Positions 1 through 64,000 of a stretch of DNA of 64,000 nucleotides are shown here, piece by piece. The DNA comes from Thraustochytrium sp. TN22. Taxonomy: Eukaryota; Sar; Bigyra; Thraustochytrida; Thraustochytriidae. Under the pieces are notes generated by a model. That model was given only the letters and a program-made list of their open reading frames with translations. It was not told the DNA's origin and made no database searches. Each line of letters begins with the position of its first letter. Positions within the stretch are counted from its first letter, which is position 1. The stretch is taken from NCBI GenBank assembly GCA_013306675.1, contig JABLUY010000007.1, forward strand, positions 62,001-126,000, read 5' to 3'. Position numbers and translations under genes: made by a program.

Positions 1-1
1 A

Positions 2-3000
2 ACGCGCGAGTTCACGCAGTTCGTGCGTGACCTCGCGCAGATGCTCAACCAGGAGACCGGGCGCAGACTGCGGCGCGTCACCTTCACCACCGATGTTGGT
101 TGCGAATACCTCTTGCAGGGCAAGGCAACCATAACGTCTGCGTGGAATCTCGTGCAGCTGCTCACGCACATTGGCGTCACCAACAAACTCGCCTTCCAGC
201 ACTGCCGCGAGAACATGGGGGACGCCGTGGTCCGTGGCCTGAGCAAGGCCGACCTGCGCCGGCTCGCGAACGTTGCGCACTTCTCGCGCAAGCTGGTCAT
301 GACGCTTGGCCTGCAGCATCTCGCCGAGCACGTCATCACGGTTGGCACGCTGATCGAGGAGGAAAATGAGGACGAGTCAGAAGAAGTGGCCGGCCACGAT
401 GGCGCGTCCGGCCCGGACGGCAAGCCGCTCAGCTCCCGCTTCAGGAGCAAGGCGCGCGAGATCATCCGCAATAAGCGCGTCAAGGGCTTCAAAGACGCCA
501 ACGAACGGCTCAAGGCCATGGGCGCCTCGCGGGCCGCCGACCTAACGCAGCTCGCCGCCGAGGCGGGGAAGGCGGCCGCAGCGGCCGAGGCCACCGCCAG
601 CGCCGACGGTGCTGCGACCGATGAGCACCGCGGCCTGCTAGACAAGCCTAACAGCCGCAGTTTGCACGTCTTCAATGCGGCGCAGTCCTTTTTGCACCGC
701 ATGACCGCGGCGACAAAGTCCACGCACGACGTGCGGCTCGTGGTCGTCAAAATGTACGCACTGGCGTCCGCCTGCGCACTGGTGCGCGAGGGGCAGACCT
801 CGCTGACGCTGCGCAAGTTCGTCGACCTCGCGGGCGTGCAGCTGCTTAAGGGGGACGCATACATGGCCATGTGGTTGCTCGCCCGCAACGCCACCAATAA
901 CCGAGGGCTCGGCCAGGTGGGCGCCATGGACACGGCGCTACGCGACCTCGCGAGCACGGATCGACTGCGGCCTGCCGTGCTCACGCGCCTCTTGCTGCTC
1001 GTCTGGGCGCTGCTGTATCAGTCGCACAACCTGCAGGTCTTTGCGCACAATAAGGGCTTCACGCTCGTGCTGCGGCTGGTCGAGGCTTGTCTGGGTCGCG
1101 GCGAGGCGGTCTTCGCGGCGGCGGCAGACGAGATCCCGGAGAGTCGCCAGCACGCTTTCTTCGGCCTGCAGATCTTGCGCGTGGCGACCTTCTACGCCGC
1201 AAGCTCCCCGGCGCTCACCGCCGAGCTCGTGGAGCAGTCGCCGCACCTCCTGCGGTCGGCGCTCGCCTGGGCGCGCAGCCAGCACCTGCCCTCGCGCACG
1301 CGGTGCGCCGCAGCGTCCTTGCTGCTGCAAATGCCTCTGCCTGACGAGACGGCGGAGAAGACGGCCGTGGCGCTCATTCGCTGCTTCATGGACGAGGACG
1401 ACCCGACCTTCCGCATCTACGCGGGCCACACCTTCGAGTACATCCAGTTCTCCGCCATGGGCCACCAGCTCCTGCGCAAAGTGCACGTGCCGCGGCGCTT
1501 CCTCAAGGTCGCGGCGAACGTCTGCGATGCCATCGAGCGGACGCCCGCGCACCGCCGCACGTGCACCTGCCCTTTCGGCACGCGGCGCTCCAAGCTCTGC
1601 GATCGCTGCGCGACCTGCAATCTGGAGGCTGAGCTGCGAGCCTCGCTTGTGGCGCTGCTGCACCTCTCCAACAACCCGCAGAATCAGGTCGTGCTCTGCC
1701 GCGAGGGCCTGCACACCACATTGCGCATGGCGTGGATCTTCGAATCCAAGGAGAATCGCGCACTCGTGAGGACGCTGCTCACGCGCTGGGCTGCACACCC
1801 GAAGAACCGCGCGCAGCTCTACAAGCTCGAGTTGCGCGCGCGTCAGGCCATGACCGCGCACTTTATTCGGGCCGGCACCCACTTAAACGACGGCGGCGAC
1901 GACTCGCAGCAGCGCGGGGCGTCGAGCAAAGAGGTCGGGTCGCCCGCCGTGCGGCCCGACGTGCTCACGCACGACCAAAAGCGCGCCTTCATGGAGTGGT
2001 TTCTCCAGGTGCGGCACGAGAAGGAGGACGCGGGCGCGGAGGAGGACGCGGAGGAGGGCGAGGTTGCTGAAGAAGACGAGGTCGCGGTTGGCCCACAGCA
2101 CCAGCACGAGGAAGAGAGCCCACTCGGGCAGGGTCGACGCGGCAGCGGCAGGGGCGCCGGCGATGACCACGACCTCAACAATGACGTCGCAGGCCGCTCT
2201 GAAATTGACGCTGAGGCCGCGCGCGTGCGCAAGCCACCGCCGCGGCGGCGGCTTCCCTCCAAGGAGCCCCAGGCGCTGCGCAAGACAGCTTCGGAGGCGC
2301 AGGTCCTCTCGAGAGAGCAGCAGGTGCTGGAGCGCTTCTTTACGCCTAAACTCAACGCCAGCGAGAAGGCCGGCAAGCTGGCCAAGAAGAGCAAGCTGAA
2401 GGGCGGGCCTGGTCAGTTCTTGCAGGCGATGCGCGGGCCGCGTGCACGCATGTGGCAAGCACCACGCACCGACGGCTCGGCCCCGGACCCTTGGAAGCCG
2501 CTGGTCGCCTCGATCCGCAGCGATAGCGGCACGCGTACGGTGACGCTCCGGAACCAGTTCCCGCACGACCGACTGTTGTTTCGCGAGAAGCAAACATCTA
2601 CCATGCCGCTAACGCGCGAGGAGCGCGACATGATGGGCATGTGCAAGCTGTCACTCTTCCCGCACGTGGATGGTGCCGTCGTTTACCTGCGCATGGACAT
2701 GCAACCGCACATCATCCTCGGACCAGATGGCGCGAACGACGGTACGGTCTTTCTCTTTAAGCTCGGTGGGTCCCAAGTCTCGCTGCGAGGTGCCTCGACA
2801 GACCTGGAGGAAATCTTTGGTCTGCCGCGTCCGCCCGTGAGCCTCTTCGACGGCGATCTATGCTCTCTGCGCTTCGAAAACCCTGCGTACCGGGCGCTCG
2901 AGGTGTCACAGCTGGTCGACTTTGAGCTGCTGCCGCAAAGCGTGCGCGCGCCGCACCCGAGTGGGTATGCCAAGGTCGATGATGAGCTGGCTCGTGACAC

Positions 3001-4951
3001 GGACTTCCCACTCCTTGTGCACAAGCGGCTGCCGACGCGCAAGTTCAGCACAGCGAGCGTCCAGAAGTTGCAGTCGCTGTTTAGCTTCAAGGCCCATCGC
3101 TCCTCGCTACAAAGCTTCCTGAACCTGGACCTAGAGTCGGTCTTCTACACGCGCAAGCTGGAGTCCGACAGCCGTTCGCTCTTCTCGGGTGGCGAGGAGC
3201 TGGCCACGCGCACCTTCACCAAGGACTGGGCGGCGCTCATGCAGCGCAAGGGCTTCAAGTCGTACATCCAGAGCATCGCGGTGCGCGACAGTACCGACAA
3301 GGGCAACATGGATGCCAACGTGCCGGCGATCCTAGCAAAGATCCGCATGTTCCTGCAGCAGAACTACAACACGGTCTGCGCACTGTACCGGTTCTACTCG
3401 GCCGCAAGCATGGTGCGCGGTACAGGCATGTGCCAGACACAGACTGAGGACCCCCGCGCGCGCGCCGTTGACGTGAGTCTACTTGACTGCATCGCGGAGG
3501 AGGGCTTGCTTCAATTCGCCAAGGACGCGCACTTCTTGAGCCGCCAGCCAGGGTCGGCGCTGTCCAAGGAGGGCCTCAGGCGGCTCGCGGGAAACATCTT
3601 CGCGCGCGGCATTCAGCAAAAGGATCTCACGCGTGCGCAGCGCCTGTGTGCGAAGCGCTGCAAAGCGTATCACTTTGGTCGCAACCGGGCTGTCCACCGC
3701 TTCGGATTTCTGGAATTCATCGTGCGCGCGGCGGACTTCAAGTACTTCAAGGAGGACGTTGGTGCCACGAACCGTAGCATGGTCACGGCGCTCACGCGCA
3801 TGTTCCGCGAGAACCTGGAGCCGCTCATCGCCAGCGAGAAGGTCATCGACGCGGACGACTATCGACGCACACGGCTCTACAAGGTGCACATCAACGACCT
3901 GCTCAAGGAGCACGAGTCGCAGCTGCAGTACCTCTTCAACGTGCACGCGGGGACCTCGCGCGACACGCGCGCCTGGGGCGGCCTCTCCGGGCGACGCATG
4001 ACCTTACCCGAGTGGTGCGGTCTCGTGCAGTCGCTTGGGCTCTTCTCGCCTTGGCTCACAATCCGCGAGGCGGCCATCATCTTCAAGCAGTCCATCTTCG
4101 AGGTGGCCGACACGGCGCAGGACTGGGAGCGCGGCCTTACGCTAAGCTACACGGGTTTCGTGGAGGCCTTTTGCCGCCTGGCAGATGCCTTCTACCTGCC
4201 GACAGACTTGATGCTCGCAAAGCTGCACCTGCCAGACGTCAAGAGCTACTACAAGTTCGTTGGCCGCCTCGGCATGTGGGACGTTGTTTTTGCTACGGGC
4301 CAACAGATGTTCCGCGAGTGCGTAAACGACTTTACCGTCCTCGGACGCTGGTACGGCTATCCTGGAGTGCCCATCGTGCAGCTGCATCACAAGCTGCGCA
4401 AGCTTCTCGATCTGGCGGTTGTGCAGTCGTCGCCGACGGCCGAGCTCTTCACGGAAGCTCGATTCTGGCTGGTTCATGTCTCTGAAGAGGGTGACTGGAC
4501 CGACGACCATCAGTTCGAGCGGTGCGTCGCAGCTCGGCTCTTTGCGAAGCTTCACCCGGACGCGCTCGAGAAGATTGACGCCAGTGGCGATGCCGACGAC
4601 AACGATGCCGCCACCACCACCACCGCTGTCGGCCTGGGCGACGACACTGATGGCGGGAATGTAGCCGTGCCCGCCAAGGTGGCGGCTGCCTTTGCCGCCG
4701 CCGATCCTGCGGAGCAGCTCCGTTGCCTGCAGGTGGCACGCCTACCGTGCGACTTTATTCGTCAAGTCTTTCAGCAAAAGTGCGACGATGACGCCCTGCT
4801 GCGCAATTTTCTCGACTACGTCGCATCTTCTGACTTCACGCAGCACGCGCTGCGCGACATTACTCCCAAGTATTCCCTGCAAGACGTTTGTGCGCTGGAT
4901 CTCGCACTCTCTGAGAGTATCGACACGTACCTCTCCGCAGTATCCCCATGA
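2..4951 (+). CDS. Large ARM-like helical protein, 5' end outside window
   Basis: The reading frame is open from base 2, so the gene starts left of the window; about 1,650 codons are present and it ends with TGA at 4949-4951. I do not recognise the family. The protein is mostly alpha-helical, and residues around 230-620 read like irregular armadillo/HEAT-type helical pairs. Within that part (about 1545-1625) is a Cys cluster reading CTCPFGTRRSKLCDRCATCN, which could bind zinc. An acidic, low-complexity linker follows (2020-2330), then a second conserved-looking region (2500-4450) rich in aromatic residues. There is no signal peptide in what is visible and no membrane segment. Codon use has high GC at third positions throughout, as in the other genes here. 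A scaffold role is plausible from the helical repeats but is inference only. Confidence 0.8.
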   Translation, partial: TREFTQFVRDLAQMLNQETGRRLRRVTFTTDVGCEYLLQGKATITSAWNLVQLLTHIGVTNKLAFQHCRENMGDAVVRGLSKADLRRLANVAHFSRKLVMTLGLQHLAEHVITVGTLIEEENEDESEEVAGHDGASGPDGKPLSSRFRSKAREIIRNKRVKGFKDANERLKAMGASRAADLTQLAAEAGKAAAAAEATASADGAATDEHRGLLDKPNSRSLHVFNAAQSFLHRMTAATKSTHDVRLVVVKMYALASACALVREGQTSLTLRKFVDLAGVQLLKGDAYMAMWLLARNATNNRGLGQVGAMDTALRDLASTDRLRPAVLTRLLLLVWALLYQSHNLQVFAHNKGFTLVLRLVEACLGRGEAVFAAAADEIPESRQHAFFGLQILRVATFYAASSPALTAELVEQSPHLLRSALAWARSQHLPSRTRCAAASLLLQMPLPDETAEKTAVALIRCFMDEDDPTFRIYAGHTFEYIQFSAMGHQLLRKVHVPRRFLKVAANVCDAIERTPAHRRTCTCPFGTRRSKLCDRCATCNLEAELRASLVALLHLSNNPQNQVVLCREGLHTTLRMAWIFESKENRALVRTLLTRWAAHPKNRAQLYKLELRARQAMTAHFIRAGTHLNDGGDDSQQRGASSKEVGSPAVRPDVLTHDQKRAFMEWFLQVRHEKEDAGAEEDAEEGEVAEEDEVAVGPQHQHEEESPLGQGRRGSGRGAGDDHDLNNDVAGRSEIDAEAARVRKPPPRRRLPSKEPQALRKTASEAQVLSREQQVLERFFTPKLNASEKAGKLAKKSKLKGGPGQFLQAMRGPRARMWQAPRTDGSAPDPWKPLVASIRSDSGTRTVTLRNQFPHDRLLFREKQTSTMPLTREERDMMGMCKLSLFPHVDGAVVYLRMDMQPHIILGPDGANDGTVFLFKLGGSQVSLRGASTDLEEIFGLPRPPVSLFDGDLCSLRFENPAYRALEVSQLVDFELLPQSVRAPHPSGYAKVDDELARDTDFPLLVHKRLPTRKFSTASVQKLQSLFSFKAHRSSLQSFLNLDLESVFYTRKLESDSRSLFSGGEELATRTFTKDWAALMQRKGFKSYIQSIAVRDSTDKGNMDANVPAILAKIRMFLQQNYNTVCALYRFYSAASMVRGTGMCQTQTEDPRARAVDVSLLDCIAEEGLLQFAKDAHFLSRQPGSALSKEGLRRLAGNIFARGIQQKDLTRAQRLCAKRCKAYHFGRNRAVHRFGFLEFIVRAADFKYFKEDVGATNRSMVTALTRMFRENLEPLIASEKVIDADDYRRTRLYKVHINDLLKEHESQLQYLFNVHAGTSRDTRAWGGLSGRRMTLPEWCGLVQSLGLFSPWLTIREAAIIFKQSIFEVADTAQDWERGLTLSYTGFVEAFCRLADAFYLPTDLMLAKLHLPDVKSYYKFVGRLGMWDVVFATGQQMFRECVNDFTVLGRWYGYPGVPIVQLHHKLRKLLDLAVVQSSPTAELFTEARFWLVHVSEEGDWTDDHQFERCVAARLFAKLHPDALEKIDASGDADDNDAATTTTAVGLGDDTDGGNVAVPAKVAAAFAAADPAEQLRCLQVARLPCDFIRQVFQQKCDDDALLRNFLDYVASSDFTQHALRDITPKYSLQDVCALDLALSESIDTYLSAVSP

Positions 4952-5658
4952 TACCACCAATCATATCGTTTGAAGAAAAGCAGACATGAGGAGAGGAGAG
5001 AACAGAGAGAAAGAAACATCATGATGATCAAATAGAAAGCGCATCCAAACAACCGAGACATGCGTCCAGCTGCGTTCATCTGAGAATGACAGGACAACAA
5101 GAAGAGATCGTGCAACCATGCGACCCGACGAAACCGCGCAGCGATCCTTGCGCACGTCTATGTTGGCCACAAAAGGTACCTGTTTTCACAGGTTGCGCAT
5201 CAAGCCCCCACGACGATCTTTGATGATCTCCTTTTGATCTGGTCCTTGTATTCCGCGGTGCCGAGTCGCGAATCAGGGATCTCAAGTTGTTTTGGAGCAA
5301 CGAGCAGAGAAACGTTGCTCACCTTGCGCCCATTCCAAAGATTGGGTAGAGTGGCCAACCCAGCTCACCCCGACCGGCGCTCCGCTGCTCCTTTTCTCGG
5401 GTGAAACCCCGCTCAGACGAGGGACCTTTTGCTCGCGTCTTATCAACGGATCTGCGTCCAAGTTCTAACTTAGCTACTTAGGTTCTCCTGATCCTTATAC
5501 GTGCGTCACGGCGACACCACGCAGCAACGCGCAGGGGACACAGACGCCGGGGCCGTGGAGTCTGCGGCTAGCGAGCCATACGACTGCGGCTACGCGGACA
5601 AGGCAGGCCTGTTACGCGGCGTGCTGGGCGTGCTGGGCGTGCTGGGCGGGCGGTCGCG
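4952..5658. other. Intergenic, no gene seen
   Basis: Lower GC than the flanking genes. It contains the 3' region of the ARM-like gene and the upstream region of the coiled-coil gene. Three tandem copies of a 10-base GC-rich unit (gtgctgggcg) lie at about 5620-5650, just before the next start codon. No RNA gene or convincing open frame is visible. Confidence 0.5.
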
Positions 5659-8022
5659 ATGCAAGAAGACGGAGAGCGGCCGCCGAACTCGACCGCAGCG
5701 GCGGCGAACGTCGAAGTGGAGACGAAGAATGAGGTTGCGGGAGACGGCGACACGGAGACCGCAGGGAATGACTTTCAATCGGTGCGGCTGAACAAGGCGG
5801 ACCCGAGCAGGGCGAGCTTTAAGCTTGCTGCGAGCGGAAGCGCCTACCAATCCATGCGGAAGCGAGGGCGCACGCAGAGCGCAGAGGCCGAGCGGCAGTC
5901 TGCGACAGCCAGCAAAGGCGCGGAGCTCGCTGACCTGAGCGACGGGGTCGATCTTGCGCGGCGGTACTCATTTGAAGCCGAATCGAATACGACTCGGGCC
6001 TCCTTTACACGTCCAGGCGGCTCCGCGGCGGTGGACGACTCCGAGACGAGTGGGCCGTCCGCGGCGCCCACTCGCGAGGTCATGCGAGCGGCGTCGCCCT
6101 TTGAGCTGAGTGGGGGTCAAGCGGACGGGGAAAACCTTGGGTTCGAGCTGATCGACACGAGCCGGCTCGCCGGGTGCCTGCGGCGAACCGGGACTCGAAT
6201 TGATCAGCACGCCACACGTTTAGACCGCGTGGAGCGTCTCATTGACCAATTCCCGGTGGATTATGTGACGGCCGAGCAGGTCGCCGAGGGCCAGGACCGG
6301 GTCGAGCTGCTCATGAGTAAAATGAATGGCATGCTGGACGATGTGGAGCGGTCGCAGCGCGTGGAGCTGGCGAAGCTAAGCGGCGACATCACTGACACGG
6401 TTGCCGCGATGGGTTCGCTCGAGGCAGAGCTACTCAAGCTGGAGAGCACGCAAAAGTCGATGGTCAAGTCGCTGGATGAGGTGCAGCGGCAGCTCGCGCA
6501 GCGCGCGCACGTGGAAGACTTGCGCGCGGTGCGTCTGCAGCTGGAAACGCTCGTACCCATGGAGCACTTTGCTGAGGTCCAGCTGCAGGCCAAGGCCGCT
6601 GCGAGCCGCGAGGACTTGCAGAGCGCCCTGGCTGCCCTTGAGAAGAAGTACGCACCTGAAAAAGCGGAGAAGCAACTCACCATCGTGCGCGAGAACGTCG
6701 CGGCGCAGATTGGAAGCATGCAGGCCGAGGTGAAGCGGCTCGCGTCCAAGGATGCCGTGGAAGTGGCACATGAGCTGGCCGAGGAGGCGCGCGCCAGGGC
6801 CGCGGAGGCCGATGGCACAGCGCAGAGCGCACGGCGGGCGCTGGACGCCCTCCTGCAGCGCATGGACTCGCTGGACCACTCGCTGGCTCAGTCGCTGAGC
6901 AAGCAGCAGGAGGAGGTGCAGGCCGCCCTAGGCAAGGCGGACGGCAGCGGGAAAATGGCGAGCGGGAGTGAAAAGCGCGGCGGCCTCGGGGCGCGGGGCG
7001 CGCTGCTTCCGGAGAGCGCGCTGGGTGAGCTGGCGTCGCGCCTCGCCGGAGCCGAGGCCAGCGCTGCGCGGGTGCAAGATCAAGTGGAAGCTCTCAGTGA
7101 TAGCGTCTCCCTGAACGCGCGCTCCCTCGAGGGCCAGAGCAAGGCGTGGGCTGAGCTGACCGACGAGGTGAACAAAAAGCTATCCATGCAGGACTGGCGG
7201 CAGATTGAGGCGGAGCTAGAGGACGTTTACGCGACGAAGGCGTTGATTTCGGAAATCGTGGATCCGCTGGTGACCAAGGTGAACCAGATCGTGGCCAAGC
7301 TGATCGAGGTCGACGAGGACCTGGCCACCAAGGCGGAGAGCCAGACCGTGGTGGAGAATCGGGAGCACATCCAAGACCTTTTCCGGGTCTTGCACGACCA
7401 GATGTCGCGCACCAGTGGCAAGACCGTGGCGTCTGCGTACGCGCCTCCGCCAGGTGCAGCCCCAGGACCCGCCTTGGTGCCGCAGGCGCCAGCCGCCGTG
7501 TCGATTGGGGAGTCGGAGCTTCTTGCGGGAGGTGGCGTTGGCATTGACGGCACTGGAGGCGTCGTCGGCAGCTCGGATGACCGACTGCATGGACTCCAAA
7601 AGGAAGTGGCTCAGCAGGCGAAACAGATTCGCGAGTTGCGCGACGCGCATGCGCGCGGTGGTCCACGGGGCGAGCCGAACTTGGTCCTTCAGGAGAAGGT
7701 GGCGCAGCAGGAGGAAGAGCTCGCCTCGCTTCGCGCAGCGCTGGAGGACATGCGACAGCTGTTCGTCGTGCTGCAGGATGACGACAGGCTCGGCGCTCGA
7801 GCCAGGATGGAGCTCGCGGAGCGCCCGGTCACAACGACCGTATTACGGGAGGTCTCACAGCCCCTCGCGCCGCGGCGGCCGGATGACAAGACCGGATCAG
7901 GCGCAGCGAGAGGCAGCCCTCGTGTGAGGAGCATGACGACCTCATCAGACAAGCAGCGTTGGGAGCAGCCGGAGAAGGAACGATGGCTTGCGGAGACGCG
8001 CGCAAGGACTCCAGAGCCGTAA
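5659..8022 (+). CDS. Coiled-coil protein of unknown function
   Basis: A 787-residue protein not recognised as a named family. Residues 1-175 are polar, Ser/Ala-rich and probably disordered. Residues about 175-420 form a long heptad-rich coiled coil with many Leu/Ala/Glu/Arg. Further coiled segments lie near 450-590 (with a conserved-looking stretch DWRQIEAELEDVYATKALI) and 640-700. A Gly/Pro/Ala linker (about 590-640) separates the last two. The C terminus (720-787) is basic and Ser/Thr-rich. There is no signal peptide or membrane segment. The start is the first ATG in the open frame, and the upstream frame carries no other ATG. It converges with the ankyrin/WD40 gene, with only 152 bases between the stops. 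A cytoskeletal, basal-body or golgin-like structural role is possible but cannot be chosen from sequence. Confidence 0.82.
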   Translation: MQEDGERPPNSTAAAANVEVETKNEVAGDGDTETAGNDFQSVRLNKADPSRASFKLAASGSAYQSMRKRGRTQSAEAERQSATASKGAELADLSDGVDLARRYSFEAESNTTRASFTRPGGSAAVDDSETSGPSAAPTREVMRAASPFELSGGQADGENLGFELIDTSRLAGCLRRTGTRIDQHATRLDRVERLIDQFPVDYVTAEQVAEGQDRVELLMSKMNGMLDDVERSQRVELAKLSGDITDTVAAMGSLEAELLKLESTQKSMVKSLDEVQRQLAQRAHVEDLRAVRLQLETLVPMEHFAEVQLQAKAAASREDLQSALAALEKKYAPEKAEKQLTIVRENVAAQIGSMQAEVKRLASKDAVEVAHELAEEARARAAEADGTAQSARRALDALLQRMDSLDHSLAQSLSKQQEEVQAALGKADGSGKMASGSEKRGGLGARGALLPESALGELASRLAGAEASAARVQDQVEALSDSVSLNARSLEGQSKAWAELTDEVNKKLSMQDWRQIEAELEDVYATKALISEIVDPLVTKVNQIVAKLIEVDEDLATKAESQTVVENREHIQDLFRVLHDQMSRTSGKTVASAYAPPPGAAPGPALVPQAPAAVSIGESELLAGGGVGIDGTGGVVGSSDDRLHGLQKEVAQQAKQIRELRDAHARGGPRGEPNLVLQEKVAQQEEELASLRAALEDMRQLFVVLQDDDRLGARARMELAERPVTTTVLREVSQPLAPRRPDDKTGSGAARGSPRVRSMTTSSDKQRWEQPEKERWLAETRARTPEP

Positions 8023-8174
8023 TGGCAGACAGGCGAGGCGAGGCGTGGCGAGGGAGGCGTGCTACGCGGTAATAATGTACAAAATTGTGTTTTGTGTTTT
8101 GTGTTTTGTTTTGGTCCCACCGGACGAAACTTTGGGAAAAGGAGAACAAACGCTGGCACGTGCCACGTAACACA

Positions 8175-11100
8175 TCAAATGTACTGCCAGGCGTCAGAGG
8201 TGGTATGTTTCCAGGTACGTACGGTGCCGTCCTCGCTGCAAGTAGCCAGGGTGTCCTGCGAAGAGTTCCAGGCGGCGTGAAAGACTGGGCCGTTGTGGCC
8301 ACGGAGCTTGGCCAGGAGGCCACCTGACTCGATGTCCCAAATGTGCACCTTGGCGTCCTCGGAGCCAGAAAAGACGAGCGCTTCGCGAGGGCCAAAGACA
8401 GAACGCACAAAATTGAGGGAGCTGTTCTGGTAACCGCGGAACTTGCGAATGGACTTGCCCATGCGGACGTCCCAGAGGCGCACGGAGCTGTCCTTGGAGC
8501 TGGTGAGGAGCTGCAGGCCATCCCGCGAGACGTCGACCGAGGTGACCTCGCAGACGAGCGGCGGCAGCGTGCGCACGCAGACGCCCGAGACGGTATCCCA
8601 AAATTTGATGGTGGCGTCCTTGGAGACGCTAATGACGAGGTTGCCGACGGGGTTGAAGGCAACCTGCGAGACGGCCGCAGCGTGGCCGGTGAAGGTGCGC
8701 ACGAGCTGGTTGGTATGGGCGTTAACAAGGCGCACGGTCTTATCGTAGCCAGCCGTGGCGATGTGCTCCTGGTCGTTCTGGAAAGCGACCGTGTAGATGT
8801 CACCCTTGTGGCCGGTGTCAATGAAGTGGTCCGTGGATGCGTGGTCGTGCAGACGGCCGAGCGGCTCGGAAGTGGCCTGCCAGTGGCGCGCGCGCAGCGG
8901 ACCCTCGCTGCGCGCCGCCTTGCTGCTCACAAAAGACTCCGGCGCTTCGATGCCCAAATCCTCCATGCAGGCCCAGGTGTCCCACATGCGTACCGTGCTG
9001 TCGCCCGAGGCGCTGACGAGGAAGCGGCCGGTCTGGTCCGAGGCCATGTCCCAGACGCGGGACTTGTGGCCGCGTATGACGACCTCCGGGCCGCGCTGGC
9101 GGTACTGGCGCACGGAATGCGGGTGGACGACGTCGCCGCGGCCCGCGGCGGCGTCGCGCGCGGGCTCGGCGAAGTCCTCTTCGAGAAGGTCGTCGTCGTC
9201 GTCGTCGTCATCGTCGTCGTCCTCGGCATCGCTGGCGTCAAAAGCCTCGTCGCGAACGCGCCAGAGCATGATGGAGCAGTCGCTGGAGCCGGAGGCGACA
9301 AGGCGGCCGTCACGGCCAAGAAAGGTAACACATTTGACGTTGTGCGTGTGGCCCACGAAGGTGTTGGTGAGTGTCTGCGGCACGGCAACGCGCTGAAAGT
9401 CCTCGAGGAGTGTCTCGATCTTGGGCGTGACGTTGGAGCTGCCCGCGCTGGAGGAGAACTCGAGCTGGTAGGCAACCGCCTGCTGCAGCATGTAAACCAG
9501 GCGACGCTTGGCGACGTAGGCCTGGCGCGAACCGAGCGCGGCCTCGTCGCTGTTAGCGCTCGTGGCCACCATGGACTTGAAGTCCTCGGCGAGCTTGTCG
9601 CGCGCCGACGCGACGTCCCAGTCGCGAAAGGCGGCGGCGTCGTGCACCGACCTGCACGTGAGGAGGTAGCAAAGGTCGCGGAATTCGTTGCTGTTGGCCT
9701 CCGGCTTGCCCTGCGCCTCCAGCGGCTTGAGGCGCTTGGACAAGAAGGAGAAGGCGCGCTCGTTCTCGCCGCGCGAAACGAGCTCCAGGTACTCCTGCCG
9801 GTAGAGCACGTAGAGGAAGCGACGGTAATTGCGGCGCAGGAGCTTCTTGAGCTGCTGCACGTCGTAGTGGTGGATGGCCGCCCAGTCTCCGGCGCTGATG
9901 AGGTTGCACACGTGCTGGGCGCGTTCATTCATCTCGCTGCGCTTGCGCAGCTTGATCTGCGTCTCGTCTTGCAACGTAAGGGCAGAAGCCATGAGGTTCT
10001 CCTCCTGGAGGTACATGCCGATCATGCGCAGGATGTCGTCCTTGACGCGCGGCTCATCGGGATCGAATACCTGGTTGGGGTCATAAAAGCGCTCTGGCTT
10101 GCTGGAGCCGTGTGCGCGCCGCGAACGCGTCACGCCGTCATCGCGGTCCGCGTGGCGCAACGATCCTGCCGCGGAGATGGTGGTGGCTCGCGCGGACCGC
10201 TGTGAGGCAACCTCGCCATTGGACGCGGATGCGGCGGGCGCCTGCGGCGCCTCGACCGCGGACCTGCCGTCGGCCAGGACGGTGTCCCGCGCCGTGGCCC
10301 AGCTGGAGCTGTGGCTGCGGGAGCCGCTCCCCTCACCGCCGATGAGGTCAAAGGGCGAGCGCCGAAGCTGCGCGTCGACGGCGTGGAAGGCCGCTGCCGG
10401 GGTTGGCGAGCAGGCCGCGTCAATAGAGGTGGGACGCGTCAGCGTCTGTGCGGGGTCCGGATGCAGCGGCGGCACGGAGGCACGCGTCGCGACGGCGCCA
10501 GCATCGGCGCTGCAGTCCTCGGCGGCGGCGGCGGCGGCGGTGGCGGTGGCGGTGGCGGTGGCTGGCGGGCCAGAGGGCGCCACAGACGCCGGCGTGGAGG
10601 TGCGCACGAGCGCGTCGGCCGGGTCCACGGCGAGCGAGGCCTCGTAGAGCGGCTGGCCGGAAGCATCGAGCGGCGGGCGGAAGATCTTGCCGCAGAGTGT
10701 GCACGGGCAAGTCTCGCGAAATTTGATCTTGAGCGCGTCCTGGGGCAGGTGCAGGCCGGTGCAAAAGGCGAGGAAACGCACGACGTCGTCGTGGCAGGCG
10801 AGCGAGGCGAGGCGGCGCGCTTCCTCGATCTCGGACGCGATGGTGTCTTGCAGCGCGCGCGCGCGGTCCGAGCTGGCGAGGGCGGCGGCCCCAAGGCGGT
10901 GCGCGAGGAGCACATGAAGCGCGACCATGTGGCCGTTGCTGGCGGCGAGCAGAATCGCGGAGCGGTGGTTGGCCGGCTTGGGCGCGGAGCGACGCCCCTG
11001 CCAAGGCTCGAGTGTGGCACCGCGCAACAGGAGCTCGCGCACGAAGGCGACGTGTCCGAGGGCGCCGGCGATCTGCAGGCTGGTGAGCGTGTGTTGGTCG

Positions 11101-11894
11101 CGCGCATCCACGTGGACGCCGTGCGCGAGCAGGACGTCAACCATCTCCTCCCGTCCAGCGCGCGCCGCCGCGTGTAGTGCAGAGCTGCCGTGCGCATCCA
11201 CAAGATTGACGTCGACGCCGTGCGCGCAAAAGGCGCGCACCAAGCTGGCGTGGCCGCGGCCCGCCGCGATGATGAGCGCCGAGCGGCCCTTGGAGTCCCG
11301 GCGGTTGGCGAGCTGTCGGCGAACGCCAGACATGCCGGCAAGAAGCAGCTTGACGGCGCCCAGGCAGCCGCGCTTCGCCGCGTAGTGCAGCGCGGACTGG
11401 GCGCGCGAGTCTGTGAGTTCCACATTGGCGCCGTGTTTGAGCAGCAGCTGCACGAGCTCCGTGTGATTGGCGCGCTTGCCGTGGAGCCAGCTGGCCAGCA
11501 TGAGCACGTCCACGCCGTCGCGGTCCTGCACGGTTGGGTCTGCACCGGCGCTCAGTAGAAAGTCCGCCACGGCAAAGTGGCCGCGACTGACTGCGGCGAT
11601 GAGCGCCGTGCGACCGCGCTTGCTCTCCGTGGCATTCACGAGCTCGAGCTTCGCCTGCTCAAAGGTGCGGGCCACGGTTGACGGTGCGCCGCCGCCATTG
11701 GCTGCCGCTGCAGCAGCAGCACCAGCAGCACCAGCAGCTGCTGCAGATGCAGCTGCGGCAGCCGCCGGTCCGGTTGTGGCGCCGCCGCCCTTGGGCCTGC
11801 CGCCGGCCTGCGCGCCGAAGCGGTCTTCGCACGAGAGCACGAGCGACTTGACCTGCTCCAGGTCGCCGATCTCCGCCGCGAAGAGGAGCGCCAT
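8175..11894 (-). CDS. Ankyrin-repeat + LisH/CTLH + WD40 protein, WDR26/GID7-like
   Basis: 1,239 residues from an ATG in a textbook Kozak context (GCCGCCATGG). The open frame runs further 5' only as Arg/Ala/Ser-rich noise across a CT repeat. Residues about 88-340 hold six or seven ankyrin repeats (for example GRSALIIAAGRGHASLV). A CxCxxC cluster (CPCTLCGKIF) lies near 395. A disordered linker follows. LisH (DDILRMIGMYLQEENL, about 616), CTLH and CRA-like helices come next. Seven WD40 repeats (about 840-1239) then make one full propeller; an acidic D-run sits between the first two. LisH-CTLH-CRA followed by seven WD repeats is the layout of WDR26/Gid7, the propeller subunit of the CTLH/GID ubiquitin ligase; the segment before the propeller lines up well with human WDR26. 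The N-terminal ankyrin block is not part of the usual WDR26/Gid7. Ubiquitin-ligase function is inference from family. Confidence 0.85.
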   Translation of the reverse strand: MALLFAAEIGDLEQVKSLVLSCEDRFGAQAGGRPKGGGATTGPAAAAAASAAAAGAAGAAAAAAANGGGAPSTVARTFEQAKLELVNATESKRGRTALIAAVSRGHFAVADFLLSAGADPTVQDRDGVDVLMLASWLHGKRANHTELVQLLLKHGANVELTDSRAQSALHYAAKRGCLGAVKLLLAGMSGVRRQLANRRDSKGRSALIIAAGRGHASLVRAFCAHGVDVNLVDAHGSSALHAAARAGREEMVDVLLAHGVHVDARDQHTLTSLQIAGALGHVAFVRELLLRGATLEPWQGRRSAPKPANHRSAILLAASNGHMVALHVLLAHRLGAAALASSDRARALQDTIASEIEEARRLASLACHDDVVRFLAFCTGLHLPQDALKIKFRETCPCTLCGKIFRPPLDASGQPLYEASLAVDPADALVRTSTPASVAPSGPPATATATATAAAAAAEDCSADAGAVATRASVPPLHPDPAQTLTRPTSIDAACSPTPAAAFHAVDAQLRRSPFDLIGGEGSGSRSHSSSWATARDTVLADGRSAVEAPQAPAASASNGEVASQRSARATTISAAGSLRHADRDDGVTRSRRAHGSSKPERFYDPNQVFDPDEPRVKDDILRMIGMYLQEENLMASALTLQDETQIKLRKRSEMNERAQHVCNLISAGDWAAIHHYDVQQLKKLLRRNYRRFLYVLYRQEYLELVSRGENERAFSFLSKRLKPLEAQGKPEANSNEFRDLCYLLTCRSVHDAAAFRDWDVASARDKLAEDFKSMVATSANSDEAALGSRQAYVAKRRLVYMLQQAVAYQLEFSSSAGSSNVTPKIETLLEDFQRVAVPQTLTNTFVGHTHNVKCVTFLGRDGRLVASGSSDCSIMLWRVRDEAFDASDAEDDDDDDDDDDDLLEEDFAEPARDAAAGRGDVVHPHSVRQYRQRGPEVVIRGHKSRVWDMASDQTGRFLVSASGDSTVRMWDTWACMEDLGIEAPESFVSSKAARSEGPLRARHWQATSEPLGRLHDHASTDHFIDTGHKGDIYTVAFQNDQEHIATAGYDKTVRLVNAHTNQLVRTFTGHAAAVSQVAFNPVGNLVISVSKDATIKFWDTVSGVCVRTLPPLVCEVTSVDVSRDGLQLLTSSKDSSVRLWDVRMGKSIRKFRGYQNSSLNFVRSVFGPREALVFSGSEDAKVHIWDIESGGLLAKLRGHNGPVFHAAWNSSQDTLATCSEDGTVRTWKHTTSDAWQYI

Positions 11895-12290
11895 GGCGGC
11901 CCCTTGCTCGCTTGCCCGCGGACCAGGCCGCGCCGCGCCGCCCCGCGCCGGCGGGCGAGCGAGCAAGCGAGCGAGCGAGCGCGCAACGCCCGCACCGCAC
12001 CGCACAGCACCGCACCGCACCGCGCCGCCCGCGCGACGGGCTCCGACGGATGGATGCTTGAATGGTTGAAGTGATAGATGGATGCGCCACCGCGGCGGCA
12101 GCGCAGCAAAGCCGCGACGAGAGTGGCTCGCGCGAGGCGAGGCTTGGGCTGCGCGGGCGCGAGCGCGGGCGCGAGCGCGAGCGCGAGCGCGGGCGCGGGC
12201 GTAGGCGCGGGCGGGCAGGCGCGGCGGCAAGCGCCCCACCGCCGGCGGCGGCGGCGCGACGGCAGCGGCGGCAGAGCGAGCGAGCAGGGC

Positions 12291-12343
<53 letters not shown>

Positions 12344-12351
12344 CGGGCGCG
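11895..12351. promoter_or_regulatory. Divergent promoter region with GA microsatellite
   Basis: 457 bases separate the start codons of the divergent ankyrin/WD40 and membrane-protein genes, so both promoters must lie here. It holds tandem GCGAGC/GCGCGAGC runs (about 11950-12000 and 12150-12210), a CGCACCGCAC repeat near 12000-12030 and an uninterrupted GA tract ending just before the ATG at 12352. No TATA-like box stands out. Confidence 0.5.
12294..12337. repeat. (GA)n microsatellite, about 22 units
   Basis: Uninterrupted GA dinucleotides ending 14 bases before the start codon at 12352, so probably within the 5' leader of the spliced membrane-protein gene. The purine strand is the coding strand. 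Confidence 0.95.
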
Positions 12352-12981
12352 ATGTCGGCGGCGGCCGCCTTGGACAAGGTCCAGGCCATCTTGAGCGGGC
12401 CGGCGCCGCCGGCATGGTCCGCGCATGTGGTGGCCGTGGTGCTCGGGCTCTGGTACGTTGCAGCGAGCAGGCTAGTGCACGGGCGCGCGCATGGAGAGCG
12501 CGCGCGCGAAAGAAGGATGTGGAGAAGCTGACGTGGGTCTTGGACGCGACGCAGCGCGCTCGGGACGACCATCTACTGGGGAAAGATGTTCAGCGGGTCG
12601 CCGGCATGCGTGGAGTGCGTGCCGATCGGCCTGTCGACCTTTCGCTTCATGCACTGGCCGTTCTTTGACTTCTTCATGGACGTGCTCTACGTGACGACGG
12701 CAGTCGGCCTGCTGCGCAAGTGGAAGTTCGTCTACCTGGCCGGCGTGACGACTGGCTTCATGTTCATCTTCATGGGTTTGCTGGGCTTCTACAACGTCAT
12801 GGCGGGCGGCGACGTCCCCTCGGCTCAGCAGCCGCTCTTCCTGGACCTCTGGTTCTGCGGCTTCGGCACCTTCTTGCTGGCTTACATGCATCACTGGCGC
12901 GGCTTCTGGAGCACGAGCGCCCAGCAGCAGCAACAGCAACAGCAGGGCCTGCCGTCGCACCGCAAGCGTGGTGCCATCTAA
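12352..12981 (+). CDS. Small polytopic membrane protein, two exons
   Basis: Model: exon 1 12352-12452, intron 12453-12554, exon 2 12555-12981; 175 residues. The intron has a GTACGT donor and a GACGCAG acceptor, keeps the frame (phase 2), and joins a first hydrophobic segment across the junction (VVAVVLGLC|ALGTTIY). Exon 2 adds about three more membrane segments (near FFMDVLYVTTAVGLL, VYLAGVTTGFMFIFMGLLGF, LDLWFCGFGTFLLAY). The tail has a run of eight Gln and a basic C terminus (HRKRGAI). Family not recognised. Without the intron the first ATG frame ends at a TGA (12529-12531), and the remaining frame would begin mid-membrane at an ATG at 12586. It is divergent from the ankyrin/WD40 gene. Confidence 0.7.
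12453..12554 (+). other. Predicted intron (102 nt)
   Basis: GTACGT donor and GACGCAG acceptor. Removal preserves the reading frame and completes a transmembrane helix. It contains the in-frame TGA of the unspliced sequence. Confidence 0.65.
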
Positions 12982-13568
12982 CGAAGGATGCGCTTGAGAC
13001 TTCGCGGTGCATGAGAGGCTTCGGTCATGACATGCCCTTCATCGTGCCCTGTCAGCTTGGCGGATCTTGGCCTGCCCTCGTCCGCCTGGTTCATCGTTCC
13101 CAAGCGCCGACGTACGGTTTGGCTGGCAACTTACACGTAAGACTTTAGAAAAAGATTGAGTGATGCTTCGGAAGGGGCGACCTCTGGCTGGGTGGCTGAG
13201 TTAGGGGTGCCTTTCAGTCGCCTTGCTCTCTGCCGTGAGCATGTCATGTCATGCCATGGAGAGCGCAGAGCAAAATCTGAGCTTTGAGATGACCATCCGA
13301 AGATCAAGTTCTTGTGGGTGGGACGCCTGGGTTGTAGTCGCGATGGGCACTGATTGTGATCGACAGGCGGAAATGAAGATAAAATCTTTGCACAGTTGTA
13401 TGTGGTACGGTCAGGCTGCGCGCGCGGGGCGCTCTGCAGGATTGCGATAGCGACGATCGGAGGTGGCGGAGGCAGGGGCAAGCGGCAAGCCAGCGACGTG
13501 GGCTCGACGGCAGCTTTGGCTGGCTGGCTTGGAGTGAGCCAAGGCGCGCCTTGCGCAGGTGTGTCACT
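12982..13568. other. Intergenic, no gene seen
   Basis: 3' flank of the membrane-protein gene. GC is lower than in coding sequence, with no convincing open frame, RNA gene or repeat array. It may hold the 3' region of the doubtful RS-rich frame that ends at 13569. Confidence 0.4.
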
Positions 13569-13814
13569 CTAAGCGGCCAGCACGTGGTTCACCTGATTGG
13601 GCCGGGCCAAGGCGAAGTCCACCACGCGCTGGCGAACGGCGTCGTCCTTGTACGCGGCCGCGGTGGCGGCCGCGGTGGCATCTGGGATGACCTTGTGCTG
13701 CCTGCGAGTCCACGAGCCCCGCGACCCGGACCGGGACCGCGACCGGGACCGCGAGCCCGGCCAGGACAGCATGCGCTTGAGCTCTGAGGGTGAGGCGAGG
13801 CCGCCGAGCTGCAT
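13569..13814 (-). CDS. Possible small Arg/Ser-rich protein
   Basis: An 81-codon frame, doubtful. It begins MQLGGLASPSELKRMLSWPG, passes through a short Arg-Ser repeat (GSRSRSRSRSGSRGSW) and ends with a helix-like stretch (DAVRQRVVDFALARPNQVNH). Codon use is like the accepted genes, with C or G at nearly all third positions in the last 35 codons, which is why I list it. The frame stays open upstream to another ATG at 13904, and a 5' exon could exist further up. The RS repeat comes from tandem CGGTCC hexamers and could be chance. I do not recognise a family. Confidence 0.3.
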   Translation of the reverse strand: MQLGGLASPSELKRMLSWPGSRSRSRSRSGSRGSWTRRQHKVIPDATAAATAAAYKDDAVRQRVVDFALARPNQVNHVLAA

Positions 13815-16582
13815 CGTCCTCGTGGCGGAGATCTCTCTGCTCGTTGTTTGCTTGTTTGCTTGCGTGCTTGCTGCCGGAGGCGAGAAAAGGCTGAAGTGGA
13901 CCAAGGAATTTCAGGTCTGCTGCGATTTCCATGCCGCGTCCCACAAAATCCCTGCACAACATCATCACAGTCAGGCCCTGCAGTGCCTACGCACAGCTCA
14001 GCCCGTGCCGGCGCAGGAATCAGCGGCGACAGCGAGGGAGTCGTAGACAAGCAGAGTTTTGGCTCTCCAACTCGTGAAGCGCGCTCAATCAAGGGTCCAC
14101 GTGTACCATGAGAACAGCAGGGCCAAAGGTGAGCCCGCTGAGCGGCCGCGGGCAAGATCAGCCGACGGGGAGCTAGAGCACGGCGCTTCTTCGCGCTGAC
14201 CGTTCACTCGCCCCGGCCCGGCCCTGGCCTAGGTTATAAGCCGGGTCCCGCCGGTCTGTGGCCCGGACAGCGGGCTGACACGTAGCAGCACCGTTCCGGC
14301 GCTGGCCTTGGTGGCGAACTGGCACTCGGCGTCGGTGTACGGTGCTGCGCTGTGCTGCGCTGCGCTGTGTTGCGCGGTGCTGCCCTGCGCCGCGCGTCCG
14401 GCCTTTTCTTGTCGCGCAAGGTCTTGCGCGAGAGCTCGCTCCCTAGCAAGCTAGAGCAAGTGGCAAGGTTGGTGCTGCGCCGCGCCGACCTCGACCTCGA
14501 TCTTGACCTCGGCCTCGGCCTCGGCCTCGGTCTCGGGCAGCCCGGCCCTGCGCAGCGCGTCGCCTGGCTGTCAGCTCAGGCAACTGGCCCAGCCCGCGGC
14601 CGAGCGCGCGAGCCGAGCCGCTGCCCTGCTTTTGGCGCCGCCTCCTGCGCGCCCGCCATGGGCGTCGCGCCGCCTGCGGGTCTTTCCTCCACTTCTGGCG
14701 GGGTGCGCGGTGGGTGTTCACACACAGTGACAAGTCAGAGGCCTGGCGAGGCCGCGAGGGCGCGGCGCGATGTGCGCGCGCTGCATACAACACGATGTGA
14801 CCTTGCGATCAACAACGCGAGCGCCCGGGTCGGCACGTTTGCGAAATCGTTGATCACGGCGAGGCGACGCGGACTCGGACTCGGGATCGGGCTCGGACTC
14901 GCCGGGACGCCACTCCGAGCCGAGGCTCGGTCCAGAGTCAGAAGGGAGGGCCCGCCGGGTGGGCAGACCCTTAGGTCAGCTGCAACAAGGAGAGTGACCT
15001 GAGCCTGCTGCAGTGAGCCAACTTGCCCGGGACTCGGGGCGGCCGCACGGCAGATCTGATGTGAGTCCGCATCAGAGGTGCTCGGACGCGTTGCGTTCGG
15101 TCGCGTGAGTTGGTGGCTCGTCGTCCGCCGTCGAGCTCGCGCTGACAATCTATCTCTTATTGGCTGACGGCGGCCTTGCGGAGGCGGACGATTCCTGCGC
15201 GGCGCTCTCGCGGGAGCAAGTCCGCTTGTGCTCGCTCGAGCATCACCAAGCGAGCGAGCCTCCATCGAGCAAGAGCCTCGTTCGCGTGGTCGCGTCGACG
15301 CGGGCTGAGACTGTGCGACGTGCGTGTGGCGCGGCTTGTGAGAGGGGGGGGGGAGGGGAGGGGGGAGAGGGTGGGCGGCGCTCAAGGCACGTGCACCTCT
15401 TGTCTCCTCTCCCCTCCTCCCTCTCCTCTCCTCTGCGCTCCTCCCTTGCCCATCTCACTATCAGCGACTTGATTACCACGAGCTAGCCCTGAGGGCCTGC
15501 TCGGCCGCGCTGGTGCCGGCTGTCGTCGCGGTTCAAGTTCAAGTTGAGATAGACAGCGAGTGCACGATCGACTCACTGTCAGAGAGAGCCCAGAGAGAGC
15601 CCATTTAGCAAGGAAATGTGTGCTCGATCGGTTCGGTGGCGCGGCTCTCGGGGGCGCCAGCCATCTGCTCGGCGTACGTCCGTACACCCGGCCCGGACTC
15701 TGGCGGAGCGCGGGCAAGCGCGGGCCGGCACCCAGGTTCACGAAGGCGCGCGATGATCGTGCAGCATCCTGCAGAGCGCTGGGCGCGTGGCCGTTTGCAG
15801 GAAGCGCCAATCCGAACGGGACGCTTGGCGCTACGCCGATTGTTGTCCCTGCGGCGCAGCGCGCGCTGAGCGTCGCGTCGGCGACCACCTGTGTCGCGGC
15901 GCGCGACTCGAAGCGGACAGGCAGATATGCGTGCTGCTCGATCGAGCAATCGATTGTAAATCCCTGATCAGAAGCGCAGAGTGCAGTGCCAGTGCAGTGC
16001 AGCGAGCCTCGCTCAGGCTGTGCAGTGCCAGCCAGAGAGGTCACTCGACTCGACTCGGGGCGCCGGCGGCGGGTGTCGGCGGCGGGCGGCGCCGCGGCAG
16101 GCAGACCAGAACTCTGTGGGTGACTCGGCCTCGGACCCGGTAGCCGAGCCAGGCGCTCGTCGTGGCGCGCTCTGAGCTAGCCGGAGCGCGCGAAGCCCGG
16201 GCCGGCTGCAGCGGGATCGCCGCGCCGCGCCGTGCTTGCCGCAGACCGCCGTGGGCGCAAGAATTGCACGGCGCGGGTCAGCGGCACGCGCGCGAGCCGG
16301 ACGAGCGGCCTAGACTTGACTTGGCCCTCCGGCTCACGGGCCCCTCTTCCCGACGCTCAAGGCATCGATCGGCACACGCGCGCGCGCAGGCCCTTCGCAT
16401 TCGAGCAAAACCAGAAAGCGCCTCGCAAGCTCCCCAGCCCGCCCATCTGGGACTCGCCCGAGCCCCAGTGCGAACGAAACGGACGCCCGGCCCACGCCAA
16501 GGGGACTGCGGCACGAGAGTTCAAGTCGCGTAGCCCGGCAGAGTAGAACACCAGAGCCCTCCTCCCCCACGCCGCAAGCATC
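13815..16582. other. Gene-poor block with G-run and short repeats
   Basis: 2.8 kb with no frame I accept as coding; open frames here are Arg/Ala/Pro/Ser-rich noise on all strands. Visible structure: TGTGCTGCGC-type repeats (14340-14395), a CTCGGC hexamer run (14500-14540), a G-run cluster followed by a C/T-rich run (15343-15450), and repeated CAGTGC motifs around 15980-16030. Part is presumably promoter for the gene at 16583. Confidence 0.45.
15343..15376 (+). repeat. G-run cluster with quadruplex potential
   Basis: Runs of about 10, 4, 6, 3 and 3 guanines separated by one to three bases, about 25 bases before a pyrimidine-rich stretch (15397-15450). The spacing fits the usual G-quadruplex pattern. 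Confidence 0.75.
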
Positions 16583-17599
16583 ATGCCGCTCGAGGTCTTC
16601 CCGCGCACGCTGCGCTTGAAGAGGGACAAGACGGCTCGCCGCCAGAAGCACTCGGTCGTGCCGAGCGGCTACGAGGCTGGTGTGCTCAAGAAGGCGGCGG
16701 CGCCTGTCAAGCCCGAAGCGGCCAAGGTGGAGGCGACGAGCCTGCTCTGCAACGCAATTGTGGACCTGGAGCAAGTGCAAAGCCCCACCCAGACGCAAGC
16801 ATGCAGGCCCGTGCGTGGCCGGCGCCACAGGCGGGCAGCGGCCGTGCCCGCGGCATTGCAGGCGCAGGTCATGCCTTCGCGCCTGCAGCAGCTCTGTGAG
16901 CAGGTGGACCACAGCGCAAGTGATCTGAGCGACTCGACGCGATCTTCATCGTCGTGCTCCACGGTGTCGCTGCTTAGCGAGGAGCCCGCTCTGCTCGCTG
17001 AGCAGCCTCATTCGCATTCGCATTCGCATTCGCGCTGCATCGCGGAGGCTGCGGCGGCCGCGCTGGCTGCCTCGACGATGGAGGACGAGGAGGACGATCA
17101 GCGTTCGCACGAGCCCGAGGAGGCGCCTGTCAAGGTTTCGCAGGCGACCCGCGTCGAGCAGCTCTTCGGTATTCCGCTGCTGCCTGGGCTGAGCGTCCCG
17201 AGCGACGCTGATCTGGCCGAGGCCGAGCGGTGGCGCACGCGCATTCAGAAGCTGCGCAAGTTCCTGCAGTGGGAGGACATCCCTCTAAGTTTCTTCGTTG
17301 ACGAGATTGTGGCGGACGTGGACCTCGACGAGGACGAGGACGACGATGAGGATCAGCTCGAGATTCGCGATGGCAAGCGTGCCCAGGATGACGCAGACAG
17401 CTGCAGCAGCGCAAGCACGACGAGTGTCAGCAGTACGGCGGCACAACGGTCCGCGGTTCGCGTGAGCAGGCCCTGGATGCGGCGGCACGACAAGCCGCAG
17501 CGACGCGAGCAGCGGTGCCAACGTGCCCCACCCAAGCCGCAGCGGCGCACCTGCCTGCAGGTGCTTGAGGACATTGTCGCGGCGTTCTTCCTCGATTGA
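16583..17599 (+). CDS. Unknown protein with His-Ser and acidic runs
   Basis: 338 residues from the first ATG; family not recognised. The N terminus is basic (LRLKRDKTARRQKHSVV). The middle is Ser-rich with an HSHSHSHS repeat (near residue 145) encoded by CATTCG hexamers. A short acidic run follows, then a more ordered segment (residues 185-235) containing QLFGIPLLPGLSVPSDADL and RIQKLRKFLQWEDIPLSFFV. A second acidic run (DLDEDEDDDEDQ) and a basic, Arg/Pro-rich tail end in LQVLEDIVAAFFLD. No signal peptide or membrane helix. The ordered segment between low-complexity arms suggests a short protein-binding region, but nothing in the sequence names a partner. Confidence 0.72.
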   Translation: MPLEVFPRTLRLKRDKTARRQKHSVVPSGYEAGVLKKAAAPVKPEAAKVEATSLLCNAIVDLEQVQSPTQTQACRPVRGRRHRRAAAVPAALQAQVMPSRLQQLCEQVDHSASDLSDSTRSSSSCSTVSLLSEEPALLAEQPHSHSHSHSRCIAEAAAAALAASTMEDEEDDQRSHEPEEAPVKVSQATRVEQLFGIPLLPGLSVPSDADLAEAERWRTRIQKLRKFLQWEDIPLSFFVDEIVADVDLDEDEDDDEDQLEIRDGKRAQDDADSCSSASTTSVSSTAAQRSAVRVSRPWMRRHDKPQRREQRCQRAPPKPQRRTCLQVLEDIVAAFFLD

Positions 17600-18137
17600 G
17601 AAGAGCCTCCTCGCAATCTGAATGTACATTTTTTGGGGCGGAAGCACCTTCATTTTGTGCTACCCTGACCCTGCACCCCGAAGAAGAGATGCTTCTTCTG
17701 ACTGATTCAAGCTCTGAGAGTAAGAAAAAGGAGGATCTGTGCGCGTTGAAGAAGATTGATTTCCACGTCCGCGATTGCGGGCACGAAAGATCAAAGTGTG
17801 CCCGAGGAAGGCCCAAAGCAGTTCATGTGCGCGGGAACCGCGCCGCGCCACCGGACAACGTAAGCGCTGCCCGTGCAGTAGCAAAAGAGTGCGAGAACCA
17901 GGGTTCTTTCTCTCTTTTAAAATAAGAAGACATTGCAAGTGGAATCACTTGCGGACACCGCATCAAGAGCGACGTCGGCAAAGCTGCCCGACAACATACC
18001 AGCCAGGGGTTTCGCCTTTCTTGCGACGAGCACGTCTCGCCAAGCTTGTTCTTTTTATTTCTTTTCTTGACGATGCCGGCGGGCCAGCTGCTTTCTTCCT
18101 TCAAGCTTCTTACTTACTCGCGGGTACTAGTACGTCT
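17600..18137. other. Convergent 3' intergenic region
   Basis: Lies between two stop codons on opposite strands. AT-richer than the flanking genes, with no open frame or RNA gene recognised. Terminator/polyadenylation signals for both genes should be here but none is distinctive. Confidence 0.45.
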
Positions 18138-19382
18138 CTAGAAGTAGCGGTCCATGAACTTCTTGGAGGTCTCGACGCCGAGGAAGCAGGCGGCATTGGC
18201 GGGGAAGGCGCGGGCGAGCGCCGGCGTGAGGCCCTTGTAGAGAGAGCCAACGCCCTCCTTGGCAATGAGCTCAGAGAGAACCTGGCGGATGCCGCCCGGG
18301 TATGTGCCGTTGGGCGCGGTCTGGTAGCGGGACTTGAGCACATCGGGGGGCACGGAGACGATCCAGTTAAAGACACCGGCCATACCACCGCAGAAGATGG
18401 TGCTGAGCGCGCCGGTGCTGCCGCCGGGGAGCCAGTCGGGCATGCGGACCTTCATGAGCTCGTACGCGCCGTAGTAGGCAACGGAGCCCGGGCCGTCACG
18501 CAGGAGGGTCAGGGCCGTGCCCTTGTAGAGGCCGCGCATGCCGTCCTCGGCGTAGATCTTCTTGACGCAGTCGATGGGGCCGTTGTACTTCTTCGCGGCG
18601 CCGGTGCCCTGCGTCTGGAGGATCACCTTGACGCGGTCGCCGGGAACCATGATGGCGGAGCCGGGGAGGGCGGAGAAGCCGCCGGCGAACATAATGCCGG
18701 CCGTGCTCGGCGTCTCGCCGGGCTGCTTGCCCTCGACGGCGCGAGCGATCTGCTTGCCGACCTCGAAGCCCTGTTTGCGCGGACAGACGGCTCACCCGGT
18801 CAGCCCCCGTGTTCGTGTGCGCTTGCGATGATGCGGGCGAACAGACTCCACCCCACACTTACCCAAAAGTACACCGCGAAGATGGGGGTGATACCGGCGA
18901 GCGGCGCGGCCATGCCGACGTAGAGGCCGCGCACGCCATCGCGCGCAACGGTCTTGCGGAAGCAGTCGCCCATGGAGGCGAACCTGTGAAGTGCAGCAGT
19001 GGCATACGTGCTGACGTCAGTCCTCCCCCAGTTGCCCTGTTTGCGTGCATCGCAAATCCTCGTCCGCCACCACGGGCTACCAGGCCGCCCGCCGCGCCTC
19101 GGCTGCCCTCGCCCCCCGCCCCCGCTTGGGCGCGCGCAGCGCAGGCGCGAATGCCTTCCTCTCTTGTTTGCATGCATGCTGTCGCGCGTCATCGCGGCGG
19201 CGTGTGGCCGCGGATGCCGCAGATGACGCAGCTGGCGATGACATCATCATCCCCACGACGCAGCCGACTTACTCATTGGACGTCTGCATCTTCACCTTGA
19301 TGGTGTCGAGCGGGTGACCGACGGCCACGAGGCTCATGCCGCCGACGCCGCCGGACACGAAGGCCTTGATCCCGTCCGACAT
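18138..19382 (-). CDS. Mitochondrial carrier, carnitine/acylcarnitine type, three exons
   Basis: Model on the minus strand: exon 1 19382-19273, exon 2 18983-18863, exon 3 18770-18138; 287 residues, close to the family's usual 300. Both introns (289 and 92 nt) have GTAAGT donors and CACAG or AACAG acceptors, and keep the frame. The three carrier repeats carry the PX[DE]XX[KR] signature: PLDTIK in exon 1, PGDRVK and PPDVLK in exon 3. The segments [20 protein letters not shown] and [17 protein letters not shown] closely match the carnitine/acylcarnitine translocase (SLC25A20/CACL) subfamily, as does [20 protein letters not shown] in exon 2. It should exchange acylcarnitine for carnitine across the mitochondrial inner membrane; related basic-amino-acid carriers share some signatures, so exact substrate is inference. 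It has six predicted membrane helices and no cleavable presequence. Confidence 0.9.
18771..18862 (-). other. Intron 2 of the carrier gene (92 nt)
   Basis: GTAAGT donor after the TTTTGG codons of exon 2, and CAAACAG acceptor. The join gives YFW|GFEVGK, matching the spacing of carnitine carriers at this point. Confidence 0.85.
18984..19272 (-). other. Intron 1 of the carrier gene (289 nt)
   Basis: GTAAGT donor at 19272-19267 and TTCACAG acceptor next to 18983, phase 2. It is the longest intron seen in the window and is C-rich (as read on +) around 19080-19140. Confidence 0.85.
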
Positions 19383-19687
19383 CTTGCTCTTGCTTTGCTC
19401 GTCCGGCTACGCGGTTCGCGGGCGCCGCGATCGCAAGCTTGCGCTGCGAATCGAAAAGCTTCTCCCCTGCCTGCTGCCTCGCGCCGCCCGGCTGTCGCCG
19501 CGACGCTCGCTCTCGCGCGAGCCTGCCGCCGCCGCTCCCGCCGCCGCTCCCGCGCGACCGCCCGTGCACGCCCTCGCGCGCGCGCCTGCCCTCGCTCGCG
19601 CTTGTGCGGCTGCCTCGCGGATGCGGCTTTGCTGCCGCAGCCTGCCCGCCCTCGATCTCCGGCAGCCGTCAGTCCGCGGCCAGGGCG

Positions 19688-19690
<3 letters not shown>

Positions 19691-19719
<29 letters not shown>
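19691..19719. repeat. (CT)n microsatellite
   Basis: About 14 CT units, 310 bases upstream of the carrier gene's start. On the carrier's coding strand it reads as a GA tract, like the one before the gene at 12352. Confidence 0.95.
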
Positions 19720-19721
<2 letters not shown>

Positions 19722-22700
19722 GCTGGCCGCCCTGGCCGACGACAGGACCGTGATAGTGAGAGGCAGTACATCGCTGTCAATGCTGCATTGACGATGCAAT
19801 CAAATCAATGCATCAATGGCCGTCAGCCAAGTTCAAGCTGCCTGCCAGCTGCCAGGCTGTGGCCGGTTGCAAGAGGTTGCACACGCGGTTCGACGCTCGC
19901 GGCTCGCAGAGGCGTGGATAGAGAAAGGCCACAAGTAGCGTGTCGCCGTCGTCATCAGAGCGCGACTTGATGACAGCGTACGATGGCGTCGCCAAGCCGG
20001 GCACGAGCACGCGCATGCGCGAGCACACATGCTACCCCCCGCGCAGTCGCGACTGCCTAACCCCATGACGGCGATGGCGAGGAACCAAGGTAACGCGCCG
20101 CGGTGGGGGGGTGCGTGAGGTCACGGGTGTGCGGTTGTGCACACCTCTCGCGCACTGCTGCACACTGACTGCGTCGGAAAATTTGCTCGGCTACCTCCTT
20201 TTCCCGTGCGGTTTTTCCTGCGGCGGTGTCTGCTGCAGCGGACGGAGAGCGGGTCGAGAGTGGATAACAGCGGCCCGAATGCACGGACAAGGGATGTGTC
20301 ACACGCCACAGTGACGTTGACGACTCACGCGCTGCGGCGGCAGCGGCGCACTTTTCTAAAATGGTCTCGCGGGTGCGTCCGTGCGATGAGCAGACAGGGC
20401 CAACAGGCAGACTCTGGCAGAGACGAGAGCTGCGGTCCGCTGTGGGGCAGCAGCACGTGCCGACGGGTGCCATCAGTGTTTGAACTGGAAGCAGCGTGCA
20501 CAGGTCGGAGTAGCAGCCAAGCCAAGCCGGCCCGAGGGCCGGCCACCGGGCGTGGTTTGCTGCTATGAAATGAAAGGTAGCTCGATTGCTGTTGGATTGG
20601 CATGGTTGCACGGACAGCTTCAAGTTCTAAGCACGGTCTCAGGCCGGCTTGCGCTCGGCCGCACCCATTCTTGCCGATAGGCCCATCCCGGTCGCGAAAA
20701 CGCTGGCTTGTGGTGGGTGGTATTACCTTGTAGATTGGAGACGGTACGCTCCCTCGCTCAGCAGCTGCAGCAGCTTGCCGTGACGCACACGTAGCCAGGC
20801 CGCAGGCGAACAAGCGACGCCGCTGACTTCATCGGGCCCGGGGCAGCGAGGCACTGCATTACAGAGAAGCGGCGGGGCCGGGCCGCCCGGCCGCCTGTTT
20901 GCGTGAATGGTCACGGGCCACGGCACGGCCATCAGTGCGGTCTACCACGCAGCGCAGTCAGGTAGCCAGAGGGTTGTACGTATGCCCCGCCGGACCGGGG
21001 CCGCAAGCTAATCGATCCCGCTGCGGGGTCACTGCGGGGAGTCGCCACAAAGATTGATAGGGCAGCATCCACGAGGCCACAGCCATCCATGCACCAGATC
21101 TCCTTGCGAAGGAGCACAAAGTCTGCGAGGCCAGCTGAGCCGGGGGGAGTCGGGGGGAGGGACTTTGCCAAGGCTCCCGCCGGCTGCGTCGCGCGCCCCA
21201 GGCCAGCCAGCAGGTCTAGGGCTCTTCGCGCATCGGAGGGAGCGACTGCGCTTTGATTGTTATAAAAAAGTCATGGCGAATTTGTGCCGTTGCTGTCGTG
21301 TGCCCGGAAGCACAGCGGCGAAGCTGCTGTGAGGTTGGATCGATGCATACCTCTTCATGCACGGCTGAATAGACGCGTTTGGAGGCCAGCGCTCGGAGCT
21401 TGGATTCCTTCCACTCCGACAAGTTCACATGCCCTTGGCGCGGTCGGAGTCGGGCTCGACTTCCTTGCATCGGCGGCCCGATCGGCCACCTCCGTGGCAC
21501 CTCGCTTTCGGCCGGCCGTGCCACGCCACACCACCACGCCGACCGCGACTCAGCGCGCGAAGCGTACCTACACGCACCATGCAGAATCGCGTGCGACAGA
21601 AATTTTTCAGAGTGACCCGAACCCGAACCCAACCTTGTCGTGTCGTGCCGTTTGTGCTCTGTCGTAGTCACGCAGTGCCGGCGTGGCGCGGACCTTTTTA
21701 CAAAATCCGCGGCACCTTGATGAGCGAGCGGCCACGGAGCCTGCCTCACAGCCTCCTCCTCACACGCACGCTGCTGCTCGCCACGCGCTTTCTGTCCATC
21801 GCCACTCTGCGACTCAGCGACTGTCGAGCCTGGAAGCGGCCAGTTGGACCAATGCCCCCGCAAGAGGCCGCGTCTGAAGAAACTTCCTACGGGTCGCGCC
21901 TCCAGAAACAGCCAAAACGCAGAGCACGTCCGAAACAGCTTGCTTGCTCAGCCTTGCCGCACTGCCAGTGCGCTGAGCGAGCAAGCCAACGGCCGATGGC
22001 CAACCGCCGCCGGAAGCGCCTCGCCCCGCCCGCCCCGCTCCGCCCCGCCTCGCCTCGCCATGCCACGCCCACCGCGTCCCGCCGCCGCCAAAGGAACGGC
22101 CTACGCGAGGCCCGGCTCGACGCACCGGCGACGGACAGACGAGCAGGCGCTGTGTCGCTAGCCGAGCACTGGCTGGCTGGCGGGCCTGACAGGCTGGCTG
22201 GCCGGCCGCCGGCCAGGTCCGAGTCCACGGCGCGTCGGCGTCCACGCAGCCAGGCTTGGCCAGCCAGAAGGCGCCAGAGTCCAGCCAGGCCCAGGCGGCG
22301 CCTGCCGTGTGCCGCACTGCCGCGGGCCCAGCTCCCCCGCACCTCGCGCCGTGACTGATTGCGGGACGACCCCGGCCAGCGGCCGGCCCGGCCCGGCATG
22401 CGTGAATGCATGGCATGGCACCGCCTATGCAAGGCCATGCATCCCAGCGGCCAGCCGACCGGGCCCGGGCGGCGGGCGCCTTGCGCCACCGCGCTTCGCC
22501 ACGTCACGCTGGCCGTCCGGCGCGCGGCATTCTCTCCGAGTCCCGGACCCAGAGCGCGCTCGAGTCAAGAGCGACGCGGCGCCGCCGGCGCGGACAGGGC
22601 GCCGCGGCGCCACCGCGCGCTGCGCGGAAAGCGCGGCAAACTCGCGCGACTCGGAGGGAAGCGCCTCGCGGGCCAGGTCGCCACCTGCGCCATCCGCAGT

Positions 22701-23296
22701 CGGCGGCGCGGTGTGACGCCCGTGGTCGGAGTCATGCCCGAGGCGCCGCCGGCTGGCTGCCTGGAAGCTGCGCCGCGTGCCGTGCCATCCAGGTCAGCCA
22801 TCGCTGCCTCCCGGCCAAGCCAGCCGACGCATCCGTGCAAGGCCACGCAAACGCAGCGCAGCAGGCCGCTCAGCGGCGAGGCGAGCGAGGCCCGCACTGC
22901 GTGCAGCGTGAAGGGTGCGAAGAAGGGAGAGTCTGCGGGAGAGGTAGGAGCGCACCGGCTGCGAGGCGCTGCGAGCGAGCTACCCGTTCTCGCAGCCAGC
23001 CTCCTTTTGCTCAGCGCGCGCTTGTGCCGTGTCGTGTGTGGCACGGCACTGCGTGCCCGCTTCGCTCCGCCTCGCAGGCCCGGCCGGCTTGCTCGCTCGC
23101 TTGGCAGTGGTCGGCAGACCTCAAAGCTGCCGAGGGAGCCCAGCCACGCCAAGCCGGATCCGCTAACGAGCAGCTTCTCGGCGAAGCGCGCTTACCCCAG
23201 CAATCGCGCCTCGGGACGGCAAGCTCTGCAAGCTCTGCAAGCTCTGCAAGCTCTGCAAGAGCGCAAGGCGGACGAGCTGCTCAGCATCAGCAGCGT

Positions 23297-23350
<54 letters not shown>
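23297..23350 (+). repeat. (CAG)18 tract outside coding sequence
   Basis: Eighteen CAG units followed by CGG triplets. The frames across it are otherwise noise, so this is read as non-coding. Confidence 0.85.
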
Positions 23351-23352
<2 letters not shown>

Positions 23353-24065
23353 GCGGCGGCAGCTCAAGCTGCAGCTGGAGCGCGGTAGATCCAAGCAAGA
23401 GCAGGTAGGTGAGAGCGGAAAGGAGGGAAGGAAGGAAAGGAGGAGGGAGGGAGGGTTGGAGACTGCGGCACGGCGCCATCAGCACGGCGGCACGGCGCCG
23501 TCAGCACGGCGCCGCCAGCGCGACGGCGCCGCACCGGCACGGCGCGCTTCGGCACGGCACAGCGAGCCGGGCTCAGCTGGGCCGCCCGTCGGGGCCGTTG
23601 CGCGTCTCAGGCTGGCGTATCTCCGACGCGCGGCCTGCCCGCCTGACCGGCGGTGAACTAGTAGGGCACCCGCAATTTCGGACAAGCAGCGCCGCGTGTA
23701 CAGCAACCAGCTCGCCTCGCCTCGCCTCGCCTCGCCTCGCCTGGCTCGGCGTGGGCCGCGCGGGCGTCGCGCCTGGTCGCGCGACCTCGCGTGGGTGCGG
23801 GCAGCCGGGGCAGGAATCCGTGGACGCGGCCTGGCCCCGTTGCTCGCGGAAGCTTGCGGGCTCTGCTGGTAGCGCCAGGGCGGCGGTGCGGCGCGCTGAG
23901 GGAAAGGAAAGGAAAGGAAAGGAAGAAGCGCACGGCCTTTACCAGCTAGGCGCACTGACTGACTGACTCGGCTCGGCTCGACTCGACTCGCAGGACAGCG
24001 GCGGCTCGCAGCTCAGCGCCGCACAGCGCGGCGGCGCGGCCGCAGCGCAGACGGGCAGGGCTCGA

Positions 24066-25758
24066 ATGGTTGTGCTCGGGATGAAGCGAGCGAGGCCTGA
24101 CGAGACTGGTGTGCAGGCGTGCCTGGACCTGGCCGGCCAAAAGCGCAGACTTGCAGACGGCATCCCGCCCGAGGCGGCCGGCGCGCGGCCCGGCGCAGCC
24201 GAGGTCGAGACCAGGCCCACGGCGGAGCCCTCGTCGCCCCAGCACAAGGCCGCCGGCGAGGGCGCCAGCGATGCCGGCAAGAAGGACGACAGCGAGGACA
24301 AGAACACCACCGCCAAAGACCAACCGCAGGAGAACAAGCACCAGGAGGTGAGCGCCGCCACCAAGCTTACCGGCGACAAGGACGGCAGCAAGCCGGCCCC
24401 TGAGACCGGCGCCGAGGCCGGCGCCGCGTCCACGGCGGGCTCCGAGGCCGGCTGCGAGGAAAAGCCAGCGACCGAGGACCAGGCCGACGCCCGCGCGCCG
24501 CGGCCGCCAACGCCAACGCCGCAGGGCAAGGACAAGGAGGACCAGGACCAGGACCAACCGCCGCAGCAGCCGGCTGTCAAGGATGAAGGTTCGGATGCCT
24601 CCTCCTCCTCCTCCTTCTCCTCCAGCGCCTCGGGCGACCAGCACTCGGCCCCCATTGTGGCGCAGCAACCGACGCTTGCGACGCCGGCGCCGCAGACCAT
24701 CTGGCAGTCCATTCAGCGCATCGTCATGCCCTCACAGATGATCAAGTACAGCGTCATCTACAGCGATGGTCACTCGCAGCTTATTGACGCCTCAGACATG
24801 CTTGAGCTCGTGCGGCGCCAGGCGCTCACGGACTACGCCAGCGGCGCACTCGGCCCCATGGTGACTGGCCCGGCTTCGGTCGCCGCGGCGGCCGCCGCGG
24901 CAGTCACCATGCAGCCGGCCCCGCTGCTCCCGATGCAGCCTCCTCCTCCTCCTCAGCAGCAGCAGCAGCAGCCGGAGCAGACGGTCTCGCCCAGCCCGAG
25001 TCGGTCCGTGAGTGAGGGGGCGGCCAGTGCCAAGTCCGCGCAGCAGCCTCAGCTGCAACATCGGCCCGAGTCACCACAGCGGCAACAAGAGCGCGTTACG
25101 CTTCCGGGTATGCAGGGCTCGCCGGGTGCCAGTTCGCACGCGTCTACCTCCTCACCCGTGCCGCTTACGGCCGCACCGTCGTCCTCGTCTTCGTCTTCCT
25201 CCGAGTCCGCCGCCTCGCTGCTGCAAGCGCAGCACACATCGGCGCTGTCCAAGCCCTTGGAGCTCGGCAGCGCCACCAAGATGGTGACCACGGCGCTTGT
25301 GCCTAAGCCGGCAACCTCTTCGTCCTCGGCCTCGTCCTCGACGTCTTCCTCTTCTTCTTCTTCTTCTTCTTCTTCTTCTCAGCAGCAGCAGCAGCAGCTC
25401 GTCAAGAAGACGCCGTCCTCGCCCAATGACGGCCCGTCGCGCGCGGCTCGCAGCAGCGGCAAGTCATCCTCCTTCCACGGCGTCAGCTGGCACACGCAGC
25501 GCAAGCGCTGGCGCGCCTACATCTACCTGTCGCCCGGTAAGCAGAAGTACCTCGGCACCTTCACGGACCAGATCAAGGCGGCGCAGACCTACGACCAGGC
25601 TGTCATCAAGTACGGCCTGCGCTCGCCGCTTAACTTCGCCCAGCGATCTTCGCTTCCCCCGCCGGCCGGGGCGGCCGGCGTCGCAGGCCAGCACCCCTTC
25701 TCGCAGAACTCACAGCTGCAGCAGCACCTGCGCGAGCAGCAGCGCCGTCAGCAGTTCT

Positions 25759-25799
<41 letters not shown>

Positions 25800-26387
25800 G
25801 CTACCGACGCCATGTCCCGCCGCGAGGCGGAGAACATGGCGCGTGCCGCCATGGAGGCCTCTGAGCGCGTCATGTCTTTTGACCGCCAGCGGAATTTTCT
25901 GTCCCAGGTCGCAGCGCTCGCCACCTCACAAGACGCAAAGCAGGACTCCCGTTCCTCCCTCTCCACCCAGGCCTCGCAGCAGCAGCCCTCCCAGACGCAG
26001 CAGCAGAGTGGCCAGCAGCAGCAGCAGCAGCAGCAAAAGCAGGCGGATTTGCAGCAGCAGCAGCTCCAAATCCAGCTTCAAATTCAGCGTCTGCAGCAGC
26101 AGCAGCAGCTCCAGCAGCTCCAAAATCTTCAACAGATCGCTCCACTCGTGCAGGACTCATCCAGCTTTAGCTCTCCGCTGCTGCAGGCGTCGCACCTGGC
26201 CGCCCTCACCCGGCTCTTTGGCTCCACGCCCGCTGTGAGCTCTCTTCCCGTCGCCGGCTCGCTCCCTGCCTCGCTTCTCGGGGATGCCGAGCGCCTCCAA
26301 ATGCAGCAGCTCCTGCAGCATCAGCAGGAGAGCATCCAACAGTACTCCGAGGCGCTGCGTCGGCTCAACCACCAGCAGCAGCCATAG
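24066..26387 (+). CDS. AP2/ERF-domain protein with Gln- and Ser-rich arms
   Basis: 773 residues. A single AP2 DNA-binding domain lies at about 470-525 (FHGVSWHTQRKRWRAYIYLS, then KQKYLGTFTDQIKAAQTYD), with the tryptophans and the YLG.F.....AA..YD core of the family. The rest is low complexity: acidic/Lys/Ala-rich residues 1-190, Ser runs near 183 and 370-440, and many Gln runs (about 300, 440, 565, 640-700, 760). A short ordered segment (MIKYSVIYSDGHSQLIDASD, about 225) is the only other conserved-looking part. Two start ATGs are close (24066 and 24081); the second gives MKRARPDE, a possible nuclear signal. AP2 proteins are transcription factors in plants and Apicomplexa and occur in some stramenopiles. 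Gln/Ser-rich arms fit an activator; target genes are unknown. The Gln and Ser runs are coded by CAG and TCx repeats prone to slippage. Confidence 0.88.
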
Positions 26388-26889
26388 GAGATTGGGCCTC
26401 ACTTCCTCTTGCCCTGCTCTGTTGTCCCTTATAGCATAGACTTCCCCACTTCTTGATAGACAACGTGCCTGCCTGATAGACAACGTGCCTGCCTGCTCCC
26501 GATACCTTTGTCATGCTCGCGGAGGTGACCAGCTAGCTAGCGAGCTAGAAAGAAGCTCTGGCCGACCGTTGTTCGGGTCGATCTGGCGCCCGCAACGATG
26601 GTGTGCTGTGGTTGGGGACCGAGAGTACCTACCTGGTCTATCAACTGCCAGGGCGAGAGACGCATGATACCTCGAAGCGCGAGAGTCTCCCAAATTCTGT
26701 GGCAAAGGACAGAAGGTTCAGATGTGAGCCCTTGCGGTTGACAACCGCAAGGGACGCGAGTCCATCAGTTTGGGCTCACCACCCTGCCCGCCCGTCTGGG
26801 CAAAACAAGTTCACAACGCGAAATTGAAATTGAACAGGGAAAAAGAATGTAAGTATCAATTGTTTGTTTGCTGCCAATCTGGCAGCACA
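26388..26889. other. Convergent intergenic region with 25-bp palindrome
   Basis: Lies between the stops of the AP2 and CHMP4 genes. It has a 21-base direct duplication (two copies of TGATAGACAACGTGCCTGCC, about 26453-26494) and a nearly perfect hairpin (26729-26753) nested in a shorter inverted repeat. No open frame is accepted. Confidence 0.6.
26729..26753. repeat. 25-bp perfect palindrome, hairpin
   Basis: Twelve bases (CCCTTGCGGTTG), one central A, and their exact reverse complement. An overlapping pair GTGAGCCC (26724-26731) / GGGCTCAC (26772-26779) could form an alternative stem. It sits about 340 bases after the AP2 stop and 140 after the CHMP4 stop on the other strand, so it may act as a 3' end or RNA-stability element; that is inference. 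Confidence 0.8.
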
Positions 26890-27580
26890 TCACATGGCCA
26901 TCTCGGCTTCGAGGGCGGCCAATGCCTTGGCATCCTCGTCCTCCTCGTCTGCGGCCACCTTGACCCTGGACGTGGGCGCAGACGGTAGCGATGTGGCGGC
27001 CGAGTACGAGGGCGGCGCCGTCTGCTTGGGCGCACCCACGCTGAGGCCTTCCAGTTCGCTGTCGAGGGTGTCAAGCTCTTCGCCCTCCTCGTCCAGGCCC
27101 TCGAGCTCGGCCATAAGATCATCATCGTCATCGGCCTGGCCCAGCTGCTGACCGAGGATATCGTCAATCTCCTGCTGCGTCTGCATCTGCTCCGCAATGT
27201 CGTCGCGCAGGTCCTCCACGTCGTCCACGTTGACCTGCTTCTGGATGGCGGCTGCCGCGTCGCGGCCGGCCTTCATGCCCGCCACGATGTCTACGGTCGT
27301 TGACGCGTTCTCAATCGCAAAAGCCTGCTGCTCCAGGTTCGACACCGCGTTGCGCAGCTTGTCGATCTCCTTCTCGTGCATCTTCTTGCGCTTCAGCGCC
27401 TGCAGAGCACCGTTGCGGTTCTTGGCCAAGGATAGCCGCTTCGCCTCCACAACCTGTGCATGGGCGCGCTTCTCCAGGTGCTCGATGCGCATCTCCAGCG
27501 TCTTGATCTGCGCCTTGACCTTTTGCAGCGCCGCCCCCGGGTCCCCCTGCGACGGCTTGGTCGCGCCGCCGCCGCTCGCC

Positions 27581-27618
<38 letters not shown>

Positions 27619-27642
27619 CTTCTTGCGCCCGAAGAAGTTCAT
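26890..27642 (-). CDS. ESCRT-III subunit, CHMP4/Snf7 family
   Basis: 250 residues; the start is an ATG giving MNFFGRKK, followed by a run of 13 glycines. The Snf7 fold follows: basic alpha1/alpha2 helices (about residues 40-125, KVKAQIKTLEMRIEHLEKRA, then KKMHEKEIDKLRNAVSNLEQ), the FAIENASTTVDIVAGMKAG segment typical of CHMP4, then acidic helices with DDILGQQLGQADDDDDLMAE. The C-terminal helix (DAKALAALEAEMAM) is where Alix/Bro1 and Vps4 contacts lie in the family. CHMP4/Snf7 polymerises on membranes to drive scission in multivesicular body formation, cytokinesis and membrane repair. Family members are about 220 residues; the extra length is the Gly run and a Pro/Ser linker near 210. It is divergent from the CANT1 gene. 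Confidence 0.93.
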
Positions 27643-27878
27643 CCTCCCTTCCCGGCTCCGCGCCGCTCCGCTGTCTGCCGCCCGCCCGCGCCCGCCCGCG
27701 CCCGCCCGGCGCGCGGCAAGTTCCGCCGCTCGCTCCGAGTCCTCCGGGCCGCGCTGGCGAACGTGACTTGCAGCGAGCCGGCGAGCCGGCCGGCGCCCCA
27801 GCGCGGCGCCCTCTCCGCCTCCCGCCGCGCCGCGCCGCGCCGCAGCTCTCGCCGGCCGCTGCCGCCGCGCGCCCCCGC

Positions 27879-27909
<31 letters not shown>

Positions 27910-28225
27910 GCGCAGAGCGAGGCCAGGCAAGGCGAAGCGCTTTTGCCGCCGCGGCTTGGGTTAGCGGGTCGCGCGGCAAGTTCCTTGTCGCGGCCGGCTC
28001 GAGCTCGTAGCGCAGCGTCGACACCAGCGTGCACACGCGCCGCCTGGGTGGGCCGCGGCAGCGCCTCGGCGGCGGCGGCGCAGCGCTCGGGACTCCGGCG
28101 CTCGCCAGCAGCCCGCCCGCGGCTGGCACTCCTTCAGTCTGCAGTCCCCGTTCGTTCTCGTCGCTCGCTCGCGCAGCCCGCGCACCGCGATGCCGGCCTG
28201 CGCCCGAGCCCGCCCGCGCGAGGCC
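27643..28225. promoter_or_regulatory. Divergent promoter between CHMP4 and CANT1 genes
   Basis: 583 bases, strongly GC-rich, with CGCGCC/CGCCCG repeats (27690-27710, 27885-27915). It must hold both promoters. An in-frame ATG at 28190 precedes the preferred CANT1 start. Confidence 0.5.
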
Positions 28226-29338
28226 ATGGGCGCGCTGGCGCCGGTAGCGCTGGCGGCGCTGGCGGCGCTGGCCGTCCTGGGCGCGGCGCTACCGGTGTGC
28301 GAGGAGGGCTCGGCGCTCGGCCCGTCGCGACGGGGCGGCGTGGAGCGCGTGGACGAGGGCCTGCTGCTCTTCGACGGGCGCGAGTTCGAGTTTAGCATGG
28401 TCAGCGACATGGACATCAACAGCCGAGACCCGCAGGAGTTCGTCTGGAGGTCCTTCCTGCGCAAGGGGTGGCTCTTCGGCAGCTACGATGCAGAGGGACG
28501 CAAGCGCTACCGCGTGGACTGGGGCCGCACACTCACGCTCGAGTCCGAGACGGCCAAGCGCAACAGGTCCATGGAGCTCAGCGAGCTCGTGCGCTTCGGC
28601 GACCGCGTGCTCGCCATGTGCGACGCCACCGGCCTCATCTTCAAGCTCGACACCGTCAACCCGCCGCCCGGCACCAACCCCAAGGTCTTCCAGCGCTGGG
28701 CGCTCGCCGATGGCAATGGCGAGAAGGTCAAGCACTGCAAGATCGAGTGGGCCACCGTGCGCGACGACGTCCTCTGGGTCGGCTCCATTGGCAAGGAGTG
28801 GACCGATGAGCACGGCAACCTCGTGCATCGCGACTCGGAATGGGTCAAGACTATTGATCAGCGCGGCCGCGTGCGCAACTTGGACTGGAGCCCGATCTAC
28901 GCCGCCCTCAAGCGCGCCGCCAACGCCTCCGAGGCCTACCTCTGGCACGAGGCCGTGCACTGGTGCCCACGCAACCGCAAGTGGTACATCTTGCCGCGCA
29001 AGCGCTCCCTCAGCACGCCCTACGACCCGCTCACCGACGAGCAAATGGGCACCAACATCCTTCTCACCGCCTCGGACGACTTTCGGGACATTGAGGTCAC
29101 CACCATTGGCCCGCTGCAGCCGGACCGCGGCTTCACGGCGCTCCGCAAGATACCCGGCTCCGAGGACCATTTTCTAGCGCTCAAGGTGCGGGAGGTCGGC
29201 GACGAGACCGCCACTTGGATCACTGTTTTCGACTCGCAGGGCAACATGCTTTTGGACCGTGATGCCGACCCTCAGGTCGATGAGGACGGCTTTCTCTTTG
29301 TCGACACGCTCAAATTTGAAGGCCTCGAGTTCGTTTGA
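28226..29338 (+). CDS. Apyrase, calcium-activated nucleotidase (CANT1 family)
   Basis: 370 residues from the ATG at 28226 (GAGGCCATGG context); an in-frame ATG at 28190 would add 12 Arg-rich residues. The N terminus is a signal peptide or signal anchor (ALAPVALAALAALAVLGAAL). The remainder follows the CANT1 beta-propeller end to end: SDMDINSRDPQEFVWRSFLR, NRSMELSELVRFGDRVLAMC, then WATVRDDVLWVGSIGKEWTD, WHEAVHWCPRNRKWYILPRK, TNILLTASDDFRDIEVTTIG and the final KFEGLEFV. The family hydrolyses UDP, GDP and similar nucleoside diphosphates with Ca2+ in the ER/Golgi lumen or outside the cell, removing the product of glycosyltransferases. Length fits the family. A decayed copy of part of its 3' end lies about 3.7 kb downstream. 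Confidence 0.93.
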   Translation: MGALAPVALAALAALAVLGAALPVCEEGSALGPSRRGGVERVDEGLLLFDGREFEFSMVSDMDINSRDPQEFVWRSFLRKGWLFGSYDAEGRKRYRVDWGRTLTLESETAKRNRSMELSELVRFGDRVLAMCDATGLIFKLDTVNPPPGTNPKVFQRWALADGNGEKVKHCKIEWATVRDDVLWVGSIGKEWTDEHGNLVHRDSEWVKTIDQRGRVRNLDWSPIYAALKRAANASEAYLWHEAVHWCPRNRKWYILPRKRSLSTPYDPLTDEQMGTNILLTASDDFRDIEVTTIGPLQPDRGFTALRKIPGSEDHFLALKVREVGDETATWITVFDSQGNMLLDRDADPQVDEDGFLFVDTLKFEGLEFV

Positions 29339-29738
29339 CACTCTTGGAGACTGCACCACGCACCTGGCGGCTGGCACGTGCTGCACATAAACAACACACA
29401 CGCCAAGGTCAGTGAGACCGACACACAGGCTAGGCGCCTCTTTAGCAAGGGTCGCCAGGCAACACTCGGCTCTTCCTCGCACAGGTATACAGAAAGTCAC
29501 GAGTAACCTAAGAAATTTAGTCGGTCAATCGAGAGAGGCAACTGGACACATGTGTGGCGAGCGTCTTGGGACTTTTGACATCCACACAAACACGTATACG
29601 CATTTTCTCTCTCTCTCTCTCTCTCTCTCTCTTGCGCACGCACGTACGTTATGCCAGTCGCAGAGTTAGTTGCTGTGCGCCTGACGCACGTACGTTCTGC
29701 CAGTCGCAGAGTTAGTTGCTGTGCGCCTGCTTGACCCA
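29339..29738. other. Convergent intergenic region with tandem duplication
   Basis: 3' flanks of the CANT1 and J-domain genes. It contains a CT microsatellite (29606-29632) immediately followed by two copies of a 46-base unit (29639-29730). No gene seen. Confidence 0.55.
29639..29730. repeat. 46-bp direct tandem duplication
   Basis: Two copies of a unit beginning CGCACGTACGTT, differing at only a couple of positions, so the duplication is recent. It directly abuts a CT microsatellite and ends just before the J-domain gene's stop codon. Confidence 0.9.
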
Positions 29739-31061
29739 TCATCGCGTGCGCCGCAAGGCAACAAAGGCCTGACGAATACGGCGGAACCGCGCGCTGCATT
29801 CAGCACGCTCTGCCTCTGATCGGTGCATGTTGCGGTCCGGGTGGTGCAGCATGGCCTGGGTGCGGAAGGCTTTGGAGATGTGCTGCACGCTTGGCGGTGG
29901 AATCCGATCTAGATCGAGAATGGCAAAGTCGTCGAGCAAGCTCCAAGCGTACTTTCCAGACGGGGGCTGATGGTTCTGGTTCTGGTGCTGTTGATGCTGT
30001 TGGTGATGCTGCTGGCCTTGCTGGCCTTGCTGGCCTTGTTGCTGATTGTGAAAGCCGTAAAAGTGATCACTATCGCGCTGATAAAAGTGCCATGACCAAA
30101 AGTCGCCGTAGCGAGGGTCGTAGGAAAAGTCACGCCGGTCGCGCGGGTCCGGCGAGGCGCCGAGCTGGTGATTGCGCCAGCAGCGCGGCTCAAAGGGCGA
30201 TTGCTGGTTGTGCCTGAGGTCGATGTCGCGCAGCGTGTCAGCGTTGCGGCGCTGCCAGTCCATGCCCTTGCCGCGGATGCCGGCGAGGCGGCCGTCGACG
30301 CCGTTCACCACAGCCGTGTACGGGTGGCGGCCTACCTCGTAGGAGAAGACGTACGCCGGCAGGTAAACGATGCGCGTGAGCGTGGCATTGTGCAAGCGCG
30401 TGAAGAGGTGGCGAATGCGCGCCTTGTCAGGCTTGCGCGCGTGCGTCTCGGGCCGGATCCCGGCGCCGCCAGGGCGCTCAAAGAAGCCCTCTCGCACCTG
30501 TACAAAATGACCGCGCGGGTCATGCAGCAGAAAGTCCATGGCGCGCTCCTCGGCCTGTCGCTCAAGTGCCGTGAGCACCTTGAAAAGGCCAAAGGTGGGC
30601 CGCGCTGAGACCTCTAGCGCCTCGTGCGGGAAGGCCATGCTGGCATCCACGAAGGGCTCCACACCACGCGAAAGGTCGGTTCGCGCGAGCGCCGTTTGCA
30701 CAATGTTGCGCGGGAAGTCGACCGAGGCGAACACCTGCGCGATCGAGTCGGTGTCGCTGAGGCGCGCCTTCTCGAGCTGGATGCCGTGGCGCACATACCA
30801 GTCAGTACGCTCTAGTGCGCGCCCGCGTGTCTCATAGTGCACCGTGTAGCCGATGGCGCCGTCCAGCGTCGTCTCCAGGTCGCCTTCGAAGCACAAGAAC
30901 GGCAAGAAGGCGCTCTGCGCGCCCACTTCGCGGGCGTCTACCTCGTTCCTGCTCGCCCAGCGCTCGAAGGACCGCTCCGCGCGGTCCAGACCGAGCTCGA
31001 AGCGCCTGAGCACGGGCGCCTCGCGGGCTGCGCGGCTCACGCGCAGCGGCGCCTCGTGCAT
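29739..31061 (-). CDS. Protein with C-terminal J domain
   Basis: 440 residues from the ATG at 31061; the frame stays open further 5' but that stretch is Arg/Ala-rich and overlaps the divergent gene. The last 70 residues are a J domain: LDDFAILDLDR, KAFRTQAMLHHPDRN with the HPD motif that stimulates Hsp70 ATPase, and FRRIRQAFVAL. Residues 1-330 are a globular region with YLPAYVFSYEVGRHPYTAVV and VNGVDGRLAGIRGKG, reminiscent of PepSY-like or zinc-ribbon-associated domains, but I cannot name it. Between them is a Gln/Gly/His-rich linker (QQQGQQGQQGQQHHQQHQQH) coded by a trinucleotide-like repeat. J domains are usually N-terminal, so this is an atypical Hsp70 cochaperone. If an ATG at 31340 were used instead, an Arg/Ala-rich, presequence-like leader would be added; that would overlap the neighbouring start. 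Confidence 0.82.
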   Translation of the reverse strand: MHEAPLRVSRAAREAPVLRRFELGLDRAERSFERWASRNEVDAREVGAQSAFLPFLCFEGDLETTLDGAIGYTVHYETRGRALERTDWYVRHGIQLEKARLSDTDSIAQVFASVDFPRNIVQTALARTDLSRGVEPFVDASMAFPHEALEVSARPTFGLFKVLTALERQAEERAMDFLLHDPRGHFVQVREGFFERPGGAGIRPETHARKPDKARIRHLFTRLHNATLTRIVYLPAYVFSYEVGRHPYTAVVNGVDGRLAGIRGKGMDWQRRNADTLRDIDLRHNQQSPFEPRCWRNHQLGASPDPRDRRDFSYDPRYGDFWSWHFYQRDSDHFYGFHNQQQGQQGQQGQQHHQQHQQHQNQNHQPPSGKYAWSLLDDFAILDLDRIPPPSVQHISKAFRTQAMLHHPDRNMHRSEAERAECSARFRRIRQAFVALRRTR

Positions 31062-31338
31062 GCCGCGGCACACGCGAGCCGCCCCGCGCCCATGCCGGAC
31101 TGCATGCACGCAACGCCGCCACGGCGGCGCTCCGCGCAGTCGCCCTTTCTGAACACGCGAGGCGCCGGCGCGGCGACCGACCCGGGGCGCCGCTGCGACG
31201 GGTCGGCGCGCACGCGGGCAAGCGGGCGGCACTGCGACGAGTCGAGCGCGCGAGCGCGCCGAGAGCGGGAGCGAGAGCGTGGCGGAGGGCAGGAGCGAGA
31301 GCGGGGACTCGAGCGTCGCGGCGGCGGCGGCCGGAAGC

Positions 31339-31728
31339 ATGGCGGCCGGGAAGAAGGTGTCGCCGGAGCGCCTGCTCGAGGCCAAGTTCTTGCTCGCCGT
31401 CGCGTTCGCGAGTGGCGAGGTGCCGATTCAGGAGGAGGCGGAGGGCGGCGAGGGCGACAACGGCGACGCGCACGAGCCGTCGAGCGTCGACGTGCAGCTG
31501 CGCCTGTACGCGCTGCTCAAGCAGGCAACGCAAGGGCCTTGTCACGACGAGCCACCTTCACGGTTTAACCTCATCAAGCGCGCCAAGTGGCAGGCGTGGA
31601 AGGACCTCGGCGACATGGACGTACAGACCGCGCGCCAGACGTACGTGGACGTGCTCACCGAGGCGCAGCCGCACTGGCGCGACGTCGTGAAGCGCGCGCA
31701 CAAGGTGCTCCTCCGCTCCAAGCTCTGA
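31339..31728 (+). CDS. Acyl-CoA-binding protein
   Basis: 129 residues from the ATG at 31339. The ACBP fold covers about residues 9-115: LLEAKFLLAVAF, then LRLYALLKQATQGPCHDEPP, RFNLIKRAKWQAWKDLGDMD, and ARQTYVDVLTEAQPHW. The YALLKQAT and AKWQAW motifs carry the Tyr, Lys and Trp residues that hold acyl-CoA in this family. An acidic loop of about 20 residues (EEAEGGEGDNGDAHEP) is inserted after the first helix, which makes the domain longer than the standard 86-90 residues. No membrane segment or ankyrin tail, so a soluble cytosolic acyl-CoA carrier/buffer is most likely. Divergent from the J-domain gene, with 277 bases between start codons. Confidence 0.88.
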   Translation: MAAGKKVSPERLLEAKFLLAVAFASGEVPIQEEAEGGEGDNGDAHEPSSVDVQLRLYALLKQATQGPCHDEPPSRFNLIKRAKWQAWKDLGDMDVQTARQTYVDVLTEAQPHWRDVVKRAHKVLLRSKL

Positions 31729-32604
31729 CTTATCGCGTGCGCACACGAGGCGTGCTTCTCCCTGGTGATGGCCGGCCACGGACGAGCACAGACGAAGTCT
31801 CTTGACCCCTGATTGGTTGATCTGGAGGGCTCTGGAAAGCTCTGAAAATCTCTGGAACGCTCGCTAGAAAGCGCTAGAAATTCATGTGACATGTTCTCGC
31901 TCGCAGTCGTGATCGCTCGTGCTCGCACTTTCCGTGTCCCTGGCTGGCTGCTCGCGGCTCGCCCTCTCCGAGCTCTCCAGGCCTCTCCAGGCTCTCCGAG
32001 CTCTTCGAGCTCGCACGCGCTCGCACTCTCTCCGAGCCGCTCCCCTGCTCCGCTCCAAGCTGGCTGCAGTGCTGCGTTCCCGGCCGTGGCCGTTCGGTCG
32101 CGCGTGCATACGGTCCGGCGTCACCCATCCCGCTCTTCACAGTCTGCATGTCAGGCAGGCCCTCTCGCCGCTGGCTCCGGCTCCGCCGCCTACGAGCGGC
32201 TTAGCGGCGCTAGCCACGGCCCCAGCGCGTGCGGCCTCCCAGTCAAGAGAGGCCAAAAAACCGCCTCGCCCGGTGGCGGGTCAGGATCCATGCATGCCAT
32301 GCGCGCTGAGCAGGTGCGGCTGGCCGGCGGCGATGGCGGCGTCGCTGGCGGCGGCAGGGCGCCTCGGTGACTTTGGGCCCGTCGGCGGCGAGCTTAGCCA
32401 GCTAGTAGCGAGGCTAGAGAGCGACCACCTCGGAGCGACGGCGGGGCGCCCCAGTGACGTGGCGGCGAGCAGGTGGTGAGCAGGCGTCTAGCTTTGGTGC
32501 GGACTCCGGGCGGCGAGGCGCGGCAGAGCCCGCAACAGATCTGCAACTCCAAGCCCAAGCAAGACTTCAGCTCGCTCTTAGTAGCAGCACCTCTCAAGCT
32601 CAAA
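31729..32604. other. Intergenic, upstream of first 39-codon gene
   Basis: Contains overlapping CTCTCCAGGCTCTCCGAG-type repeats (31965-32040) and, from about 32512, the leader shared with the second 39-codon gene. No other frame is accepted as coding. Confidence 0.45.
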
Positions 32605-32724
32605 ATGCCCAAGGGTAACCCGGAGATGGCCGCGGCTGGCCAGGAGAAGGCGGCCAAGGCCGCGCCCAAGGCCAAGGGCGGCGCCAAGGGCAAGAAGGCC
32701 GGCGGCAAGAAGGCTGACAAGTAA
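32605..32724 (+). CDS. 39-residue Lys/Ala/Gly-rich protein, copy 1
   Basis: The frame encodes MPKGNPEMAAAGQEKAAKAA, then a Lys/Gly/Ala tail ending KKADK; 10 of the last 24 residues are Lys. Family not recognised. The basic tail resembles the Lys-rich ends of histone H1-like or ribosomal proteins (for example the eS25 N terminus), but there is no folded domain, and it could be an exon of a longer gene. It is credible as a gene because a second copy 1.3 kb downstream keeps the same start, stop and reading frame with one residue changed, and because about 90 bases of upstream leader are also conserved (shared CTGCAACTCCAAGCCCAAGC and AGCAGCACCTCTCAAGCTCA). Downstream sequences diverge right after the stop. 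Confidence 0.6.
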   Translation: MPKGNPEMAAAGQEKAAKAAPKAKGGAKGKKAGGKKADK

Positions 32725-32916
32725 CTGGACGAATACGCTTCTCTCTTGTCCACCACACCTTCCTGTGAACCACAAACCACAGACCAAAGAGTTAAACTCT
32801 GACCAAGATTGTACTGTGTGAATTCAAGTGCTTTTGACATAGAACTGCGCGCGCCAACGCTGTCAGCCAGCAACGGCCACACTACCGTCTTTCACAAGCT
32901 GTAGAACTTCAACCAG

Positions 32917-32971
32917 GCCACCTGGATCACTGTTTTCGATTTGCAGGCGACATGCTCCTGCACCGTGACGC
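32917..32971 (+). pseudogene. Relic of CANT1 3' coding region
   Basis: About 55 bases match CANT1 coding sequence at 29210-29265, beginning GCCACCTGGATCACTGTTTT (intact gene: GCCACTTGGATCACTGTTTT) and continuing through the bases for the LL.RDA part with scattered substitutions and one single-base gap that shifts the frame. Weaker similarity extends about 30 bases upstream. The orientation is the same as the intact gene 3.7 kb away. A truncated duplicate is the simplest reading. Confidence 0.75.
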
Positions 32972-33590
32972 GCTTCTCCTGAATAGGTCTGCCAAGCCTG
33001 CCATGAAAGACGTGGGCGCGCGCTGCGATTCACCTTGCAGTTTGCCACCTCTCACGGTCAGTCTACCCAATCCCTTGAGCCCTTGCCAGGCCTTGCCAGG
33101 CCTTGCCAGTGTTTCTCCAGCGCCGCAGCGGCCTTGGCGGGTCGCCGCCGACCTGCACCACGCCCTCGCGAGGCTCGCGCTCGGTGCTTGGTCCAGCCCG
33201 CTCACCTTATCGATCTCCCCGAATCCCGATCTCCCCATCGCCAACCCCCACTCCTCCTCCGCTCCGTGCGCTCCGTCATCATTGCCTCGTTCCCCAGCGC
33301 CTTGCCCGCCGCCTCCGCCCCGCCGGCCGCGACCTGTCCGCCAGGCAAGATCGAGATCATCGCAAAGGCCTCCGACTCGTCCCAGTACCTAAGTGACACT
33401 GATCATCCCAGGCTTCCCGCGGCCAGGCGGGTGGGACCCGAGTCACGCGTCCCTGGGACGAATGCAGTCGCGGCGGCGCCTGCGACGTCGCGAGCGCGCA
33501 CGAGCTGCCTGGCGCGCGCGGCGCCGGGCCGGCCGACCGACGCGCGTCGGTCGGCCGAGGCGCCTCGCGGCGCCTCGCGCAGCCTGCTGC

Positions 33591-33593
33591 TGG

Positions 33594-33624
<31 letters not shown>
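33591..33624. repeat. (GGCA)n tetranucleotide repeat
   Basis: About eight GGCA units. The same tetranucleotide, in either orientation, recurs in other non-coding parts at about 37157-37173, 44696-44735 and 58755-58805. Confidence 0.9.
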
Positions 33625-33625
<1 letters not shown>

Positions 33626-33912
33626 CGAGGCAGCCTGGCGGCCGCGGAGCCGGCGGCGTGGCGGCGGGCCCCCGGCGGCGTACGGCGGCCTAGCTGAGGG
33701 CTACGGGTACGAGGCGCGCGGCGCGCCGCGGGGGCCCCGGGTGGCGTGGGCGCGGGGCGCCGCGGCGACCGAATCCCAGGCGCGAGCAGGCGGCCTGCTT
33801 GGGCGCGGAGGCGCGGCGGCGGCGCGGCGCGGCAGAGCTCGCGGCAGACCTGCAACTCCAAGCCCAAGCAAGACCTCAGCTCGCTCAAGTAGCAGCACCT
33901 CTCAAGCTCAAG

Positions 33913-34032
33913 ATGCCCAAGGGTAACCCGGAGATGGCCGCGGCTGGCCAGGAGAAGGCGGCCAAGGCCGCGCCCAAGGGCAAGGGCGGCGCCAAGGGCA
34001 AGAAGGCCGGCGGCAAGAAGGCTGACAAGTAA
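33913..34032 (+). CDS. 39-residue Lys/Ala/Gly-rich protein, copy 2
   Basis: Almost base-for-base identical to the gene at 32605-32724. The proteins differ by one residue in the tail (KAK in copy 1, KGK here). The leader is shared from about 33829 with several substitutions, while the 3' flanks are unrelated, so the duplication broke near the stop codon. Stronger conservation of the coding part than of the leader suggests either selection on the peptide or recent gene conversion. In both copies the frame stays open upstream through VAAPLKLK, so an upstream exon or longer start cannot be excluded. Function unknown. Confidence 0.6.
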   Translation: MPKGNPEMAAAGQEKAAKAAPKGKGGAKGKKAGGKKADK

Positions 34033-34778
34033 AAACTCGGCGAGAACCGCGACCTGGCTGGCGATGTGGCGCTGTGTTGTTGATGAATTACGGTGCTCCG
34101 CGACATTGTCAGAAAAGCGTCTGGCTTGGGGGACGTTGGCATGTGGCCTGCGCTAGCGAGGGCTGCGTACCTTTCTAGCTCGTGCCACGTCTGCGAACCC
34201 GGCTCGTAAGAGCCTCTCGAACTCTTCACTGTCAAAGCAATCTTCGTGTTTTGTCAATTTGTGAGCGTTACCCTCATCACCTTTCGAACCGAAGTTCACT
34301 TGGAATGCCATCTCAGGTGGATCTTGCTTTGGGGCTCGCTCGGCCACGCATCTCGCAAGAGTGCACGCAACTTCGCCACTTTCAAAACCCCAAAGCCCCG
34401 ATTGCGCACACAAGCACTGCATCCTGAAAAGAAGAGAGGAAAAGATCAACAACAGAAAGAACAAAAAGATTCGGGTGCAGTGGCTACGCTCAGCTACACA
34501 TGCGCTGGACAGCCCGCGATGTGCTTGTTGGTGTGGCCCAACGCTACGCGCCGGTTTGGAGAGAACGCTGGGCAGCCCGAGGCCCTTTCCACTTCCCACT
34601 CTCGCGACCACGGCTCTGCAGAGGCAACGCTCGCTCGGTCGGCAACACACGTTCAGGGCCTGTGCAAGCCTAGCAGAGGCCCACCTACCCACCCAGCCAC
34701 CCACATGTATGCTTTCAACCCAGATTCTGGGCCAAATCCATGCAGTAGCACCGCACTCGTCCTTGTCACTCGAGAGAG
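34033..34778. other. Intergenic, 3' flanks of two genes
   Basis: AT-richer than its surroundings. A minus-strand frame (34153-34704) is Cys/Leu/Phe-rich in its middle, with AT-ended codons unlike the real genes, and is not accepted. No RNA gene recognised. Confidence 0.45.
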
Positions 34779-36503
34779 TCAGCGACCACGACGCGAGAAG
34801 CGGCTGACGAGGCCGCCGGTGCGAGGGTGGACCGCGGCGGCCTTGTGCTGGTCACGCGGGAAGCCGCACTCGCAGACACCGTAGGACTGGCCCATCATGT
34901 CGAGACGGAAGTTGTTGCAGGCCTGGTCACCGCCCTTCTCGCCGCCATGAGCGCGCACGTCGGCGCGCGGCTGCTGCTCCGCGGCGCTGGTGGTCTTGAA
35001 CATGAAGGTGCCAACGTTCCGGCGAGGCTCAACGCCGAGGACAACGGGCTCGTCGTCATGGTTGCGCGAGGGCGCGGCCGAGGGACGTGCCGGGGCGTCA
35101 CCACCGCCATGCGCACGGAGTGCGCGCGCGCGCGCCTCGCGACCCTCGACCGCCTTGCGGTACTCGGAGGAGCCCTTGACGTGGGCCAGCCGCGGGTAGC
35201 CGCACTTGCACATGCCAAAACTGGCGCCCGTGAGGTCGAGCTCGTAAAAGTTGCAGGGCATCTCCTGGCGCTGGTCATCGTCGGCGCGCGCAATGGTGGA
35301 GGGGCGGTTGGCCGGATCAACGGCGCCCCAGGGCGCCACGGGTGGCTGCGGCTTGGGACGCGGCGCCGCGGGCTTGCGGAGGGCGCCGCCACCAAAGAGG
35401 CCGCCGCCGCCGCCCATGGCCGTCGGGGTGGGAACGGCGGGCGCCGTGACCTTGCTCCGGGCTGCGGGCGCGGCCGGCTTGCGGGGAGGCTGCGGCTTGG
35501 CGCGCGGCGCCGGCGGCTTGACCATGGGCCGCGGCTTGGAGGGCGGCGGCGCCGGCTTGCTGGCCAGGCCCGCGGCCGCGGCCACGCCCCTGAGCGAGCG
35601 GCGCACGGACTCGGCAATGGTCGCCTTGCGTTCCGGCTCAAAGCCCGAGCCGTAAAGCTGGATGAGCTTCTCCTCGAGCTCCGCCTCGCCAATTCCGAGG
35701 CCCCACTCGACGATGGAGTCCAGGTGCGTGAGCTTGCGCGGATCGTGCGCCAGGTAAAAGGTCTCCAGCTTGGCGTGCAGGCGCTCGCGAATCGTGTCCA
35801 GGCCCTCGCCCGTCATCATGGACTTGGTGGGTGGCGGCGGCGGGGGGATGTCGAGGTCGTCGTCATCGTCGTCGTCCTCGTTCTCCGCCTCCTCCGGGTC
35901 CTCCTCCGCGTCCTCCTCCGCGTGCGCCGAGGGCGAGACCGGCCGCGGCGGCGGCGGCACGTTGTGCTTGCGCGAGCGCCGCTTAGGTGCCGCCGGGGGC
36001 TCGGGCCTCGCGCGCACGGGCGGCTTTGGGCCGGCGTTGCCTTGGCTCGGCCCGTCCTCGTACTCGGCGTCCAAGGTAATGCCCTCGCCGTACTTGTTGT
36101 ACAACTTGCGGTTGAAGGCCTCAATGCCATGCAGCATAATGTACTGCACGAAGTCGTTCAAGCGGCCGATCTTGCTCGGGTCGTGATCCTCGTAGAATCG
36201 CAGCAGCTTGGTGTAGATGTGGTTGCGCCGCGCCGTCTCGTTCTCCGCCTCCGTCACGGCCATGAGCGAGCTGAACCGTTTGAAGTCTTGCTTCGCGCCG
36301 CCCAGGTGCTTGTGCGGGTCGATGCCCTCGCCATACTGCTCCTCCAGGAGCTCGTTCAGGCTGTCCAGCCCGTTCTGCTGCGTCCAGATCACCATCGAGA
36401 AGATGTCCAGCCCCATGGCCAGCCGCTGCGGGTCATGCTCCTGATAAAAGTCCAGCAGCAGCTCGCGGATGCGCGCCGCGTCCAGGCCGCCCGCCCTCGC
36501 CAT
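34779..36503 (-). CDS. Unknown protein: three FY..HDP repeats and two CxC modules
   Basis: 574 residues. Three related helical repeats lie near residues 10-60, 95-145 and 235-285, with cores LLLDFYQEHDPQRL, LLRFYEDHDPSKI and LETFYLAHDPRKL, each followed by a hydrophobic helix and a Tyr-Gly turn (YGEGI, YGEGI, YGSGF). Two copies of a Cys-containing module sit near 416-441 (CNFYELDLTGASFGMCKCGY) and 528-553 (CNNFRLDMMGQSYGVCECGF), each ending with a His (RLAH, RDQH). C...CxC...H could bind one zinc; similar short modules are scattered through protist proteins. Between the blocks are Pro/Lys/Ala-rich linkers and an acidic run (about 205-225). No enzyme motif, signal peptide or membrane helix. 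The repeat pattern suggests an adaptor, possibly cytoskeletal; that is a guess. Confidence 0.8.
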   Translation of the reverse strand: MARAGGLDAARIRELLLDFYQEHDPQRLAMGLDIFSMVIWTQQNGLDSLNELLEEQYGEGIDPHKHLGGAKQDFKRFSSLMAVTEAENETARRNHIYTKLLRFYEDHDPSKIGRLNDFVQYIMLHGIEAFNRKLYNKYGEGITLDAEYEDGPSQGNAGPKPPVRARPEPPAAPKRRSRKHNVPPPPRPVSPSAHAEEDAEEDPEEAENEDDDDDDDLDIPPPPPPTKSMMTGEGLDTIRERLHAKLETFYLAHDPRKLTHLDSIVEWGLGIGEAELEEKLIQLYGSGFEPERKATIAESVRRSLRGVAAAAGLASKPAPPPSKPRPMVKPPAPRAKPQPPRKPAAPAARSKVTAPAVPTPTAMGGGGGLFGGGALRKPAAPRPKPQPPVAPWGAVDPANRPSTIARADDDQRQEMPCNFYELDLTGASFGMCKCGYPRLAHVKGSSEYRKAVEGREARARALRAHGGGDAPARPSAAPSRNHDDEPVVLGVEPRRNVGTFMFKTTSAAEQQPRADVRAHGGEKGGDQACNNFRLDMMGQSYGVCECGFPRDQHKAAAVHPRTGGLVSRFSRRGR

Positions 36504-37827
36504 GCTGCCCGTCTGCTCCGCTCAGCTCTGCTCTGCTCTGCTCTCCTCTGCTCTGCTCGCTTCGCCTGTGCGGATGCGGGTGCACGTCGCCCGTGGCGGC
36601 CAGCGCAGCGCGCGCCGCCGATCTCGCGCGCTCCCTCCCTCGCCGGCCGGCCGGGCAGCCCGGACCGGCTCGCCTCCTCGCGCCGCGCGCGCGCGCAGGC
36701 GCCCCGGCGCCCGCCGCCGCCGCCCTTGGTCGCCGCGCGAGCGCCCGCCGCACCGCGCTCAAGCGTACCGCCCGCTCGGTCTGTCTGTCTGTCTGTCTGC
36801 CGCGCCCGCCGCCGACCCGCCCTCCCGCCCGCCCACCGCCTCGCCTCGCCTCGCCTCGGCCGCGCGGAAGCCGGGCGCGCGCGTGCCGCTGCTGCCTCCT
36901 GCTGCGCGCGGCAACTGGCAGCTAGCTAGCTGCCACAGCACACTGCGCAGTGCTGCACAGTCAGGCACTGTGGCCGCTGGCCAGTGGCAGGCTCCGAGTC
37001 TAGTCAACTTAGTAGACTAGACTTCAAGTTGCAGTGACGAGTTAGCTCTCTAGCTAGAGCCTACGCAAGGGGCAATCCGTGTCCGAGTCAGTCTTGGTTG
37101 AGCGAAAGAATTTGAAATTTGAACGCAGACCTGCCAGCCAGCTAGCTCTGCAGGCAGGCAGGCAGGCAGGCAGACCAAAGCAACCTGGTGGGCACCTCGC
37201 CTCTCTCAGGCAGCAGGCCGGCGCGCGCTCGGAGGCGCGCGCCAGCCTTGGCGGGCGCCGCGGCTGCAGCTTCTTCCGAGGCCGCCGTGCCGCGCCGCTG
37301 GCCCGGCGTGGTCGACGCTGGGAGGCGGCTCCGAGCCGAGTGCACGCAGCACGTTTGTCAGCACCGCACGCGGTGCGGGCGCCGGGGGCGCGCCGGGCGA
37401 GGTGCGCGGCCGAGTCCAGTTGCGCGTCGCGCTCGGCGTCAGCAGGCCTCTCTCTTCTCACCGCGCGCGTGCGCAGCCGCAGCGGCGCCACTCCGCGACG
37501 CGCCGCGACGCGCGCGCGCCCGGAAGGCAGGCAGGGCACGGCGTGCCGGACGACGTGCGAAGCCGCGGGCGGGCCCGCGGGCGGCCGCAGAAACCGGCCC
37601 AAGGGGAACTTGAGCCGATTCCGGCGGGACGCGCTAGCATTGTCCCGTGTATGAGGTATGAAGCACCCCCGCGCTCGGATGTGCAGGGGCAGTGGAGGAC
37701 GCGGCGGCGGCCAGGCCGGAGGGGGTGTACAGGGAGTCTAGACGAGCGAGGGAAGCGCGTGCCTCTGCTGCGGAGCAGTCACCAGTGCTCATGGAGAGCG
37801 CGATCTGACTCAGCTCTGCTAGGCTAC

Positions 37828-37861
<34 letters not shown>

Positions 37862-38024
37862 TTACTGCACTGTTCTTGTGAAGAAGCCCTAACGCTTTGC
37901 TTTGCGAAGCACCGCTATGACGTCAAGCAAAAAGCACAGGCACAGGGACATGAGCGACATGATGGTCTCGCTGGTTGAATGCTTGTGCGATTCGAACATG
38001 ATGGTCTCGCTGGTTGAATGCTTG
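36504..38024. other. Gene-poor spacer between two minus-strand genes
   Basis: 1.5 kb. It includes GCTCTGCTCT repeats right upstream of the start at 36503, a GTCT run (36779-36798), CTAGCT palindromic repeats (36920-37055), a GGCA run (37157-37173), a 10-unit CAG tract (37829-37858) and a 39-base tandem duplication (37957-38026) touching the next gene's stop. No coding frame accepted. Confidence 0.5.
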
Positions 38025-38026
38025 TC
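37957..38026. repeat. 39-bp tandem duplication at a gene's 3' end
   Basis: Two copies of ACATGATGGTCTCGCTGGTT plus following bases, period 39. The spacer of the unit, TGTGCGATTCGAAC, also matches the last codons of the adjacent ATPase gene (38036-38049), so the duplication seems to have started from the gene's own 3' end. Confidence 0.85.
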
Positions 38027-39156
38027 ATCCGGAGCCGTGCGATTCGAACCAGCGCTCGTAGGCGCGCTCAGAAGCGGGGTGGGCGGCAGGGCGCGTGGCT
38101 TGGAGCGCTGACAGAGCGTCCTCGTGCAGGACAGGCCCAACGTGCGGCGGCGCGCTGCTGGCGTGGGGCGCGGCGTCGAGGCTAGCCATGGCGCGGCGGA
38201 CCGGGTACATGGCGGCCTCCTTGCAGAGGAGAGCAATGTCGGCGCACGAGTGGCCCTCGGTACTGTCGGCGAGCACCTGGTAGTCCAGGCCGCTGGTACG
38301 GTGATCCGCTGGCAGTAGCTTCTCGAAGATGGCGCGGCGGCCGGCCGTGCAGGGCAGACGCACGCGGACCCGCTTCTCGAGTCGCCGCAGGAGCGCCGGG
38401 TCGAGCTCCCACGGAAGGTTGCTCGCGGCCAGCACGAAGATGGCCGCGTCCTCGGCACGGGCCAGGCCGTCCATCTGGATGAGCAGCTCAGTCTTCATGC
38501 GCCGGCTCGCCTCGTGCTCGCCGCCGCCCGCGCCGCCGCCGCCGCCGCCGCTGCCGCCACGCTGGCCCATTATGGAGTCAATCTCGTCGAGAAAGATCGT
38601 GCTGGGCGCGTGGTAGCGCGCCAGCTCAAAAAGAATGCGAATGAGCTTCTCCGAGTCGCCGCGGTACCGGCTCACGATGGACGAGGCGGAAATGTTGAAG
38701 AACGTCGTGCGGCACTCCGTCGCCACCGCCTTGGCCAGCATCGTCTTGCCCGTGCCGGGTGGCCCGAACAGCAAGACGCCCTTCCAGGGCGAGACCAAAC
38801 CTCCCTGGAAGAGCTCCGGGTAGCGCGCCGGCATCACCACGGCCTCCTTGAGCAGCCGCTTGGCGTCCTCCAGACCCACCACGTCGTCCCACCTAACCTG
38901 CGGGTTCTCCGTGAAGATATCGCGCGAGATGGTCAACGCCAGCTCGCGCGTGTCGCTCGACGACCCGTGCAGGAACTGCGATAGCGGCCGCAGTAGTCGG
39001 TCTGCGGGTGACTCCTCGTCTCCCGCGGCGGACGCCTGGTTCCCGCTCGCACCGCGCATCGCACGTCCGGCGACGGCCATACTGGCTACGTCCGCCGCCG
39101 CCGCCGCCGCCGCCTCACCGCGCTCGTTCTCCTCCGTGCAATCCTGCTGTGGTAGC

Positions 39157-39192
<36 letters not shown>

Positions 39193-39578
39193 GACGGCAG
39201 ACCTTGCGTCTCCGGCACCTTGCCAGGCTTGACGCTACCGCTCGTGCGCCCTGCCGGCGCCCGCAGCGCCGTCTTCTTGGCGTTCGCTGCCGCCGCGTCC
39301 AGCTTGCGCATTACCTTGGGGGCCTTGCCGAATCGCATCTCATAGTACTCGAGGAAGTGCTGGAAGACGATCGGCAGGTCCACGTTGTCCGCCACCTCAA
39401 ACTTGCTCAGACTCAGCCCTGCCTCCTGCTGCAGCTGCTCCGCCGCGCCCACGAACCCCTGGTCCAGCAGGAACTGGTGTGTCAGGCACACGAGCTCCCG
39501 CCTCCGGTCCAGCTGCTTCTTCTCCTGCAGCGCTTGCGACGCGCTCTTGGCCTTGAGCGCGCGCAGCGTGCTTGCCAT
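38025..39578 (-). CDS. Katanin p60-like AAA ATPase (KATNAL2-like)
   Basis: 517 residues from the ATG at 39578 (MASTLRALKAKSASQALQEK); the frame has an ATG 21 codons further 5' with an Arg-rich lead. The N terminus has a LisH motif (THQFLLDQGFVGAAEQLQQE, about 33-52), typical of KATNAL2 rather than of p60 itself. A Gln run and disordered linker follow (about 130-200). The AAA module starts near 225 (VRWDDVVGLEDAKRLLKEAV), with Walker A GPPGTGKT (about 267), Walker B TIFLDEIDS (about 328), sensor/arginine-finger region ALLRRLEKRVRV and the Vps4/katanin-type end (AMYPVRRAM). A Gly-run (about 340) is inserted after Walker B. Katanins sever microtubules as hexamers; KATNAL2-like members act in cilia and centrioles. 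Length is close to the human protein (538). Confidence 0.9.
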
Positions 39579-40678
39579 CGCGCTCTCGCACGCGCGCACC
39601 TGTACCCTCGCGCGCCCGCGCTCTGCTGCCCGCTGGCTCACGCGCGCTCAGGCTCTCCGCTCCGGTCAGGCCGCGAGCGAGCCTGACATGTGAATGTGTG
39701 GAGCCGTTAGTCATTGAGACTTCCTTGCCCTCTGGGGAACATCGGGAGTGTGAATGGCGCGTAGCCCATGCCGCGTTCTCGCGAGCAAGGCAGTGGCTGG
39801 AGCTGAGGCGGAAGAGCGCGCCGAATCCGTGATCACTAAAAATGAACGCAGGTCTTTTGTTGCGAGAGGAGAGCGTGCAGCCCTGGCTCAAACTCAGAGG
39901 TCAAGGAAGGCACATCGTCGATGGGAAACGTGTCTGGCGCGCGCGGCGGGCACGCGCTGATCTTCTACACACCGAGCGATGATGTGCGACATCGTTAGAA
40001 ATTCGAGACGACCTGTACGAAGCGCGAGCAATGCTTCATTAATTTTAAAAAAGAACCCGTGTGCGTCAAGCTCGAGAAGCCACATGCGCACCTCTCGAGC
40101 ACGGTTCCGCTGCGTGACGTGGAGAGCAAGTACCCAGCATCTCTCTGGCTGTCATCGCTGCGCCGCACCCACGCACGCACAACCATCCTGAACCACCCCG
40201 CTCGCTGGTCGCCCGCTTTTTTTTGCCGCTCGCACGCTGCCGATCATTCTTCGCTCGTGCCGCTTCTAGCTAGAGCTAGCTAGCTAGAGTGTCTCTGCAG
40301 CTTGTTCTCTCACTCTGCAGCTTGTTCTCTCTCTGCAGCTTCTTCACTCTGGCCGCTCTTTCGATCTTGGCGCTGGTCGACTTGAGCCGCTCGCGTCTCG
40401 CCTGCGCCTCGGCCAGGTGTTCGCCGCCGCCCAGCGCGGCCACCAGCGCCACCGCCGCCGCCGCCGCCGCCGCCGCCGCGTTCCTCGCCCAGCAAAACCA
40501 GTTCGCGGCGCGCGGCGGCGGCGCCGGGGGCGGGGTTGCCGGCGCGGGGCGGGGCGGCGGCGGGGCGGCGCCGGGCGGCGCGGCGAGCGGCGCTGGACGG
40601 CGAGGGGGGGGGAGAGCGGGGCGGCGAGGTTGGACGCGGCCCGTGGCGCGCTCGCTGCTGGACGAGCACGCCGAGGCC
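39579..40678. promoter_or_regulatory. Divergent intergenic region, ATPase and Myb genes
   Basis: 1.1 kb containing both promoters. It has a CTAGCT palindromic cluster (40266-40288), a triple TGCAGCTTGTTCTCTC-type repeat (40295-40345), a GCC run (about 40447-40480) and a G-run (40605-40612). The frame of the Myb gene is open upstream to 40289 but lacks an ATG before 40679. Confidence 0.5.
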
Positions 40679-42139
40679 ATGGAGGGCCGGCAGGGCCACC
40701 TGGCGCTGCGCGCGCGGCGGCCGCCAGAGGAGGGCGAGCTGCAGTACGAGACGGAGGCGCGGCGGTTCGGCAAGCGCGACGGCAGCGAGGTGGTCTCGGG
40801 ACGGTGGTCCCGCGAGGAGGACGACCGGCTGCGGGTGGTGGTGCGCGAGTTCGTGGAGTCCAAGGGCAGCTCGCTGGACGACTTCCGCGAGTCGCTGCGC
40901 GTGGAGAGCCGCACCGAGCAGCGGCCCAACACGAAGCACCTCAAGGGCATCTGGGTGCACTGCGCGACGTACTTCCCGCGGCGCACCGTCGAGAGCGTGC
41001 GATGCCGCGGGGAGCGCATCTTCCACCCATCGTTCCACAAGGGCCCGTGGAGCAAGGAGGAGATCGAAGAGCTCAACATGCTGGTGGAGCAGCACGGGCG
41101 CAAGTGGGTCAAGATCGGCGCACTCCTGGACCGCGATCCGAACTCGGTCCGGGACAAGCACCGTCAGGTGAATGAGCGCACCTCGGGTCTTGCCAAGCCG
41201 ACCTCCGCGCGGTGGACCCTCGCCGAGGAGAACCGCCTCATCGAGCTGGTCAAGGAGTACAAGCCAGAATGGAAGGCTGGCAACGTGCCTTTGCACGGCA
41301 TTCCTTGGAAAGAAATCGCCGAGAAGATGGGGCGAAACAAGACCGCGCTCATGGAGAAGTGGCACGCCAACCTGCACGGGCGCGTGATGGGCTACAAGGT
41401 CAAGGACTGGGGCCCGGCCGAGTACGAGGAGCTTATCAAGTCGATGCAGCTGTCTCGACCCAAGGAGCACGACCAGGTGCCCTGGGAGGACCTCCCGGTT
41501 CGCTTCTCGCCGCACGTGTGCCGACGGCAGTGGCGCAACCTCGTCCGGCGCAAGGGGCTCGAGGACGAGCCTTTCCGCGCCCAGCTTGGCATCCTCACGC
41601 TCGAGTACGCACCCAGCGTCGCGGATAAGGCCACCTACCAGATTGCCGCCAAGGCACGCCGCAAGCGTCGCAAGCAGAGCAAGCGCGCGCGCCGGACAGC
41701 CGCCACCCCCGAAGACAAGGACGACATCTCGGAGGCCTCTGGCCCGCACGAGCACGCCATCGTGCATGACCACGTGGACCCGCTCGCGGCTGACTCCGTC
41801 GCTGTGGGCGGTATCATGCACCACGTCGTGCCGCACGAGATCCAGCCCGCGCCGCCGGACCCGCCCGACTACGGGCGCCCGCCCATGGTGCACATGCAGC
41901 AGCTCGCATCCTCGCTCATTATGGATTCTGACGATGAGGAGGATGACGATGATGATGACGATGCCGACGGCACCGGCGTGGGCTCCAAGCGCAAGCTCGG
42001 CCAGGGCCTTTTTGACCATCACCTCGTGCAGTCGGACGGCCTCAAGCACGCGCGCCGGGACCTCGATGCGCTCGACCCGCACGCGCCGGTGCCGTCGTTG
42101 CCTCCGCCCAATTCGCACGATGCCAACATCTCCATCTAA
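40679..42139 (+). CDS. Myb/SANT protein, TTF-I/Reb1/DMTF1-like
   Basis: 486 residues from the first in-frame ATG (40679). Four Myb/SANT-type units run from about 40 to 290: SGRWSREEDDRLRVVVREFV; KGPWSKEEIEELNMLVEQHG followed by RKWVKIGALLDRDPNSVRDK; RWTLAEENRLIELVKEYKPE followed by IPWKEIAEKMGRNKTALMEK; and WGPAEYEELIKSMQ with VPWEDLPVRFSPHVCRRQWR. The second and third match the Reb1/TTF-I/DMTF1 family, where tandem divergent Myb units bind rDNA terminators or promoters. A basic, nuclear-signal-like stretch (KARRKRRKQSKRARRTA, about 325) follows, then a disordered tail with an acidic run (SDDEEDDDDDDDADG, about 417). Nuclear DNA binding is well supported; whether it ends rRNA transcription or regulates other genes is not shown by sequence. 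Confidence 0.87.
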   Translation: MEGRQGHLALRARRPPEEGELQYETEARRFGKRDGSEVVSGRWSREEDDRLRVVVREFVESKGSSLDDFRESLRVESRTEQRPNTKHLKGIWVHCATYFPRRTVESVRCRGERIFHPSFHKGPWSKEEIEELNMLVEQHGRKWVKIGALLDRDPNSVRDKHRQVNERTSGLAKPTSARWTLAEENRLIELVKEYKPEWKAGNVPLHGIPWKEIAEKMGRNKTALMEKWHANLHGRVMGYKVKDWGPAEYEELIKSMQLSRPKEHDQVPWEDLPVRFSPHVCRRQWRNLVRRKGLEDEPFRAQLGILTLEYAPSVADKATYQIAAKARRKRRKQSKRARRTAATPEDKDDISEASGPHEHAIVHDHVDPLAADSVAVGGIMHHVVPHEIQPAPPDPPDYGRPPMVHMQQLASSLIMDSDDEEDDDDDDDADGTGVGSKRKLGQGLFDHHLVQSDGLKHARRDLDALDPHAPVPSLPPPNSHDANISI

Positions 42140-42645
42140 GAAGTCAGCTGGCGCCAAGGACGCAGCACGTGCGGGCGTCCACGAGCGTGCGGGCGTGCAT
42201 GCTTGCTTGCATGCTTGTTTGCTTGCATCGTTTGCAAGGGTGAAAGGCAGCGCGCGATTTGTCCTTGCTCGCGAGCAACGAAGATAATGGGAAAGAAAGG
42301 GAAAGAAATGAAGACAAAGAAAACAAGAAAACGAGAAAAACATCTGTACGACCCACTCGCTTGCGCTTGGTTCTCAAGTAGAAAGAAGCCAGCTCGCCAG
42401 ACCATGGCAAGTTGCCCCTCTCAGCGCGAGCGACAGCCGCGGGCCGCCATTGCCGAATGGGAGCAACCCAACGACAACAGGCTGTTGATGGCCTTTCTTT
42501 GTGTTTCCTTTGGTCAGACAAAAATGAGTCTTCGCTCGGCTCCGCTCGGCTCCGCTCGGCTCAGCTCGGCTCCGCTCGGCTCAGCTCCGCTCGGCTCAGC
42601 TCGGAAAAGGAAAAATCACAAAGACAAACAAAAGAGGACAGAAAA
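42140..42645. other. Convergent intergenic region with decamer repeat
   Basis: Purine-rich stretch (42285-42345) and a run of about seven GCTCGGCTCC/GCTCGGCTCA decamers (42536-42604). 3' ends of the Myb and RGS genes lie here; no gene seen. Confidence 0.55.
42536..42604. repeat. Decamer tandem repeat
   Basis: About seven units of CTCGGCTCCG / CTCGGCTCAG, alternating, just outside the 3' end of the RGS-domain gene. Confidence 0.85.
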
Positions 42646-44574
42646 TCATCCCAGCGGCGCAACGACCGCATCGAACCTGGGCGTAGAGGCACGAGCGATA
42701 GCAATGGCGCGCAACGCGGCAGGTTGAGCGGGTGCCTCGCGCAGCTCCTTGGCGTGGTGCATGATCTCCTGCACCGGGCGCATCTCAACGCAATCGTACA
42801 GCACGCTCTGCGTGAATAGGCTCATCTTCTCGAGGCTGGAGCGCTCCGCCAGGGCGATCTGCGTGAGCGTGTTGCGCAGCGTATCAAGACGGTGCAGCTC
42901 GAGGGACTCGAGCATGTCGAAGGAACCCATCATGGCCTCGCGCTTGCTCTCTTCGATCTCTGACACCTGGAGCTCGAAGGCCTCGCGCTCGCGGACGCAT
43001 TTTTCACACTCGGTATCGGCCTTGGCGAGCTGGGCCTTCTGCCGCTTGGTGGGCTTGTTGTTCTTGACCTCGCGGCGCAGGGTCTCGGCGGCGTGGAAGG
43101 CTTCGGTCTCAGCGTTGATCGCGGCTTGCAGGCGCGCGCGCGAGTCGACCATTTGCTGCACGTCCGGCTGGTTGTCGCTGTAGATGCCCTTGACGGCACC
43201 GCTGATGGTGGCCTCGAGTTCGCGCAGCGGGGACAGGCCGCACGAAGTAAGGTCCGAACAGTTCTCCGTGAGCACTGTCGTGCGGCGGTGCAAGAGGCCG
43301 CGAATCTGCATGATCGCACGTGCGAGCGTGCCCTCGGCGGGCATGCTCTCGTCGTCCTGCCGGAGGATCGGGTAGCGCTCGTTGAGCTGCTGCAGGATCT
43401 CGGCGTGCTCGCGAGAGGCGCGCTGCACCTCCTGCAGCCACTCGTGCAGCATCTGGATCTGGCCCAGGCTCTCCTCCATATCGCGCATTAGAGCATTGTA
43501 GCCCTTGAGACCGGAGTGTGTCCACACCGCGCCGAAGGAGCCCGCCATCTCCTGCGCCTGCTGCGCGCGCAGCGCGCGCTGCTGCACCTGCGCGACAAAG
43601 GTCGAGAAGAAGTTACGATACATGAGCGACTCGATCTCGCGCAGCGACGCCGTGAAAATGTCCTCCGTCACCACCTCCAGGCTGCCGTCATCGAGATCCG
43701 AGTACGTGTCCACGAGGACGCGGCTCATGAAGGACGGCAGGTTCACCTGGTGCGGCGAGCTCTCCCGCACAAAATTATCCACGATGTCGCGGAAGCGCTC
43801 GTTCTTCTCGCCCGCGTCGCCTGCCTTGGCAAAGACCTCCACCGCCTCGTAGAACTCCAGGTTCTCCTCGGCGAAGGCGAACTTGAGGAAACTTTTGAAC
43901 TCGATGCGCAGCTGACTGGAAGTCAGAATGTCGTCGAGCGACTGAATCTCGCGCGTGCGGTCCAGCATGGTCTTTTGCCGCAGCGTCACTCGCTTGCCCG
44001 CGCCGGGCCGCGGCACGCGCTGGGCGTTGCTGCCGCGCGTCGGCGCGTTGCTGCCGCGGCTCGCACCGCTGCCTCGCGGCAGCGACAGGCGCGACCGCAC
44101 CGCCGCTGCCACGGACGCGCCAGGCCCCGCGCTCGCGCGCGTCACATCCATGAGCACCTGCTGCAGGTACTCGCGCAGCACCAGGAGCGCCGGCTCATGC
44201 TGCGCGGCGTCGCGCAGCACCATGCTGCGCTCCGCCGTGTGAATCCAAATCTCCTCCTCCGAGTCCAGGTCGAGCCGCATCGACTTGGTCACGTCCAGGG
44301 CGCCCACCAGCTGCGCGCGGCTCCCACGCTCCGTGCTGGCCAGCACGCGCTTCACCGTGTCGCACAGCACATTGCGCTCCGATCCGGGCTTGTCGCGGTA
44401 GAACCGCAGGCTGAACTTGCTCTTGCCGCCCTCGCCCACGCGCACCAGCGCGAAGTACTGCTCCGAGCCCGGCCCGAGCGCCGGCGCGTTCGCCGTCTCC
44501 TCCACCACGAAGTCCGCGCTCGTGCGCAGCACCCAGCCCTCAATCAGCGAGTGCACGTTCCCGCCCGACGACAT
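42646..44574 (-). CDS. PH-like + RGS + BAR-like coiled-coil protein
   Basis: 642 residues from the ATG at 44574 (MSSGGNVHSLIEGWVLRTSA). Residues about 10-135 look like a pleckstrin-homology fold (EGWVLRTSADF, QYFALVRVG, FSLRFYRDKPG, EEIWIHTAERSMVL, then a helix). An RGS domain spans about 208-325: SLDDILTSSQLRIEFKSFLK, FAEENLEFYEAVEVF, RFRDIVDNFVRESSPHQVNL, and SLREIESLMYRNFFSTFV. Residues 330-610 are long helices resembling an F-BAR/BAR dimer (GSFGAVWTHSGLKGYNALMR at its start). RGS domains speed GTP hydrolysis on G-alpha; PH and BAR parts bind membranes. The whole would be a membrane-attached G-protein attenuator. The RGS call is strong, the PH and BAR calls are from pattern only. The frame is open further upstream but is Arg/Ala/Gly-rich noise. 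Confidence 0.85.
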   Translation of the reverse strand: MSSGGNVHSLIEGWVLRTSADFVVEETANAPALGPGSEQYFALVRVGEGGKSKFSLRFYRDKPGSERNVLCDTVKRVLASTERGSRAQLVGALDVTKSMRLDLDSEEEIWIHTAERSMVLRDAAQHEPALLVLREYLQQVLMDVTRASAGPGASVAAAVRSRLSLPRGSGASRGSNAPTRGSNAQRVPRPGAGKRVTLRQKTMLDRTREIQSLDDILTSSQLRIEFKSFLKFAFAEENLEFYEAVEVFAKAGDAGEKNERFRDIVDNFVRESSPHQVNLPSFMSRVLVDTYSDLDDGSLEVVTEDIFTASLREIESLMYRNFFSTFVAQVQQRALRAQQAQEMAGSFGAVWTHSGLKGYNALMRDMEESLGQIQMLHEWLQEVQRASREHAEILQQLNERYPILRQDDESMPAEGTLARAIMQIRGLLHRRTTVLTENCSDLTSCGLSPLRELEATISGAVKGIYSDNQPDVQQMVDSRARLQAAINAETEAFHAAETLRREVKNNKPTKRQKAQLAKADTECEKCVREREAFELQVSEIEESKREAMMGSFDMLESLELHRLDTLRNTLTQIALAERSSLEKMSLFTQSVLYDCVEMRPVQEIMHHAKELREAPAQPAALRAIAIARASTPRFDAVVAPLG

Positions 44575-44691
44575 CTTGGTCTCCTGGCCGTCGCCTGCAG
44601 CAGGTACGCCAGCTGCGCCACCTGCTCGTCCCTGCGCTCGCGGCAACACGCTGTGCTTTACCGAGGCGTGTCGACCCTGGCTGGCGCCCGC

Positions 44692-44738
<47 letters not shown>

Positions 44739-46420
44739 GCGCCTGTCCGAGTCTCGCCTGCTCAGCAGGCTCTGCGCGCGCTGACGCACGCGAGCGAGCG
44801 AGCGCGCCCGAGCCGAGCGCGCGGTCAGCACGCACGCGAGTGATGATTTGCACGCTCGCGGCTGCCTGCACTGGCAGAGAGAGGGAGAGAGAGAGCGGGA
44901 ATGGACCGCTGACCGTACGCTCGACCCGCCGCCGCGCGAGCCGCCGCGCGCCCGCCCGCCCGCCGCGCCGCCGCCCGCCCGCGCGCGCGCCGCGCCGCCG
45001 CCGCCGCGCGCCGTCCGTCCGCCACGCCGCGAGGCGCCCTTTGCGATTTGCTTTGCTGGAGCCTGGCCGGCCGCGGCCGCCTGGTGTTGACTTCGGCCGA
45101 ACGTGAAGGAGCGCGAGGGCACGTGCTCGCCCGGCGGCGCGTGCCGCCACGTCGGAGGAGACGGTGGAGAAGTTTTCTTCAAGTTTCTCTCTGATCAGAG
45201 AGATCATTCGTGATTCATCTCAGCCAGCTGGCAGCTGACTCGGACATGGCGCGCTGAGAATAACAACGCAACACACTGTCAGGCCCAGGCTGGCAGCGGC
45301 CAGGCGGCTCAGCCTGGCAGTGGCAGAGGAGTCTGCAGGCTGCAGTGGCACTCGCAGGCAGCGCGCTGCCACTGGCAGGCTGCAAGAGATTGACGACATG
45401 ACAAGGAATCAGTGATGATCAGTCACCTGGCTGGCCGGCCCGGGGCCACGTTTTCTTGGACCGAGCGGACCGCGCGCGACGGGACGGTCGCGGCGGCCAG
45501 ACGGCCCACGAGATCGAGGCGCCCCTGGCGGGAACCACCGTGGCGACGCGAGCCGAGCGGCGCGAGCGAGCGAGGGACGCGAGCGAGACGCGGAGGCGCA
45601 ACGCGAGCGAGACGCGGAGGCGCAAGCGAGACTCGAGAGCGAGCCAAGCTCGAGGCTTGATCTAGGTGAGGTGAGACGTCGCGATGGGCGACGTCACGGT
45701 GGCGAAGCCTGGACCGAGCTTGCTTGAGCGCGATTGAGAGCCAAGCCGGGGCGAATCCTGCTCGAGCCAAGACGGTACCGGCCGGGTAGGTTGCTTGGTC
45801 GGGCCAAAACGTGCTGCCACCGTACAGCTTGCTCGCGTGAGCCGTGAGCCCGGACGGCGCGGCCTTCACGTGAATCTCGAGACGTGACGAAGCCTGCTTG
45901 GACCGAGTCTCAACGCGAGCAGCTCGCGCAGGCGAGAGCTTTTCGGGCGAGCCCTGGATCAGCCAGCGAGCAGCCTCACGCAGGCAGGCGAGAGCTGTCA
46001 GACAGACGAGCCCTGGCGCGCTGCGCTTTACGAGCGAGAGAAATGCACTGCAGTGCCAGGAGCTAACTCCTACGACGCGCCAAAGCCTCGTAGCCAACGA
46101 AGGACGGCGCAGTGCATCTTGACTTTGATGTGCTCCAGCGCTGACACTGACTGCGACCAAGCGCAGGGTCTCGTCTCGACCGCGTGAGGCCCTTGCAGTG
46201 CCAAGGACTCGGCCGGACTCCGTGGAGCAGCAGCATCGTCGTGCCTCGGCGGCGACATGGACGCGGGCCGTTATCGCCATCGCGGCCGGGCTCCCTCCCT
46301 CCCACGCGACGCAGAGCTCGGAGCGCGGGGAGCGGCGCGCGGGCGCTGCGCCGAGGCGCGCGGCGGGGCTCGGCGGCGGCGGCGCGGCGGGCAGGCAGGC
46401 GAGCGCGCCTTGGAGCGTCC
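44575..46420. promoter_or_regulatory. Divergent intergenic region, RGS and FHA genes
   Basis: 1.8 kb with both promoters. It carries a GCCT tetranucleotide run (about 44696-44735), GCC/CGC-rich DNA (44930-45020), repeated TGGCAG motifs (45290-45385) and a GCGAGCGAGACGCGGAGGCG repeat (about 45575-45635). No coding frame accepted. Confidence 0.5.
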
Positions 46421-47201
46421 ATGGAGGGCAGCATGGTAGGTGACGGCGAGGGCGGAGCAGGAGGACCCGAGCGCGAGCGCCAAGGCGAGCGCGAGCGCCA
46501 AGGCGAGGTTGGCGGCGACAACGACGGAAGGCGGCGACGACTGACGCTTGGAGCTCTCGCACGCGCGCGCGCGCACACAGGGGCGAGAGAACACGGGCGG
46601 TGAGGCCAATCGGGCGCCGCAGACGCCGGGCGAAGGCGGCGGCAAGACCAGCAGACTGCCGCGCGAGCTTCCGGCGGACATGACGGTGGAGCAGTTCCTC
46701 AACGCCGAGTGCGACAAGCAGATCTTGGACATCAAGAGCTACGCCGAGGACCTCGTGGAGAAACTCAAGAGCGAGTACGAGGTTCTCAAGGAAACCTTCA
46801 CGCGCGAGCTCAAGGAGGAAGCCTCCAGGAGAGCGGCGGAGGCCGCCGTCGGGCTCTTCGAACTGCGCGTCTTCGTCAAGGATGGCAACTACAAGGACAG
46901 CAGCTTCTCGGTGCAGCTCAAGCCGGGCGTCACCGCCATGGTGGGCCGGTCGCGCGGCAAGAAGTTCCGCAGCCCGCACGGCATCAGCCTGCCCAACGAT
47001 CAGGAGACATCCACGACGCATGGCCGCTTCGCCGTGACGGACGACGGTACCCTGTCCTTTACGGATGTTGGCTCGACAAACGGCTCCTTTCTCAACGGAG
47101 AAGCCATCACGGCCAACGAGCCTGTCACAATCTCGGTGGGCGACGTCCTGCGTATTGGCACCAACTACATGGAGATTCTCTCCGTGCTCCCGAGCTCCTG
47201 A
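46421..47201 (+). CDS. FHA-domain protein, probably two exons
   Basis: Preferred model: exon 1 46421-46435 (MEGSM), intron 46436-46580 (GTAGGT...CACACAG), exon 2 46581-47201; 211 residues. Unspliced, the frame would start at ATG 46680 (MTVEQFLNAECDKQ, 173 residues). I favour splicing because the first ATG then reads in phase into a frame open back to the acceptor. Residues about 40-105 form a helix (SYAEDLVEKLKSEYEVLKET). The FHA domain fills the rest: MVGRSRGKKF, TSTTHGRFAV and DVGSTNGSFLNG carry the Gly-Arg, Ser-x-x-His and Thr/Ser-Asn-Gly signature that binds phosphothreonine. It has no kinase or other partner domain; family members of this size act as phospho-dependent adaptors in signalling or DNA damage response. 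Partner unknown. Confidence 0.85.
46436..46580 (+). other. Possible intron in FHA gene (145 nt)
   Basis: GTAGGT donor after five codons and CGCGCACACAG acceptor; phase 0. Purely predicted; the alternative is translation from ATG 46680. Confidence 0.5.
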
Positions 47202-47749
47202 GGCTGACGTGTAGGTAGTAGACCTTGCTCATGACAACGAAGAAGAATAATGACCCCCATTCCATGTCTCCTTTGCCCGTGCGTCCGTGCCCTCGTGTCC
47301 TTGCTCTTGAGTGCCCTGAGCATTCGTGCCCTCGAGTCCTTCATCCTCAGGTCCTCAAGTGCCCTCCATTCCCCACCCTTGAGTTCTCATCCTCGCGTGC
47401 CTTGAGCGCCCCTCGAGCGCCCCTCGAGTGCCCTCGAGTGCCCTCGAGTCCTCATCCTCACGTTCTCATTCTCGAATGTCCTCGTCCTCGTCCTCGTCCT
47501 CGCATGTCCTCGTCCTCGTATGTCCTCGTCTTCTTCGTATGTCCTCGTCCTTGGATGTCCTCGTCCTCGTATCTCCCCGTCCTCAGATGTCCTCGTCCTC
47601 GTGTCCTTGCGCATCCCTGCGTGTCCTTGCGTGTCCTTGTCCTTGTCCTTGTCCTTGTCCCGTTCTCGTTCGTGTTGTCGCCGCTCAGCTGCGCCGCCGC
47701 CTCAAAGGCACAACCACGCCAGACGCGCGCGCAGCGGGCGGCGGCCCCA
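47202..47749 (+). promoter_or_regulatory. Pyrimidine-rich leader/promoter of glycosyltransferase gene
   Basis: From about 47265 to 47690 the + strand is almost purine-poor, made of variations of TGTCCTCGTCCTCG and GTGCCCTCGAG. The strand bias is extreme for the window. It ends 60 bases before the start codon at 47750, so it is probably promoter or transcribed leader. Confidence 0.6.
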
Positions 47750-50041
47750 ATGCGGGCGGCGCTGGCGCTGGCGCTGGCGCTGGCGCTGGCGCTGACCGCA
47801 GCGCTGGCGCTGGCAGTGCGGCCAGTAGCGGGCGATGGTGATGCAGGCGGCGCGTCGGGCAGCGAGAGGCTGCGCGTGGTGGTGGCGAGCATGGCCTTCC
47901 GCGGGCACGCCATGCCGCTGTTCGAACTGACCGAGGAGCTGCTAGCGCGCGGGCACGAGGTGCGCGTGGCGATCCAAGAGGAGGGCATGCCGTGGTTCGC
48001 CGAGCACAGGTGCGTGGCGTCGAACGGGACCTCCTCGTGCTGCGGCGGCCCACGCGCCTGCCCAGCCGGCAGTCTCATCTCGCTCGGCAGGCTGCAGCAC
48101 GGCCGCTCCGCGGTGCGCAAGCATCTCTACTCGGTGGTGGACGACTCCGCACTCCTGCACGGAATCTGGGGCGTCCTGCGCGACCTGTACCTGGGCCAGG
48201 CCGTGCGCACCATGCGACGCCTGTGCCAGTACCTGAACAGCGCGTCGCGCGTCGCACACATGGACTGCGGCATCAAAGATCCCTTCGGCAACATCGAGGG
48301 CGCGCGTGCCGTCACGCCGGACAACGACGCCGACTGGCGCGGTCCTCGGCCCGCGCCCGCCTGGATGCCGGACGTCATTGTCTCTGACGTTGGCGCCGTT
48401 GGCGTTGCGGAGATCGCCGATCTCTTCGGCGTGCCTGTTGTACTCAACAGCCCCACGCTCTTCTTCTCCCTGGGGGACCCAAGCCGAACGTCCTCGCGCC
48501 ATACGCCCGGCTGGGGCTCGGGCTTCTCGCGCTACATGGGGTTTCTTGATCGCTGCATCAACGCCGTCTACCCACGCCTGGTCGCCATTGCGCTCACACC
48601 GGACTTTGTGCTGCTCAACGAACTTCGCGAGAGTCTCGGCCTGCCCGTCTTCGACTCGCAGCACGCCATCTTCCACAGTCGTCACGTGCTGGTGAACACC
48701 GTCGTCGGTCTCGAGTACGCGCAATTCGTCCCGCCAACCGTACACTTCGTCGGCCTGCTGCAGCGCCCGACATACGTCGGCCCTGAGGTCGATCCACTTC
48801 CGGCGCGCGCCACGCGCGCCTGGCTCGCCGCACAAGCCCGGAGTGGCCGGCCTGTGGCGGCCGTCGCCCTCGGTTCTATCGGCATTACCAGCCCAGACCT
48901 GCTCAGCGCCTTGCTGCGCGGCCTGCGCAACCATGCGGTCCTCTGGGTAATTTCCGCAGAGCACGACCGCCGCGACGCTTTTGTCGCGGGCGCTTCGCGG
49001 GCACGCCACCCTGCTGCGCGTGACGGGTCCCTCGAGATCAACGCGCGCGGCCTTCTGCGCTTCGCGCGCGAGGTGCGCCCGCTGCTCGCCGCCGCCGCCG
49101 TCACCGAAAATGACGGCGACTCGGACGCAGCGCGCGCGGCGCAGCACGACCTCGTCGCCTCCTTTGTGGAGTTCTGCGCAGCCGCAGCGGGCACCTACAG
49201 CGGCAACTCCGTCGACGCGGCAGCTGCGCCCCACCTAGCCACATTGCGCGCGCAGCTCTGCCCCGCGGCACAGGGGTCTTCGACGACGGCGGACGGGGCT
49301 GCTGCCGTGCCGAAGCACTTCTTCCTGCACGAGCAGACAGAGTACCTACCCCTCACGGAGCTCCTCGCGCACAAGTCCATCGTGTCCACCTTCTCCTACT
49401 GTGGGCTGTCCATTGCGCAGGAGAGCATCCGCTCGGCCACGCCGCTCGTCTGCATCCCGCTCTTCGCGGACCAGTTCGACGTCGCGGCGCGCGTCTCCGA
49501 CCTCGGCGTCGGCGTCGCCATCAACCGAGACCAGGAGGCCACGGCAGAGGATGTCGAGGACGCGCTGCACATCGCCTATGCGGCAGATGCGCTCGCGCGT
49601 GCCAGCCGGCTCTGCGGTGAGGTGGAAGGCCCCAGCGCCGCAGCGGACGTGGTGACTTATGTCGCCGGTCGGCCTCCGCCAGCGCTAGTGCGCACGAAGT
49701 CGGAGCTCTGGCCCTCCTTTCGCGGCCAAAATCACGACGTCTTCGCCCTGATCCTCAGCGCCGTCCTCTTTGTTGCCACGCTTGCCATGGCCTTTTGGAA
49801 ACACACGGCGCAACGTCTCGGCATGGACGTCCTCTCTTCCACCCCCTCACCCTCCGCCGAGGAGAATGACGACGATGACCTGGGGTCGCCACCGCCAAGC
49901 CCAATCGCAGTCTCGCACGCGGCATTAGCAACGGCAGCAGACTCGCCCGTTCGAGACGAAAAGGCAGCAGTGTCGAGCACAGCGGCTGACGCTGCGTCGG
50001 CTGCGTCGGCCGCTCCGCTTTATGAACCACAGGATGACTAA
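47750..50041 (+). CDS. Membrane UDP-glycosyltransferase-like protein
   Basis: 763 residues from the ATG at 47750, where a signal peptide starts (MRAALALALALALALTAALA); its hydrophobic core is coded by a GCGCTG hexamer repeat. The N-terminal Rossmann half begins LRVVVASMAFRGHAMPLFEL with the GHxxP-type acceptor-site loop. The donor half contains STFSYCGLSIAQESIRSATP, LVCIPLFADQFDVAARVSDL and GVGVAIN, the UGT signature region (about 547-592); the usual HGG triplet is YCG here while the DQ pair is kept. A membrane helix (FALILSAVLFVATLAMAFW, about 664) and a 75-residue Ser/Ala/acidic cytosolic tail follow, as in ER-type UGTs. It should move a sugar from a UDP-sugar to a small acceptor or lipid in the ER lumen. 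CANT1-type nucleotidases clear the UDP by-product of such enzymes. Length exceeds the family's 520 because of inserts near 420-540 and the tail. Confidence 0.82.
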   Translation: MRAALALALALALALTAALALAVRPVAGDGDAGGASGSERLRVVVASMAFRGHAMPLFELTEELLARGHEVRVAIQEEGMPWFAEHRCVASNGTSSCCGGPRACPAGSLISLGRLQHGRSAVRKHLYSVVDDSALLHGIWGVLRDLYLGQAVRTMRRLCQYLNSASRVAHMDCGIKDPFGNIEGARAVTPDNDADWRGPRPAPAWMPDVIVSDVGAVGVAEIADLFGVPVVLNSPTLFFSLGDPSRTSSRHTPGWGSGFSRYMGFLDRCINAVYPRLVAIALTPDFVLLNELRESLGLPVFDSQHAIFHSRHVLVNTVVGLEYAQFVPPTVHFVGLLQRPTYVGPEVDPLPARATRAWLAAQARSGRPVAAVALGSIGITSPDLLSALLRGLRNHAVLWVISAEHDRRDAFVAGASRARHPAARDGSLEINARGLLRFAREVRPLLAAAAVTENDGDSDAARAAQHDLVASFVEFCAAAAGTYSGNSVDAAAAPHLATLRAQLCPAAQGSSTTADGAAAVPKHFFLHEQTEYLPLTELLAHKSIVSTFSYCGLSIAQESIRSATPLVCIPLFADQFDVAARVSDLGVGVAINRDQEATAEDVEDALHIAYAADALARASRLCGEVEGPSAAADVVTYVAGRPPPALVRTKSELWPSFRGQNHDVFALILSAVLFVATLAMAFWKHTAQRLGMDVLSSTPSPSAEENDDDDLGSPPPSPIAVSHAALATAADSPVRDEKAAVSSTAADAASAASAAPLYEPQDD

Positions 50042-50284
50042 AAAGAAAAGGCGAGGCTGGATCTGATACACTCAAATACAGTTTCGTAATTTCCATGTGC
50101 ACCTCCTTGCTTTTGCGTTTCCTTGCTCGCCCACGGACTCCCTGCTTGATCGTAAGGCTGGGTCAGATACACTCAGAGGCAACTAAGTTTTAATTTACAC
50201 GTGCACCACCTTGCTTTTGCGTTTCCTTGCTTGCCCACAAACTCCTTACTTGATCGCAAGGCTGACCCCCCCCCCCCACTCCAC
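50042..50284. repeat. Two copies of a 101-bp unit between convergent genes
   Basis: Units at about 50069-50169 and 50170-50270 share CCTTGCTTTTGCGTTTCCTT and flanking bases with roughly 80% identity. The second ends in a run of about 13 C at 50266-50278. The whole gap between the glycosyltransferase and SNF2-AlkA stops is this duplication. Confidence 0.8.
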
Positions 50285-53200
50285 CTAAAAGGTGTATGCT
50301 GCAGCACTCGACTCGACAGCATGCCACATGAGCCAGGTCCCGATCGATCGATACGGTCGCCAGGTCGCAGAGAGCTCCAGGAGCTCATGCTCATCAGGCA
50401 AGAGCACCACCTTGGTGTCCTCGGCCTCCTCGCCATTGGTCAGGTTGTAGAGACGCTTAAAGCCCTTGCGTACGACCAAATCGCCGTACGGCAGCACATC
50501 GGGCCGGCCGAGCGAGAAGAGCAAAAACATGTGAATGCTCCACGGCCCGATGCCCTTGACGCCGATGAGCGAATGGAAGACCTCCTCATCCGTCATCTCG
50601 TCGAGGCGGTCCCTGCTCAGATCGCTCGCCACAAAGTGCTTTGCAAGGCCGTGCACGTACTCAGCCTTGCGGCGGCTCAAGCCCGCGGTACGCATCTCGT
50701 CCTCCGAGAGAGCGAGCACCTGGGCCGGCGTGGCCGCCTCCACTCCTTCCCCAACGAGCGCGAGGAAGCGCTTGAAAATGGCGGCGCCCGCCTTGGTGGA
50801 GATCTGCTGGTATACAATGGACCTCACGAGAGCCGTGAACGGGTCGCCCGTGCCGACGCGGTCCATGAGCTGCGTCGGTGCGCCTACCTGATTCACCACC
50901 GTGGCCATCTTTGCATCGTTCTTGGCAAAGTGCGCCAGGGCGTCCGCCATGAGCGCATCGGAGATCTTGCGCGGCTCGCCGCTGCCGAGAAAGTCTGTCT
51001 CGGGCGGCCGCTTCCGTCGCTTCGCCTTTGGGGCGCCCTTGGTCACCGCCTTGGCCTTGGGCTCGGCAGTGTCCACCTGCCGCCGCCTTTTGGCGGCCTT
51101 GCTCTTTTGCGCCGGCTCGGAGGCTTCGGCAGGTCGGAGCTCTTCCGAGGGCTCAAAGTCTGGGTCGCCGGCGTCCTCATTCTTATTTCCCACCTCCTCC
51201 TGCTCGACTGACAAGTCGTCGCTCAAGTCTTCTACGCGGCGTCGCTTGGCGGCTCCACGCTTCCGCTTCGGCGGCTGCTGCAGCTGCTGCTGCGGCGGCG
51301 GTGGGTCCTGCTCCTCCTGCTCTTCGTCGTCCTCCTCCTCCTCCTCGTTCTCCTCCAAGGCCGTCGACGCGCGCCCGTGCAGCTGCGCCTCCATGGCAGA
51401 TCGGAAGTTATTGGCCACAAGGCCCTCGTAGCGTAGACGGAAGCGCAGCGGTTGCTGCAAGCCCCCGGACGCTGGCTCGCGCGAGGGCTGCAAAGCTTGG
51501 CCGCTGGACACCGCGACGCGCTCTTGGAAGGTGCGCGAAAGCGGGTCAAGGTACTGCGCGAAGAAGCGGCCACAAATGCGGATGTTGGCGGCCTCAGCCT
51601 CCTCGATGGTGTCGTGCGCCACGACCACGGTGAGCAGCAGCTTCTTCACGGTCTGGCCGGGCCGGTCGATGCGGCCCTTCATCTGCTCCATGAGGTCGCC
51701 CGGCTGCGGGCGCGTCACAATGCAGTCTGCCAGCTTCTGCAGGTTCAATCCGTGCGCGCCTTCGCGCACGGTGACGACCAGGACGGCGTCGCGCGCGCCC
51801 GAGCCGGGCAACGCCTCGGCGCCCGGGATGGCAGCCAGCAAGCGCTGCTTCTCCTTCTCGTGCGCCGCAAAGACGAGCGGGCGGCGGCCCTGATGGCGCA
51901 GAGCCGCCACCTCGACGGCCACCGCGTCAATGGCCGCTGACTCCTCGTAGTTATGCCTCAGAAATGTCTTGAGGTCCTTGTAGAGCGTGCGCGCATTGGA
52001 CGAGCCATGCCCGTGCACACTCTGCTCGACAATGGCGCGGTAGCGCCGGCGCACGTCTTCGTCCAGGTGCACGGGGCGGAACTCCATGTTCCAGGATCGG
52101 CCATTCTCCGGCAGCGCCACAATGGCGTGCTCGCTGAGCAGGGTCGCCAGGTACGGCTCAATGCGCGGGAGCGGGCTGCGAAGCATCCGGATGAGCACGA
52201 AGAGGTCCGACATGCGCGAGCGGTACATGGTGGCGGACAGCATCATGACGCCGCAGCGGCTGGCCAGGACCTGACGCCAGGCCGAAAAGCTCTGCAGCGC
52301 CTTTTGCGACTGCACCGAGACGGCCTCGTCGATCACGACCAAGTCCCAACCCAGGGTGGAGAACGGGTGATCGCGAGCGCGTGCAAGCGTGGTGAGGACG
52401 ATACTGTCGCCGTCCACCTTGACCTGCTGGCCGCGCGCCAGGCGCCGCGGCGGCTGGCCGCCGCGTGAGAAGCCCTGCGACTTGAGGAAGCCACTCTTGT
52501 CCTGCGTGATGACGTGCACGCCGTGCGTGTGCATCATGACCTGCTTCGCCCACTCGCTGATGAGCGTGTTGGTGGGGACCAACACGAGACCGCCGCGCAA
52601 GGGCTCGCCGCGTCCGGCCAGCAGTGCCTGTGCCTCGGCGATGCAGGCAAGCGCCGAAAGTGTCTTGCCGGCGCCCACCACAGAGGCATCCGCGAAGCCC
52701 AGCATGCCTCCACGCATGCCCTCGCGCACCTTGTCCACGGTCTCCTGCTGGTGCGACCAGAGCTTGGTTGCGATGGAGAAGCGCTGCTGTGGGTCGCTGT
52801 CGCCTTGACGCTGCTGCCGCTGCTGCTCCGCCTGCGCGTCTGTGGCGGCGGCGGATGCCGTCGGGAAGGCCAGTCGGCGGAGCGAGTCCATCATGTCGAC
52901 GAACTGTACATTGGACCGGCTGGAGACGCGGAAACGTGCAAAGGACTGGTGCTGATGCTCCGCAACACGCTGCACACAACCCGGGTACAGCGCGCAAAAG
53001 GCGAACATGACCCGCAGCGCCGTGCCCTCATTCACGAAGTCCTGTTGCCAATGCTGGGGGTTCCCGCCCGCGGACGCCGACAAGGTGAAGGAGTTTCCCT
53101 CCATCATCATGATCTTGAGCAATAGATCGCGGAAGACGTGCGAGGTGATGGGCGTGGCGTCGCGGATCGTGTGCCACAGGTAGACATCGTCCACGTGACT

Positions 53201-56041
53201 CTCGCGGCCACGCGCCGCGGCCGCATCCAGCTTGCGGAAGAGGTCCATGCTGTCGCCTTCGCAGTTGGCGAGCCGCACGTAAAAGGCCTCCTCAATAAGA
53301 CGTGCGAAGTCCTTGCTCAGCGTACGCTTGCCTTGCGGCGCGGAGCACGGCACGAGCAGTTTGCTGGCGTCAAAAGGCGGCAGCTTGGTCCCGTTCGCGA
53401 CGAAACGCAAGGCGGCAGACGTGGCCGGCCTGCGGCGCGGGCGCGTTACCTCCATCTTGGTCTCAATCTGGTGCGTCTCCTGGCCCTGCGCCGCCGGATC
53501 CTCCCAGGCCCACCGAAAGCCAGCCGGCGGCGGAAAGTTGACCTTGACGAGGCGCGGCCCGAGCTCGCCGAGGCGCTCCCGCGCGTCGGCCACGAGTGGG
53601 TCTTTGCTGTCCAAGAAGCGGTTGGCCTGGCGCATCTTGCCGGCGCCCTTTGCCTCCACGTGACGCACGAGAAGCGGCTCGCTCGGGGTGCCCGCCACGA
53701 TGACGGAGAGCGCGGCCGGGTGGTCTGGCTCGCTGGCGGGCAGGTGGATTTGGCGGCCAAAGAGCTGCAAGAAGGCGGTGCGCGCCTCAAGCTCCGTGGG
53801 CAGGCGGCCGCCGCGGGCGCGGCCTCTGGCAACCTTGACCGGGGCGGCAAGGTCCGCGGCGAGCTGGAGCCCGGAGGACGAGCTGCTGGCTTCGGCGGCG
53901 GAGGCAGCGAGCGCCCAGGGCGTCCTCTGCCACGCGTCCGGGGCAAATTGCACCGTGCGGCTCCACGCAGCCTTTTGAATGTCGCTAAGGATGAGCGAGA
54001 GCGACATCTCGTGCGGCGTGAGCTTGATGGATTCCGCTACAGTCGGCGGCAGCTTGATGTCGACCGGCGGGTCGGGCGGGCTGTCTCCTTTCTTCCGCCT
54101 CTTGGTCCGCGTCTTCTCGTCGGAGGGCGCTGGGGCCTCCTTGGCGCCGGCGCCAAGGAACTGCTGCACGCGGAAGAGTTCGGCGTCATCTTCCTCGCCG
54201 GCGAGCTGCTTGCGCACGGCGCGCACATTGAGCGAGCTGGAGATGCGGTCGACGAGGGCACCGAGCGAGCGGATTGAGTGCTGCAGTGTGTTCTGGGGCG
54301 GCGAGCGCAGGCCCGCCTGGAGAAAGAGCAGCAGATTGGAGCTGTAGTCGGCGTCCATGGCGGCGTGCACGGTCTCCATCTCGCACGGCAGCGCCTCGCC
54401 CTTGAGCTCCAGCGAGGTCTTGCGCGTTCTGGGCCGCGGCAGAGGCTGCAGTTTGGCCGCCCATGCCGGATCCTGCAAGCACGGCACGAAACGGAGGAAC
54501 ATGTCGCGGTCCGCGGCCGTGGCGAGCGGGAAGGGGCCCATTGCAGCACAGCGGAGCGCATTGCGCAGGTGCACAACCTCCGGCGCAGCGGAGGCCGACG
54601 CCGGAGAGGATGCAGACGAGGGCGGCACCTCGAGCTCGAGGGTTTCGGGCTTCTTGGCGCGGAAGAAGCCACGCCAGGGCCAAAGCACCGCGGCGATGTC
54701 CTCGTGCGCCTGCAGCGCCAGCGCCGTATTGCGCACCTGCGTGGCGGCACGCGGCGGGAGGCGGAAGCTGGTGTCCACAAAGGCCACGAGGCTGAGTCCG
54801 AGAATGTCCGGCAGTGCCATAAGTGCGCGCGCCTTGTCGGCGTAGAACGGGCAGACGTCGCGCCAGGCGATGGTGAAGAGGCGCCAGAGCAGTAGATGGG
54901 TGGCGGAGGCGCCGTATTGGCCGGTAGAGTCCGTGCTGAGTAGCTGGTCCACGGCGAAGGCGAGCTGACGCGGCGAGGAAAAGGAAGTCCCGCGGAGGAT
55001 GCTCTTGTGCAGCAGGGAGAGCGGGAGGTCAACCTCGAGCATGTGACGCGACGGAACGGGCAGGAAGGCATGCTTGACACTACTCTGCGGCGGCTGCGGC
55101 TGCTGCGGCGGCTGCGGCTGCTGCGGCGGCTGCGGCGGCTGCGGCAGCTGCGGCGGCTGCGGCGGCTGCGGCGGCTGCGGCGGCTGCGGGGTGCGCGTCT
55201 CCGGCTCCGCCTTGACGGCGTCCTTGGTGTCCGTCGTCTGCGACGGCTCGAGGAGCGCCTTCTCTACGGCCAGCACCATGGAGTGGTCCTCGGCCTTGTC
55301 CCCGCTGAGGTGGCCGTCGCGGCCGACCAAGACTTGAAAGACGTGCTTGTCGGCTTCGACGCCAGCCCAATGTGCCTGATCAAAGGGCAGGAGTGAGGTG
55401 TGTGGCTGTGCAGCGCGCACGATGGCTAGCGCGCTGGGCTGCAGCGCGCGCGCGCTGAGTGCCCGCTCGAGGTCCTGCTTGGTTTCCCATAGGTTGTGCG
55501 AGCGAGCGAGGTTCTCATACTTGAGTAGCTTGCGCAGTTCCGGGGCCAGGTCCTCGCTGTCGATGTCGGCGGCGAGCGCCTTGTCGAGGCTGGCGCCGTC
55601 GGCAAACTCGCGGCCAAGCCATTGCAGCGGCAAAATCGGCACGAGGTCGCCATTGCGCTCCTTGCGCGCGCCGCAGGTTTCGATCACGAAGGCAGCCTTG
55701 ATGAGCTCGCCGGGCCGCGTGCGCGCCCTGGCCATGGCCTCCTCGGAGAGTGCGTCCAGGTCCGCGGCGGCGAGGCGCGGCGGCGCCTCCGCGTCCTTGT
55801 CTCGCTCCAGGCAGACGCGCAAGAAGGCCGCCACGGAGCTCGGGTCGCCGTGGCCCACGGCCGCAGCCACCGCCTGCAGGTCGTTGCCCGCCTCGTGCAG
55901 GCGCACGGCGCGGTCCACGGCATCGGGGCGCGCCACATCCCAGCACGTCTCCAGCAGCCTCACCGCCGGCAAGAAGACCGCGCCCGGGTACTGCACGGAG
56001 AGCACCGTGCCCTTGGACAGCAGGCCGCTGCGCCCGAGCAT
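50285..56041 (-). CDS. SNF2-type helicase fused to AlkA-type DNA glycosylase
   Basis: About 1,918 residues from the ATG at 56041 (MLGRSGLLSKG); in-frame ATGs at 56239 and 56305 would add an Arg-run leader coded by a GCC repeat. Residues 1-1080 are unrecognised, with a PQPPQPPQ repeat near 290-320. A superfamily-2 helicase core follows: LWSHQQETVDKVREG (about 1090), motif I SVVGAGKTLSALA (1118), motif II VVIDEAV (1236), motif III MLSATMYRS, and, in the second half, EGAHGLNLQKLADCIVTRPQ and motif VI QMKGRIDRPGQ (1460). A Lys/Arg-rich linker with several nuclear-signal-like clusters (1580-1690) leads to a complete HhH-GPD glycosylase (1695-1918): ALVRSIVYQQISTKAGAAIF, hairpin GVKGIGPWSIHMFLLFSLGR, and LPYGDLVVRKG with the expected catalytic Asp (about 1852). 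AlkA/MAG enzymes remove alkylated bases; the helicase could expose them. One uninterrupted frame joins the parts. Confidence 0.85.
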   Translation of the reverse strand: MLGRSGLLSKGTVLSVQYPGAVFLPAVRLLETCWDVARPDAVDRAVRLHEAGNDLQAVAAAVGHGDPSSVAAFLRVCLERDKDAEAPPRLAAADLDALSEEAMARARTRPGELIKAAFVIETCGARKERNGDLVPILPLQWLGREFADGASLDKALAADIDSEDLAPELRKLLKYENLARSHNLWETKQDLERALSARALQPSALAIVRAAQPHTSLLPFDQAHWAGVEADKHVFQVLVGRDGHLSGDKAEDHSMVLAVEKALLEPSQTTDTKDAVKAEPETRTPQPPQPPQPPQPPQLPQPPQPPQQPQPPQQPQPPQSSVKHAFLPVPSRHMLEVDLPLSLLHKSILRGTSFSSPRQLAFAVDQLLSTDSTGQYGASATHLLLWRLFTIAWRDVCPFYADKARALMALPDILGLSLVAFVDTSFRLPPRAATQVRNTALALQAHEDIAAVLWPWRGFFRAKKPETLELEVPPSSASSPASASAAPEVVHLRNALRCAAMGPFPLATAADRDMFLRFVPCLQDPAWAAKLQPLPRPRTRKTSLELKGEALPCEMETVHAAMDADYSSNLLLFLQAGLRSPPQNTLQHSIRSLGALVDRISSSLNVRAVRKQLAGEEDDAELFRVQQFLGAGAKEAPAPSDEKTRTKRRKKGDSPPDPPVDIKLPPTVAESIKLTPHEMSLSLILSDIQKAAWSRTVQFAPDAWQRTPWALAASAAEASSSSSGLQLAADLAAPVKVARGRARGGRLPTELEARTAFLQLFGRQIHLPASEPDHPAALSVIVAGTPSEPLLVRHVEAKGAGKMRQANRFLDSKDPLVADARERLGELGPRLVKVNFPPPAGFRWAWEDPAAQGQETHQIETKMEVTRPRRRPATSAALRFVANGTKLPPFDASKLLVPCSAPQGKRTLSKDFARLIEEAFYVRLANCEGDSMDLFRKLDAAAARGRESHVDDVYLWHTIRDATPITSHVFRDLLLKIMMMEGNSFTLSASAGGNPQHWQQDFVNEGTALRVMFAFCALYPGCVQRVAEHQHQSFARFRVSSRSNVQFVDMMDSLRRLAFPTASAAATDAQAEQQRQQRQGDSDPQQRFSIATKLWSHQQETVDKVREGMRGGMLGFADASVVGAGKTLSALACIAEAQALLAGRGEPLRGGLVLVPTNTLISEWAKQVMMHTHGVHVITQDKSGFLKSQGFSRGGQPPRRLARGQQVKVDGDSIVLTTLARARDHPFSTLGWDLVVIDEAVSVQSQKALQSFSAWRQVLASRCGVMMLSATMYRSRMSDLFVLIRMLRSPLPRIEPYLATLLSEHAIVALPENGRSWNMEFRPVHLDEDVRRRYRAIVEQSVHGHGSSNARTLYKDLKTFLRHNYEESAAIDAVAVEVAALRHQGRRPLVFAAHEKEKQRLLAAIPGAEALPGSGARDAVLVVTVREGAHGLNLQKLADCIVTRPQPGDLMEQMKGRIDRPGQTVKKLLLTVVVAHDTIEEAEAANIRICGRFFAQYLDPLSRTFQERVAVSSGQALQPSREPASGGLQQPLRFRLRYEGLVANNFRSAMEAQLHGRASTALEENEEEEEDDEEQEEQDPPPPQQQLQQPPKRKRGAAKRRRVEDLSDDLSVEQEEVGNKNEDAGDPDFEPSEELRPAEASEPAQKSKAAKRRRQVDTAEPKAKAVTKGAPKAKRRKRPPETDFLGSGEPRKISDALMADALAHFAKNDAKMATVVNQVGAPTQLMDRVGTGDPFTALVRSIVYQQISTKAGAAIFKRFLALVGEGVEAATPAQVLALSEDEMRTAGLSRRKAEYVHGLAKHFVASDLSRDRLDEMTDEEVFHSLIGVKGIGPWSIHMFLLFSLGRPDVLPYGDLVVRKGFKRLYNLTNGEEAEDTKVVLLPDEHELLELSATWRPYRSIGTWLMWHAVESSAAAYTF
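55080..55192 (-). repeat. Pro-Gln-Pro coding repeat
   Basis: Tandem variants of GGCTGCGGC on + code for PQPPQPPQPPQPPQ in the SNF2-AlkA protein. It lies in an otherwise disordered part and is likely length-variable. Confidence 0.85.
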
Positions 56042-56780
56042 CCCGCTCGCCAGCCGCTTGAGCAGGAGGAGCGCGGCCTTGCGGCGGCGGCGGCGGCGGC
56101 GGCGGCGCGCGACAAGCTTTTCGGGCTCTGCACAGTGGTCCCGGGCCCGCCGGCTGCAGGAGGGGGAGCGAACATCGAAGCGCTGGCGGCAGCGGAACGC
56201 GATCAAAACTCGAACTTGAAGGCGCTTGAAGGCGAACATCGAAGCGAGCGAGCATCTTGGAGCCGCACGACGGAGCGCAACAATTCTCGCTCCAAGCGTG
56301 ACCAAACAAAAAAGCGAACATCGAAGCGCTGGCGGCGCCGCGCGGCGGCGGAACGCAATGAAGAAGACTCAAGGTTGCGCGATTCAAGCAGCACGATCCT
56401 TAGCACGATCCTTAGCACGATTCTTGAAGGAAAAAGCTGAGGCGGCGAAGGGTTTCATCAAGCAAGATGCTTTTAGCAAATGTTGGAAAGTGGTGATGGT
56501 TGGTTGTACCACCACCCGCACGATTTATGAGACGTTCAAAGTGGCTGGGCTCGCGCGCGAGAGTCTCAGGGGGATGCACTCGGCGTAGTAGTCAAACAGA
56601 GAGGGCGAGCTGGGTCGCATGATGCGTGCAAGCATGCATGCTTGTGAGCGCCATGCCTTGCTCCGGAACCATGAGGTAAAAAGCCCGTGAGGTGAAAAGC
56701 CCATACATTGCGGGCTACAGCCCAGCTGAGAAAGCTGGAGCTGTGAGGAGGACTTGGGCGAGGGGGGGGGGAGGGCACAC

Positions 56781-56821
<41 letters not shown>

Positions 56822-56852
56822 AGAAGAAGCAGGAAGACTGTGGCACCACGGG
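56042..56852. other. Upstream of SNF2-AlkA gene, 3' of kinase gene
   Basis: Holds three dispersed copies of CGAACATCGAAGCG with variable following bases (about 56170, 56230, 56316), a GCC run (56080-56108), three CTTAGCACGAT copies (about 56396-56430), a G-run (56763-56771) and a 12-unit CAG tract (56782-56817). The open frame of the SNF2 gene extends across the first part; I read it as leader. Confidence 0.5.
56782..56817. repeat. (CAG)12 tract in kinase 3' flank
   Basis: Twelve CAG units followed by AAG triplets, 36 bases past the kinase stop on the opposite strand, so CTG in the kinase transcript. Confidence 0.9.
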
Positions 56853-58397
56853 CTACTGAAGGCCCTCGAGACGGTCAATGATGTCGTCCAGGCTGGGGCG
56901 CTTCTTGGGGTCGAGCGCTACGCAGTCCGAGACGAGCTCGAGGAAAAGAGGAGGGCAGGAATTGATGACGGACTGCACGCGGCGTGCGTCCAGGGAGCTG
57001 CGTTGCTTGGAGCGACGCATCCTGGACGGCTTCTCGAGCGTGCTGCGCGCGGAGGCCTCCTCGTCAAGGTCATGGCGGTCGTCATAGCGGCGGCGGCGGC
57101 CATCCCTGTCGGCGTCCTCGTCGTCATCGAGGTCGTCGCGGTCGGCCGCATCTTCGCCGTCCTCGCCATCGTCGTCGTCATTATCATCGTCCGAGAGATT
57201 GGAGTTGATGGACATGTCGTGGACAGCGTACATGTCGATGGCGAGCGTGTGCGGGTTGCGCGGGATATCACGGGCCTTGCGACGCGTGACAATCTCGAGC
57301 ATGAGCACGCCAAAGGTGAAGATCTCGGACTGGATGGTGTATCCGTCGTTGAACTTGGAGTTCATGAGCTCCGGCGCCATGAGCCAGGGCGTGCCAACGA
57401 CGGTCATGGGCTTGCGCTTGGCGCTAACGGTGGAGTTGCGATAGAATCGGGAGAGGCCAAAGTCCGCCAGCACCAGGGTATAGTTGCTGAAGAGTTTATC
57501 GGCTGGCTGGTCGTTGGAGCGCAGCAGACAATTGTCAGCCTTGAGATCGCGGTGAATGACGCTATGCGCGTGCAGGTGGCGCAGGCCGTAGGCAGCCTCG
57601 AGAGCCCACCGCAATCGGGTCTCCCAGGGCAGGCGCACACTCTTCTTGGCGAGCAGCTTGTTGAGCGAGCTGCCCTCGCAGTACTCGGTCACCAGGTACA
57701 GCTTGTAGGCGATGTTGCGCTTGGCGCGCTCGCTGAACTCACTGCAGCCGCTGCTGCGGCCATCGCCGAAGCTACCGATCGCGAGGGTCTCGCGGCCGTA
57801 TGCCTCATCAGGCGTCAGGTGGGTGTGGCGGAAGCCGTCGTCGTCTTCGTCGCCAACGGCATGAGCGGCGCCGCCGGCGCCGTCTTGGTCATCGTCACCA
57901 TCAAGATGGTCGACGCTGGAGATGGCCTCCGCTTCGCCAAGGTCGGAAGCGTCCGCGACGGCGTCCGTGGTGCCTCGGGCTGCGCCCGAGTCGCTGTCGT
58001 CCTCGAGCAGTGCGCTCTCGGATTGGGACACCGAGACGCCGGAGGGGGCCAGGCCTGCCTTGAGCCGCAGGCTTCGGAACCAGCGCGCAGGCCGGCTGCG
58101 CGCTCGGGGCGTGCGCACCAGGTCCGGGTCGTCCGGGTCTGTCGCGTCGTGCTCCAGGACGAAGACAGCACGCAAGCGTAGCAGGTTTGGGTGGCGCACC
58201 TTGCGCAGCACGCTGACCTCCTTGAGAAAGTCCAGCTTGTTCTTCACCGTGCGGCCGCCCACCTCTTTGATAGCCAGCGCCTCTCCGGTTGACTTGTTGC
58301 GTCCCACGTACACCTTGCCGAAGACGCCGGCGCCGATCAGGTCGCCAAACTCAATGTCATTCAGCGACCGCGGCGCACGCGACTGCCGTCGCGCCAT
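56853..58397 (-). CDS. Protein kinase (TKL-like) with acidic inserts
   Basis: 514 residues from ATG 58397 (MARRQSRAPRSLNDIEFGDL). Kinase landmarks in order: glycine loop IGAGVFGKVYVG (about 24), ATP-binding Lys in ALAIKEV (about 46), VIHRDLKADN catalytic loop (about 284), ADFGLSRFY (about 312), MAPEL in place of APE, and a C-lobe ending KKRPSLDDIIDRLEGLQ. All catalytic residues (Lys, Asp of HRD, Asp of DFG) are present, so it should be active. LIGAGVFGKVY and the HRDLKADNCLL pattern fit tyrosine-kinase-like (TKL) Ser/Thr kinases common in protists. Two large disordered inserts break the fold: about 130 residues between beta4 and beta5 (Asp/Gly/Ala-rich), and about 80 acidic/basic residues in the C-lobe (DDDNDDDDGEDGEDAADRDD and after). 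Substrate unknown. No membrane segment or regulatory domain. Confidence 0.9.
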   Translation of the reverse strand: MARRQSRAPRSLNDIEFGDLIGAGVFGKVYVGRNKSTGEALAIKEVGGRTVKNKLDFLKEVSVLRKVRHPNLLRLRAVFVLEHDATDPDDPDLVRTPRARSRPARWFRSLRLKAGLAPSGVSVSQSESALLEDDSDSGAARGTTDAVADASDLGEAEAISSVDHLDGDDDQDGAGGAAHAVGDEDDDGFRHTHLTPDEAYGRETLAIGSFGDGRSSGCSEFSERAKRNIAYKLYLVTEYCEGSSLNKLLAKKSVRLPWETRLRWALEAAYGLRHLHAHSVIHRDLKADNCLLRSNDQPADKLFSNYTLVLADFGLSRFYRNSTVSAKRKPMTVVGTPWLMAPELMNSKFNDGYTIQSEIFTFGVLMLEIVTRRKARDIPRNPHTLAIDMYAVHDMSINSNLSDDDNDDDDGEDGEDAADRDDLDDDEDADRDGRRRRYDDRHDLDEEASARSTLEKPSRMRRSKQRSSLDARRVQSVINSCPPLFLELVSDCVALDPKKRPSLDDIIDRLEGLQ

Positions 58398-61210
<2,813 letters not shown>

Positions 61211-63487
61211 ATGGAAACGGAGTGGCGGGCACGTACACCGGTGCGGACGCCGGGGCGCGGGCCGGTCGACAAGGAGAATGGCGCCGACGAGCACAACCTG
61301 AGCATCCGCACGACGCCGGTGCACAAGACGGTGCTGCCGCCAAAGCAGGAGGCAGTGCTGCACAAGAAGCAGGCCGCGGCGCAGCGCGTCCGCGAGGAGA
61401 AGGAGCGGCTTCGCGAGGAGAAGAAGCGGCGCGAGGATGAGTACTTGCGGCGCGCAGCCGAAAAGCGCGAGGCGCTGGAAGCGGAGCTGGAGGCGCGGCG
61501 GCTGCGCGCCAAGCACGCCAACAACATCGCGATGGCGACCAAGGAGATCGAGATTGCCGACCGCAAGTGGACGCTTGAGCAGGAGCGGCTGCACCGCATC
61601 GCGCTCGAGGAGGAGCACCGCAAGCACCGGCGCGAGGAGGCGGAGATGAAGGCGCGGCAACGGCACAACAAGAACATGGCGGAGATGCGGCGCAAGGCGC
61701 AGGAGGACGAGGAGCGCCGGCGCTTCCGCCTGCAGCTGGCGGAGGACATGGAGCACGCCCGCTTCCTTCGTGAGATGGAGCGCATGGAGCAGCACCACGA
61801 GTACGCGCTGCGCAAGCAGCTGCGTGACGAGTACCAGGCGCACGCCGTGACGCAGCGCGCCGAGCTGGAGCGCTGCGCGCTCGAGTCGCGCGCCCTGGAC
61901 GAGGCCGCCTACCATGACGTCCAGTCCTACCTGACCACGAACAAACAGAAGCGGCGTGAGTCGCTCACCTTTCGCCTGGCGGAGGCTTCGCGCTGGAAGA
62001 ATGAGCACGCGGAGGACGCGGGCCGCCGCCAGGAGCAGCAGCAGATGATGGATGACTTCTTGGCGCGCCAGGATCACGAGGCGGAGATGGCCGCTTACAA
62101 TGACATGAAGCGGTACCTGAGCTCGGACCAGGAGAAGCGCCGCCAGTCGCTGCAGGAGTTCCTGCAGCAGGAGTCCGAGCTGCGCCAGCTCCAGGCGGTC
62201 GAACGCGAGCAGGAGGAGCACCAGCAGCGCAAGCACCAGCAGCACCAGCACCAGAAGGAGTACCACCCTTACTACAGCCAGCAGACGCAGCAGACGCAGA
62301 AGCAGACGCTGCACGAGCAGCGCGGCCACGACGTGGAGGAGGAGGAGAAGTCGCGCGAGCGGGAGCTGGACCTGCAGCAGGCGCGCAACGAGGCGCTCGC
62401 CGCGCTCCGCTTGGAGCGCGAGATCGAGGAGCGTCTCAACCAGCTCAACGCACTCAAGGACCAGTCGCTGGGCCGCTATCGCATGGAGATCTCCAAGAAG
62501 TACTTTTTGGCGGAGGACACGGGCGCGAGCGTGGCCACCGACGACGAGGAGGCGCGGAAGCTGCACCTGGGGGCATCCGCTGCGGCACCGCGCCCCGTGG
62601 ACGAGTCCAAGCGCGCCAGCCTGGAGTCCGTGCTGCCGCCGCCCCCGCCGCGCGCTGGCGCCACCTCCCTGGAGTCCGGTGAGGAGGAGGAGGAGGGCAA
62701 GCGCGACTATGAGGAGGACGGCCATGAGGAGGAGCGCGACCAGCATTTCGTGGACGACCGCGATGTTGAGGAGGACTTCGCCAGCGACAGCGATGATGAA
62801 GACTACGAGGACGACGACGCCGCCACGGTGGTCCTCGACGAGGACGCGCGCCGCCAGGAGCATGAGGAGGATGAGGACGAGCTCTTCCGGCTTCAGCAGC
62901 AGATGCAGGAGCAGGAGCTGCTCGACCAGCAGCGCTGGCGCGAGGAGATGCTTCGTAACCAGGCGGCGGCGGGCGAGGGCGCCCGCTCCGCCCGTGCGGA
63001 GCGCCTTGCGGCGGCACGCGCCGTGGCGTGGAAGGGCGCCAAGGTCACGGCCAAGCACGCCAAGAAGGGCGCCAAGGTGATGGGTGCGCATGCCAAGGAG
63101 GGCGCCAAGATTGCCGGCGCCCATGCCAAGGTGTACGGCGCACATGCCAAGGAGAACGCCAAGATCTACGGCGCGCACGCCAAGGAGAACGCCAAGGTCT
63201 ACGGCGCGCATGCCAAGGCCAAGGCCAAGGTGTACGGTGCGCACGCCAAGGAGTACGCCAAGGTTTACGGCGCGCACGCCAAGGAGAACGCCAAGATCTA
63301 CGGTGCGCATGCCAAGGAGAACGCCAAGGTCCTCGCCGGGCATGCCAAGGTCAAGGCCCAGGAGGCCTGGGCGCGCGCCAAGCCTATTGCTCGTGCCCAG
63401 AAGCAGAAGCTGCGCGACTACATCAAGCGCAAGCGGGCCGCCAAGGCTGGCCTTCAGTCTGAAGTCCCGCCGCAGCCGATGGCCTAA
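61211..63487 (+). CDS. Coiled-coil protein with C-terminal 11-residue repeats
   Basis: 758 residues from ATG 61211. Residues about 50-260 are a long, highly charged single helix/coiled coil (REEKERLREEKKRREDEYLR, EALEAELEARRLRAKHANNI), of the type found in trichohyalin-like and ciliary proteins. Two related segments, AAYHDVQSYLTTNKQKRRES and AAYNDMKRYLSSDQEKRRQS, lie near 235 and 295. Gln/His runs follow (340-370). An acidic domain (480-570) precedes the C-terminal 150 residues, made of about ten 11-residue units such as YGAHAKENAKV and YGAHAKENAKI, with one short 7-residue unit. Such 11-mers form amphipathic helices in LEA, synuclein and perilipin proteins that bind membranes or lipid droplets; function here is inference. 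An upstream exon could add a 50-Gln tract. Confidence 0.82.
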   Translation: METEWRARTPVRTPGRGPVDKENGADEHNLSIRTTPVHKTVLPPKQEAVLHKKQAAAQRVREEKERLREEKKRREDEYLRRAAEKREALEAELEARRLRAKHANNIAMATKEIEIADRKWTLEQERLHRIALEEEHRKHRREEAEMKARQRHNKNMAEMRRKAQEDEERRRFRLQLAEDMEHARFLREMERMEQHHEYALRKQLRDEYQAHAVTQRAELERCALESRALDEAAYHDVQSYLTTNKQKRRESLTFRLAEASRWKNEHAEDAGRRQEQQQMMDDFLARQDHEAEMAAYNDMKRYLSSDQEKRRQSLQEFLQQESELRQLQAVEREQEEHQQRKHQQHQHQKEYHPYYSQQTQQTQKQTLHEQRGHDVEEEEKSRERELDLQQARNEALAALRLEREIEERLNQLNALKDQSLGRYRMEISKKYFLAEDTGASVATDDEEARKLHLGASAAAPRPVDESKRASLESVLPPPPPRAGATSLESGEEEEEGKRDYEEDGHEEERDQHFVDDRDVEEDFASDSDDEDYEDDDAATVVLDEDARRQEHEEDEDELFRLQQQMQEQELLDQQRWREEMLRNQAAAGEGARSARAERLAAARAVAWKGAKVTAKHAKKGAKVMGAHAKEGAKIAGAHAKVYGAHAKENAKIYGAHAKENAKVYGAHAKAKAKVYGAHAKEYAKVYGAHAKENAKIYGAHAKENAKVLAGHAKVKAQEAWARAKPIARAQKQKLRDYIKRKRAAKAGLQSEVPPQPMA
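63036..63350 (+). repeat. 33-bp coding repeat (11-residue units)
   Basis: About nine to ten units related to GGCGCGCATGCCAAGGAGAA (then CGCCAAGGTGTAC). Units differ mostly at synonymous or single positions, pointing to recent expansion or ongoing homogenisation. Confidence 0.9.
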
Positions 63488-63613
63488 AAACCATCACATT
63501 CGGGTGGTAAACAAAGCCTGTGTCACTCGCTCGTGCAGGCGGGCTGCGCGAGCGACTGGCGAGAGAATGAGGGAGGTCATCGTGATGAGTGAGCCGCCCT
63601 CCTCTCGGAGGCT

Positions 63614-63660
<47 letters not shown>

Positions 63661-64000
63661 ATGCACCCTCCCCCTCTCTCCTTCTCCTCTTCTTCTCTCC
63701 TCTTCTTCTTCTTCGTTTCCTTTTTCCAATTGCAAAACAAACCCGAGCTTGTCTCTCTGATGATGTACTACAGGTTTCTCTGATGGTCTTGCTCCACTGC
63801 ACAAAAGCACAAGTCGCACTTGGGCAAGCCACTTACGCTTGCCGCCACCGTCACGCTTGGACGAGGAGGCACCGATGCCGCGGTAACACCTCCACCGCAG
63901 TTGCCTGGCCGGCCTGCCGATTCTCTCATCACATAACGAACGCAGCTACCAAGGAAGACACGGGGTTGGGTTGCGCAGCCAGCGATGGGAAATGGCCTCG
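63488..64000. other. 3' flank and window edge
   Basis: A CT microsatellite (about 63618-63657) with further pyrimidine-rich DNA to 63723 lies after the coiled-coil gene. A GTAAGT donor-like site on the minus strand (63836-63831) follows a short frame reading RGIGASSSKRDGGGKR; it could be the first part of a gene entering from the right, but is too little to call. Confidence 0.45.

Follow-up and report, generated by a model that had tools for sequence, protein, structure and literature searches.

The fusion gene and its open frame

In the window, by which we mean the whole stretch of 64,000 nucleotides that was analysed, the minus strand carries from 56041 to 50285 a single uninterrupted frame of 1,918 codons, closed by a TAG at 50285. 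A long N-terminal region, a helicase core, a low-complexity linker and a C-terminal DNA glycosylase domain follow one another in this frame, and their positions are collected in Table 1. The initial annotation had spoken of one frame of about 1,900 codons, and codon usage bears this out. Scored in half-overlapping 60-codon segments that span residues -68 to 1911, the fusion frame ranked first of the six frames in 65/65 segments, those over the linker included, and the score became negative in the segments beyond its stop. The underlying model was trained on six open frames of the window that have Pfam support (4,458 codons), with the fusion frame excluded. The linker scored 0.25-0.51 bits per codon, the range elsewhere in the fusion frame being 0.15-0.70, and the third-position GC stayed at 0.74-0.96 throughout the protein, linker too. 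When the bases of residues 1500-1735, which comprise the linker and the first 46 residues of the glycosylase region, were shuffled 20,000 times, the frame remained open in 70 shuffles and was both open and equally codon-like in none. The fusion frame is not explained by chance.

Since no stop codon follows the helicase, an unspliced helicase message must be translated into the glycosylase. This bears on the possibility that the locus gives two products, either because an internal promoter or start at Met1698 yields a stand-alone glycosylase or because splicing separates the parts. Met1698 is indeed an in-frame ATG at the start of the glycosylase domain, and the bacterial and viral relatives with visible ends (see below) have no helicase in frame; however, the unspliced message runs on into the glycosylase and the codon scores of the linker lie within the range of the domains, so that we regard two separate products as improbable. 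The translation start is less certain. The stop-free span reaches upstream to 56368, and a start at the in-frame ATG at 56239 could lengthen the fusion protein by 66 residues of basic character. Repeated short units with recurring GATGTTCGC words lie upstream of the gene at 56100-56425 and blur the translation start; a 12-base tandem repeat is found at 56390-56425.

Table 1. Features of the fusion gene (positions in the window)
Feature	Position	Strand	Evidence
Whole open reading frame, 1,918 codons and stop	50285..56041	-	Open-frame translation, codon score
Possible 66-residue N-terminal extension from an in-frame ATG, very basic	56042..56239	-	Coding signal weak, patchy
N-terminal region, residues 1-1079, no recognised domain	52805..56041	-	Pfam, NCBIfam and PDB searches
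Pro/Gln-rich tract from a 9-base repeat (11.7 copies)	55085..55189	-	Repeat scan, translation
SF2 helicase/ATPase core, divergent SNF2-like, residues about 1080-1510	51512..52804	-	PF00176, phrog_62
Walker A GAGKT, residues 1123-1127	52661..52675	-	Motif scan
Motif II DEAV, residues 1238-1241	52319..52330	-	Motif scan
Motif VI GRIDRPGQ, residues 1456-1463	51653..51676	-	Motif scan
Acidic/basic low-complexity linker, residues 1500-1690	50972..51544	-	Translation, composition; coding by codon usage
AlkA/MAG-type HhH-GPD glycosylase, residues 1690-1918	50288..50974	-	PF00730, PDB 2h56, Foldseek
Helix-hairpin-helix hairpin VKGIGPW, residues 1828-1834	50540..50560	-	Motif scan, PDB alignment
Predicted catalytic Asp1854 (D165 of the domain)	50480..50482	-	Invariant in five-sequence alignment

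The glycosylase domain

By Pfam, by PDB sequence comparison and by its predicted fold, the C-terminal domain is a complete AlkA/MAG-type HhH-GPD glycosylase. HhH-GPD (PF00730) reached 66 bits in the whole fusion protein (Pfam cut-off 26.2) and 70.7 bits when residues 1690-1918 were searched. The top PDB sequence match was 2h56 of Bacillus halodurans (8e-29), and further relatives were the AlkA2-type 2yg8 of Deinococcus and Mag1 and Mag2 of S. pombe. An AlphaFold model computed from a five-sequence alignment was of moderate confidence (mean pLDDT 70.9). With this model Foldseek returned chains of 2h56, 2yg8, Mag1 and Mag2 at all of ranks 1-10 (TM 0.68-0.82), followed below rank 10 by archaeal and E. 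coli AlkA and by OGG1 chains. In the structural alignments of ranks 1-10, 2h56, 2yg8 and 3s6i share 27-35% identity with the glycosylase.

The initial annotation had recognised a complete glycosylase with its hairpin and catalytic Asp, and both are in place. Asp1854 lies within the sequence GDLVVRKG (residues 1853-1860) and is invariant in an alignment of the fusion glycosylase with four bacterial relatives; its catalytic role is one that we assume from AlkA and Mag1. The hairpin retains GIG, where Mag2, which to our knowledge has no excision activity, reads GVKRW. Excision of alkylated purines is what we infer from the sequence rather than read from it directly, because the OGG model of NCBIfam scored slightly above the AlkA model (24.8 bits, far under its cut-off, against 20.5 bits for PRK10308, DNA-3-methyladenine glycosylase 2, whose cut-off of 229 was not reached) and because OGG1 came next in the fold search. 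PRK10308 presumably models the E. coli type of AlkA and not the AlkA2/Mag1 type, and it therefore does not define the wider AlkA/MAG family.

Other glycosylases and the genomic surroundings

The genome (37.9 Mb, 453 contigs) was searched frame by frame, and the fusion was the only AlkA-like one of its five HhH-GPD loci. The best matches of the other four were MutY (over the cut-off), Nth and OGG (both under their cut-offs) and MBD4. The MBD4-type domain (PDB 3e-16, residues 317-452) lies near the end of a 466-codon frame (L042 2972-4369, minus strand, contig C22). The AAG, AlkD and AlkZ families had no match in the genome, the same search being positive in 3/14, 6/14 and 5/14 control genomes, respectively; as the search went frame by frame, an intron-split gene could be missed, and the assembly may be incomplete. 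AlkB-type dioxygenases gave six matches, five of them over the cut-off. The organism probably relies on the fused domain as its main alkylbase glycosylase; no other of this kind is apparent in the genome, so it has been kept in fused form.

Among the neighbours of the gene, 20 of the 67 frames of the window, many of which overlap, were given to Pfam; nine were matched and 11 were not. The families found were ordinary cellular ones and included WD40/ankyrin, apyrase, AAA, Myb, RGS, UDPGT and kinase. We also weighed whether the gene sits in a mobile or viral island and dropped this, as none of these 20 frames matched a viral or transposon family. Some further features were recorded along the way: ankyrin repeats and a WD40 propeller share one open frame at 8175-12572 on the minus strand, and a perfect CAG repeat of 50 copies lies at 61040-61189 within overlapping long open frames on both strands. 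Elsewhere in the genome, a frame of 3,044 codons (C124:26703-41142) encodes a PfaA-type PUFA synthase (2,539.7 bits, cut-off 1,010.1), which would fit a thraustochytrid, and on the opposite strand beside it a 2,083-codon frame matches parts of the same model below the cut-off.

The helicase core

A complete SF2 core had been claimed for the middle of the protein, and the Walker A motif, motif II and motif VI were all found (Table 1). Both RecA lobes were recovered, SATMY stands at residues 1269-1273, and motif V, REGAHGLNL, is SNF2-like, as is motif VI. SNF2-rel_dom (PF00176) matched residues 1110-1288 with 31.6 bits and so passed the cut-off of 24.9 only narrowly. This cut-off is a weak test, because in a search of the genome an XPB-like locus, labelled so by eye, also passes it with 29.4 bits against 35.4 bits for the fusion helicase, and the ResIII and DEAD profiles likewise match the fusion helicase. 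The phage profile phrog_62 covered both lobes (4e-23), but with 85 bits for the fusion helicase it stood far below the 250-312 bits of three canonical SNF2 proteins of the same genome; the XPB-like control scored 66 bits. A specific link to phage helicases through phrog_62 was rejected as generic, the SNF2 controls scoring far higher.

Aligned with the helicases of its own genome, the fusion protein departs from them in several motifs. Motif I reads MGLGKT in 14/14 SNF2 loci and VGAGKT in the fusion protein; DE-x-H is present in 15/15 helicases (the 14 SNF2 loci and the XPB-like locus L036), where the fusion protein has DEAV; and motif III is LSAT, not the GTP-type form of canonical SNF2. Given the missing His in motif II (DE-x-H) and the unusual forms of motifs I and III, one cannot take it for granted that the protein works as an ATPase. 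HSA, SANT, bromo, chromo and macro domains were sought with Pfam at E<=1 and none was found in the fusion protein. The view of the initial annotation that this is an SNF2 remodeller therefore does not hold in its canonical sense, as motifs I, II and III differ from those of the own-genome SNF2 proteins, no accessory domain was matched in Pfam and an XPB-like protein scores nearly as high.

The best PDB sequence matches of the helicase were RapA and other distant SNF2-like ATPases (E 0.0065-0.041), a likeness too low for any named subfamily. In PADLOC the best match of the fusion helicase was PbeA (1.3e-11). Its first lobe leans towards PbeA, and so does that of the XPB-like control, which reached 3.6e-24 on that model; three SNF2 controls reached up to 1e-93 on ZorD/DpdE. 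A role in a defence system was set aside, since these matches are generic. The next best helicase match within the genome, C177 (E 0.017), was not accepted as a close relative; visual inspection of its sequence suggested an SF2 helicase of a different kind. From its motifs and profile scores, we class the helicase as a divergent SNF2-like SF2 ATPase; to call it a chromatin remodeller would be a guess.

The N-terminal region and the linker

The N-terminal part of about 1,080 residues had been described as unrecognised, and profile searches of residues 1-1079 gave no convincing relative. Pfam had no match there in the whole-protein search at E<=1, and when the region was searched as three separate pieces it gave one chance-level match (DUF7797, 0.088). 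Against PDB sequences the best E was 0.14, and residues 641-1058 searched against their own genome met nothing else better than E 0.48. An NCBIfam match at residues 173-335 (16.7 bits, cut-off 600) covers the Pro/Gln tract and was discarded as low complexity. A single-sequence fold of residues 641-1530 was uninformative (pLDDT 35.5).

The basic linker of the initial annotation exists, with basic clusters at residues 1592-1602, 1648-1654 and 1672-1679 that stand along with acidic runs, and its extent is corrected to about 50972-51544. The basic clusters, as we take them, resemble nuclear signals and may possibly act as such.

Relatives in bacteria and viruses

No relative of the fusion architecture and no close relative of the helicase was found among viral contigs, phages and GTDB genomes, in scans that were seeded by short exact peptides or run as plain tblastn and in which distant relatives could be missed. 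In GTDB, four of the 77 stretches with a peptide match encode a glycosylase relative (30-39% identical), and these are proteins of 203-215 residues. Two of them lie in longer frames of 901 codons (L078) and 367 codons (L080), in which an internal ATG gives 211 and 210 residues, respectively, and Pfam finds nothing beyond HhH-GPD in the longer frames. Among the viral contigs, 4/29 stretches encode a glycosylase relative. Two of these, L083 and L084, have the same frame sequence and match weakly, over residues 46-174 and with no hit in Pfam. Another, L082, is truncated where its contig ends and may be fused to something beyond the truncation. Pfam detected a helicase in 0/8 frames of the glycosylase relatives, which represent seven distinct bacterial or viral relatives. 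Scanning the viral contigs for QMxGRIDRPGQ gave no match. The shorter GRIDRPGQ was found in 26 stretches. At E<=1, ten of these 26 were weakly similar over a short length, the best E being 3e-4, and none was similar to the fusion N-terminus; we claim no viral origin.

With these results it has to be weighed whether the fusion, though real, is neutral or specific to the lineage, with the parts working independently, for example the SF2 part in transcription or replication and the glycosylase in repair at large. In favour of this are the long, low-complexity linker, the lack of any sign of conservation in the bacterial and viral collections searched, and chance-looking HhH-GPD chimeras on record, such as one on an Ataxin-2 relative in a Rhodotorula fungus (PMC12898128). 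Tethering without coupling nevertheless seems rather unlikely to us, as the motif sets of helicase and glycosylase are both intact and the organism has kept what is apparently its sole glycosylase of this kind in the fused form.

Comparison with known systems

Lhr of E. coli is described as combining a helicase with a uracil-DNA glycosylase, its helicase domains raising the glycosylase activity (PMC10953399). Lhr and the fusion protein are alike in holding helicase and glycosylase in one polypeptide with the glycosylase at the C-terminus, the activity being Asp-dependent in Lhr. They differ in that Lhr is bacterial, has an extra part resembling AlkZ and SecB and acts on uracil, whereas the fusion protein is eukaryotic and carries an AlkA-type HhH-GPD domain; Pfam gave no match to an Lhr- or AlkZ-type domain in the fusion protein. 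With the AlkA2/Mag1-type enzymes (2h56, 2yg8, 3s6i) it shares the whole domain, the hairpin and the catalytic Asp, but their chains have 225-233 residues, whereas the fused glycosylase makes up the last 229 residues of 1,918.

The initial annotation had pointed to JBP2 of kinetoplastids. JBP2 does offer a precedent for SNF2 joined to base chemistry, since it is reported to combine an SNF2-like ATPase and a base-acting enzyme in one chain (PMC10057400). In the same source, however, it appears as a thymine dioxygenase with a C-terminal SNF2-like domain that helps to add a modification, whereas in the fusion protein the glycosylase is C-terminal and would remove bases. Pfam found no TET/JBP dioxygenase domain in the fusion protein at E<=1, and Lhr is the nearer comparison. 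This precedent, together with the large N-terminus devoid of a recognised domain, is also what speaks for an epigenetic role, in which the glycosylase would remove a programmed modified base at sites chosen by the motor or the N-terminus, as in JBP2 or plant demethylases. We consider such a role very improbable, given that the best matches are AlkA/Mag enzymes and that Pfam detected no TET/JBP, methyl-reader, Demeter-type or chromatin domain. For an unusual base-editing system, which had also been suggested, nothing was found in support.

Helicases and remodellers that serve alkylation or base excision repair are known from several other systems. ASCC3 is reported to supply single strands to AlkBH3 (PMC7608686), the SNF2 enzyme ALC1/CHD1L acts in base excision repair, its loss sensitising cells to MMS (PMC7895907), and HELLS, another SNF2 enzyme, takes part in alkylation responses (PMC5693467, PMC12651568). 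ASCC3/AlkBH3 and ALC1, as described there, resemble the fusion protein in this service but differ in being separate polypeptides with other enzyme chemistry. Our best reading of these comparisons is that the fusion would work like Lhr or like ASCC3/AlkBH3 while being built from other families. A helicase and a glycosylase in one chain are already known from Lhr; in the open-access literature searched we found no paper on a chain in which an AlkA-type domain accompanies an SNF2-like ATPase.

Proposed working and implications

We are inclined, by a little more than even chance, to see in this single gene an ATP-driven DNA translocase tethered to an AlkA2/Mag1-type alkylbase glycosylase for motor-assisted base removal. 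The SF2 motor would bind and travel along DNA, or displace proteins or strands, and would thereby bring 3-methyladenine and other alkylated purines before the glycosylase, to which it would be joined by the flexible linker with its basic clusters. The glycosylase would flip out and excise the alkylated base, and the APE and ligase steps could then proceed as in ordinary base excision repair. Enzymatic activity, nuclear location, action of motor and glycosylase on the same lesion and a role of the N-terminal region are all parts that we infer for this scheme. The removal of alkylated bases from chromatin, as originally proposed, is one option among several, the identity of the motor as a remodeller being unproven.

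It has long been asked how glycosylases locate the few damaged bases in packaged DNA, and a natural fusion of an SF2 motor with an AlkA-type glycosylase offers a ready test of whether a motor can drive the search for lesions. Because no separate copy of the glycosylase was found, damage removal in this organism may be linked to a motor's ATP-driven travel along DNA. More tentatively, and with somewhat less than an even chance in our estimation, the sole 3-methyladenine glycosylase of this lineage may have been built permanently into a motor, giving an active search, coupled to translocation or chromatin, in place of one by diffusion; such an arrangement would have arisen independently of bacterial Lhr. 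The fusion would also give the helicase-glycosylase design of Lhr a second example, to all appearance unrelated to the first.
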